From Amphirosellinia nigrospora (Eukaryota; Ascomycota; Sordariomycetes; Xylariales; Xylariaceae), in the NCBI GenBank assembly GCA_004123355.1, contig SCHM01000002.1, forward strand, positions 8,529,569-8,593,568: 64,000 nucleotides of DNA, read 5' to 3'. Positions 1 through 64,000 of this stretch are shown piece after piece. The position numbers were made by a program, and so were the translations under genes. The notes under the pieces were generated by a model. The model ran no database searches and was not told where the DNA came from. It saw nothing but the letters and a program-made list of their open reading frames with translations. Positions within the stretch are counted from its first letter, which is position 1. Each line of letters opens with the position of its first letter.

Positions 1-381
1 TCAACTGTCTGCTTTCGTGCTAAAGTTGAGGGGTTCGATATAATGTGCAAGTTGCTTGTTTTCCTCGCAGAAAGTGAACTCTTTGGAGGGTCGATACTAC
101 TCACATACATGGCTGACTCGTTCGATTTGGGGCGTGTTGATTAGCGGCAACCACCAATGCCCGGTCCAAACCAAGGCAAACACCAAATCTTGCTTTAGCG
201 AGTGACACACTCCACATAGGAAGCTCATCTCTCCTCCTGGGGCTTGTGGTTTAGTGTATAATACTCCCTTAGCATCTGAATGCCTTCTTGCGAGAAGCTC
301 ACTAGGAATTGGGAGTGGTCGGGGTTCGTATCGCCGCGAGTCCAACGGTGGTTCAATCCTGCCTATGTACCCTTGATTTTC
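1..381. other. Intergenic, no gene seen
   Basis: I see no supported gene here. One open frame on the minus strand (97-345) has no recognisable motif and no intron signals. The stretch directly upstream of the tRNA gene would hold only its 5' flank, since the pol III promoter of a tRNA lies inside the gene. Confidence 0.5.
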
Positions 382-502
382 TCCGAATTGGTGTAGTGGC
401 CAACATTTGACGCTCTCAACTGCCTCTTGCTTCTCTTATCAGAGGTTGAAGAGGTGAGGTACCGGTGCCGTCAAGCCCGGGGTTCGATTCCCCGATTCGG
501 AG
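382..502 (+). tRNA. tRNA-Glu (CTC anticodon) with an intron
   Basis: The cloverleaf can be folded by eye. Acceptor stem TCCGAAT (382-388) pairs with ATTCGGA (495-501), with G502 as discriminator. The D stem is GTGT (391-394) with ACAT (403-406). The anticodon stem TGACG (408-412) pairs with CGTCA (469-473). The anticodon CTC lies at 415-417. The T stem CGGGG (478-482) pairs with CCCCG (490-494) around a TTCGATT loop, giving a good B box. A 49-nt intron (419-467) sits in the usual place one base after the anticodon, and its GAGG stretches can pair with the anticodon, as is common in eukaryotic pre-tRNAs. The mature tRNA reads GAG codons in cytoplasmic translation; the intron would be removed by the tRNA splicing endonuclease. 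The intron ends could move by a base or two, but the isotype call is firm. Confidence 0.93.
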
Positions 503-512
503 TTGCCTTTCA

Positions 513-518
513 TTTTTT
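513..518 (+). terminator. RNA polymerase III T-run terminator
   Basis: Six T residues lie 11 bases after the tRNA discriminator base, the position and form expected of a pol III terminator. Confidence 0.8.
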
Positions 519-3500
519 GTGTGCGTATTCTTGAAATATGCAAGATTTCTTTTCCCGACGCCTGAAGCATATGCAGGTAGCAAGAGATTAAATGGATAGG
601 TATATGTAGGTATGTCTTGTCTTATCCACTTGGGTTGGCAGGCTACAGAATGAGTGAGTGCATCGGCCCGTTCCTTGGCTCCCAACACCCAGCATGAAAA
701 TGCATGGTTTTCCTGCAGATGTTTCGTTTGAACATATTCCCGACAGGAAGTTGTTTTGTCGATCTCGGAGTTGTATGGCCAGTAGGAGGTCGAAGTGTTG
801 TGTATGTTGGGCACCAGCACTGTGGTGTCATGTTGACGGACCACTCGGTCGCATAGTCCCAAATGCGCAGCTAATCAATTTCGCGTGTTTTAAGCTTAAT
901 GGATCTAATCGCGCGCGCATTACCCTGTGTAGATCAGTAATTCGGCTCAACCCGTGTCGACTCGGATTTTGAGTTTGCTCGCACAGCATTAGGTACAGCA
1001 GGCATGTAGGGCTAGGTACTAATCCTGGGGAACGGCAGACGGCAGACTTCAAGGTTCCAATGGAGACTTGGGGACTTTGCGGCTAGCGCGAGTATATATC
1101 ACGTGGATGGCACAACCACGTGAGGCAGCAGGAGGTTGTCTATGTCCAATCAGCGTCCGAGCCCTCACTCAAGGTAGGGTTGAGGGGGAGCTGGGTGGGT
1201 GACTAAGGAGGCAGGTAGCCTCCTTTCCTCATCAATTCCCCTCCCGTTCCGCTCCCCATCAGACCCCCCATCAGACCCCATTGCGTTTTCTCGACTAAAG
1301 ATCGTCGCCATGGTCACCAATGCTGCCATCGTCGATCCCGCTTTAATCAAGTGCCCCAGCGCGGTCATACTACCATGATTTTCTGGAGCACTATCTCCGT
1401 CCATGAAACGCCTGACCAGCCCCGAGTCTTCTTGTCTTCTTGCCCTAGGAGTGGGTTCGCTGGGATCCGGGTTGTTTTGCATGATTGAATCTACTATGAC
1501 GTCGACAGGCCATAGTTCGGCCGTGTCTGGGACCTGCAACGGTCCCTGCCGCGAGCTGGTTACACTATACCTTGCACATGGCCGGATCTTGGGTGCGAAG
1601 ATCCACCCAACCGGGACCTGCGTCCTGACCTAGGCATCTGCGGCCATTAATAAATATCTAATTTGAATACTCGTCAGCCGTTTCTCAAATTTGCAACGGA
1701 CAAGTTGTCAAAAGATATAATCACTTGATCCATAGCTCAAACAACTGTATCGAGGTATGATGAGACGAGCAGTGAAAATTGATTTCAGTCATGGTCGACT
1801 GACCGTAACGAATGGCTCCTTAGCCGGTTATGTTCATTATTTGGTGTTCATTGTGAAACAATACACAATATCGCCCAACAAGAAACCAAGCCTGCTCGAT
1901 AGGTTGGGATTCGGGTTTGAACTGTAACTGACTCAACGTTACTGCCATCAAATTTTATGTGGGTTGGCAGGTCTTCTTGCCTCGAACTTAGAACAATACC
2001 GACTGCTAGCGGCTCCTGATTGCTTAGAATGGTTGCTGCCCTTCCGCGGACTTATGACCAAGATGGTGGTGGTAAATATGAAGCTTCCTTTCGAGCCCTT
2101 CACTGTCGAAATATGAAGTGACAGTAGGCCACAGTAACATCGTCAGCCACGTCTTTCGAGAAAACTGATTCTGGGCATCATACTCCCAAGGGCAAAGTGC
2201 CTTGTCAACGGGGCCGGACTCATTGAATCCTCTAACAGTATCTCCTGTCTGTTATAATTACAGCACTATATTATTCCGTTGGTATGTAATTTCTTGTATA
2301 CTGTCAGCGGTACAAGGGAATTGAAGTAGAATATTCGTTAATGCCCATTTTCGAGACTAGGTCCGACTACATACATGGGGTTATGCCCTAAATTTCACCT
2401 TCCGAGTCCCTCGCTCCTCCATGCAAAAAACTAGCTATTCGCTGGAGGAAGCCTTATGAGTTCAATGCCTTCTCGCCCACGGAACTATCCGTCCAATCGG
2501 GGCCCTAATACGTGTATTGGACTCCAACATCAACAAAGGTAGTTCGGAACGCGTACCATTTAGAGCTCTTACTTGGTAGGCAAGACGCACGCAAACAAGC
2601 AGACTACGGCCAGCTTGATCGAGAGGTACCTCAGTTGGCGACTCGTTACCAGAATACCCGCAAATGCCGGCTAGACGTGGAGTATACTCGATCCCGTAGC
2701 GCAGTCCAACTCCAAGGATGAGAGCAGGAGCGAGTAGCGTCTAGCAGTCATCTCGCCCCTGGAACCTCGCGAGGCATGATAATGCTATGACGGGTTGCCA
2801 CGACTGGGCGCGAGCTTGTCTATGAAACCGTGGGGCCCATTTTCTCCCGAGCGAAGAAAGTACAACCACGTCACTCTGCAATTTAACGGTGGCCGGGATG
2901 CCGCGATCTTATACATGGGCTTTGCTTTACCACAAAGCAACTAGCACAATACGATCGTGGCATGATTGGTATCGCTATGTTCAAAGTTGGGACGCAATGA
3001 CATAGCGAGGTTGTTCCTTGATTGAAAGAGCGGTGAGGCTCTTCGTGGAGACGACTGGCACCGAGGAGCCCAGCCATCTTTCTCAATCCATCGTCGGTAA
3101 CGCCAAGAATCCCGCTAGCGAGGTTGGCTGACTTCACGATGTACTACTCCCACGACGGTGATGAATATCCTTCTAGCGTCTTCTTGGAACGCTCTTATAA
3201 AGTTCAGCTTGATACTTCTATGTGTGCAGGGGTATTTGCGTTAGCCACCACAGTTCATCCTTGCTTCGCCGTTAGCGTGGGCAGATATTGGGACTCACGA
3301 TGTCTTGTTGGAGTTGAAACCCATATTACCTGAGCACACGTACAAATTTTATAAATCAGATAGTTGAGGTGTCCCTCTGTTTTTGGTTGCCTAAAGCTAC
3401 ATACATACTAGGCAATCAAAATCTAAGAAAGTCGCTCGAGAAGGTGAGCATATAAGATGGTACCTTTAACAACAACAGTGAAGTACTTTATTATCTATCC

Positions 3501-6500
3501 ACATAACATATAATTATACGTATTGGATTGTACGCTATTCGTATTCAACTTCCGTAGTAACCGTAGTTAACGATACTAGGTACAATTTCATGAACGAGAG
3601 CTACGCTTCCCGCTCCATATATTCTGTACCAACGAGTTAGCAAATGAGGAAGGCCGCGAGTGTAAGCAGGTAGGTCTTCTCATACTTGGGCCACCTAATG
3701 TAGGATTTCATGCAGGGCGGTGCATTCGGTCAAAGCAGCCACATACTCTCTCTTAGCAGACTGGGTAAGCCAATCCACTTGCATGAACTAGTAAATTGTG
3801 AGATCGATTACCTACGACTTGCGAGAAGGACAGCGAGTAAGACTTGGAGCTTTGGGACAACCGAACGAAGACTTGTCACAACTACGTCCCCTTCACCCAT
3901 TACGGCTCTTCTAATTCTCTGAACGCCCCCAATTGATAGAAAATGTTCTAGGACGCCAGCTACGCTTCTCGCCCCCTCCAACTTGTCCCAATACTACACG
4001 GACGCCAACGGAACTCCTTAAAATGCGCCACAGCGAAGCTTAGGGTAATTTTTAGTGTTGACTTGATTCGTTCATCGAAAGTAGTAGTCTACGGCATAGT
4101 CCTACACCGTCCCTATTCATCGTATGGGGGCTGGGTGCCGTGTATTTGAACAAGTGTTCAGCGACGACCAAGGGGGCCAAGAGCCCGCAGACCGCTCTGC
4201 CACGTCCTCCTTACAATACAGATGCAGAAAAGCAGCGAGTTAAAGTACCCTCGATGGGGTATTGCTGCAGCAGAGCCACGCGTGACCTCATTCGCGAAAG
4301 CGCATTAACGACTCCCTCGTCGAGGCCTGTACTACGGGTGGATATCGCATGGTCTAGTGTACTCTGGGTTGGTCCCCTCTGGACAGAACCCCACCACTGA
4401 GGCCATTCAGGGCATAGGACAAGTTCTGGCTCATGCAGGCGCCCTTTTTCTTATAGCCCCCAGTGGCAGGCAGGGCAGGGAAGTGGGACATGGGCACTTA
4501 CGGTTGTGTTGGCGTCCGTGTTCTGCCTACAACCAAGTAAAATAACATGGTACCGGACTGTCTGGATGGAGTCATAAGCCGGACATGGCGCTGCGATGTG
4601 CGTTGTCGAAGGCCGTCCGACATGCCACCCTCCAGCATCTTTTGCTTTGCTCCCTTGAAATATGTATGCAGTCATACAGACCTCAATTGTAAAAAGCCAG
4701 AAAGGAAACCCTGAGACATAACAAAGGATCTCTTCCTCCCTTTTCTCTGTCTGGGTTGTGCTAGTGTGTTATAGAGCATCAGCTGCAGCAGGTCTTGCTT
4801 ATTCAGACTTTGAGGGCACGGGGAGTATTGATACCCAAAGCCCAACTTGGGCATTAAAACCCGCCACAGACATAGACACAGGTTGTCAAGACATTTTGGC
4901 CAGAGGTATCGGCGACGTCGCTTTTACGCTTTTACGCTTTTCCTAGACTTTTAGTTCTCGGAAAGACAGTTACCACACAGTTACCACTTTTCGAAATTAT
5001 TAGAATATCCCCCTTGCTGAACATAGTACCCCAGCCAAGCCACAGGTCTTGTACTCGTTTCACGTCTCACAGGCTCTACTGGGTAGAGCGAACTGATCAG
5101 TCGACTTACACCGAAAAGGGCCACTCTCGCCAAAATCTGGCACAGCCCAATATTCCCAACATTCGCCACTGAACACGGCTCACGATAGCACGGCGAACGC
5201 ACGCTCACAATCACAATCTCTCCACACAGATCGACACATCTACGACAGGAATCGCCCCAGCGATCCCCTGCTTGGTGTAGCGAAGCGTCCCTGCGGCAAT
5301 TACTGGCATGATAAGCCGTACCCACGACAGGGAAGGCCTTGCTCTCTGGTACCTCTTTGATGGGTGGTTCGGATCAGTCACAGCCCAACAGCCACGGAAC
5401 AAGGCGATCAGTTTCAGGGCCCCGTCCATCCGGCTAAGGGATCATTCCCAGTCCAACGTCAGAGCCGCCTTGGATTGCTAGATTGCTGCATCTGCCAACA
5501 GGAATAACGAGGTCTAGGTTAGACCATTTGTGCTGCAAGCACTTGTAAACCACGTCGGTCTGACTGTCCACATACACTATCTACCTAATCCAGGTCGTTG
5601 TACAGCGAACTGGGCCACGTAAAGGGAAAAAGGAAAGAAAAACAAAACTGGCACTGAATAGGTACTGTACCATCTTTTTTCTTTTTCTTTCTCCCATCCC
5701 AGTGCGAAGGGAGGGCAACCGGTTGCAACATCGTCCTCACCCGCAGCGAGGTATCGATCGATAGGGCGCGTATAGTGGGCGAGGCCCCCTGTGAGCCAAT
5801 ATCGATAACCAGCAGCGACTGACTGCCCACCCCTCAGGAATCCCCCTCTTGTCTTGCTCCCACTCCCACTCCCACTCCCACCAAACCCACCAAACCACCG
5901 TCGCCTGCCTGGTGGCACCCCCTCCAACCCAGCCTGTGCCGTCCTCTCCCCTCTTCCTCGTTGCTCGAGGACAACCATCTTCCCTGCACTGCACTCGCAA
6001 TCCTACCGCAACCATTGTGTGCGGCAGCCCATGTGCAACCTATACATAGAACCGGCAACAGCTCAACGCCACGCCTCCTGTCAACCAGCCAACCAGCCAA
6101 CCAAGGCCCTTTCTCTCTCTTTGCCGTCCACGACGACGACAACACCCATCTAGCCGATTTCCCCCCTCTCGGACAGCCAACCACCGTCGCCCAACTGTCC
6201 CTCTCCCCGCCAAGAGGTGTTGCGACAGTGTTCCTACGGTGACCTTGTCTGTGTCGTCTTACCTGCCGACCTATATCCGCCTCTTTGGGCAACCCTCCTC
6301 TTCGGAAATTCTTCCCTCTCATTAAATCTTCTACTATTGAGACGGATCCAGATGCTACCAATCATCTACTTTCTCAAACCCGTTTCCCATAATACCTCAT
6401 TTACCCCTCCGTCTACTTTTCTCTCCCAATAAGACTTGTTGAGATTATTTCTACCCAGAAGCAGTTCTCACATCAGTCTACTAAGCCGCTCTTGCTTAGA

Positions 6501-6730
6501 CACACTCAAAAGATCACAAACTATCTACCCAGCCAAACTCAATTGCAGAACTCTACCCGAACATCTGGGACAATTGACTAAACTAGCCAGGTACTAGTAC
6601 ATCGCTATCACGCCACCAACGCCTGCACCATTCACCAACGGTTTACGGCCTGCCTTCGAGGGTACATTTAATTTTCACAACGTGCTCAGTCTGCCTTGTT
6701 CGCGACATTCTCTTATAAAGTCTTCTCGCC
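519..6730. other. Long intergenic region; distal half unexplained, proximal part CT-rich leader
   Basis: I find no gene with a recognisable domain. Short open frames such as 1165-1539 (minus), 1403-1633, 3124-3333, 4140-4400 and 4981-5325 (minus) show no motif and overlap one another on both strands. From about 5,830 to 6,730 the plus strand becomes rich in C and T, with a CCCACT repeat near 5,859-5,880. This is typical of fungal promoters and 5' leaders, and it probably serves the gene starting at 6,731. Several short ATG frames in it (for example 5849, 5961, 6217) could act as upstream ORFs if transcription starts that far out. Confidence 0.45.
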
Positions 6731-8426
6731 ATGAAAAAGCGCAATTCGATGCCTCCGGCGCATATTGCGTACGTGGAGGATGCCGACGATGATGGCCAAG
6801 TCCCCCCAGGTACTGAACCAAAGTACGCCCGGTCGGTGGCTCCTGGCAGCCCTCGTAAACAACAACCCAATACAAGTAAGGCCCGGAGAGACTCGCGACG
6901 CACTGCCGATGTTTGCAGCTCGACTGATTCCTCAGATTCAACCGCGCATCCCATGACGAGCAAGGGAAAGTCGAAAATGAAGTCCAAGGACGAGAGAAGA
7001 TCGAGCGCCGTTGTCGTCTCCTCGAATAAGCGACCTACTGTACGATCAGCCAAGACAGCCCCGCCGCCTTTATCTCGAGCGTCGGATGAATCGACAGCGT
7101 ACTACTCTATTCCGCATCACCCAGGCTCGAGGCCCCGCGCACAAACTCGCCCAGAATCCTATTATGGCCAGAGCCATTCGCGACCGCCGCCGCCGCCCCG
7201 GATGCCCATTTCTGGGCCTGGTTTTTATCAGCCTCCGCCCCCGGGCATGGTACCACCTTCCTTCCCTCCGCCATCGTGGCAAGCCCCATTTCCCGGTCCC
7301 ATGCAGCCACCCCTACCTCCACCACCTGCTCCCATTGATCATCACTATCCACCCAGGGATCTAGCCATGCGTTTTAGACGGCCTTCGTCCTCTATGGGAT
7401 TTCGTCAAGTGTCTAACCCTTACGAATACGAGGCTTCCCCAGAGAGGTCTATCGAGAGGTCTATCGAGAGATCTATCGCACGGCGTTCTTCCATGTCGAG
7501 AAAAGCTACCAAGGAGAACAGAGATCACGAGGATCGGAAGCGCATGCCCCTCCTCCCCGGCCCAAATCCACCCGCCCAGAGCGCGTAGAGCGGCCGGAAC
7601 GCATAGTACTCAAACCACAACCATCATTGAACAACAACAGAAAGTCCGTTGTTTTTGATGATGACGATGAAGACCTAGATGATGAGAGCGTCGTGTACCA
7701 TGATGCTCATGATGTCCCCGGCGCCCATCCGGGGTCGAGTATGGCTCCACCCCCTTTAAAAATCCCCGCCACAGTTTTGACGCCACTGAATCGATCTTCA
7801 ATTACGAGGATGATGAGGAGGAGGAGGAAGAGGATGAGGAAGAGGACGAGTACTACTATGAGGAGGAGCCGCCGCCACGAGCTAGATCGCGGAGCCGACG
7901 AAGGTCTCATGTCGAGATCGAAGACAAGATACGAGATGCTGCCCGCTATCAGGATCACATGGGTGGTGGATCGACACCCGCCTTAACCGCAGAGGCCCTT
8001 CGGAAAGCCAAGACGGGTGGAAGCAGTCGATCCACCAGGAGTAGCGCCAGCCGGGATGAGAGCGAATATAGACACTCAGCAACAACGCACACCACCCGAT
8101 CCAGCAGCGGAGAGGATGACATCACTATCAAGGTATCCGCTGGCTGTGTTGTCGAGGTTGGAAACGTTAAGATACACTCCAGAGAGGGTGGTGAAGTCAG
8201 TGTTGGTCGCACTGGGACCTCACGTGGGGGTAGCGACCGCGGAACATCAATTTATGGCGATGAGAGACTATTGCGTGATGATCGAAGGAGTCGCTCAGAT
8301 CGGTCATCGACTCGGATGCGAGCCAATTCTCAGGCAGCATATACGCGAGGCCTTCCAGCGCCATCATCGTATACACCCTCTCCGCTCTACTCACGGTACG
8401 ATTACGATGACGATGATTCATATTAA
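6731..8426 (+). CDS. Hypothetical low-complexity protein (about 565 aa), frame-broken twice
   Basis: I do not recognise the family. The ATG at 6,731 sits in a good context (gccATGa). Reading order: a Ser/Arg/Lys-rich start, a Pro-rich stretch (about residues 145-215), three ERSI repeats (7,441-7,475), a basic PERVERPER segment, an Asp-rich patch, a long Glu/Asp run followed by three Tyr (7,800-7,860), an Arg/Ser-rich basic block, then a short ordered-looking segment (about 8,120-8,210) with the pattern DDITIKVSAGCVVEVGNVKI. It ends with acidic YDDDDSY and a TAA. The frame drops by one base near 7,547-7,559 (CCCC runs) and again near 7,731-7,734 (GGGG). With both corrected the length is divisible by three. 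It is probably nuclear or cytosolic and disordered; no function is assigned. Confidence 0.7.
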
Positions 8427-10872
8427 GGATCCAATTTTTTCAAGATGACTGGTTCATGCAAAGCAAATGTCCCATCTGGGATTAACTCCTGACAAATATT
8501 TGCTATCTGTCTACGCATGAGGATGAGCTTACCGGATTTATGTTTAATTTTTGGCGCGATTTTCACCAGTTACAAACGCGAAGAAGAAGAAGAAGAAGAA
8601 GAAGAAGAAGCTAATGCTGTATTCTGGTTACCCGGGGCACGCGGAAGCAACACGAACTCTTTTTGGAGATATTTCTCAACTGCCCTCGTCCCTTTTCCTA
8701 TAACAGACTGTACATTTTTGGTGGCACCTCACGTCTCTGTGTCCTTGTATATGAGAAATGAGTGGAAGGAATGAGTTTGATGACGATGTTGGAAAAGTGA
8801 TGGGTGTTTCTTGTTCTGCTATAATTCATGTTTTAACCTGTCATGTTCTTTTAAATACGTCTAGCGTTCTTTCTGTGTTTGTTAGCCTTCTTTCACGTCG
8901 CCATGGCTGGGCCAGGCTGCGTGGCGATACCCTGTGCTTTGAAGCCGAGTTCTTCTTCCCATGGTCATGGCATAAGAGTTGGACCGATAGATGGACCTGT
9001 ACAGCGATGAAGCTCGCGCTTCCGATCGCATTGGAAATCATTTCTTTCACCCGAGGGCTGACCCGTCGGTAATGTTGCATGGGCTGGGATGGGGATGGCC
9101 GTGTCGCCAGACTCCCAGCCAAAGCATGGGTATCGTGTCATGATGGGCACCTGGTTTGGGTTTGTCGGTATTAAGCGCCGAGGTGGTGCAGGAATGACGT
9201 TTCATGTGTGGCAAGGCAGTATCAATGATGAGACGAACAAAGACCGCCTGGGGCTAGGCACTGTTGGGCGGAATGGTGCATACAATTGGGGAGGGTCTCA
9301 TATTATCGCGAAATGGACACTATTGGCTAGTTTGGCTTGTTCTGTCATCCACTTATGTATAGTATCTGTAGCGGCTATCTATACAACAAGCTACAACAGT
9401 CTAATCTACTGCTCCTATTTCTCCCGCCGTCTATTCTTCTGAAGTTTATGCTATAACGTAGTCTGGTATAATTGGTAAGGTAGCATTGAAGAACCACACA
9501 CACTGGGGGAGCTTGACGCAAGCCAGTGGGACACTCTATTCCGAGTAGGTTGATAAATGATGCCATCAGCTAAAAGGATGTCTGCGAAGTGGTGGTTCAC
9601 CTATCTGGGTGTTTTTGCTACCCAGGTACTTCGGCTTTGCCTACCAAACGCCGTGGGGTAAGTTCATATTTCGAAGGGCGCCAGGTGATCTGAAACCATT
9701 TAAAGTGTCATCCCCTAATGTATGGAAATCATTATACTAACATCGCTACAAGCGGCAACCCACACATTAACACTTAGTTTGGGTCTCACGGCTGAAGTTG
9801 CCTATCATCCTACCTAGTGCAATCAATTGACGACGACGATGTAGATATTGGGGATGGAGGGGGTGGTTGGCTAGGCGGATCGGCGGGCGCATGAACTGCT
9901 GAAAAATGATCAATACATGTGATTGGCAGCCATCACGCATTGTTCTTTTCTGAGTTTAAGGATGCAATCTGTAAACTGAATTTGTGGCATCTTGTGATTT
10001 GCCTGCTGGTTGATTATTGAAAAAGGTCCAGGCGGCAGGGGGCCAGGGACAAGCGAACGAATGGTGGCGAGCTTGGGTGATGATTTTTTTGTTGGTAAGG
10101 CTATAGCATTGCTTGGGTAAGGTTTGGCGTATACTATTTATTATATTATGGAGGAGCTGAGGGTTTATAGTGCGCCTAACTGGGTAAGTAGGACGATGTG
10201 TCGGAAGGGACGGGAGTGATTGAAGTCGTCTTTCTTAGGTACCTACCTCTCTATAGGCTACATCGCAGTGCACTGCAGTATCGGTCCCAGCCAGATGGCG
10301 AGACGCTGTGTGTAAATGCCCCACCTAGAATTAGTGCCTAAAATTTCCCTTAGCGGCTGTTGCCCGGCCAGTGCTGACTTGGGACGATTTGTTGACTATA
10401 CGACGTCACTTGCCCTAAGTTGTGGGCTCATACAGCTGTTGCCCAACCACCTTGCATCTGATAAGCCCAATCAGCACAGCCCCCCACCAACTTAACCACT
10501 TGCGTGTATTCATTGTTCATAGAGACCGCCGGGCAACGAAAACTACCGTGTCTTGTTTGTCTTCATTCTGCTTCACTCCCACGTTACATGACATTCCCTC
10601 CCAATCTCACACATCTACGAATCATCACAATACCCTCATATTTGGTCTAAGATTCGTGTTGGAGCTGAAATTATCGTACCGCGGAGCTGATCGGAGAACC
10701 TCATCACTGACTTGGCTGGGTTTTCCAGCGGAAACCCAACCTCCTACCAAGTCCCTAGAGAAGAAGCAGAAGAACACAAACAGATGAATAATCGTCACGA
10801 TAATTGAATATCACATTACTACAGCACAATCTAACACACCTCACCAGTGCCAAAACCCCGCCATCTCCCACA
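8427..10872. other. Intergenic; 3' flank then promoter of the membrane-protein gene
   Basis: It holds an (AAG)10 microsatellite at 8,581-8,610 and several short frames (8517-8774, 8758-9072, 9089-9442) without motifs or splice signals. The last few hundred bases (10,430-10,870) are C/T/A-rich and look like a promoter and leader for the gene at 10,873. I see nothing else. Confidence 0.45.
8581..8610 (+). repeat. (AAG)10 microsatellite
   Basis: Ten perfect AAG units lie about 150 bp after the stop codon of the upstream gene, so probably in or near its 3' untranslated region. Confidence 0.95.
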
Positions 10873-12327
10873 ATGGCACCACTCCTTCCAACACTAGCGG
10901 CCCGTGCTCGCAGCATTCTCTCCTCAGCTGCAAACACGCCATCGCAAGCCGTAGAAACGGCCTCGGGTCACCTATCCCGACTGGGGCCTCTGGCCGCCCG
11001 CGCCATACTGCTCGCCCGAGACGACGACAACAAGGACAACGGCCCACAGCTGGACCCATCCGTCGGCGTAACGAACCCGCACGACATCAACAACACCTTC
11101 ATCTTCATTCTATTCGGGCTGATCGGCGTGGCCTTTGTCGTCACGGGTATCTGGTTCTTCTTCTGGGCCAAGAACGGCGGCTTCTACTTCAAGGAGGATG
11201 ACTGGGACGACTACAAGTCGACGGTGCTGCGCCGCAAGGGGCCCGGCACCATCTTGTCCAACGCCACGAAGAGCACGAACCTGGGCGGCGGCTCCGTGTA
11301 CAAGGACGTCGACGACGGCGCCACCGAGTACACGGGGGGCCTGACGCAGATGTCGGGCGACACGGGCGACACCATGAGCACGCTGACGGGCATCACGGCG
11401 GCATCGGACATCGCGGGCCGCGAGCGGCGGCGCCGTGCGCGCGAGAGAAGAAGGAGCGCGAGCACGAGAAGAAGCGCGACCGCAAGAATAGGAAGAGCCG
11501 CCGCAAGGTGGGCGAGGACGGCGTGCTGGTCGACGAGGACGCCGAGGCCGACGCGAAGAAGAACCTGCGGGCCTACCGCTCCGAGCGCCCCCCGCGTCGG
11601 CGGCCTGAACAAGGAGGCCGAGGGCTCCGAGTGGGAGGGCTCCACCAACCCCGAGATGTCGACCATCTCGGGCGCCGGCAGCGAGCTGCTGATAAACCGC
11701 CAGAGCACCCCACGGCGACCCCGACCAAGGAGAAGGAGAAGGAGAAGCGCAAGAGCCGTGCCGAGTACTACGACACGGCCACCGAGATGTCCTACGATAC
11801 CAGCACCTCGCAGACGCAGAGCACGGCGCCGCCCCCTACCACGACGACGACGAAGAAATCGGGCGGCATCCGCAAGGTGTACAGCACGGCGGACCGCACC
11901 AACTCACGCGAGAACGAGCGTCTGCGCGCCGAGGCGAGACGCCTGGCAGAGAAGAGCCGCACCGCGGGCGCGGGCGCGGGTTCGTCCTCGCGGCGGGACT
12001 TCAGCTACCAGCGCGCGGACCTGCGGGCCCCGGCAGCGCCATCACCGAGGAGTCGGGGGAGACGGGATCCCTGATGGGCGCGAGCCGCGGACGCCTCCTC
12101 CTACCGTCCACGGCCGAGGAGAGCAGCGACATCGCCGACGGCAGCGATCTCGGCACCAAGTCGTACCGGCACTACATCCCCGGCATCTCCTCCTCCTCTG
12201 CCTCCGGTAGCGGCGCGGGAGTGCGGTCGGTAGCTCGGTTGCTGGGTCCGACCACACCGAGGATCGGCGTGAGAGACGCAAGAGGCGCGATGCGGAGCGG
12301 GCGGCACGGGCGACCAGACGGGAATAA
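10873..12327 (+). CDS. Single-pass membrane protein with basic cytoplasmic tail (about 485 aa), frame-broken
   Basis: The start is the ATG of MAPLLPTLAARARS. The N-terminal part up to about residue 70 ends in an acidic patch (ARDDDNKDN) and NPHDINN. One strong hydrophobic helix follows (TFIFILFGLIGVAFVVTGIW, about residues 76-95) and then FFFWAKNGGFYFKEDDWDDY. The tail is long, Thr/Ser-rich, then Lys/Arg/Glu-rich. The reading frame must be changed at about 11,443, 11,588-11,593 (C6), 11,708-11,711 (CCCC), 12,025-12,031 and 12,217-12,219 (GGG). The shifts sum to a multiple of three and lead to a basic end (RRERRKRRDAERAARATRRE) and TAA at 12,325. The plus strand is very GC-rich here, unlike its flanks. 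I infer a plasma- or endomembrane protein with its tail in the cytosol; the family function is unknown to me. Confidence 0.72.
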
Positions 12328-13435
12328 GCATTGTCAGAGCGAGAATAGGAAGAATGAGGTTTCATCAAGACAGTCAGTCATAGAGCCGACGGGCTGGCCG
12401 TATATTATCAGTCTGTTCGGTAGTTGGCGTTTTGCTTCTTGATTTCGAGTACGAGCTAGATGTATGCAAGCAAGCATACATGTAACATGATGGGATACGA
12501 AATGCGAAACAGACAAACAGATTCATTCATTTCTACGTCTTTGATGAGGAGAAACAAAACAGTAGGGTAGACTAAATCGCTGGTTTGCGAAGTCTGCTGG
12601 CCCTACCAACCATGTCATGTAGAATAGGCACACACACACACGCACGCACGCACACATGTAGACAATAATACATTGTCGTGACAACAAACTGCGACGAGGA
12701 GGCGGTAATGACTGTGTGTTGTTAATTACCCAACCCTATATGAAGAAACAAGTGTAACCAAATCCATCTAGAATTAAAATAATTTCCCAAAGCGAGCCCA
12801 GTACAGGTTTACCGGAGCCCAAACGATAAGAAAACGCGTAAGGGGAAATTCCCAGCAAAGCAATCGGTTCATAAATCTAACAGATTGCGGGTAAAACCGG
12901 TATAAGTGTAAGCATAAATGTCTCCGTCTCCCAAGACACCAGCTAATCAGCAGAGCTTCGCTTGGTAATCCCTGAGAGCACGAACGTTCGTGTCGATTTG
13001 GGGGGAAGATAGCTAGAATCAGATAATTGGGGCCAGAAAGGGAAAAGGATCGTAAAATCGTTAAGAAAATAGGTAAATGCCAAGCTTGCATTATGCTGTC
13101 GTCTAGTCACCTTTCGCACTCTAGGTGGCATTCTGTGATCCAAAATAACCCGCCGTTATAGATTCCGCATGCGTCCTTATCGTAGTAGCCCAAGCTTGCC
13201 AATCATGATCTTCAAGATTGTAAGATAGGATTGCTAAGGACTTGAGAGAGAAAAGAAATCGATAATAAAACGTGTTGTTTGATAAACGATGCGTCATAAG
13301 TCGCTACGCGGGATAAAAGCAACGGGGGAGGGGGTCAAATACCCCCAGATTTCAACGTATTTGATATATAGGTGCCGCTCAAAGGGCAACCCCGGGTTAT
13401 AGGATGGCGAGCAAAACGTTTGCATTCGTATCCTT
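12328..13435. other. Intergenic between convergent genes
   Basis: The genes on either side point toward each other, so this is a pair of 3' flanks. It holds a CA/CGCA dinucleotide repeat at about 12,629-12,656. Minus-strand frames 12774-13091 and 12943-13143 have no motif. Confidence 0.5.
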
Positions 13436-14760
13436 TCATCTTCTCGACTTCTTGCTCGGTTTTTGCATCTTGTCTTGCCAACATCTGTCGACGGCGTATG
13501 AGACCCCGTCAAAATAGGGGTGTGGGATACGGCCAATGAAAAACACTTTAACATTGTGTTCGATTGTGACCAGCTTTGAGTAGTTAACCCGAGACTCTCT
13601 CGCCAGTGTCTCTCCTTCAGCATAGATCTCCAATGGTACCGGCTCAAACCCTAGTTCAGGTTCATTTCTAAGGAGTTTAGGTTTCTGGCCCGTCGCGTAG
13701 ATAATACCATGTTTATTAGGTCGAACACCTCTTTTGCCGCATCCTCGTCGATCATATGTCAAGATCGGCCTTATTTATTAGCGGGTAATTAACAGGCCAG
13801 ATGGGAGGTTGCCTTACACGCAGGTACTGTGATGACTTTCATCTGTACTGACAATAATAAATCTGCGGTAGCCTACATAAAATTGGCCACTTGCATCGGT
13901 CATGGCCCTGATATCGGAAATCGGGGCATCCCCGGCGACTTGGCCTGTGGTTCGGACCACAAGATCTTGAAGACCTATACATAACCTTGTTAGAGACAAT
14001 CCTGTGACAGTGGGCTTAAAGTGGCTAATAATACTAACCTCTCCAGGCTGGAATTTATAAGAATGTTCTACCACAAACCTATTATATTTAGTATTCTCGA
14101 TGATATAAGTTTCGTAAACGCTCCACTCACGATGGTCAATCGACTCCACGTTTCCTGGCGTCCCGCGGATTACTGGTGTATCTACGGAATCGGAGCTTGG
14201 TGCTTCCATAAAATCCGACCGCGTTGGAGCAGGTGTACCGCGAGGGGTCGCTTCACTATCCCCAGCTCCAGTTGGGTCTGAAAATGGTGATGATTAGAGG
14301 ACATGGATGAATAGGCGTGTAATGCTACTTACTCAAGTCGTAGGTACCAGGGTAACGGACCTGGGATCATAATAGGTCCAGAAGTAGACGATCCACCAGC
14401 GCGGCTATTACCAAGTAATCATCTCGACTTATCTTCAGAGCTTCTTGAAGCTCATAATCGGCGCTGTCGTGGTCGTCCTGCTGGGATAGTAGGAACTGCT
14501 AGTGGCATTCCATAATCTTTTGTTCAAGGATAGGGCCTGATCTGTTGGTATGTTAGTCCCAGTCAGTATGTTGTAGACCTTAGAACTAACTTTGAGGGTA
14601 GTCATCTTGACTATAAGAGTTCGTTGCCGTCGGTACTGATCCGACTTGACTATGCGCTCATTGTGATGAGTATCGTATAAATTGCTGTTCGATACACCTT
14701 TACCCTTATCCCTGTGCGAGTGCGAGTGCGAATAGCCATGGCTATATCGTAGTATGTATC
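13436..14760 (-). CDS. DUF6590-domain protein, multi-exon, 5' end uncertain
   Basis: The C-terminal half fits the fungal DUF6590 family: PGEVFKILWSEPQ, then SDIRAMTDASGQFYVGYRRF, a PILTYDRRG segment, GIIYATG, LARESRVNYSKLVTIEHNV and a final basic KKSRR. Three introns fit: 14,278-14,332, 13,975-14,038 and 13,770-13,817, all GT..AG. One base appears lost in a CCCC run (13,930-13,933), which joins SEPQAKSPG to DAPISDIR. The N-terminal half is disordered and includes a SHSHSHRDKGKG stretch near 14,700; more frame breaks lie at about 14,350-14,520. A further intron near 14,533-14,590 is likely. I could not fix the start codon, so the upstream limit is approximate. The family has no established biochemical role that I can state. 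Confidence 0.75.
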
Positions 14761-17454
14761 GTGTGTATACTGGGAGTAGGGACTTGGCTGTCAGTATGCG
14801 TGGTGTAGCATATGGGTCGAAATGTTGTTATTAAGGGGTTATACTCAAATGGTTAGCTGGCATCCTGCTCTGAATATGCGACATTTCGATTGTGGTCATA
14901 ACTGGACGAGTTAACGTCAAGACCACCAATGCCTGTCGTCAGTTGGTCTATAGCCTCAGTGCGAGGGTACGTGCTGGTGGTCGTTCGTGGTAGTCACGCC
15001 GTTGTCCCACCTAACTTCAACATGACCTTTTGATTTAAATCTTAGTATGAGCAAATGGAAATCTAGTGGGAACGCCAGGCGTTTAGGACACACCTTGCCA
15101 GTCTAATCGGTCGCAAAAGTACCTCCCTTCGTTTTGGTCCCATTTCCATTCACTCCATGGGCCCCACGACTGGGGATGGGAATTCTTTGCTGGATGCTTT
15201 TTTCCATGCATTGTACCATTTTGTAGCCCCGCCCTATCATTGGAATAATAGTAAACGCGGGAAAGGCGCAGTTCGTAGCACGAGTAGTATCGGCTCCACG
15301 AATTCGTGGCGATTAGCCGATGATGCGTCTTCGCCTTAAATGCGCGATGCGGCTCTTCAGCTGCAGGCTTTACCCGACCTCGGGTTCGCGGGTCAAGTAG
15401 TAGTATCGAGCTCAGTCGGCGAAGATGTGGGAGTTAGTGCTGCTGTGCGCTACGCTATGCTGTTGGTCAATCCAGATGCACTTTGTGCCTTGTGGTTGTG
15501 GCCGGGGAGACGACCGGGCCTCCGAGGGTAAAATAAGATGTAGTTCTCAACCAAGACCTTCGAGACAGAATCTAAACTCACTAAAGGGCATGTGAGAATG
15601 AATAGCGATGCGGGCAGGGATTGGCTTGTGCAGGAGTCTCAAAGGGGCAACTCGAGGGCCCCGCTGGGTTAGATAGACTAGATGGAAAAACTGCATACTC
15701 CTCGGAACATTGGAGGCTAGATAAGTTAGTCCAAGTACACGACGGGTGCTGGTTTATTCAGCGCCTCCTAGCTGCATCTCCGCCGGCGAAAAGTGTGTGC
15801 CAGATGGACTGGCGCTCTGCGCTGGCTATGTTATTCCCAGTCGAACACTTCCACCCATAAGTTCCTTGGAAAGGCTATTTATGGTGTCTTAGAAAAATTA
15901 GGAATTTCCCAAAAAACGTGTTCGAGTAGGACAACACACGACGACCCACAGACCACAGACGGTTGAGGACAAGGCCAGAACAAGGGTCCTGTGCGAGCCG
16001 AGGGAAGTGCTTACATCACTGCCTGTCGAACGGCTGTAGTGCCTGGTTGCAACAGTGTCTGTCGAAGAACAAGCACGCCAATACAGGGTAGCCAGTAGCG
16101 GAAGGCGGGAGGCGGACCATGGTAGCACAGCTTGATCTTGGCGCGGTGCAGCCCACGGCCTGCACGAGGGGGGTGTGAAGGGTGTGAAGGGTGTGAAGCG
16201 GGTGTGTGGGCCACCAGAAAGCAATGCTCCCCAGTGTTTCCCTATAACAGATGAGGCTCTGTCACGGGTATACGTATACGTATCCCTAACCTGGCAGCCA
16301 TGTGCAGCCATTGCCATTTGCCATTGCCATTTCTGCGTCATGTACGTGTCGTCGATGCATCTGGAGCCCAACGTCGTCTTTCCAATAGAAGCTCGCAATG
16401 CTTGCTGGCTGACACTGGTGGCCGGGGCTAGGGTTGAGTTGGATGAGTCCCGATGCGGGAGGGATGCTCCAAGCTTAGCTTCACTTCGGCGGGTCGTGAA
16501 TGATCAGTTGGCGGGAGCATGATTGGTGATGCATAATATCATCATCTGGATTTAGCTGTTGCAACAACATGGAAAAAGAACAGAAAACCGTCTGTTACGT
16601 ATTGGCCCGTAAGACACACTTAGGTAGAAGAGCAGGTACCTTAGTAGGTGCGGTAGGTACCCACCGCTCTTAGTTAGTACAGTCAGTCGGCGCTGGAGTG
16701 GCCGTATTAATAATAGAACTACGTACTACTGGCAAGTAGAAATCAACGACATGTGGGAAGAAGGAGCTAGAGCAAGACTTCTCTCCTTCTCTCTTTCCCT
16801 CCCAGGCTGATTTAGCTGGTTGTGTACATACTTACCTTACCTACTACCTACACGATACACACACACATACATACATACCTCACCTGCGCCCTCCCAAAAC
16901 CGCCGCCTGCATCAGCTTGTCTTTTGACCGATCACCTTACCTCGCTCACTGTCTGTGCTACGCAGCGCCGGCATCGTGCTCGAAATCCCATTCCCTTCTG
17001 TCCCCACCACCTGTCCAAAACACGATCCACCATTTCGGAACTCGCTATCTATCTTTAACTCACTTACGTACTTTACCTATCCTGTCTAGTCTAGCGCGAT
17101 CCGGTATCGCCAACCAAGGAACGGCCCGAGAACCGCAAAATCCACTATCTACCTAGGTATACTTATTACTATTTACTTGTACCAAGCCACAGTCGCTGGT
17201 CCGGCATCATCAATTTTATTTCAGAAACAGAAAGTCAAACGAATAAACGATCAAAAACAAACAAACAAACAAAACAAACACAAGAGAGAGAGTAGCCAAA
17301 GCAATAAAATGTATGATGAGATCCAGCAGTGAGCGCGTTGGCATGTCCATCCAGCGTTATCGCCCGCCAGTAGTAGGTACTTAGCCTTCACGATGAACCA
17401 TAATGCACGTCCAACGAGAGTCCAGCCGAGTCTATCTACCTCTCTTAGACCGTC
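14761..17454. other. Intergenic between divergent genes
   Basis: Promoter-type sequence probably lies at both ends. It includes a tandem GGGTGTGAAG repeat (16,171-16,200), CACACATACATAC and AAACAAAC runs close to the gene at 17,455, and short frames (15157-15339, 15340-15531, 15621-15860, 16175-16522) with no recognisable domain. I see no gene I can support. Confidence 0.45.
16171..16200 (+). repeat. Tandem repeat of GGGTGTGAAG (three units)
   Basis: Three near-perfect 10-bp units stand side by side, the third varying at its end (aagcg). No gene overlaps with support. Confidence 0.85.
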
Positions 17455-19455
17455 ATGGCTCCCGGCGTGAGCTTCTCGCCCAACGATGTGAGGTTATCGG
17501 CTACCTCACTTGATTATCTAGCCGATGAGGACGGTTCGACGGATTCTGACGACTACTCATCCACCTCCGAGGATATGTATATCGGTGGCTCTCTGCGTCC
17601 TCCGGTACAGCTCAATTTCCCAAGCAACTCCATATCCAAAAGTCTGCCGTCGAGACTAGCTACTAGCATCGTGCCGCGGGCACCGGGCTCGTGACTCGCA
17701 GCCAGTCACACACCCGCAGCCAAAATCGCAGCACGCGTCAGGCCCTCCATCGCGACCCCGCCGCCACTTCCACCGTCTACCCCAACCAGACCAATATCGA
17801 ACCCTCCGTTGCGACTGTTAGATAGTTATCATAGATGTGGTAGCGACATAGCCGAGCCACAATACGGGTATGACGATAGGGCCCATAGCAACGATTGCCT
17901 CAGTTTTGCGCAGAACAGTGGTGAACCTGAGCTTGAGGCAAATGGGGAGTCAGACCATGTCCGGCGCCTGAGGCAGCACTATGCTGGATTACAGAAACAA
18001 CGATCGTCACTGTTGTCAAATTTCAAGAGTGCCCTATCCCAAGTTCACACCTTGCGACAAAGTAAAGATGAGGCTGACAGGGAATTCAGTGCGTAATTCT
18101 CGGTTATTTTTCTTCCTGCCTTATCACCTTCGGAGCACGACGTTTCTTTTCGGGACGTGATGGTGCCTCGAAGTTTCTGAAACCCTCACAATTCACTCTA
18201 TAAACAGCAAAAACTAACTCCGGGTGTTGTAGTGGCTGCCGCTCGAGGGCTACTTCCTCAGAACACACAACTATACCAGCCGTTTAATGCTATGCGGAAC
18301 ATCCATCTGGAGTACCAAAAGCCGAGAAACTCCTCGACAAGTTATTAGATGAGCTGCAGCGTGGTCAAGAGGATCTAACTCACAAGAAACGGCTTCTATA
18401 ATCCTACTATGGGTGCGTTGGGAACAGCTCTTTGGGTATTGACAAGAAACGAGACAGCCCTTCGGTCAAGAGTGAAGATGTGTACTTACGCGGTATCACT
18501 GGTGATCGTCCGGAGATTATCCATCCACTATACGAGAAGCTACGAGCAGCCTTTGGGGAACTGCAGCTAGCCAAAGAGCTCTTGGCGAATACCCAGATGA
18601 AGCGAGAAGCACTTCGTACTCGTAAAACTCAATCATTGACGGAAGCTGGTTTTAACTCACTCGAAAACTACGGAGATGCTGGGAAGAAGAAGGCGCTTGA
18701 GTTGAGAGCCATGGCACGTATGTCAGAGGAAGATAACGAACAGCTAGAAGAGTATGCCGCATTAGAGCAGGATGCACATGAAGGCATCGAAATATACGGA
18801 AAAGGTTAGAATACTACAACAGGAGTGCAGAGAGAATGGCGTGTTGCCGTCGTCCTCCTTTTTCCAACAAGAAGGCTTTGCGCTCGAGTCCTTTTACCGA
18901 GATGAGATACGTCTCCCACCTAGTCCGTTCGACAGTAATGATGAATCTGCTACTTTGGCACATCCGGTCTTCCCCCTTCTCCTCTCTAATCCCACGCACT
19001 TACTTCACGGTTTCCCACAAACTTCGTTACAATACCTAAGAAGAGCTCTCCAGCTTCCACTTAATGCACCAGCACGGGCGAAGCAGGTAAAAGAAGCTGC
19101 ACGCGAGGCGAACATGTACTCCCTACTATCCAGCGCCGAATCGGAGGATAAAGGCGAATACATTGATCGCTGGTTACTACACAAGCTCCATCATTCCGCC
19201 ATGGAAGCTGAGCTGCTTTGGACAACGTTCAGGTCTAGACTAAAGATCTTGGACATTGACCGCTGGCAGCGGGACGTGCTTACCTTTTGGTGGCGCGACG
19301 ATATTGCTGACCCTGTATCGATAGGTATCGGAGATAATAGCACTGATAGAGCGTCGAAATTGGTCAGCTCTCGCGTGGAATTTAGCACACTTCCTTATTC
19401 GGAGTCTGGGCAATTAGATTGTCTGAGAAATTGGAAATTGGACGATTCGTGGTGA
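17455..19455 (+). CDS. Coiled-coil hypothetical protein, frame-broken
   Basis: I do not recognise the family. The ATG at 17,455 opens an acidic Ser/Asp segment (MAPGVSFSPNDVRLSATSL), then a Pro/Ser-rich stretch. After that come heptad-like helical regions (VRRLRQHYAGLQKQRSSLL; QKAEKLLDKLLDELQRGQED; LYEKLRAAFGELQLAKELL) and a C-terminal folded-looking part rich in Leu and Trp (YIDRWLLHKLHHS; ILDIDRWQRDVLTFWWRDD). One intron is convincing: 18,089-18,232, donor GTGCGT, branch CTAAC. Defects: an in-frame TGA at 17,692 that vanishes if one base is missing near 17,685; a one-base loss at about 18,321; an in-frame TAA at 18,399; and a shift near 18,795 in an A4 run. The pattern of long coiled coil plus a conserved C-terminal region suggests a structural or cytoskeletal role, but this is only inference. 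Confidence 0.65.
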
Positions 19456-22400
19456 TGAAATACCGCATTGGCATGTCCAATCTAAGGATAGCATTTCTCT
19501 CAGTGGGCAGGAAGTGTGATTCAAGCGCAATAGATTTCTTTGGGTATTATATTTATTGAGAGCGAATGCGCTAGGCATAATCTAGAGCCTAGGTTTTTAG
19601 ATTTTTAAGTATGTAATGGCCCGTCCCATCTTCAGTTGTTGAGGTAGTTAGGTAGGATGGGATAGTTCATCCGATGAAACAACAGAAGGCTAGCCGGAAC
19701 GGATATACCTACCTAGGTATTCATTCGCTTGCCATTTAACTGTGTAACTACCATGGATTTCATCACAAATCTATATTTACTATTCCAGAAATCGTTCCGA
19801 ACCATTCTCTACGGTCCCCTTCTACATGTACCCCTTCCAGCTAATAGTTTTAGGCCTGCCGTCCTACCCGCCTGGCTAGAACGGGCCGTACCGTTCCCCT
19901 CCACGTTTAGTTGCAACATATGCCCACCACGAAAGTCTTGCAAATTGCCTTATAATCACTTTGGCATGTGCAGGGGCAAGGAGGCTCAACGTTTACAAGG
20001 GAGATAGGCGAGTGACTTTTCAATGATGCCGCCACGGTAAGGTATACTTGCTCCAATTTAGCTTCGACCGCGCACTCGACTTCATTGCGGTATATCTCCC
20101 CGGGCGGATGGACTTAAAAGCGCGATGCTATTGCATGTCTACCTATGTGAGCAGTCCAAAGTCATGTGTCATACCAGAGTTTAATAAGTATCTTATCATG
20201 TGCTCACTATGCTTTCTACGGCTTCTCAGCTGGCTGCAGGCTTTCGATGAGGAGGTGGCAAGGGAACAGGTTTTGCTTCAATCCTTTTCTATCCCATCGA
20301 AACGGTGGAGGTATCATGTCCAACGTGGCATATCCCTAACCTAGGCAATCTCGCCGTTACTTGCCCATCAGCGTCCCCATTCATTCAACATTAGTCGGAG
20401 GAGCTAGCTCCTCCGCAATCCTCCACTCAGTATCAGGGAGGGGCGGGGCTAATCACAAGAAGCCGTGAGGGGATGAGACTACGCTTCCTACATAGTGCTA
20501 CTGTATGCGGACACGTTGTGGAGGGTCAGACAGACAAGCAAGCAAGCACGTTTATTTTTTGTCTAAGTAGGTAAGGACGAATCGAAGTCACAGCAAGCCG
20601 TTTTATTCGACGTTAGCTACGCTACTCATGTATGTTGGCCGACCTACATCCATGATACATACATTCTAGCCACTTTGCGGCTAGGCTGGTGACTATTCAG
20701 TGGAGAGGTTAGTTAGATAACGGCACCCCTCAATGCATAGCTGACAAGATGGTGACTATGTATGGTGAGAGAGGGAAAGGATCGTTCATGACGAGATCAG
20801 TGGCGCCCTGTTCGTCCAATACACCAAACCGGTGAACGAGCGATTCGATGGCACCCGGCCGACAAAGAACAGGACAGACAGGCACATTAGTGTACACGCA
20901 GGTGAGACGAAGGCGCTTGGAGTAAGTAGTCAACTCGGTTGGAGTATCCAACTTGGACAAACAGCCATGTGCAAATGTGACAGCCCGGAGCGAAAGCTGG
21001 GATAGGTAACCTCTTATTAGTTTCTCCCTGGGTAGGTCTCGGTAGGCAGGCATCTAACCTGCTAGCCTGGGTTGCGTTCGACTTTGGCTGCAAGGTAGGT
21101 ACGCCGACGACGGCACGGCACGGCTCGATATTTTTATTTTTACCTACTTTTGTCGCTTGAAATACCCCCATTTTTACTGTTCCCGATGAAAATGCAATAC
21201 CTGTCCGATTAGCGCTTTTCTTGTGCCGATAAGGCCACTTTGTGTTACACGTTCCCGTCTCGTCCACTGTCGCGATCAACGTGGGTTCCACTAAAATGCG
21301 GTACACGAGAAGCGAACTGTCGGGAAACGTGGGGTAAGTAATTACTTGCCTACACTGCACGACCTACCTAGGTACCTCCTACTTAAAGAGGTATTTGAAA
21401 ATGCAAAATAATAGTAGGTAAGACGGGAAAGGGAATAGACTCCAACGCTTATGCGGAACGCATCTGTTTAGAAACGATCATCCGTCCCATGCGAGGCGTC
21501 AACCCAATCTTGAAACAAGGCAAAATCTAGCACTTGTTCAGCCTAGCTACTCAAGTAAGTAAGCAGACCTCCCTACTGAGAAATAGAATCCTTCCAGCCT
21601 GCCTGAGCTCCGGCTCCGAGAGGGAAAAAAGAAAAAAAGAAAAAAAGGCGAAAGAACCAAGCAACACCAAAACCAAACCCCGTCTCTGACTGGACCCATA
21701 CGAAAAAGTTTCGTCGCGAGATGCTCCGAACGTGATTATCTCCAAGGCGTCACGCGCACATGAAACATCCATGTCGTTAAACGCAAGCCCGTTCCATTCA
21801 TTTGGTACACACCCACGCAGCTACCGACCGTAGCAACGTACATGAGCCGACTGGGGTGCTGATGGACGTCGGGTGAGATGCGAGTTCGTCGGTCTGACCG
21901 ACTCGACAGGCGGAATAAGACGGATAGATGCCTTAGCTTGCCCTATCTATCTCCAGCCTGCCTCAAGACCTAACCTACGTACATCGTCTCCTACCCAGCT
22001 ATCTGACCCCATATATGTATATTACATATATCACGAACATGCTGGTCTTGTTATTATTATCACTGGTAGTATGCGGCTGCCTACCTCGCATAATGGTGCA
22101 ATGTCCTTTCTCTGCCTACACCACGACGCCACGATAGACGAACGAAATGTCGGTGAAGCCTTGCTGTCGTTCGCACGGGATACCGAGTTTCGTGATCATT
22201 CTCTTGGCATAGGGCGTAAGGCTGGCTAGCAGATGGACATGACAAAACAAGCAAGATTCATTAGTAAGGCTGTGGGACCAAGAAAAGGGGGGTTATCGAT
22301 GCCTATCTACAGTTGGTAGGGCTGGGTAAGGAAGTTGGATTTATCTATCTCACTCGGTCATCTTTGTTTAGGCTTGAGCGGCCATAGGTAGGACTGGCTG

Positions 22401-24899
22401 GCCCTGTCGCTGCTCCCTTCGATGCCTACTGGCGACTGGGCTGCGATCGACTTTTTCTCCCGGGGTTTGCTTTCGTGTTTACGCGTCATGGTCCTGAGTC
22501 CTAGCTGTCCGTCTGCCCAGTCGGTTCTAATTCGTCTTCCGTTTTTAGTTTGAATTTGGGATTAGGTATCACCGGTCGACATCACCTCATTTTTGTTCGC
22601 CATCTCCCTCATCGTGCCTCCTACCGTACGCAGCCTGGCTACCTCACCGGTGTGCTTACACGGGATGGACACATCTTCTCCAACAATACAGGATTGGTTG
22701 TGGGCACATGTGTCCTAGACGACTTTCTTGCAGGCTGGCCCCCATCTACCTAATGAGTGCCGTTTCTTACGTAGTACTCGGTGGCCTCTACCTAGCCCTG
22801 GAATAGGGCGAGTGGCGTCTTTTCGGCGTCCAAGTCTCAGGGCTTCTAACGATGTAAGTGCTTCGAAAACTCATGTATCTGTGACTTTTGGTAAGTATCA
22901 TTTCTTATATGAATAAAATCCGTATCACGAATTCCGTATTTGCAGCTGCTGTCATGGGCCTGTATATCATCATATTGCTTACTTCAAAATGTGCCAGAAA
23001 AGTGATTGGAATCCCCAGACCAGACGAGTCAGAAACATGATAAGCCTAGGAGATGTAAACCGCGAAGCAAAATATACATATAGGTAAGGTAAAATATATC
23101 TAAGAGTAAAGTAAAGTAAGGGTATGACAGTTAACTGAACAAACACATTAGCTTATGTAGTGAGCCTACATCCCAAGTTCCTTGGACGAGCTCATACAAG
23201 CCGACCACAATATTCTTTAATTATCCAATTGCATCACGTCCCTGAACATTTTGAGTTTATATAGCTCTTTCCGCTAGCTAATATCGTGATCTACAGAACG
23301 AGAAGGTTAGTATTTAGAAATTAATAGCATAAATTCTCAATCAAATTATACTGTGGCGATCTACCCCTATTCCCGGCATGAAATATACCCTCACTACTAT
23401 TTACAATGTACGTGTATGGGCGTTACAAGATTAATTGTCTTGAACTGCACGAAATTCGCACACAACCTATAAGAGAACGAAAATCGGGTTGCTGAGATTT
23501 TACGTACGGCAGCGCCTTGCCGACATATTTATTTGAGGACTATGTCTTTGCGAGAGTTTCCCACCTGGATAAGTCGGCTTGGGAGAGTAGATCGGATATC
23601 TCGCTTCAGCCCCTTTCGTGACGTTTATCGGCTCCAGAAATCATACGTACGTAGCCCTCTACTCAGGTATTCTTACGGCAGATTGTCACGAGGCAAGGCA
23701 CAAGGCATACAACGAAAACAACGAGGCTCTCTCCATATAACCGTATACACTCATAGAAGTAGTTTCAGAGACCTTCACGCGGCAACGAGCATATATGGCC
23801 CAGCCCATATATATATCACAGTGTCCTTGATACAGATAGACCAACCCAGGATTTCCAATTACTATATAGGTAATTGGTCTACGTAGTAGATGGATGTCTT
23901 GAGATCTGCTAGTGATCCAGCAAAACAGACAAATTAGCAGACAAATTCCTGCTTCCCTATCTAGATTGCGGTAGCTCAGTCGACAGATACGTTTTTATAA
24001 CCATTGGGATATCCGGGGAAGCCTTTTTTTTTGTCTCTCACCAACTACTCAGTTTCCGCCTTTCGAGATCAACAATTGGCTTTTACTGTGTACACGAGAG
24101 AACATCGGTCGCATTTTGAGTAGGTTGCCTTGGCCCTGCGCGAATTACACTCGCGATATACCATTCTTAACGGGCGAGCAGGGCTTATTTAAGGATGAGA
24201 TTGGTTATCAACAAAACGAATTGACGACGTGGGACTCGTCAAGCATACTAAGAGATGAGATGACGAGAGGATAAGGGAGTAATTACGCTCATGGATAGTG
24301 TTGCGAACATCTTGTTTTTTGAGCTAGTGCATGGTGGCATGTCAATGGTGGTACACAGAAAGGTAACCATGATTCGTCATGTAATAAATGGGGATATCGA
24401 TTCAGACACATATCATATCCTTGTTAGAACTGGGTCGTCTGAGTAAGTCGCGAATATCGCGAATACTCCTGTCATATGGCTATTCGTCGCATGTGGGCAC
24501 GGGAAACAACAGAGTATAGAAATGGGACTAAAACAGTTTTTTAGGCTACCGATTATGCACGCGTTCACATCGAGATGTTGTAGGCGAACTTCCTGCAACC
24601 CTCGTTGCCAAACACGAGCTTTCAAATCCCAAATAGGTCTGATGTTCAAACCTGGGGCCTAAAGCCCCGTTGCCTTGATATAGACACGCATATCAATGCG
24701 ATCCTCTCGAAGAAACCGGCTGTGCTCAGAACCATTGGTATTTTGGGGTAACCACGAATATTTATTTCGTTTCGCGAAAGTTGCATGCCAGAAACCTAGA
24801 CCCTATGCTTTACGAACCGCCTTGACACCTGGAGTTAAAGCAACTAATCCCCAACAGACTAGCCATCATATCGTCACATCTCTCGTGCTCGTCTTATTT
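19456..24899. other. Gene-free stretch
   Basis: About 5.4 kb without a supported gene. Two exact TACCTAGGTA palindromes occur at 19,710-19,719 and 21,365-21,374. The longest frame (20887-21360, minus) lacks any motif. From about 22,900 to 24,700 the sequence is visibly more A+T-rich, with many stops in all frames, and could be decayed repeat DNA. I could not identify a transposon terminus or target-site duplication. Confidence 0.45.
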
Positions 24900-25907
24900 T
24901 TAAGACGAGGTGATAGCCTTCCTGATGCGAGCGCCTCGTTGTCTTGAGGAAAGGTGAGCGACCTCCCGGGACTGAACCTGCTCCGACTTCTGGATAGTCT
25001 CCTCGCCTTCGGTTAGGATGAGCTCGATGTGGCAGGGGCTCGACATGTAGGGGTTGATCTGTGACAATGATTAGAACTGTGTCTAGGAGATAGTCTTGAA
25101 CTAATGGTAGATGTTGAGAGGTGGACTGGCGGTTACATACACGACCGTGAGCACGGTAAGTGCGTCGTCGCTGTTTCGGGGCCTGGTTGACCTGGATGTG
25201 CTTGACGATGAGGTTGCTAGTGTCGAGACCCTTAGCATCGGCGTTGGACTCAGCGTTCTTCAGGAGACCGAGCAGGAACTCGGCAGACTTGACGGGCCAA
25301 CGAGCGCGGGAAACACCAAACTGCTTTCCTATTATAATATTACCGTCAGCATCTTGCTTCTCGTATTCCATCCTGCACGCCAATTTGCAGAAGCGACTCT
25401 TCATCTTGTCCGGCCCGAATCCGGCCACGGAAAAAGTCGCACCAACCCCTATCGAAAACAATCTTTTTAGCTCGGGGAATGAGTCGTACCTTGGGCAGTT
25501 CGGCCAGTGCTACCGGCATATCGTCGCATGGGGACGGCCTCGGTCTTCTCCTGGACGTTCTGGAGGAACTTGACGGCACGGGTCAACTTCCAGCCATTGA
25601 TGGCCTGGGCGGTCTCGCGGGTGTTCTTGAAAGAGACTCGCAGGTAGGAACCGCGGGCGCGAGCCGACTTCGCCGACTCGATCTCGGTGGCAGCGTATCG
25701 AACCTGGAAATTAAAAACAGTCGTCGTCAGCCCATTGTCCAAACTCCCATGTTTTCACCCCTGCTCAACATCTCAACATGGCTGTTTTTGGGGTGGTTCG
25801 AAAGAACCCGTGTTGAAAACGGGCGGGGAAACGGTACAACGGTGCATCAGAGGTTTCGCGCGGGACGAGAGCGGCTGCTGCAATTAGGGATCGTTCTCAC
25901 GTACCAT
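24900..25907 (-). CDS. rpl17: 60S ribosomal protein L17 (uL22)
   Basis: It encodes uL22 of the large ribosomal subunit, which lines the peptide exit tunnel. Four exons join without any frame problem to 187 aa, the usual family length: 25,905-25,907 (ATG only), 25,490-25,703, 25,141-25,328 and 24,900-25,058. Introns are 201, 161 and 82 nt with GTACGT, GTACGA and GTATGT donors. Seen motifs: [20 protein letters not shown], the conserved [15 protein letters not shown] turn, [57 protein letters not shown], and a basic end [11 protein letters not shown] with TAA. It stands head to head with fibrillarin across 510 bp, so both ribosome-synthesis genes could share regulation. A first exon made of only the start codon makes splicing of intron 1 essential for any L17 to be made. 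Confidence 0.97.
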
Positions 25908-26417
25908 GGTGGCTGCTGTGCTGTGGGTGGTTAGTTGAGATGGAGTCGTTGTCGTTGGTGGTTGAAATGTTTGGCGAGATTCTAGATGCAAAAATGGTTT
26001 TGAGCAAAAATTGTGCCCTCACTAAGCCCTCGGTACGTACCTCTTGTGGCTAAGGCTACGATTGGGTGGTGGAGGGGAGGCAGGAAGCTGGGATGTGGGG
26101 CTGGCAGAAGAGCCCCAGTTCCTGCCCAGTGCACACTGAGAAGACCCACCTAAGCAAGTAGCTAAGTACTATGTACCCCTCCATCTCCACCGGCAGATCC
26201 TCGGTGACCCACGCAAAGAAGACGCTTGGATCACGTTGAACCTCGAGAGCTCCCCATCTGCTTATCGATATCGATAGCTCGAACCTTAGAGGAAAATTTA
26301 TTTTGAGGCATAGCTTGCTTTGTACTTAAAGTTCTGTCGCAAGCTCTCACACCCCGAGATAGCTACCCTCGGTGTACGAACAAGTCCCAATTACCTCACC
26401 AACAATCAAATTCAATA
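25908..26417. promoter_or_regulatory. Shared bidirectional promoter of rpl17 and nop1
   Basis: The 510 bp between two start codons that point away from each other must contain the promoters of both genes. It includes a perfect 14-bp palindrome TATCGATATCGATA (26,263-26,276) and, just after it, GAAAATTTA, which resembles the RRPE element (AAAATTTT) linked to ribosome biogenesis genes in yeast. Which protein binds them is unknown; the RRPE comparison is from established yeast knowledge, the link here is inference. Confidence 0.7.
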
Positions 26418-28598
26418 ATGTCCTTCACACGAGGTGGTGGTCGCGGTGCGCCCGCGGCGGTGGTCGTGGTGGTTTCGGCGGTGGTTTCGGTGGTGGACGC
26501 GGTAGAGGCGGCGGCGATCGCGGTGGCAGAGGTGGTGGCCGTGGAGGTTTCGGCGGCCGTGGTGGTGGCGGCGGTTTCGGAGGCGATCGAGGTCGAGGCG
26601 GCGCTCGCGGTTTGTCATGCCTCGGACCTCGCTGAGCCAATTGATGTTCTAACGCGGGCGATTAGGTCGTGGAGCTCCCCGAGGTGGTGGCCGTGGTGGT
26701 CGCGGAGGTGGCAAGCCTGGTGGTGCTGGAGCCAAGGTCGTGGTAGAACCGGTATGTGCTTGCTTCCCTTCCCGCTGACGCTACAAAGCTGGCAACAGAA
26801 CCGGCGACTAACGATACCGACATAGCATCGTCAGTAAGTGAATGGCAATGCTTGCCTCTCGGCAAAATATGGGTACTAACTTGACCATCAAGCGCTGGTA
26901 TCTTCGTATCTCGCGGTAAGCAACCTGGCGGCGACAAGGTCTGTGGCTAGAGCTAGACACAAGACTGATACCGTCCCTACGTGCTCAAGAGACTGGTTAC
27001 TAACTCTACTCTATAGGCAAGGAAGATCGTAAGTATCCTTCAGTCTTAAGCCCCCTCTTCAACAGGTTAAATAAGAGGGCATATTCAACAACGAGCTCCC
27101 TACCTTATATACCGCCAGACATAGTCGGATCCTGTTTGGTTTCCTCTGGAGATCTGCTCTAACTCTCGACTTACTAGATCTTCTCACACGCTCGGTTGCA
27201 CCTGGTGTTGAAGTGGGTAAGTGAACTCTTGAGTACCTTTCTGTACTGCAGGTAGTATGTTTGATCGTCGCTAACCAATTTCCAGTAAGCAGTCCCCGTC
27301 CCGAGGTCAAGCAAGATTGAAGCGCCCCACCCTCGATAGTGTCTGGCCACGATCCATGATATTCGGAATCGTCTATTAACATGACGGCGTGAAAAGTACG
27401 GCGAGAAGCGAATTACAGTCGACGAAGCAACTAAAGACGCCGAAGGTGCCTCCGTGACCACCAAGGTTGAATACAGAATTTGGGTACGCATTTGAAGTTC
27501 TTTTACGCTTTTGGCAGATCTAGCTTAGTACTATGAGATACTCGAGCCTCTGCTAGGACATTTATCTTGTTGTATGACAAGGCTAATTCATATTAGAACC
27601 CCTTCAGGTCGAAACTTGCTGCTGCCGTAATTGGCGGTATTGATAACATCTTTATTGCCCCCGGAAAGAAAGTCTTGTATCTGGGGGCCGCCTCGGGTAC
27701 ATCCGTATCCCACGGTACGTTATGCTATGGAAGGGCGATGCGGCGATATCAGGTCAATGCTGTTACTAACCGCCAATTGATTAGTCGCCGATATAGTAGG
27801 ACCGACAGGCAACGTTTACGCAGTCGAGTTCAGTCACCGATCTGGACGTGACCTTGTAAGTTATATACGAGACTCTGGATGGTTGCGCTCTCTAATTTTT
27901 TTACTAGACCACAATGGCCCAGCAGAGGACTAATGTGATACCGAGTACGATATGCCAAATCTCTCGTTTCCCGTTCTCATGGTTGCCGAGTCTACTACTA
28001 CCCCTAAACACGTGAAGATTACTATATATAACTATGACTAACCGCCAGCTCAACAGTTGTTGAAGACGCACGTCATCCTCTAAAATACCGCATGCTAGTC
28101 CCTATGGTAGACGCCATTTTCCTCGTAAGTTAACCATTAACGTTTGGGTGTAAGAGATAAGTGCTTCTCTAACTCTGTCTATAGGATGTTGCCCAACCTG
28201 ATCAAGCCCGTATCGCTTTATTGAATGCAGGATTATTCTTAAAGATCGGTGGGGGTATCGTCATCTCCATTAAGGCCAACTGTATAGACAGCACAGCTGC
28301 GCCAGAGGCAGTATTCGCGGCTGAGGTGCAGAAGCTGCGACAAGGAGGTCTTAAGCCACTCGAACAACTGTAAGTTCTCCGACTCTTGCAATAAGTAACC
28401 GCTGAAACTAACAATTCGACTAATAGGACTTTGGGTACGTACATACATGCTTGTAGTGAAACGAACGAGCAAAACTAACGTACTTTCCAGAACCATACGA
28501 GCGTGATCATGCTGTCGGTCAGTATTGCATTATATTTCCCAGTTAACAAACCAAGCTGACTTGATATAGTTATTGGCAGGTATGAGGGCCCGAAATAG
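26418..28598 (+). CDS. nop1: Fibrillarin, box C/D snoRNA 2'-O-methyltransferase, 15 exons
   Basis: The nucleolar methyltransferase of box C/D snoRNPs, which modifies rRNA using S-adenosylmethionine. Exons: 26418-26609, 26666-26751, 26826-26833, 26893-26915, 27017-27028, 27178-27215, 27397-27483, 27597-27714, 27785-27855, 27908-27944, 28057-28124, 28185-28369, 28427-28434, 28491-28517, 28570-28598. They give about 329 aa: [12 protein letters not shown], a Gly/Arg-rich (GAR) domain, [30 protein letters not shown], the SAM-binding [68 protein letters not shown] and a final [18 protein letters not shown]. One base is missing after GCGCCC (26,451-26,453); adding it makes the total divisible by three. 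The intron between exons 6 and 7 fits a stwintron. The methyltransferase core looks complete, so I consider the gene functional. Confidence 0.94.
27216..27396 (+). other. [D1] stwintron (nested intron) in nop1
   Basis: G27216 is the first base of the outer donor. It is followed by a complete 69-nt internal intron, 27,217-27,285 (donor GTAAGT, branch CTAAC, acceptor CCAG). After that comes TAAGCA, so that removing the internal intron creates an outer donor GTAAGC. The outer 112-nt intron ends at AAAAG (27,396) with a TATTAAC branch. Only this two-step removal keeps the Val of the conserved VYGEKR motif with canonical donors. Confidence 0.8.
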
Positions 28599-29085
28599 GC
28601 ACTTTAAGCGTAATACTGTCTAGAATGTATGATGGTCCTACCTCACATTTAGGTGGGTTTTCATCAGGCAACGGCGATCGGCGTTATGGAATGACTTAGG
28701 CTATGATCTTATCATGTTTTCTCATCTGTGTCCGATACCACTCAGGCTCGGTCTGTCCCCACGCAATACAATGATGTTCTCAAAAGTGCATATTATGCTT
28801 AGTCTCACGATAGTTCCTAAACTCTTGCAATCGGTAGAAGCTCAACGAGCGTGCGACTTCTCTGTATCTTGAAACCCGGCAAAGTTGACGAGATGAACCC
28901 CCACATAAGCTTCCTCTATCTCTTGCCTCTGCTATTGACCTGGAAGTGCGGGTATTCTGAGAACCCAGCCCGCTCTCCATCCCCAAGCATAAGTCCTGAA
29001 GTCTACCGACCTCGCCTCTGTGCCCGTTTGATGCGCTAGGATACTCGAAGTCATTTACTTTGAACGGCATCTCATGTGATTGCCA
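28599..29085. other. Intergenic between convergent genes
   Basis: The 3' flanks of nop1 (plus) and the Asn-rich gene (minus) meet here. I see no additional feature; the frames on both strands (28780-29070 and 28851-29039) lack motifs. Confidence 0.5.
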
Positions 29086-30150
29086 TCAGGAAAGGCGGCG
29101 TTTTAGGTGATGATAATATCTTGGCAGGCCGAAAACGGAGAGCGGTGATCTTCCATGAATTGCTGGTCCTCGATGGGCCAGGATAGCCGGACCCAGGTGC
29201 CCAATTGTCAGTTTCCCATACACCGCCAAAGTCCGGGTTGAGGGCCCCAGGCCGGAGTCCCCATGGCCCAGTGTTGCGGTTCGAGTTCTCCCTAGTGCGC
29301 CAGCATAGTTTCCTCCGCGAGGAGAGGTCCCCCCCATAATCGAGCCGCCGCCATATTGTTGTTGTGCCTGTCCACTAGTCCCTCCTATCGTTAACGGAGC
29401 CGGAGTTGGGTCGCCGGCCATATCTTCAGTTGCTGTCCTTGCTGTAAGGATGAAGACGCGCACCACCGGCTCTGGCTGCCAGTCCATCTCGTCCGCCGAC
29501 CCCCGGCCTACCCCGACCTCGTCGCTCCAGCTATCAAGAACTTCGGAGGCGTGCAGGATCGCCGAGGACAGCCAGTCGTGCAGCGTTAGGTTCGCGCGCC
29601 GCACCGTACTGCACTCGGTGCAGAACCGGGTGCGTCGCGCCGGACTGGAGGATCGTGGGGGCCGGTTCCCGTTGCGGCTATTGTGTCTATTCTTATTTCG
29701 AATATAATTGTTCTCGTTCTTGTTATTATTATTGTTGTTGTTGATCGCTGAGGTGGCGTTGGAGTGTCGATTTCGATCCCCGTTTCCATGCCTGCCGCCG
29801 CGGTTGCGATTCCGATTTCGATGGCCAATCCCGCGGGATCCCGACCCTGGCTGTTCTTCGAGGAACGTCAGTCCATCTAGGTCGAGCTGTTCAAAGGGAT
29901 TGGTAAAAATATCGAACGGGTTGCGGATCTTTGGTTTTCTTTCACTCCTGTTCTGCTGCCCCCTGTTATTTCTATCGTTGTTAATGTTATTGTTGTATCC
30001 CCGTTCACGGCGATGGGGAAATGAGGGAGCATAATTGTTTCCGACATCGCGCATGAGGTAGTCATCGTCGCGATCCAGATTGTTCCTTGAACTGTTGCTA
30101 TTCCTGCGATCGGTGCGGCCGCGACGGTTCCTTCTCCTTGATCTTCCCAT
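29086..30150 (-). CDS. Asn/Arg-rich hypothetical protein (354 aa)
   Basis: An uninterrupted frame from the ATG at 30,150 to a stop at 29,086. It is strongly basic at the start (MGRSRRRNRRGRTDRRNSNS), rich in Asn and Arg, and contains a seven-Asn run coded by mixed AAC/AAT codons near 29,735. A possible short motif is IRNPFDIFTNPFEQLDLDGL (about residues 78-97). A more ordered segment follows (about residues 175-230): FCTECSTVRRANLTLHDWLS, ASEVLDSW and a WQPEPVVRVFILTA stretch. Its CxxC pair could bind a metal, though only one pair is visible. The last hundred residues are Gly/Pro/Thr-rich and may be partly non-coding if an intron is present. I do not recognise the family; a nucleic-acid-associated role is a guess from composition. 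Confidence 0.6.
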   Translation of the reverse strand: MGRSRRRNRRGRTDRRNSNSSRNNLDRDDDYLMRDVGNNYAPSFPHRRERGYNNNINNDRNNRGQQNRSERKPKIRNPFDIFTNPFEQLDLDGLTFLEEQPGSGSRGIGHRNRNRNRGGRHGNGDRNRHSNATSAINNNNNNNKNENNYIRNKNRHNSRNGNRPPRSSSPARRTRFCTECSTVRRANLTLHDWLSSAILHASEVLDSWSDEVGVGRGSADEMDWQPEPVVRVFILTARTATEDMAGDPTPAPLTIGGTSGQAQQQYGGGSIMGGTSPRGGNYAGALGRTRTATLGHGDSGLGPSTRTLAVYGKLTIGHLGPAILAHRGPAIHGRSPLSVFGLPRYYHHLKRRLS

Positions 30151-33100
30151 GACCAGTTACATGCGTCTCTCTGCCTTTCAGGGGAGGTCGGAAGAGCTTG
30201 TCAGTCACATCGAGGAGATTTTCAGGTCTTCTGGCTGTCAGGCCTCTGGCAGTTCAGTGGGTGTAGTTTGGATGATGGGCCAATCTCCCAGTTCCGACAC
30301 AACTTATTCAAGTTCTTGGTGCTCTAGGGAGAGGGTTGGCGATGAGGTTGGTTATAATACAGCCCTTGAAGTCAATACAGATGAAAGAGACGAGGGAAAT
30401 CCCTTTTCTTAAGTCTTTCTACATCTTGAAGCTTCGTGTGACTATTTCCCCCCATCTAAGTGAGTAACAATGTTCCACTTTTTGGCAAAGTGAATGTAAC
30501 AGCCTGCGAAACCGACGGATATTGAGGTTTTGAAATTGGGGGTGAGGACAAAGACACTTCACTGCCTTGTGGACATGATCGCTATGAAATGGGAAGTCAA
30601 GAGATGATGGGTCTAGAAGATTTCTAGAAGGTGAGGGCCGTACTCATCTTATCGTATGGGCTGACAAAGAAGGTCTCAAGAGGTCCATCATGGGGTCATT
30701 GTTCTCACTGCATCTCACTCATTATGACTGGCATCAAGGCTATTAGGTGGAATGAGGTGAAGAGCGAGACAGTGTCTAGAATGCTTATCTCAGGGACCTT
30801 ACTACATCGTATTTCGTTTCTTTCCGTATGTTTATAATAAGATGTCACTGTCTCGTAATCCGCGGCGTTCCGGAAGAAAGCCAAGGCAACTTACAAAGAA
30901 GGTCGGCCTTGGGGGCTCATGTGTCTGGTAAGAACTGAATGCATTCTAGATGGCCATATCTCCATATGTTTAGATGGATTCGTACCCCTTAACTTTGAGG
31001 GCGGGCTCATAATTAAGATGTTGTTAGTCTCGGGCATCAAAGGGGTTACCTCTACAGGTCACTTTTGAACCAAATCCTCCATACTAAATATATAATGAGT
31101 AATGAGAGCACCCTTGCCATTCGCCGGCTGCTGACATAGAAACTCAATGTACCACCGTTTAGCTATTTTAGATAACCACATCCTAAAATTGAGTTATGTT
31201 ATGAATCCTAGTATAGTAGCGAAGTATTGCATTCCGGAAGTCCTAAAATCCCGGTATGAGTTTACAGAAAGAGGTACAATCGCTTCCATGGAAACGCCGA
31301 TTAGATAGGAAAGATACCACGGGGTTACATTAATAAGGAAAGGCGTTCGTTAAGTCCATTAATAGCCGAATAAAATGGCGGGATATCAATTTCTCAAAAT
31401 AGATCTACAAACTAGGGATCACCATTTCATGTTCCATCATAGGTGAGCTCCATTCATCTGACTTTGACGTGCGAATCTACCGACCTTAGGCACTCCCTCA
31501 GCAACGGCATCCTTCCACACCTTTTTCATAATTGGCGTCTACTTCGATAACGAAACCAATCTCATGGACCCTATGCGATAAATATCGTGACAGAATGACA
31601 CTTCAACCCGGGTGCCGTGCCAGCGTCTTTCGACCGGTGTAATGGCAAGTCATCGTGCATCGTGAGAGACTCCCTTAGTGGCTTTCCTTATAGACAGGGC
31701 TTTTTGCCCTTGTGATATTATGTATCCCCAGCTGCGGGAGAGGGTGTCACCATCGCCCTGTCTTACGAGACTAATATCGGTGTGCCATGGTACTGGGTTC
31801 TGGTGGCCGACGTTTTGGACCTGTGAGATGTTATACTCCCGCAGATACCCGGTCATTAGCATGCCCTGCATATAGGCGTACGACCTGAATACGGTTTTCG
31901 TTCCTCGGCAGTCCAATGCAAGATGACATGTAAATCATATCATGGTTGTACTCCACGATTGAGATGTATGTAACCGCTGTTGTGTTTGCGGAACTCAGCC
32001 CCTTGTCTCTTTGAGGCGCATTGACACCTCCATCGATCTTCAGAACAAGCCAGGGATAATATGACAGGAGTTCAAGCACTTCTATAGCATTCTCGAAACG
32101 CCACCTACTTATTGCTCCTCCGGTCTATATACACGGGAGTGAGCCAGTATGAAAAGACGGATATGAGCAGTGAGTTTGGATAAAGCTTGTAGGAGAGAGG
32201 AAAGAGGTGGGTAAGTTACACAGTTTGTGCTATTAAACTAGGGACAAGTTCGACGAGATGCGCGCACCGCAACGCGTTCGCTTTATGGTTTGTTGCTTAG
32301 CATGCCCCATTCAATATAAACATGCACGTGCCGGGACACAGCATAGCATGATAAGGGTGTCAAAGTAATTTCTATAAAGCTATACAAGAGCGATTATTGC
32401 GTCCGATCGATCGCCAAGTCTCACGATCACTCGAATCTCCGTAAACTCGGTGTGCAGAGTTGACCGGTCGACGACATCACTGGGTCGCGGGTGGTTCGAT
32501 ATCTCTTGTCAAGGTCGGATACGAGTAGCCGGGCTCGAATCCAGAATCAGGAGAAACCAAGGTAATGCCGACTCCAAGATTAATATATTGTAAACTTACT
32601 ATCCCGTCCTGCTGCAAGAGCTCGATATATCAGAACACACCAACACTCGAGGTAAACACTGTATATAAAGAAATAGTAGGAGTTATGTAGAATACCACAT
32701 TATGCATGCTATGAAACTTCGACCCGTTCCCTTATACAAACGACCACTTCTACTCCAGAAGGCCAACGGCGCAAGTATGACTACAACTATCATACAACCC
32801 ATACCGGCCCGGCAATTCACTGCAGATGGCACAAGCGGCAACGGCCCCCCTGCTACTAGTTCGTCTGATAGAAAACGGCAGCTGTTTATGTCCAATATGC
32901 ATCTATATTGGTCTCGCCCACGGCGGCAGCGGATAGTGCCGCTTGGCACAGGTAACGAACGTATGCACGTTACGTACAAATATTTAGGTCTAGACTAGAC
33001 AACGGACAACACAGTCGACGGAGTGTGAAGCAGGGAAATTATACGACTGTAATTATGGTACTCTAAGACGGTATCGTAAATGGGGCGGTAACGGCGCATA

Positions 33101-35836
33101 CTCGACCACGCTATACAGTAGCATACACTATGGATTTTTAAACACAGTACGAGAGTCTCTATATCACATTCTTCAACAACAGCAACAGCTTAGTCTAACT
33201 AGGTAAATTGGGTAACGAAGTGAAAGGGTTGGATAGGTACCTCGTCGTAACCTGCGTAATACTTCAATGTTCGTCTAATCTCCTGCTGCCGTGCGGCTCT
33301 TGTATCGTAAGCACGTCAACAGGCATTAGTCTCCATACTACCTTGCCTTCCTATACTACGTACAAATATCGTTCCTTGCTCCAAGGTCACCGCGCACTGC
33401 CCATCTGACGACGATGGAGCGGTGTGCAATCCATCTACGAGTTAGGTCAAATGACGATGCGGAGTGCCGTCCCTACCCAGCTGCCTCTACACCTACGCGA
33501 TGCAAATCTGTTACTGCATGCACCTGGGGGTTTATTTCCTGTGCCTCACGACTGCAGAACGAAGCGCACAAGCAGCAGAGAGTTATTATTGACTATACGG
33601 TGGAAAACTAGACTATACCGAGATGGAAAGACTAGTACCGAAAGAATAGAAAATATGTTTCATGGGCGGCTAGTGTTCCACGGATTCGGTATTTCACAGG
33701 TAGGTAATTGACAGGGGAGTATTAGTGACCCAGAAAACCCGAAAGACTGGAAAGAATCTATACCTGGAGGGTCTCTCACACCAAGCCCCGAGAGGCGATA
33801 GTATACGCGTATCAGGACTGCTAAAATTTCATTTATTACCAATATTACTATCGTTTTACCTGTCAGACAAGACCGGTCAGGCAGACCGCTGGCGAAATAC
33901 TTTATAAAGTGACGCTTATTTTATATGCATGTTGTGTGTATAGAAGAAAGGTGGTGTAGACGCCGATAGATGGTAGATGCAGCCCTAGACTAGATACAAC
34001 AGGTAGACTAGAGGGAGGGGAAATGCGAGTGGGCTTAGGGAGATTCGACAATCAACCAAGAGACAAGACGAAGGGGCGGTCTGTCCGGCCAAGGCCGTTT
34101 ACTTCTCAGACAGGATAGGATGGAGGCCTCGTCATGTGGATGGATGGGTAGGTATCTGGTCCCATGATATCATCGTATCAATCTTTCGTGTGTGTGTTTC
34201 AAGCGATACCCTACTTGCATAGGGAAAAAGCAATAGAGCCAAAACAAAACAAAAAACACGGGGAAGAAGACGAATGGGGATAAGTGGAGGGGCGGTCAAA
34301 GGGAGAAAAAAAGAAAAGTGACATAAAAACGAGGGGGGGCGGTGTTATGATATAATCCCGAGTCGACGGATGGCGGTGCGAGCCAATCAATCATGGATCG
34401 CTATACTTGGACCTGTCAACCGGGTATTGAATAAAGAAAGAAAAAAAAGACCTCGACCAAGCAGTTCGATAGGTAGGCTAGGGTGTGGATTATTCGGCGC
34501 AGGTGGTATCGAATTGAGCGGTAAGAGAAGTAACAAGCGATAGAAAGTAAATAATGTTATCAATACGGGGCGGCGACTAAGCGACTCGGTGCTGCCGAGC
34601 GAGTCAGTGAGTAAAGTGCTGTGCCGACGCGACCTCAGCGGAAGCGAGACAGCGCAAGGATTGCCCATTCGGTAAAAACAATATACCTATACTTATGCCG
34701 CTGTACCTTAGGTACCTTAGGTACTACAGTATGTCATGTACGCTCAACGCTGTGTGTGTGCACTGCACTGCACTGCACCGCATCATCCACAAGCCTGCTG
34801 CCACCTCATATACACAACCAAGTAGCCTATGCGTGTCCGGGTATGGATGCTCTTGTTGTTGTTGTACTGCGTAGTAGTAGGTAATCGTGGACGAACGAAC
34901 GAATGAAGTTGGTGATAAGGGCAATTGATTCGACTAATATTCCCCGCCTAACCAGGGTTTTTTTCCCTAGCCGAATTCCGAGTCCTGGTCTTCGAGCTTG
35001 CCATTGGCTTCTCATGGCTGCTGAAAAGATGAGAAAGATATCCACGGAACCTGCAGGAAAAAAGTTCAGCGTTCAGGTGTCATCGTTCTCTACCTGCATA
35101 CGCATATATGCATGTAGCATAAATGCCGTACGACCTGGTGGACCGAGTATCTAAGGACTTAGGTACCTATGTCGTCGCCTCCTGCTCGGTTCGGCGTCCT
35201 GTTAGACCTCTTGACCCTTAGATGTACATTGGAAGAGAGGCCCTTGGAGTATTGCTGGAGCTGCGATGGCAGATAGTTACATCAGCAACGCCTCCTATGT
35301 GTGTAGGCATGACGAAACCCTATGTTTCAGTTACAGCTCCGGGGTCCCCTATACGGACTGGAGAGACATGGAAACAAGAAGCAATTGAGACTGGTTGCAA
35401 GTTTGAAGTGCGAATTGAGTATCTTGACGCTATGTAAACGACTCCATGAATGGTACTAGTACATCAGGGTATCTTCGCCAAATACACTGTTTAAAAATGA
35501 TAATGACAATAACCAACTTGAGACGGTGCGCCCACGAGCCTGTGGACGACCGACGACATTACGCCCGGCTTCCCTCCACACTGGAAACCTTCGCTCATGC
35601 CATCCCTAACCTATGCAATATATACCAGACGCCCACGCATGCTTCATCATTCCCCAAAAAAAAGATACCTCCAATATACAACCGGGACCGGCTCCTGCGC
35701 CGTCATGCTGAAACTTCTATAGCCGTTTTTTTTTTAAATCATGTCGATCATCAATATGTCCATCTCTCGAAGGAGGGGTATATGGTAAGGCGAGGGGTGT
35801 TGGTATGTAGGATTATATATACGGTGTGCGGTGCAA
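30151..35836. other. Gene-free stretch
   Basis: About 5.7 kb without a supported gene. Upstream of the Asn-rich gene (30,151-30,600) is probably its promoter. From 30,800 to 34,000 the sequence is visibly richer in A+T, has stops in all frames and may be decayed repeat DNA. No transposase, reverse transcriptase or terminal repeat was recognised. Short frames at 31650-31916, 32683-32998, 33414-33711 and 34387-34668 have no motifs. A CACTGCACTGCACTGCAC run lies near 34,756. Confidence 0.45.
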
Positions 35837-38144
35837 CTACACCTGCTGACTCATCTCCATCATGCGGGCTATTTGCTCTTCGGTCGGATCGTCGGATATC
35901 CAGATGCCTTTTTCTTGTGGGGTAGCGTTAAGAAAGCCTTCGGCACGCCTCATCGTGTTGACGTCGAGGTCCGTGACATAGGATTTGCCGTCCGATAGCT
36001 TGACGCGCACTTCATGCTCAGTTGAGAGCATCATGTCGTCCTTCGCAAGACGTCGAGGTCCATCAAAGACGGTCAGAACACGCTTCTTCATCGTCATCTG
36101 GCCCTTGTCAAATCCCCATGAGGACGGGTAGTTCTGGCGATTCTTGCGGCCCTTAGTCTTGGTCGTGACAGGAACGCCACCCCGGGAATGCGTCATGCCC
36201 CGTGATTTCTGGACACCGTTGGCAGGGTTGTTCTTTCTCCTCGTGGGGGAGGCCAGCTTTCTGATCTGACCGGCATCATCATATAGTTCTTCTTCCTCAG
36301 CCATCTCATCGTCTTCCTCATCATCCGAGTTGGAGACGGGCTGCGTGGTCAGTGGCAGCTGGTTCTTTTCTAATGTCTGCTTGACTTCCTTGTCATCTTC
36401 AACCTCGGCTAGACGTTGAGCATTGATGGCCTCGGCCGGATCCTCCTGCTGCACGATGCGGAGAACACAGTCGTCGAGATGCTCGTAAAAGTCCTGAGCG
36501 TTGGAGAAGGTAGCCGAACAGGTAGAACATTTACCCGTGGCATCCGGAGCGTAACCAGTCAGCTTCTTGCCACTGTTGGCGGAGGGTGAGTTCTTCTTTC
36601 GGCTATTTGGCGGAGTCTGCTCGACGCCGTGGACAGCGGTGAGATGCCGCTTGAATACGTCGGCCCTATTGAAGGATTTCTCGGCAGAAGATCCGGAGCC
36701 TGGACAGAAACCGCATACCATGGTACCTTTGTAGTGAGTCAAAGTATGCCTATTCTTATCGTATTTCCGCGCGAACCCTTTGACGTGATACTCGCACGTG
36801 AGTATCGGGCACTTTTCCGGCCGCTCCGTCTGGTGCGTCAGCATGTGCGCCTTCAAGTCCTTGAACGTCTTCCCACAATCAGGGTGCGGACATCGCTGTT
36901 TCTTCTCGGACTCATCACTGTTGTAAGCGTACTCATGCGAGCTTGTGTGTGATTGATAGGACAGGCTTGGGCGCCGTCCTTGTGCAGGTGGGATGGCATA
37001 GGGACTATACTGCTGGTGGTACGCGTGCATGTAGGGTGACTGACTCTCCGTCCTCAAGACAGGAGCTGGGGAAGTAGCGCCAGATAGAGCTGGTGAATGG
37101 GGATATTGGTTTTGGGGCGAGTAGCCGCTGTGATCATACGCCGACATGGGCGGCGGTGGTACCATTGAGCCGCGAATCTCGGGGTGTATCAATGACGGGT
37201 CTATACACGCTTGGAATTAGTATAAACTGAGCCCATGATTTCATCACAACAAAGCAAACTGCGAAGCTCCATAAAAGAAAAACCCAACAACTGTGAGGCC
37301 TCAGTAGAACGAAGGGATACGAGGGAAGAAATGTGGGGCCCACTACAACTGCTGTGAGGCGCAGACCGACTGGTGCGCTGTACCCAGCCGGAGTCTCCCG
37401 TTGGAGCTCACTGCGACGGGAACCCCACCAACGCCAGGGAGGGCTGTGAGTGTGTCGGTTAGAGGGATGACGCTCATCGATCCCCTGCAACTTGCAACCA
37501 GCCCGACACAGCCAAGACAACGAACGAGTAAAATTTTGGCTCCGTAGAGAGTGAATGACAAGCGAACAAGTGCAGATACATTTTCAAGGGGCACTGGTTT
37601 GCGGGGGGATTCGCGCCAACTCACCAACGAAAGTGGATTTGCTGTCAAAGGTCATGGTAAAATCTTCCATACCTGGGCCCGTGAACGCCGAGTACTCAGT
37701 TCCTGTGAAGTAATCGCCCGAACCAACGATACTGGGGTTGACGTTGATCCCGGACGGTTGATACTCGGGAATGAAAGCTAACTGCCCGGGATTCGAGCCC
37801 GGTGATCCTACCGTAGACGACGGCGACGGTGCAGAAGCTGTAGAGAGGTTGGAGGATGGGATTCGAAGTTCGCCTTCGTCTTGATATAAACCTGGCGATG
37901 TCCTGCCGCGGTACATGAATGCGTGTACGTCAGGGTGGGATACACTATTCTCGAAAGCCGGGTTTGTCATGAACTCGTCTTGTGGACTCCGCGAGAAGGC
38001 GAAGTGATTGGGGCTCATGCTCATATCCATCGGTGGTGACGTATAGCCGGCTTGAGCTGAAGAGTCCGGGAAAAGCATGAAATCTTGCTCATGGCTCGGG
38101 CGCTGGAACATCTTATATGAATGGCTAGGGACGAATGTCATCAT
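35837..38144 (-). CDS. C2H2 zinc-finger transcription regulator (about 627 aa)
   Basis: Two exons join cleanly: 37,625-38,144 and 35,837-37,200, split by a 424-nt intron (37,201-37,624; donor GTGAGT, branch ACTAAT) that joins FV to DPSLIHPEI. The N-terminal part is disordered, rich in Ser, Pro and Tyr, like an activation region. The DNA-binding part holds fingers CPHPDCGKTFKDLKAHMLTH and CPILTCEYHVKGFARKYDKNRH, then an unusual finger CGFCPGSGSSAEKSFNRADV ending KRHLTAVH. A further Cys pair lies in GKCSTCSATFSNAQDFYEH. An acidic stretch and a conserved C-terminal domain follow (RKNRQNYPSSWGFDKGQMTM; GIWISDDPTEEQIARMM). The combination of fingers with the SFNRADVFKRHLTAVHGVEQ signature is common among fungal regulators, but I cannot attach a gene name. 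There are no frame breaks. Confidence 0.92.
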
Positions 38145-39123
38145 GTCTGCCTGTTACTGGTCGCTGGTAGCATGTGTGTTTGGGCGGTACAATTCGAATC
38201 GCCTGAAGCGCGCTACGGATCGACGACTTGTTAGTATCGCAAGAGTCGAGACAAGAATGACGCAACGACAATTGAGATGGAGTGAAATCTCACATTCGCG
38301 CCTGTAGCAGAATATCAGGTACAACAAGTGCTTTCGACCTATAGCAGACGTTGACCACAGATAAACACACGGAAGTCGGCCTGAACAAGGTCAGGTACTC
38401 TTGGGCTGCCCTCGGCTGGGTTCTCGACTGTAGTAGTATTTGTGTGCTGATGCCTTTTCCCACTTATCCTGCAGAAAGCTGTGATGCTGAAACAGGTAAT
38501 GGGCGAAACACTAAGGTGTAGAGAGAGATGAGATCTATCCTTCGTATATCCTATAACAAGAGAAACGATACAGAGATATATATGAAAGCGAACGACAGGC
38601 GAGCTGGGCTTCTGTAGAGGACTGTTGTTTTGATCAGGTAATGTGGAGTTGTGAGTAGAGAGAGGCTCTCATGGTGATGATGTTTGGGGGCTCCAGATCA
38701 TATTATACATGAACAAGCGACTGGGTAGGACACCGCGTGCAAGGACGCACGTTATTGTGGCCTGGCTGTCGGGTGGGTTGTCTCTGGGCGGGATCTAGAG
38801 TCCACCAGGGTGTGGGTCATAGGGCAGGCGATCTAGGCGGATACATGGTACAACGCCAGCTCACGGTGACAGGGGTCCATGTAGGTACGTACCAGTGCAA
38901 CCATACCAGTACGTACCCCCCTGTCCCCTCCCTCCCTTTTTTTACTTTCTACTTACTCGTAGTACCTAGACAGCAAAGCAGGTGGGCAGGACAGGGATGG
39001 AGGCACGGGTCACAGAAGAGGAATGGGTAGCCAGAGATGGGCGAGGGCGGTAAAGGATGCCCGTTTCCCCTCGTTCCGGTGTAAGTCGAAGCAGCAGGTA
39101 ACAATATCAACAGGCGGCGGTTA

Positions 39124-39169
39124 GTCACTTACTCGCTCACTTACTCGCTCATTCACTCACTCACCCAGT
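39124..39169 (+). repeat. Imperfect tandem array of CACTTACTCGCT units
   Basis: Two near-perfect 12-bp units are followed by shortened CATTCACTCACTCAC units, about 1 kb upstream of the zinc-finger gene. Confidence 0.8.
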
Positions 39170-42100
39170 AATCTGGGCCAACCCGTCTTGCAGGCATGCT
39201 ATTCCCTCGTCAAGGAAGGTTGGTGGTGTGATATCAGCAGAGCGAGTGGTAGATGGATGCTTGAACTGCCCACGGCATTTGGGGGCAGATGTTCCTCATG
39301 TCAAGTCAAGTACAGTAGTTTCAACCATTGCCCAAAGCTCATTGAATAAATAAGTTACAACAATAACGTACACATATTGCATAGCACAGTGCCTTCTACT
39401 CCTAGCTGGATTCATACCTTAAGATACTGGGTAGGAGACGTGGATATCTACTTTTTATGTTTTTATGTACTATGTAGCGTTTCGATGTATGGTACTGGCA
39501 TCTAGAGCGCGCCTTGGAATAAGAAGTCTCATCGTCCATCGATTACCCACTAGTCCACGGATTGTCGAGCAGACGACGTAGTGTAGTACCCAGGTAGGTA
39601 GACAAGGTTCGCTGTACTTTTGACAAAACAATGTGGGCTTATGGAAGCGATCTACAAAGCAGCTTGGATGAGGTAAGTGAAGTACCAGTAAGTAAGGTAA
39701 ATTATGAACGGCGATGAAACGACGTATGTCGCCAACACTGTGAGAACAAAACTGTACGAATAAAAGCGTAGTATGTGGGAGGTACAGTAGTTGTGAAGCG
39801 ATGTGTGGCTATACAACCCCCTGACACAACAAAGTCCTCCGCAGGGTTTAATTATCTTGGAGAACAAGATGTCTTTGAATTGGACACGACCAACCCATCA
39901 TTTTGGCTGCACTGTAAATACAGTGCGGGTTGCGAGATTATACAGTTGCAGCACTATATACTTTGGGGACGGCTCTGAGCCTATCATGTGCTAGTATGGA
40001 CACGGCCACGGCGCACCATCTAAAATCAATCTTATTAGAGCGCTGAGATTCCGCACTGCCCCCTGTAGCCAGAGACTCCCCAATACCCATTCCTCCACGA
40101 TATGCTGCTTTACCTGATAAATCCCACGATATGTATCTGTGTTGCGCTTCCATCTGCGATGAGGTTTAAGTTCAGTTTAACCTGGTATGGAGCTGCAGTT
40201 TGCCATCAATAGTTATGTTGCTGCAGTCGGACATCTATCTGAAGCGTCTATGCCCGACGTATACTAGCATTTCTTGTTGCAGCGGTATCTCGCCTTAACC
40301 GCACTACTCCCGTTGGGATGTGCCTCCAAAAAGTCCTGCATGGTACTTAAAATATACCTCTTGATCTGCTTGGCCCCTGCATTTCCAGGTCCCCGGGAAA
40401 TGCAAGTGACAGGCCCATCCCAGTCGGCCATGCCTAAATGCCAAATGCCTCAAATTATCGATCCTCTCCGTTTCTCATCCGGCCAGTGCGATGAGAAGGT
40501 GGAAGTTCGATGATGAATGGCAGTCCTGTAGAACATCTTGCCTGCCATGTTAATCTTAGTATTTGTCTTGCTCCTTGTCAAAAAGAAATGCTGCCAGAAG
40601 CGCCTGACGCTGACACACGTTCCTTTCACGCTGTCCACCACGAAACACCATATCCGAATAAGTGTGTGTCGTACTTTTTGATTTCGTTTTCCGGGCGTGT
40701 CGTATTCCTAACTATAGGCCTCCACGAGAGTGGTAAGCCTCAGTATCAGCATCTATGTTGTCTTGTCGCTGTCCCGACACATCGAGGGAGGCGTTTGTCT
40801 AGCCAGCTCTGTTGTAAGCAAGACAGCATGCCTGTAGCCTAGCACCGGGAGATGGTTGGTAGTTTCAACCGTCGACCGTTCAAGGCGCCATGGCAAGTTT
40901 CCGAAGCCTTGGGTTCACCCAAGTGTCTAATCGCGTGACGCTTAACGTGCACTACTTGCATACCTAGTTATTTTAGACAACATATGGCGTCGACCACTAG
41001 GCAGATTCGACCTATGGGCCGTCAACGTTGTCTTAGTGTACCCAAGGTGCCTTCGGTCCACGATATAGTTTAAGTAGTCTCGCTTTAAGCCTGGGCCACC
41101 ACGCTATACCCTATGGTAAAGCCACAATGCTGAATCGAGTAAAGAGAAACGAGAATGGGTTCGAAAACGCCTACCAGTGGGTCCAGATCCGACCTCAGAA
41201 ACTGGCAATCGTATCTCAGGGTCCCGGACACTGGACCCTTACTAGTTAGCTGGTCTAAGGTTCCCAGACGTTAAGCCCTCACCGTTGCGGTGCCGGAGCT
41301 ATCGAAGCCATCGTGAGCTAGCCAAGGCTAAGCCATGTGACGGAAACGAGATGTAAGTACATATGCACACCCCACGATGAGGGTATTCCAGCGGCAGCCA
41401 TGCAGATAATGTCGCTTCCCTTCGCACCACATGCTGGGCTAGTCCTCGACCTTGTAGATAGTAGTGATGCAAGCGCACTGCATGCTTCCATGCACAGCTA
41501 GCGCAATCAAAAATATCGTTACGATGCAGACTGGGAGGCACCTAAATCATTAATATATCATTCCGGAGGATGGTGATAGCTCGTTTCAGTGGATGAAGAC
41601 CAAAAAGAACTTGTGCCATACCAGTACGTCATCTAAACCTAAGCTATCATGTGTCTTTAATTTCAACTCTGGGCTTAATTCTGTGTCGGAGTTGTCCATG
41701 ACTGAGACAGACTCGAGAATTAAAGAAAAGTCCCGGTCTAAAAAACCCGTTGTCTAAGATCGTACTCTCACAATGATGAGTGACTGTCAATACAGTGCGT
41801 ACAGAGGAGACTGTCTTTAACCACTACGAATATTGTGCCCAGCAAGTTACACCAGGAGCTCAGTTTAGCAATGGAAATTATCTAAGTCTAGAAACATATT
41901 AACCATGAATTAACTTGGAAGAGTTGTGTTTTTTAAACTATGGTAGCGTTCAGACAGTAGATATGTAGCGACAAAACGAATAAATGGGTACTAGTACCTA
42001 GCGGCAAGGAATGCGCTAGTATAACTTAGGTCCTATAGAATTCAAGGCTAGCGAAATACTCGAAGATGATTGGCCTATATACGGCAAGAAAGGAAAGCGA

Positions 42101-45100
42101 CAATAGCCTGCCATCATCCTGCAGTTGCGTGTGTGGGGTAGATACGTACCTGCTGATGTGGCTATCTTAGGTATGCTGGTAGGTTTGGCGTCCATAAATA
42201 GGCCTTATGCATATAATCTTTGCAATAGTCTGTAAGGAGCATCATAGGTACTAAACAGTGTACAAAACATACCATACCAATCAATCTAGAGAAGCTAATC
42301 CGGCACATGTTAAGCTTAATATTTCTATGACACAATAACATGTTTATTTATGGCATGAATGATAGACATGGCTATATTAGTGATAAGGCTTTGGATCAAA
42401 ACCTCAAATTATAGGTAATCTTATTAGCTGCTCTTTTCTTTACATGTAAGCATGTCTCATCGAGAAGTCAACGCATGATTACTGAAGACACGTGGTTGGC
42501 ATCTGTCTGTGCCGCAAATTACTTCCACCCTTCCACCCTTTCACCCATCTCACCCATCCATACATTTCGCTTAGCTTGTCAGAATACGAATGAAACATCA
42601 TTATTAGAGTCTTGCACTAATGCTGCCGTCCCGTTTTTAGAAGTCAAACTCATATCCTTCTGCTAAAATCATGAAGAAACGCCTTAGAAGCATATCGTTG
42701 AGCCATAACAACAACTTCTATATTGAGCAGGGTTCGAGAAGAGAAGTCTTCAGCCCTACAACAAAACATCATGCAATCCTTGACTCGCGCATGTCTAAAC
42801 TGTTACAGCTGCTACACTAATTCTGTGTCGGTTTCTAGCTAGCTACCTATAAAACTTAAGGAGAAGCTTGCAATCTACACAGTTATGACTTATTGAACGA
42901 AATGATAATGTGATTAAGCCTCAAATATATCGCTTCCTACGATGTACATTATTTAATACTTAGTTATGCACTATGAGTTCATTATTTGTGTTACGTACTA
43001 GTGGTAATAGAATGAAATACTAAGCTCAATTATCCTTACGTACATATCGTACTTAGATGATTAGTTTGTGAAAAAACAAAACATTTTGCAACCCTTTCAA
43101 ATGCTGCGGAGTATAGGGGTTTCCGATTCGGAAGGGGTGGATTTGGGGTGGGGCAGAGCCTCAGATGGTCCTCTCTTTCTTTCCCAAAGAACGTGGTCGG
43201 TACGCCTACCATCGATGTAGACGGGCGTTTCTGGAGGTATCTTGATGTATCCCGGTACATGTCCCAGCCGATCGGCTTGCTATCTCTCCGGAGCAGGGAT
43301 CAGAAAAATAAGCACTAGCATGCTGTTCATATCCCTGCCTGCCATGCGTTCCCGGCAAACCCCCTGCCAGGTCGTCATTTGGTTGGTACTTGCCAGCCCA
43401 AAAGCAGGCTTCAAGTGGTAGCATTGCAGGAAGCAGTTTGAGTGAACTATAACGACACCTACAGTATCAATTCATGTTTCCAAAGGGTCATAAGCAGGAA
43501 CCTTTGTTGGTTTGAATGATTACTGACATGAAATAAGCCCCGCCCCTTTTCAATTACAATTACTGCGGTCACCGAAGTAGACAAAGATACAGCATTTCTT
43601 TAGACGACAAGGCGAGTGACTCCATCTCAGAAGGCAATACAGTACAACTGCTTCAACACCTGGCCTATTGAAACTCTGTAGACGGGTAAACCCGTCTAAT
43701 CTTGTACTGGCATCCAAATATGCTTGATATCATTCTCACCTTTAACCCCTGTTCATAATGGATATCCTAGCTTCATTATCAGGTGGGAAGGATTCCTTGG
43801 CGTATCAGGTCTCACTGCAACTCTTTAGTAGATCTCGATATACTGATCTACCGCATCGACTGTGATGTATTTCTTGACAACAAATTGCATATCGTTGGTG
43901 TTAGCCCGGATACCCCATCCACTCCACTACGACGCACAGAAGAACTCAGAATTCACTTGCCATTCTCCCTGTCAGGCCTACACCAGTCCCTATCCTCTAG
44001 TGTAGAGCAGATGGTGTTGACGATGACGATGATATGAGTCGCTGCGCACAGTGCTAGCGCGGGGTTTTATGCCTTCAAGGATGATTTGCGCAAAATATCC
44101 AACAATCCGCGCGTAAATCATAGCTTTTCCTGTACTTTCGCTGGTAGCCTCGTCGATAACCCCTTGGTCTTGTCCCACATCGACCCCACGGAAGGAAGGC
44201 AGGGAGCTTCGGGTGCTTCATCTCCGTCATTGAATCTGCTCTCGAACCTCTTACTCCAGTTTAACATGCTCGAGGGGAAGTAGTCGATTCCAGTTAACTC
44301 CATGACCAGGTTTTTTTGTTTTTTGAGACCAGGGCAAGAGTGAATATACTAGAACAGGCAAGTATACACAGAGGTTCGGCAGAACTGGGCTCGATTTTCT
44401 TACGATCGTGGCCCGCTCCGCTCCGGTCCGTCTGATGAGCGCGGCCAAAAGGAGATGAGACGAATATACCTAGTTCGAATCAGTCATTATGACGAGCCTG
44501 ATGTGGCCAATAGGAAGATAGAAGATGACCCAAAGAGGAAAAGTTAAACGAGACACCAAACTAAACGTACCTACACTAAACGTTGTAGTGCCCCATAAAA
44601 AACGGGGAGGCTTCTGCGTCGCCGAGGCAAGGCACACTCCGAGTGCCTAGTGTAGATCGTGCATTAATTCTCCGTATTTTGGCGAGAAGCCAAGGCACTA
44701 TCAGAATCATAGTGTACTACTGGACAGTACTAATATGAGAATATGAAGTACGTTCCGCGGAGCAAGTGCCGGCCTGTGGCCCCAACGAGATCCCGTAGCC
44801 ACTTGATGGCTTAGCCGTAAATGTTCAAGCGCAGAGGACGAGCTCGAAGTAATAGTAGCCGGTTCTTCCTATCGGCCCAGAATACACGACATTGCATGGC
44901 CAAAACTATGTCCAATATCCTGATTCTTGTAGCGATCAGGCTTCGAGCCATGATGGGGAAAACTCGAGTTATCGACGCTATGTTTTGTCTCCTTCCAAAT
45001 GCACTCGCTCAAATCCAGACCGGGGCTTACAGCGGTGGCCCTGTTATCAGATTGTGTACTAGAATATAGCTCGGACGAATTCCGCACTCATCGGCAGGGA

Positions 45101-48100
45101 ACAAGAATCCTTCTTGTTCCATGAGATTTGTCCCCATTTTGATCTCCCCAAGCCTTACCCTTCCGAGATATCCTGGCGTATACCCGCCAGTGCCGGCAAC
45201 ATCGTTGTATTATTCATTCCCAACCAACCAGCAACCAGCCAGCACAAGCAGGTCTCCCAATCCGGAAAGGGCTTTAGCAAGAGGGCAGCTGAAAGCTCAA
45301 TCTTGACATTTTCCACCCGAATAATACGGCAATTGAGTAAAGGGACATGTCATCACAACACGTCCCGGAATGTGAATGATAATCACATATCCTCCAGTTC
45401 AGTGTTTTGAATGAACGACCTATCGCGGCAGTCTACGTAGGTATACGAATTTCCACTGAAATCCGGAGCAAAGAAGCGAAACCAATGAAGTAGTTACGGC
45501 AACTGGCCCATTTCTCAAGGCCATATCCCAATCAATAGAACACTGAGTTAACAAAACATACATCGTTAAGATGCCGAAGCTGTCTTGTTTGGCTTTTCTT
45601 GTCAATAATGACAATAATGCCGACGATCTACGCCGCACGTTTGTCAATATATATCATCATCCGGTAGATCTGGAGTGATTTTTCCGAGGCCAGATCGGAA
45701 AGTTCAGCATAGTTAATTGGCAATAGTAACATGGATTCTTTACATCTGCCAAAACTATCCCGCCAATCGCACAATGAGGTCACCCACGCCTACTGCTCGG
45801 CCAGGATGCAATACTGGCTAAATTTGGCACAAATAGAGCAGGGGTCTCGATCGACGGGAGTGGCATCTTGTAGCGTAGAAAACTAACACAGTGCGTTGGA
45901 TTCAAGCGATGATTGGCTGCTGCCGACCCTCAATGGTCGCCGACTCGGGTTTCAGGACACTGGTTGTACCAACCCACCACACACATTCATCCATTCAAGG
46001 ATCTTTGATGAACATGTTTGATGAGCATTGTGACGGCGATCTGGAACGATGCAGAGAAGGTCAACAGATCTTCCAGATCCCGTCAAGGCCGGAAGTTATC
46101 GGTCATGTGTGGTCGGCAATGTTTCGTGTGGTCGCATATTATCACCTTCTGAGAGGATGCGGTGAATTATATGCTACTGCTAATAAACGTAGCTATTTTG
46201 TTTCGTAAATTTGTTTGGTGTCTCCGGTACACTACCTGCTAGGTTGTGTATAACCTCGTGGCGGTGACTAGAAGCTTGCGCTACCTCAGTATGGAATATT
46301 GCCAAGTTCACATGCATGTTTGTTACCCGTGTCACAATATACCTACCCCAAATACTTAGGTATGAAGTATGTAATCACTAGATTTGTAACGCAGCTCTGC
46401 CTACTAGATATCACCGTGCGAAGGGCGATTCGAAGCAAGCGATTTGTCTCTGCCAAACTCATATAATTCACCTATTACTGGACTTAATAAGCACACATGT
46501 AAATAAAGCTAGGTCCTTATGACTCTATGGGCAACGAACAAAACGGCCCCAACCCCATCATGATGCGCTACACTAGTTCCTTAGCTTAGACTAGTAGATA
46601 CGCTTGTTTCGGGACCGAGAGAAGGATGTTCTCTGTTCCGCTGGCGATACCACTTGTGGCCTAGCGACTACACCATGGTAACCAGAGGAAATCCTCACTC
46701 TACCTCCCTGTGTAAGTGGAGGTGTAGGGTTATGTACGTTTCAGGGCATGAAAACAAAGTAGAGTGTGACTGATTACCAGTGCTACAGCAGCCGATCGCG
46801 TGTCTCTAAAGCTGACAGATACCGGCAAGGTTCATTGCCCACACTGCCGATTCACAGATGTAGTCTAATCTTAATTAATTGCACTCAAGCTACGAGTAGT
46901 TGCGGCACATACAGTAGACGAGAAGATCCCTAGTCTAATCTGGGTACAGTCCCTAGACTAGAGGAAAGGTTTACCTAATCTGGATAAAGATTTGTACTAG
47001 CTCCGATCCCAAACCACACTCTCGGGTCCTCGTTCAAGAGAATTGCATTAATCTTCTCCCAAGGACAGGGATCGCGGTGCCCGGTAGGTAGTGAACCCAC
47101 GCTCATATTTGTGTCTGGTCCCAGATCCCTTACATATACTGATATGACTTACTGTAGTTACCGTACCACATTCTCGACTACCTAATTACACCAAAAGAAC
47201 GGGACGGTACTCTTCCTCACGATTGTTTATTGGCATGGTGATGAGGGTCTCTCCCCTTGTCTTGGTTGCACCGCAAAAGTTCCCGATTACCGCTTTGGGA
47301 AACCAGTATGCTCCAACTCTTATCTAATCCAGACTGGTCGCATTTCATCAGTTCCACTCGATAAACACAGTTTATGCATCAAATGCACACCCCCTGGATA
47401 AAGCCCCCTCAGGAACAGGTAATTACAATATTACGATCTTACTTGGGGATACCGCGAATGTCTCAGTGTGTATAGGACGTACATATAGTTAAGTTACTCT
47501 TGGACCCCGCATTTTGGTTCGTTGCTTGCTCATCTTCAATTACTAAGTAATAACCAAAAAGTGCTCCAAGGGATATTTATAGATTGTCATTCGTACTAAC
47601 GCCTCCTTTCCACCTGCGCGTTGCCGGTTCGTAATAAGCACACTGCTATGTTCGGCATACCGTTAGTTCCGTGCCGCCGGCAACTTGCGACGAGTCGCTG
47701 GCGGCAGAAGCACAATCAATAGTATGGGCATGAGGAGTTAACACGCAGCCCGAGCTTATTTGGGCACCAATCAGACTTTTGCTTGTCTCCCTTCAACGCT
47801 ATATCGAACAGTGTCATACTACAATCTGGTAACGAAACGATAAGTTATTCTCGGCAGTCTAGTGCGTTCTGTATGCGATGTTGCATATAGTTCAACCATT
47901 ATTGAAACTCGTAGTGCAGTATGCCCACACTACACATTACACTATGCCGTACACGATATCTAGCATGTCGTACCGGGCAGGTAGGTAGGCGACAACCTTG
48001 TTCTCCCCCGTCATGTGTTCCAGGCGGTGGGTGCAGTGCAGCACTGCGCCCAGGGCCCCCTGTGGACATTACCTACCGCAAAAACAAAACAAAAACGAAC

Positions 48101-50581
48101 TTGCTGGGGTTGCCTTGTCTTGTCCGTGTGCCTTTCGTCAAGCCACCAACACGAGAGAACCCTGCCAATATCAGCCAGGATCCGTCAATCGTCCCAGCGA
48201 GCTGGGTCGGGTGCCACGAGGAAAGGTGGTAGATTGGGCGACGGCGTCGAAGAAGCCTCCCGTGTGAAGATCTGCATCTGCGTTTTACTCCAACCCTTGA
48301 CAGTCAATCTTGTTCACGTCAATCTAGGTGAGTGGTGAGTGGTGAGTGACAAGCATTGCATCACCTCTACCCTAGGTACCTATAAGTAAGTGCAACTAAT
48401 TAAGTACAACCAAGTAAGTAGATGAACCCACGACAATTCTCACCATCTTACCCGACGCCCTGTCCATGTTATGTTATGGGCATCATCATCATCATTATTA
48501 TCACTGGGGGCCCGCAGGATGACATACGAGGTTTCTTAATCCCACTTGAGACAACCGACGACTCTGATCATCCCAGCTCTTAGGGGGTTCCGGCTCTCTG
48601 GGTCTCCGCGCGCCGCTCCGTGAACCCGCTTCCAATGGAACGCTATGCGCTTAATGATGCCCCTCTGGTCCTAGTCGCTGGCTATTTTTTGGGTTCAACG
48701 TGCCTAGCATTTCCCCGCCCACTAGAAGTTCCAAGATTGCACTGTAAGACATGCGCTAAGACATACTCGCATCTAGTACGAGAAAAACGAGAAAGGAGTT
48801 GTCGCTTGTCGGTAAACTCCACCGTTCCGCATACACCCAACCCCATCTGGTTCCTTTGCCAAGCCATATAGCTTTTACCTCGTCAAGCAGCATCATACAG
48901 TACTTGGGCAGGGCACATGTGCGTTGTATCAAGAATGCATGGGTAGCTCGAAGTGGCATCGCGAGCAGCGAGCCGATCCAGAAATAACTAACCGAGAGGA
49001 AAGGCTAGACTCACTCAACCAAGCTCGTGAGAGAAAAAAAACCCTCATAAGTCAGTACTTATTTACGCGTCCCGTTGCTTGGCCCATCTGCTTGGTTCAG
49101 ACCACAAGTACGTGAGTACATCGCTCGGCTGGCGTTTGGGGTTCAAAGTCGTAAGACGCTGTTTAAAGCATCACGCTAGGAACTTTCCGACCCAGTAGCC
49201 ATCGCTGACAACAGCCACATGAGAACGATGGCGGCAACGGTGTGTCGCATCGGCACACTAAAGTCCCAAGGTCCCAAAGTCCCAAATAAACGCCGCCACC
49301 TCCAGAGTGGCGCCGTGATGCCATTGACCTACTGTAAATCAGATGCACATGATTCAACCCTGCCCGGTAGTTCAAGCACCATGATAGGTGGGAAGGCTCG
49401 GGACCCTGCTCCCAAGGTCAAGCCCCGCGTACCTTTTTAGTTCCCAAAAAGATTCCCAAGCGAAGTGGCAGGGAAAGACTCCCGTCACCTTGAGCCTCAT
49501 CTGATAACCATGGGATGGGCGAGTCCAGAAGAATGAGTGGCTTTTCATGCTTTCCATTCTAGGAAGTTATGCCTCCTTCAGAGAGGATGTACAGCAGCGG
49601 CCAAAGGCCTGCATGCGCTCGGGGAATATTAGCCAGTACTATGAGCTTGCTTCCAGGTGAGATAGCTATATCTAACCACCACGAGGTCGAAGTAGCGAAT
49701 CCATCCTTTGAATTACTAGTCTTCATACTATACTACTCTACTAAGATACCCATGCCCAGAAACAAACTGCCTCTTCTCCCCGCTTCTGCGCTATATGCCT
49801 CCATTCGCTTCTTCTTGCGTAGAATCACATGGGTAATACTTGGTGGTGCTTGCAAGATGTCAGTTGATGATTTGGTTGATAAACTCCGCTGCGAGGCACA
49901 CCAGCAAGGCGGATTTCTGAGACCACAACCGTTGTGAACTGTGTATAACCCAGAAACCCTGCAAACGGCGGGCAGAGCGCCAGCGCAGCGAATCTCGTAA
50001 AGCGAAGCGCCGACCTTTCCCATTCTGTGTGTCCGGATGTAGAAAGGTCGAGGTTTTTGGACCTTTTTGGTCCACCGCACAAGCCAAACCACGTTGTCCG
50101 GAGACCGATGATCGACACCACATCCGCCATCTCCTATCTTCTTTAATTACCGGCAAGGGCCGGCGTAGTAGTAAGTAGTAGGGTAGGCCTAGGTCGGCGT
50201 ATCGAAATCGGCGTATCGAAATGCGCGTAACATAACCCGCATTACCTACACACACATATGCACATACCATGTTCACACCACCACCCCCGAATACAGGTAC
50301 TCAGACTTATGCGAAATGCAAGAAAATGACAAATGTCAGATATCGAATGAAGGGAGACTGCCCGGGACTTTTCGCGCCCCCCGTTCCAGGGATTACATCC
50401 GCATAGGGCGTGCACTGCAGTTTTCGCATCTTTCTTTGTCGATTTCGGCATCGTCGCCGGGCTCAGTACTACGTTAGAAACCGGTGAGTGGATTGGATCC
50501 CAATGCCCGTCTGATGATTGAACAGCCTGCCACCAAACCCTTGTATAAGTGAGCAAGTGGTAAGTGAGGTAAGTGAGGTAC

Positions 50582-50602
50582 GTGAGTGAGTGAGTGAGTG
50601 AG
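50582..50602 (+). repeat. (GTGA)5 tandem repeat
   Basis: Five perfect GTGA units are preceded by related GGTAAGTGAGGTAAGTGAGG units at about 50,557-50,580, so the array is a short compound microsatellite. Confidence 0.85.
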
Positions 50603-53600
50603 TAATCGCCCATGATTCGCACAACACATTAATTGTAGCGTATCTACATGATGCCCACCTTTTCTGAACGTCCTACCTACATCGGCTAGCGAGAAGGCAT
50701 CGCCACTGGAATTGGAGACCGTGATACGGCGGTGCAATTCCGCTGTTTCTACACTATAGCCTCGTTGACAAATGAATCATCATTGACCCGTCCGCTGTGA
50801 TTTCTCCCATGCTCCTGTTCCTCCTCCTCTTTCGATACGGGAGAAAACAAGCGAGACGTTGACAGGCTATTGCCGACATGCCCAAGCTAAGTAGTCTAGA
50901 CGCCTGCGTCCTGTGACTCAAATAGGCAAACATGAGCCGTTGGCGTCACGGTAGTTTCGGCCCCACGAGGAACATATTGGACTATGACCTCGTGGTTGAC
51001 TGGCATTACTGTCGCCCGTGGTGTGGGATATCACTAGATAGGCGCGACGGCCTTTCCCCCCCGGTGTATGTGGCTGCACTGCATCACCCATCGTCACGCC
51101 GACGGACACTGCCCTCAACCTGGATCTCCACGTGTTCGTCTGTTCCTCGCGTATGCTTTCGCTGCCCTCCTTCTTTTTCTGTCGTCGGTGGGCTCTGGGC
51201 CCTAGGGTCCTTTTTTTTTGGGCAGTTCTGTCGAATGTACGTTGCCACACGCCTTACATGGTACCTACTTTGAGGCCGCCTTCTAGACCACCTCCTTCTG
51301 TGCATGTCGGGGAAGTAAGATGGAGAAAGAATAGTGCCGATGTAAGTTGCTTTGCTTTACTTTCTTCTGTCAGCCCCCTTTCTCGCCGAATGGCCAAGAG
51401 GGGCATATATGTATGACGATGAAGGACTTGATATCAATCGATCTCGATCGGTGAAGACTGACTTTAGGCATCTACTAGTCTAGTGCCATCTGAAGGATAA
51501 CTGACCGTGGAGAGTCGATTGTTTGTACAATCCAGTAACGGCCCGGGCATGTATACTCTAATGTAGATTGTAAAAGTGATGAAGTATTCCTGTCTGAACT
51601 AGAGCCGGCTCTTAACCAATGATCGATGAAGCCACGATCTTGCTAGTTTATGATCTACTAGTCGGCGACCATAATTGAGATACGGTAGTCCGTAGATAGA
51701 TCGGCAAAGTCGTACAATACCACAGATTGCCATGAAATTAGCCATAACCAGTATGGAAAAGTATATTTCTGGCTGTATTTGATACTCATCATGACGCAGT
51801 AGCCGCGCAAAGCAGATAGCCTGGGACAACAGCCTCCCTGTGCAGTGTTAGCTTCTTAGAACTAGCAACTGATATGACTGACTGTCATCTTACATTTGAA
51901 GCATAAGGCTTAGGATAAAGACGACGATGATAGATGGTACGATATATCAAAGCCTAATAACCTAAAGTTCTTACTTATCTTAGAATATCCCCAAGTCGAG
52001 CCTTTGCTATTGAATAGCCCTTTAGTATTATGCCGACATAGTATAGGACATGTGTTTGTAACTACGGTCTTGTAGAAGTAGGCTCGTATTACAACGCTTG
52101 AACCCATTTTTACAGAAAAATCGAGTCTGTGCCCTCAAATGGGTATACTCTCTGAGGATTCTATTTTCAAGATAGCGCAACTCCTCGGATGGAGGGTAAG
52201 CTCTTTATTATAAGGATCCTGTATAATTTATACCGCCACCGCCATGTTTGATGGAATCGCGATATTTTCTACTGGTGAGGGCCGCTTATGAATCTATGAG
52301 GAGTCCTGCCAGACCACTAGCGTTCCTCCTTGACCAAGTACAATATCAATATTATCACAGCTTTACTATATCAGCGAAGAACCCAGGCAAATATTTGCTC
52401 TTTATAATTTCCCAACCTGAAAATTACATCAATACAGTTGGCCGTAGATATTGATCTAGGAGTTAAGGCACACTCACGTACTCGGTACTAGAAGAGGCGC
52501 GCCTTCGTCATTATATCTTCCTACTCGAGCTCTAATACTGGTATCGGCATCACATGTTTATATAGTAGGAAACTATTACCACGCCTCCGAGGGAAAACTA
52601 GAGGACGTTGCATGTATCCAGGCCAGCCAGGAAAACACCAGCCAGGATGGACGGTGATACGTTTGACCTCATACCAAGGTGTCCTGGTATTAACACATGC
52701 ACTATGGTTTTTGGTAGCATCGAGATGTCCGCTTGCTTAACTATGAAATGCTAGTAAATGCAGCCGTGACGGTCGTTGAAACTAAGTCGCATACATCACG
52801 AGGTCTGAGACGAACAAGTAACGGCGGATTGTAATCGAATGTTTCGAAGATCGGATGATACTGGCTATCACCATTGCTTTGTCGTTAGGCTGATCGTTCC
52901 CGAGGCCCCGGGAGTTAGCACATGGGAAGGATGTCGACTGAGTAACCTATTAGCTACAATCTGCGTTGAAGAGTACGTGGTGATAGTTAAAGGATTAAGG
53001 GGCTGGTTGAGGCTGTGTCGGGCTTGAGGTTCTCCGGAAAGAAGGACACTATGCCAATTTTTATACGTACCGTTAACACCCACACCGGCCATTTCAATTA
53101 GTGTCTCGCTACTTGCGACTAACTAGCAACTACGTTAGATGGTGGTCATATCTACTCTGCGTGAAACTCGTGATGATATTGCGGTCTTGCTGCTATGTGA
53201 CATACGATAGAGCAGGCGTATAAAATCGGCTGACGGCTACGTGAAGATAACTAAACTCAAATACATAGATCAAGGTTGGCATACTATCACACGATGTGCA
53301 AGTGTGGCGATATGAGTTTTGTAAGATACCGAGTAAGCGACTTCACTGGTGAAAACAAAAGTGCAGCTCTACCAATCTCTCTGGTAAAGCAGTATTTCAA
53401 CATTAACAAACCAAGACTTCAAAGCCCCAAAACTATTTTATTCATATAGTTGATATAGTAATTAATCATTAGAGATAGGAAACAATAGAATTTCTGGAAG
53501 GCTCGTGACCCGCCAATGAGGAGAACCTACCGTGTAAGCACGATCGTGGTTCCCAAGCTCATGGTGTTGGATCTCATATGTCTGCCAGAAACTCTTACAC

Positions 53601-53869
53601 AAAAGGCCTCGGATCACTGAACCTTTTAAGATGACCAAACTATATAGATAATTGTTTACACATCAAGACATTAGATGCAAGCCGATATTCAAATTTCTTG
53701 CTTGCCTCGACAAAATCTCAACCGGAAAGAAACCAATGCATTATACCTACCTAGACGAATTTTTTTAATTAGATAGTAACTCAAAGACAATGCGTTCCTG
53801 GCATACCTCCTAGTTAGACTCATGCCAATGCTCGCCTGTCTAGCCCATATGGTCTTGCTGCTGTAGGAC

Positions 53870-56208
53870 CTACGGTAGTTCAAGAACTTCGGTGTCATGT
53901 TCCAATGCCAGGCTTTCTGCCTCAGAGCTGGATTTGTTATCGATGTTCCCCGTCTCTGCATTTTCGACAGTAATCTCGAGATCGAACGGTCGCGGTCTTT
54001 CCAAATTGAATAACTCAATAGGCGGGGCGCTCGGCGCTCTCTGCTTCTCCTCATCGTCGACAAGAATGACCACCCACACGCCCACGGCACCATTGACGCC
54101 GAGCAGCGGGTCGCGTGTACCCAACGGTTTCGGCCCGGGACGGGACTCGCACTGGAACTTGAGCTAGCGCGCCGCCCGGAAGACACCGTGGGACGCGCGA
54201 GCCATCGCACCTTGGTCGTGATGCTGTGACTATCTTTGAAGGCTTGTGAGATCGCGGCCCGCGTACTCTGTGGCCCGCCGATGCGCGACATGAACGGGGA
54301 TTGTAAGATTCCAGGGACGCGCAGTGAAGGGCTGGCGAACAGGATCCGCATGTCGGGAGATGGGCGTACGAGTAAGTAATGGTCGAGAATGCCTCGGAAG
54401 CGGGTGATAAGTGATGAGCTAGAAAGGGGAGTCAACGCCGACGACGACATGGAATTGTCCATCGGCGCTTCTGTCTCTATGGTTACCGCTTCATCTTTGG
54501 GGAGGGATTGGAGTTTGCTATTGTTGTTGTTCGTGCTTGAGCTCGAGCCGGCACTGTTCGGCTTGTCGGCGTGCGTCTCGCCTGATGCCTGGACGATTTT
54601 CAGCTCGCTGAGGGTGAACATTTCGGCGAGACTGGCGAGAACGTCTCTACTCGCGCGTGGTTCTTTGGTATCTTTCGGCTCGTTGTCAGCGGGTTCGTCC
54701 GACTGATTCTGTTTCTGTGCCACGAGTTCTCCTAAAGATGTGAGCCCGGCACATTCCTTGAGGAGCCCCGAGACATCGACCTGAGCTCCTAAAAAGTAAC
54801 GGATGTTACCGCGGTTATCGTATAGAGGCGTGATCATGAGTAAGTTCATGAAAACGGAACCATCCCGTCTGTAATTTAGCAGAGGCTCGCAGTGTTCTTT
54901 ACCGACAACGAGCATCTCTCTTAGCCTGTGAACACTGTGTTGATTGGTCCTGGGGCCCTGAAGAAAGCGGCAGTTGCGCCCCAGGGCAAACCTCCGCCCA
55001 TACTGGGTAGCTCTATGAAATTCTGATCTTATGTGTTAGTGCGTCGGCTCTATATATCGGCGGTGGTAACAATACCTTCACTAGCGAATACTATCGGGTT
55101 ATCGTCCCTGGAAGGGTCCGTTAAGCAGAAAACCTCGGCCAGCCCCTCAGATAGGTCACGTAAGTTGGGTGGTAGAGTGTTCGTAATTCGCTGTTTGATC
55201 GTTAGGCTCACGATCCGAGTCCACACATGAGTGACATAAGCTGGCAGCTCTTCTTGTGCTAGCACCCCAAAAGCCTCGTTAGCTCTGCCCACTAGCGACT
55301 TGCTGATGGCCTCGATAAGAGGAAGTTCGCTCGACGGAGTTCTGTTGACACGAGCAAGCTCTTCTATGATGGCATTGGCATAGCCGATCGCTTTTGATGC
55401 TTTTACCAAATTCAGGTAGTAGTTCAAGAGAGGCACTGATTCTGGTTTTAGGGCGTAGAGAAAGTCCGTAAACTTCTGCATGTGCTTTGGGTCCTCGAAG
55501 ATGATTCTGAGGTGCTCGGCAGATAAGAGCAACTCTGACTTCACTTCTACAGAGTATTGAGGCTCAGTCACTTCCGGTGGAGCGACTAAATCAAAGGACG
55601 CTGGGTCGATCTCTTCCGCAATGAGTGGCTTAAGCCCGTCATGATCTGCCAGGTTAACACTTTGGAGGGCTGGCAGCTGACCCCCGGTGTTGTAGCGATG
55701 GAAGAAGTCGAGTTGGCTGGTGACTGTGTTGACCGGGTCGGATGGCTTTTGGGCGATGGCGATGATACAGTCTCATCGTGTGTGCTGACGAAACCTGCCT
55801 GACAAGCCACCCACTGAGCTGCCGCTGAAGAAGCCTCGGCTTGTTTTCGCGAACATCTATGTCTGATCAATACTATGATGCATCATTCAGTTGGTGTTAT
55901 TCTACTCATGCCACGTACCTTGCCTGCTCGTTACCCTCGATCAAAGGGGGTTTGGGAAAGCTGGCTGCTTTCAATAACGCATTGACCGTATGAGTAGGTA
56001 GGGATACTAGTATCTCAGGCCTTTCTCTGTCATCTTCGTCCGATGATACCTTAGCAGGCTTAATGGACAGGTCAAGCCTATCCGATCTACTTTGGGCATC
56101 GGAATGTCGTCTCTGCGGCGGTTGAAGTAGCCTCGGTCCCTGTGATATTGCATTGGCTATGTCGTTATTACTAGCCACTGATATTCGTGAGCGATCTGCT
56201 TCTGTCAT
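53870..56208 (-). CDS. RGS-LOV blue-light receptor (BcLOV4-like, about 741 aa)
   Basis: Three exons: 55,919-56,208, 55,076-55,856 and 53,870-55,022, with introns of 62 and 53 nt. Two single bases appear lost in runs of three (plus-strand GGG at 55,735-55,737 and 54,108-54,110); with both restored the sum is divisible by three. Order: disordered N-terminus; RGS domain (about residues 200-330, with LRIIFEDPKHMQKFTDFLYA and LNYYLNLVKASKAIGYANAI); LOV domain (about 340-450) with EEFHRATQYG, the flavin-adduct motif GRNCRFLQGP (Cys about 375), LNYRRDGSVFMNLLMITPLYDN and IRYFLGAQVDVSGL; a Ser/Asn-rich linker; and a C-terminal region with RFRGILDHYLLVRPSPDMRI. This is the arrangement of Botrytis BcLOV4, in which blue light drives binding to the inner plasma membrane. 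The photoactive Cys is intact, so light sensing is expected; any G-protein action is inferred from the RGS fold. Confidence 0.93.
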
Positions 56209-59174
56209 TCTATTCTCCGGTGTTGGCGCTTCTCCTGGCTTGAGTAACTCACTGGTATCAGACCTTAATCTATCCTGACACCACGTTAAACTGAAACCCC
56301 TATAAAATTGTCTACTGTCGATGGCTGTAGATTTGCTTGGCTTTCGTTTGAAGGCAAATCAAAGTGAATAAGGAAAATTCGCAAATAGAGCGAAGAATCT
56401 AGGTCATCCCATCCTATCCTAGACCTGTCAAATCAGACAGCTACCGCTGTGCATAGGGACACATAGTTTCGGATGGCCTATTCAGCTAACAGAGAAACGA
56501 ACTCGGGTGATCGAGAGCACACTCAAAACTAGGCGTATATGCAGCCTTTTGCCTCGCTAGCCCAAGGGCTCCTGCATCTCCTGCAGAATGCGCTGAACGA
56601 CATGCCTTGGCACACCCCCATGGTTTCTGGGATAGTTCATCCTCAGACATTAAGCTTTATCGTGGAGACAAATGCTCCTAGGGGATGCCGATCAATGAGC
56701 TCCCAGGTGAAAAAAAAGACATGGAAGACATCTAGTAAGTCAAATGTGGGAGAGACGACGTGACAACTCTCGACCGGATGAAAGTGAGGTATTCGTAAGT
56801 TCAAGGTGGGATGGATGAGGTGGTAACGAAGTTTCATGATAATACGAGAACGCTTATGAGGGTGCTTGCGATGATGCCCTCGGACATAACGTGCGTGACT
56901 TATCCTGGATTATGTCTATCATGCTGTCTGAGTCGGTCCGAGTCCTAAAAATGTGCCAAGACTGGCAAGGCTTTTCTCGTATGTATGCATTGGGCCAAAT
57001 AAACAAGCTTCGCTATAATTCTTCAAAACTTACTTAACAAGGCATTTGAGATTTAGCTAATACTATTATAATCACATAAGGTTGATTTCGCAGTGTAGAT
57101 CCCCATGTTTCCAAAGACTATTACATGTGACTCTTACGCACCTATTTTCAAACTGGAACAGGACATCATCTACCTTGTAAGGGAGTGTGTACTGTATGCT
57201 GTGCTTTGGTTTGGTTGTTAGATACTGGTCTGCGGCGTATCTGAAAGTGATTCGGCAGCTTTGATCGATCTGGAACATACAATATGGCACATTCGCAAAT
57301 AGTAAATCAGTATGCTTCACAGTCGTTGGTCATTGCAAGATAAATCGGAGTCGAGTGTGACCAGGTTCACGTCGGGTTACGCCAAGACTATTTGACGCGC
57401 GCCGAAAGCTCCTGTCCTATCGTGTCGAGATCTGGTGGGCGACCCAAACGCCGACCGCCTGTTAAGGGACCTGACGGACAACCAATCGGAAAATTGCCTG
57501 GCGCGTCTCCCCGGAAGTGGTCAGGGAAAATAAACAACCGAGCGAGCACGCGCAGCTACCCAATACCACGCAGGTGGCTCACCGATGCGAAACTAGCTCG
57601 AACCGTCGCTGATCTGTCCATTCGATAGGTCCGTAACGGTCTGCTGTGCGTGGGGTGTCGCGTTTTCGAGGGCTCCATCAATCAATAGTATACATATACG
57701 TATCTGCACTATCGTACAACATGGTTTTTTGTTATGTTTTGATTCTGCGAAGCAAGCCTAGGGCGCCTATGGTGTCTAGGGTGCGCGAGAGGGGCCGCAA
57801 ATTCGGCCCGCGCAGTCCCCTAAACACCTAAACACAGAGAACCCCAGCGCCAATGATAGGCTATTGTGGCCCATGTGTTGTTGTTTTGTTATTGTTGTCT
57901 GTCTGGTCAGACATCGCTGCCCCTTGGGTAATTGAGGCCAGCCTCGACAATAACAACAACATGGCGTCGATGTTATCGTGAGTTGACATCCCTTTATGAA
58001 GCGTGTTTACATGGCATCCAGCCACCTGAGAGCATGTATCAATCATGCCTAGCAAACACCTGATGAATGACAGATGATAGGACAACTGCTGGTATAGATT
58101 TATATAATCAAATCAGTGTGATATGGTATGATGTTACACGGGTAGTTATTTGTAAAGCTAAGTGAACAAAGATATTGGGGCGTTGGGTGTCAAGGTCACA
58201 GTTCCGCGTCCGGAAACGAAGAGGGATGGGTGGGACGTGAGGAGAGGGGGGTTTGGGCTGTGTCCACTGTGGTGTTTCTGGCCGCATCGGTGCATATTTA
58301 TTGAATTGGGGTGCAGAATTTCGCGGTGATAATCGGGCATTTGCGGGTTATTCGCTAACCGCATTATCTAGCATAGATTCAGTGGATGTCGGCTGTCAAC
58401 TGGCAGTGGGCGACAACATGAACGCACCCGCAGCGGCACCTGGAGACAAATAGTAGTTGTTGCTAGCGGCGCGTCAGTAATTGCCCTCCCTCCCTAGCGC
58501 CCTGACGCAGACGCATAGGATACGCCCCCAGCCCACTCTGGCTCCCTGCTCCCCCCAATCCCAATCTCCCATGCCCCGTGTGCCCCTTGCCCTTCCAACC
58601 TCATCTACAGCAGCATGGCCGCCCGCTACCGTCTGCCAGCATCCAGCGTCCACCTCCGCCACGCTAATCTCCCAGTTCCGCTTCCGCTTGCACCACCATC
58701 ATAATAACAAACAACAACATCAGCACAGCAACAACAGGCGAGACAGCACGACCTGGTCGTCCGCAATCACTCCTCCCTTCTCTACTCTACTACTACTTCC
58801 AGACGCATTGCCGATACCGACACAGCGTTGAATTGCACACAAGACACCGAGCATTGCAACGCCAGCTCTTTGCCCACGGTTGCTTGACTCCACGATAGCA
58901 TAGCTCGCTCGACCGTCTCGAGCGCACTCATCCTCTTTGCGCATCTTTTGCCTACCAGCTCGACAGCTGAGGAGCATGCGATAGGGGGGCTAATATCACG
59001 GGGAACTCGAAGGACAGATAGGCCGACCGTTTGCGGCGCCGCATCTACCGTCTGTTCGCCTTTCACTCTTTTCGGGCTCTTGTTTTAGCTACCGCACACT
59101 AGCCTAGCTCTCGGCCTTGATTGTCGCATACATACCTAGACATAGACTCAGGACCGGTGGCGAGCGTCGTAGCC
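56209..59174. other. Intergenic between divergent genes
   Basis: Promoter sequences of the RGS-LOV gene (left) and the Cdh1 gene (right) must lie at its two ends. The right part (58,480-59,170) is C/T/A-rich and looks like a leader. Short frames at 56539-56763, 57392-57628 and 58253-58453 have no recognisable domain. I see no other gene. Confidence 0.45.
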
Positions 59175-61139
59175 ATGACGTTAGAACCACAACCTGCGCC
59201 TTCGCCAGTGCCCCTCTCGTCAAAGCGACCGGCAACCGACATCAACAACTCAATCACCCGCACGCCCTCAAGGATGGCTACTCCACCGCCGCCCGACCGC
59301 CAGCGGTTACAGGCGCGTCCGAACTTTGACGGCGGCTCTTCGAAAGGCGCTCGTCGCAACGGTCGCTATTCCTCTGGGAGGACCAACTCCATCGGCCTGG
59401 ACCCTGATGTCCTTACCCGGGCCCTTTCAAGAGAGCTCACTGCAGATAGAAGGGAAAGTGCTCCGGCTGCCAGCCCATTGGCAAGCGACGGCGGATTGAT
59501 GCCGATAGGTCAGTTGTACTCTCGTCCACATTCCTTAAAATCCCAAAAGGAGTTGAGCTTCATCTTTCACTACTACAGTTCCTTGCTGATATCCGTAGAT
59601 TTATACCTTCTCGCTCTGGGCAAGATTTAGAAGCGGGCTTTGCCCTTCTTCACGAGGAGGGCTCACCAGCTACCCCGTCACGGAAGAAGCCTACACCCCA
59701 TGGTGAACTGCATTTCCAGAAAAGTATGTTACCCGCCATTCTAAACCTCATGATGAGCGCTAACCAAGTATAGCCGAGGAGGCAAACCGCACGTTTCGCA
59801 ATGTGTTAAGAGCTGAATTGTTCGAAAACACAATACCTCAAAACACACCTCCCACGTTATCACCAGATGCTAATTACCCTGCCTCATCACATTCTACCCG
59901 TATTCATGATGCAACGAGATCACACACTCCTCCAACCAATCCTCTTCCAGCTCTCCCTTCTAGCTTTACCCCATCTACGCCACATAAGAACCTATTTACA
60001 TATATGTCCCCACGCCATCATCATGCCGCTGGCCCCCCACCCCCTCTAGGACCCCACAGAGCAGGCATGGCCCAAATCTTGATACGAGGTCAGAAATCTA
60101 CAGCTTATCGCCTGTTCGTTACGGTAGTCAACAAATGCTCCTGAGCCCCGGCGGCAGCCTCGAGCTGTGAGCAAGGTCCCATTCAAGGTTCTGGATGCCC
60201 CCGAACTAGCGGACGATTTCTACCTAAATCTAGTAGATTGGGTAGTGCTAATGTTTTAGGCGTTGGTCTGGGATCCAGTGTTTACATGTGGAACGCACAA
60301 TCGAGCCGTGTGAATAAGCTTTGCACACTCGAGGATGATACTGTCACAAGTGTATCCTGGATACAAAAAGGGACACACATTGCAATAGGCACAGGAAAAG
60401 GGTTGGTGCAAATTTGGATGCCGAAAAGACTCGGCGGTTGAGGACGATGAGCGGCCACTCAGCCCGCGTCGGTGCATTGGCGTGGAACACCCACATTCTC
60501 ACATCTGGATCACGAGATCGGTACATATTACACCGTGATGTCAGAGCCCCAGAGCAATATATGCGGAAGTTGGGGGGTCACAAACAAGAGGTTTGCGGTC
60601 TGAAGTGGAACAGCGAGGATGGACAACTCGCCAGCGGAGGTAACGACAACAAGTTAATGGTCTGGGACAAACTATCCGAAACACCTCTATGGAAATTTTC
60701 AGATCATACTGCCGCGGTAAAGGCCATTGCTTGGTCACCTCATCAACGTGGCCTGCTTGCCTCAGGTGGAGGAACGGCTGACCGACGAATCATCTTCCAC
60801 GACACTGTGAAAGGTACGGTTATTAACGAAGTTGATACCGGTAGTCAGGTGTGTAATATCTCGTGGTCCAAGAACTCGAACGAGATCGTATCAACGCACG
60901 GATACAGTCAGAACCAAATCGTGGTATGGAAGTACCCCTCTATGTCCCAAGTTGTCAGCCTCACGGGACACACTTATCGGGTGTTGTACCTAGCGATGAG
61001 CCCTGACGGTCGAACTATTGTGACGGGTGCCGGAGATGAGACATTACGATTCTGGACAGTGTTTGGCCGCCGCCCTGGTCAAAGGGAAGGCAGCGACGGT
61101 TCAGGAGGGCGGTTGGCAGACTGGGCCATCATACGATGA
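59175..61139 (+). CDS. cdh1: Cdh1/Fizzy-related activator of the anaphase-promoting complex (about 613 aa)
   Basis: WD40 co-activator that brings substrates to the APC/C ubiquitin ligase in late mitosis and G1. I chose the ATG at 59,175 (gccATGAcg). Order: a disordered, Pro-rich N-terminus; a C-box region that reads RSGQDLEAGFALLHEE after FIPS; PHGELHFQKTEEANRTFRNV; LRAELFENTIPQ; SQQMLLSPRRQPRAVSKVP; DDFYLNLVDW; then seven WD40 repeats including GSANVLGVGL, TSVSWIQKGTHIAIGTGKGL, NTHILTSGSRDR, KQEVCGLKWNSEDGQLASGG, AWSPHQRGLLASGGGTADRR and STHGYSQNQIVVWKYPS; ending in LADWAIIR, whose C-terminal Ile-Arg docks on the APC/C. Introns: 59,509-59,598 and 59,724-59,773. Frame losses: about 59,508 and 60,117 (possibly 7 bp each), 60,146-60,149 (CCCC), 60,240-60,242 (GGG) and 60,416-60,417 (GG). 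Confidence 0.93.
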
Positions 61140-62509
61140 TCAATGCCCCTCGCTCCATTCCATATCTCAGCTCCAACTGTTAAGCTACGACAACACCTCG
61201 GCTTAGTCCATGTGTTTCTATTACGACAACTCCTTCCATTTACAAACATCGAAGGTTCTTATGACTGGCAAAACATGATGATATTTCAGGACGGATTACC
61301 CGATGGTTGGTTGCATTTGCAGGGGGGCAGGGGGCGGCGTTTTTCTGTGGGGAGGTTTACATACCTCTAGATACCTCTTGGCGTGTACAAAAAGCAAGCA
61401 TTAGGCGTTCAGTTCCGTCTACTATAGATATCGGTAATGTGTTGAAGCTGTAGATTATGGCTGCATCGAATTATTTCACTCGCGCCGGTGTGAGTGGCAC
61501 TGCGATATTCAGACGATACCAGGGAACACAAAAGATGATTGACGACATATATGACTGAGATTCTTTTACGCCACAATATGCCACGATTGAGATAAAGCGA
61601 AGTTCATTTTTGCTACAGCATGTATAGTACACACGTAGTAGATATGGTCTTGGAGTAGTACCTTGGTAATATCTACGAAGACGTTGTTAAGCCCGTGTAT
61701 TTTGCCAAGACGGCTGTGCTTGCCATGGATGACGTTCCAATATGTCATCCGCTATCCGAGAGTCTCATCATATCTAAATGAGACTTGACAATATCGCATT
61801 CATATCTGAATTCGGAAGATTCGACATGATGAAATGCGCCTCACGACAACTCATCGATACGTTTTGCCATACGCATGGTATGAAATCACTCTTGGCGTCT
61901 CCCTTATCTCGTAGCATATAAACATGTTGCTCTACTACGTCAATTATAATATCCTTCTATGATCCAAGCAAGTGGCATCATAAGCCACTTATGTACGCCG
62001 TTGAAACAGCAGAATATCGAGAGTGCAGCATACAACAGGCCTGAAGATGATGGTGCAATTACCACATAAGCGTCAAACGCGTAAGGGGAGGACAGTACGT
62101 ATGGTCAGATACGTGTGATACGATTTGTGTTGGATTTATAACTTCTGAAGGCTCATCTTGATTATGTAGGTTCTTATGCAACCAATACAATAGTCCTAAT
62201 TAAAATCTAGGCATGCTCTCAGGTCAAAAGCGTATCCGAGACGCCGTGCTGTGCAGCGTCTATAATAAGCGGAAACTGGATAGGATAGGAAAGAAGAAAG
62301 GGGTATCAAAGATTCTCCAAAATACAAGAAAAGTCAAAGTAAAATCAACGCAGGCCCTCCATCAACCACCCTGAGAGCATAACCATCTAGTACCAAGCCG
62401 GCACGACAACTTCGAATTCTATCAACATCTAGGCTGTCGTCTTCCAACTTAGTTCTTTCATATTTAACCCTACAATTCTGGCGTATTTGTATGGAACAAA
62501 CGTAATCAA
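61140..62509. other. Intergenic between convergent genes
   Basis: The 3' flanks of cdh1 (plus) and the acyltransferase gene (minus) meet here. Frames 61143-61370 and 61566-61748 have no motifs. I see nothing else. Confidence 0.5.
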
Positions 62510-64000
62510 TCATTGCGGCATTGTGCCCCCTGTCTTCCTCTCCCGGGTATAGTCTTTATTTCCGCTTTCTGTCCCTGTGCTCGCTGCTCCATGCTTAGAT
62601 TCGTCGTTCAAAAGCGGAATCTCATCCACGCTTAAGCGCTTTCCACTAGCTGGGTCTTCAACAAGAATAGCGCGGTCAATGCTCCGGCCACTACTTTGAC
62701 CAAGACCATCGGCAATCGATTTCGACTCATCGCCGAGACCGCCTGTGGGGGTCAACAGAGGAGATGAAGCATGAGGTCTGGGCTGGACTGCCACTTGGCG
62801 ACCTCTGCTTTCATCGACTCAAGCTCTTTTTGGAATCGCTTGCCGAAGACATCGATATAGTAGGTCGAGCCGTTGTAAACGCTCCAGGTGAAGACGAACA
62901 TAAGGAAGCCGGCAGACGCCCATCGGCTGTAAAACCACAATGAGCAGGGGAGCATAGTGAGGACGGCGTAGAGGTACTGAATTAGCATGAACGCGGGCTC
63001 TTGAAGACTTGCGGGCAGCGAGAGCACAATTTTCCCGATCCAGACCTTGGAGTAAGAGCGACGCAACCAGGTAAAGGATGTAGGACGACCGGCCGCGATC
63101 TTCTCACGGCGACGGACGGTGATTAATACATAGTAGGATAGCTGCCAGACGGCATAAGGAATGGTGGACCAGATAATCATGGAGACAACATTGCTGTAAG
63201 CGGTAGGGGAGCCTGGTGGCGAGGTTTTGACCGTCCAGAGCGCAGGAAAGCGTTGACGTTGCTCTTCGGATGGAAGCAGATGGACAATGCAATGGAGCGT
63301 AGCGCATGGCATGATGTGAATAAACAGGGACGTGACCTTGTCGAAGTCATGGAACACGAGCGAGTTACGCCACATGATGATGGCGACAGCATTATTGCCA
63401 AAAGCCAAGCAATAGGATGAAATGAACAGGCGCTTGGAGGAGGGAAAGATCCAGAGACTCGTGAATAGCAGGAAGTTGACAAAGTAGCAGAGGTCGGCGA
63501 GGAAGTAGTGATAGCCGCGCCGATGGTAGGTGAGGTATCGGATAGGCATGAAGTACACTAGCTGGGCCGTGTACCACATATGAAAGTACTGAGGATAAGC
63601 GCCGATGAGGTAGCCGCTGATGAAGATGTTCATGACACCGCAGATGAACGAGACCTTCTCACGGAGTGTGATGACTTTGGTGTCGTTCCATTGCCTTCCC
63701 AGCTTCTCTACGTTCTGCTTCATGCGCTTCCGGTACCTTTCGAGCTGCTCGTCAGCCGAGGGCACCCGCCGTCGCCATTCCTCCACCATGCGCTCTCGAG
63801 CCTCCTGGCCCCTTGTCTTGAGAGCAGCTCGTGACTTCCGCACCTTCTCGGTCTGGGCAGAGATGCCCTTTTGTAACTTTTCTAGCCGTTGTGGCAGTGC
63901 AAAGTTGTCTAGCAAATCTAAGACGGTAAGACGATCCAAGGGCGGGAAGGAGTCCCAGTCGTCGTGATACGAGCTGCTGGCGGCGGAGAAGGAATGCGAT
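62510..64000 (-). CDS. gpc1: Glycerophosphocholine acyltransferase, partial at 5' end
   Basis: The DUF2838/GPC1 family moves an acyl chain onto glycerophosphocholine, making lysophosphatidylcholine for phosphatidylcholine recycling; it is an integral membrane enzyme. The coding frame runs off the right edge: SSSYHDDWDSFPPLDRL is read from 63,987 down, upstream of any ATG, so the true start lies outside. Seen: a helical, charged N-terminal part (RLEKLQKGISAQ, EEWRRRVPSADEQLERYRKR), then about eight hydrophobic helices, including VSFICGVMNIFISGYLIG, YHYFLADLCYFVNFLLFTSL, LFISSYCLAFGNNAVAIIMW and FIHIMPCATLHCIVHLLPSE. One base appears lost in a CCC run (plus-strand GGG 62,780-62,782); this joins KWQSSP to a cytosolic tail ending in GGTMPQ and TGA. 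His residues in the HIMPCATLHCIVH stretch could be catalytic, but I infer this from position. Confidence 0.9.

Follow-up and report, generated by a model that had tools for sequence, protein, structure and literature searches.

This analysis concerns the splicing, between exons 6 and 7, of the gene of this fungus for fibrillarin (Nop1), a nucleolar enzyme. The frames of both exons are fixed by homology, and the 181 nt between them contain a canonical donor whose direct joining to the final acceptor breaks the frame. We consider it very likely, judging from motifs, frame and homologues, that positions 27216-27396 are a [D1,2] spliceosomal twin intron (stwintron) within the fibrillarin gene. The coordinates of all features (Table 1) refer to the window, which denotes the entire stretch of 64,000 nucleotides that was analysed.

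Table 1. Features of the fibrillarin gene and of the candidate twin intron, in positions of the window
Feature	Positions	Strand	Basis
Fibrillarin (Nop1) gene, start to stop	26418..28599	+	Exon-by-exon model; 15 exons and 14 intron positions, the candidate twin intron taken as one
Exon 6, ends APG VEV, phase 0	27178..27215	+	Gene model, alignment
Whole putative [D1,2] stwintron, 181 nt, phase 0	27216..27396	+	Model A match, frame analysis, shuffle controls
G of the putative external donor	27216	+	Sequence; extra G indicated in X. longipes by the inserted peptide, less strongly in X. grammica
Putative internal U2 intron, 69 nt: GTAAGT, branch site GCTAAC (27270-27275), 7-nt spacer, CAG (27283-27285)	27217..27285	+	Sequence, model A
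Remainder of the putative external intron: G/TAAGC, branch site ATTAAC (27375-27380), 13-nt spacer, AAG (27394-27396)	27286..27396	+	Sequence, model A
Exon 7, begins YGEKRI (TAC GGC), phase 0	27397..27483	+	Gene model, alignment

The fibrillarin gene and its reading frame

The predicted product belongs to the Pfam family PF01269 (336.2 bits), and its best matches in the PDB are fibrillarin/Nop1 chains. Residues 75-317 of the query are 99% identical to the fibrillarin of Xylaria scruposa (P0001); the nearest fibrillarins are those of Xylaria, hence of the family Xylariaceae and not of the Hypoxylaceae. A search of the 48.1-Mb assembly (11 contigs) found one fibrillarin locus. Each of the 14 donors of the gene model has a G at +5. 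The gene also contains three microexons of 8, 12 and 8 nt (26826-26833, 27017-27028 and 28427-28434), at which the public models of some relatives (P0042, P0043) seem to be wrong as well.

Several frames in the window are interrupted without an intron. Exon 1 of the fibrillarin gene (26418-26460) has one frame break at a short run of C, where the X. scruposa sequence is continuous, and which is probably an assembly error. A LOV/PAS-type gene on the reverse strand (53849-56208) changes frame near 55682-55688 and 54109-54139 relative to three Xylaria homologues. A membrane-protein-like open frame (10804-12210, forward strand) shows, by eye, several apparent frame switches, which suggests one-base errors. 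The break in exon 1 is also what could be expected if the locus were a decayed copy in which the frame break at exon 6 is itself a product of decay. We regard such a pseudogene as extremely improbable, as no other fibrillarin locus was found in the genome, the rest of its frame is intact at the identity to X. scruposa given above, and the fibrillarin gene is essential in yeast.

Exon 6 ends with GAA GTG at 27215. If a single intron is removed from the donor GTAAGT at 27217 to 27396, a surplus G stays behind and the frame runs into a stop at codon 13 after the Val codon; a preliminary description of the locus had correctly stated that this donor breaks the frame. We scanned single introns of the types GT-AG and GC-AG whose donor lies within 27190-27222 and whose acceptor lies no further than 27419. 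Fifteen solutions keep the frame without a stop, every one of them loses residues, and none of the 15 retains the length of the family. The least costly solution, 27213-27396 with the donor GTGGGT, loses only Val, whereas the other 14 remove more. The loss of Val that the preliminary description ascribed to this donor is correct. Excision of 27216-27396, by contrast, yields APGVEV/YGEKR, the length of the family, and the earlier statement that PGVEVYGEKR fits the family holds: this product scores the 336.2 Pfam bits given above, and Val stands directly before Y(G/N)EKR in 107 of the 120 homologues listed.

A single intron with the donor GTGGGT, resulting in a protein without Val (PGVE-YGEKR), thus keeps the frame; the donor is among the 24 in a published list (the part of PMC9024468 cited here), and four relatives are annotated in this way (P0007, P0013, P0029 and P0043). 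Nevertheless, it is very unlikely to be the true intron: the protein would lack a residue of 107 homologues at a cost of 9.3 Pfam bits (326.9), and the donor must compete with GTAAGT only 4 bases downstream.

Anatomy of the insert and chance controls

The insert has the organization of the [D1,2] class. The internal intron sits between G1 and U2 of the external donor (G27216 / 27217-27285 / TAAGC), the donor, branch site and acceptor of both constituents are within the published ranges, and removal of the whole insert results in continuous coding, while splicing at the distal sites adds one G. The external intron is 112 nt long when G27216 is counted in. The preliminary description had given the extent of the insert, the 69-nt inner intron, the rebuilt donor GTAAGC, the end at 27396 and a branch site for each of the two parts, all of which we recover in the sequence.

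We infer the order of splicing, its intermediate and the outcome at the distal sites from these elements. The spliceosome would first remove the internal intron 27217-27285, such that G27216 is joined to TAAGC and a new donor, GTAAGC, is formed; the external intron would then be removed up to 27396, and GTG (Val) would be joined to TAC (Tyr). For stwintrons of this class, the same succession (internal intron first, formation of the external donor, external intron next) is described in the cited part of PMC12403724. Direct use of the distal sites 27217 and 27396 would retain one G and lead to a premature stop, here after a 16-letter peptide, an outcome also reported for other [D1,2] stwintrons; if only the internal intron were removed, translation would stop after a 15-letter peptide. 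Messages misspliced in either way would presumably decay.

To assess the motifs we made use of the published five-motif search for [D1,2] stwintrons (PMC9024468, here model A), which matches exactly 27216-27396, end to end. Dinucleotide shuffles of the core with both ends fixed satisfy model A in 167 of 20000 cases and a stricter form in 2 of 20000. The stricter form was written after the site had been seen, and 167 of 20000 is hence the fairer figure for chance. In 204 kb of the genome, model A has 3 matches, all of them within the 64-kb window, compared to 0.6 on average in 20 shuffled sets, one of which also has 3. A second strict form matches once in the 204 kb (27216-27396) and in none of the 20 shuffled sets.

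We note that a match to model A alone is insufficient, since only 90 of 282 such matches in Hypoxylon are authentic according to the cited part of PMC9024468, and that the reading frame is a stronger argument than the motif. The same is evident from a false match in the fibrillarin gene itself: a second stwintron at 26751-26892 was considered and rejected, since 26826-26833, which lies within it, is an 8-nt exon that codes for part of the conserved HRH. The third match (14966-15119, forward strand) has no evident coding frame and is probably due to chance. As RNA, the 181 nt do not fold better than expected by chance (z of 0.05; 92 of 200 shuffles reach as good a fold), and a special fold was therefore dropped as a feature of the insert.

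Gene models of relatives at the same junction

Relatives are known here from protein models, among the 120 homologues listed. Alignment A1 consists of the protein of the window and 33 of these 120, chosen by hand. By name and similarity, 22 rows were grouped as Xylariaceae-type, including P0008, and a further 8 as Hypoxylaceae-type, according to their family; for Ustulina deusta and Nemania, the family was checked and is Xylariaceae. P0008 is based on a 1944-base contig that could equally be genomic and was dropped as transcript evidence for the V/Y junction. P0015, P0019 (Xylariaceae sp.) and P0037 (Camillea) are in neither group.

Val is missing before YGEKR in 13 of the 120 homologues listed, all of them gene models from Xylariaceae. 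Within alignment A1, a script counted a deviation at the junction of the putative stwintron in 12 of the 22 Xylariaceae-type rows. P0036, whose model begins within the external intron and which the script had not flagged, was added by hand, giving 13 of 22. All three ungrouped sequences retain Val, and the count becomes 13 of 24 with P0015 and P0019. At the other 12 junctions counted (intron 1, in the Gly-rich tail, was left out), 0 to 6 of the 22 rows deviate, and none of the 8 Hypoxylaceae-type rows deviates at any of the 13 junctions. The upper value of 6 stems from intron 8 (27715-27784), where 6 of the 22 models lack 13 residues, which would fit the use of a CAG acceptor located 39 nt further downstream; either the annotation is at fault or this acceptor is an alternative one.

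The deviations at the stwintron junction are of several kinds. Val is dropped in the four models named above, as is to be expected from a gene finder that must drop Val if GTAAGT breaks the frame. P0009 skips 8 residues, namely Val and YGEKRIS, and P0042 skips the whole stretch up to YGEKR. In six models residues are inserted (7, 7, 9, 24, 25 and 34), whereby the two inserts of 7 residues belong to X. longipes and X. hypoxylon. Five of the six inserts start with VS (P0021, P0028, P0031, P0035 and P0049), which can be explained by G/TA AGY reading Val-Ser once the internal intron is spliced.

The insert of X. longipes reads VSTPNPE and aligns end to end, with 5 of 7 residues identical and none of 500 shuffles as good, with VSSPRPE, which the window reads from G27216 and 27286 onward, just past the internal acceptor. 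In the insert of X. grammica, the last 9 residues can be aligned with the external intron (14 of 500 shuffles as good), a match that does not extend to the VS end; for this species there is a second model, P0002, with EV/YGEKR, as opposed to P0028. The insert of X. multiplex matches the 3' part of the external intron (20 of 500 shuffles), and no significant alignment to the window was obtained for P0021, P0031 and P0049 (299, 287 and 99 of 500 shuffles, respectively). The alignments indicate that a G, an acceptor and TAAGY are present in at least one, and probably in two, independent genomes, and the position of the stwintron is probably shared by several Xylariaceae.

The inserts also bear on whether the window contains two ordinary introns, 27217-27285 and 27306-27396, around a 20-nt exon (27286-27305) by which VSSPRPE would enter the protein. 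Such an arrangement would keep the frame in a gene that has other microexons, and would have the 7 residues of the inserts in X. longipes and X. hypoxylon. We nonetheless consider it highly improbable. The second donor (GTCAAG) would lack the G at +5 found in all donors read in the gene, insert lengths vary among relatives, no insert is present at this junction in X. scruposa, the closest relative, and the product scores 323.0 Pfam bits, a loss of 13.2. It is the sole two-intron reading that was tried.

Several observations speak against a stwintron. Errors in the gene models of these fungi also occur at other junctions, as seen at intron 8; the plain V/YGEKR junction of 9 of the 22 Xylariaceae-type models is also expected from a simple intron; a VVS start could also stem from read-through of a simple GTG/GTAAGY donor; and frames are broken elsewhere in the window. 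The last point is most pertinent to an assembly error, the serious alternative to a stwintron, by which the true sequence would have GG at 27215-27217 and one ordinary 180-nt intron with the donor GTAAGT. With the intron-free breaks described above (one in exon 1 of the fibrillarin gene, two in the LOV/PAS-type gene), a one-base error would not be exceptional here, and a simple GTG/GTAAGT intron would yield the same protein. However, a complete internal-intron signature would then be left to chance, at the frequencies of the core shuffles given above for model A and its stricter form. Moreover, the insert of X. longipes points to G and TAAGY in an independent genome, that of X. grammica doing so less strongly, and models of four other species that drop Val are hard to explain if GTAAGT keeps the frame. 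An assembly error is, overall, quite unlikely.

A stwintron thus remains the best explanation, and the proposal of the preliminary description is supported by the anatomy of the insert, the frame and the traces in the gene models of relatives, and is probably right. Should RNA confirm it, the gene would provide a stwintron in a highly conserved context, where the frame is known to the exact residue from homology, and at a position that, as the models suggest, outlived the split of several genera of Xylariaceae. The oddity of 13 public fibrillarin models from Xylariaceae at one and the same residue would be explained as well. Stwintrons could then be spotted from protein databases alone, by dropped residues or by variable inserts starting with Val-Ser at one junction. 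A more far-reaching proposal is that Xylaria, Nemania and Ustulina inherited the twin intron from a common ancestor and that selection has maintained it, the survival of fibrillarin mRNA being set by whether removal takes two steps or a one-step distal splice (with its G and the stop at the 13th codon) is used instead; we consider this unlikely.

Relation to known stwintrons

Nested introns of this type have been described in these fungi before, whereas for the fibrillarin site we found no report. Stwintrons are indeed established in Hypoxylaceae, as the preliminary description had said: more than 1500 of the [D1,2] type are reported in the cited part of PMC9024468. Among the papers searched, none mentions both stwintrons and fibrillarin; a listing of the gene for Hypoxylaceae in a supplement is possible. 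A word search of the main text of PMC9024468 and PMC12403724 for methyltransferase and Nop1 gave no occurrence.

As far as the cited parts of both papers allow, two groups of stwintrons can be compared. The first are the 81 uniquely occurring [D1,2] stwintrons described for Hypoxylon sp. CO27-5 (Fekete et al., PMC9024468). The fibrillarin insert shares with them the five motifs, their order, the donor split between G1 and T2, and an internal spacer of 7 nt, the commonest value there (found in 49 of the 81 unique stwintrons and in 34 of the 38 sisters). It likewise has no similar genomic copy that we could find, and its position is seemingly shared by relatives. It differs in that it occurs in Xylariaceae and has an external spacer of 13 nt instead of the usual 6.

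The second group are sequence-similar [D1,2] stwintrons, of which PMC12403724, in the part cited, describes 288 in 14 Xylariales, some with NTIRE-10. The insert is of the same type as the sister stwintrons of Xylariaceae and similar in length (181 nt versus 184-185 nt in near-identical clusters), and its external spacer of 13 nt is close to the almost invariable 14 nt. Unlike these sisters, it has neither an NTIRE nor a second copy that we found. When the 181 nt were searched against the genome, with very common words skipped, only their own locus was returned at E <= 0.01; the longest exact inverted repeat between the 24-nt ends of the insert is 4 nt, not counting G-U pairs; and the exact pattern of an NTIRE-10 pair, at the spacing tried, has no match in the genome. 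Given the lone self-match and the absence of such pairs, the idea of a sister copy was rejected.

Each constituent resembles an ordinary U2 intron of filamentous ascomycetes, with a canonical donor, branch site and acceptor, and the insert departs from such introns in that one-step removal from 27217 to 27396 breaks the frame. As no second copy, NTIRE-like repeat or exceptional fold was found, the putative fibrillarin stwintron looks like one of the older, uniquely occurring and positionally conserved stwintrons. Since its length and its 13-nt external spacer are near those of the Xylariaceae sisters, it may also be an old, worn sister stwintron.
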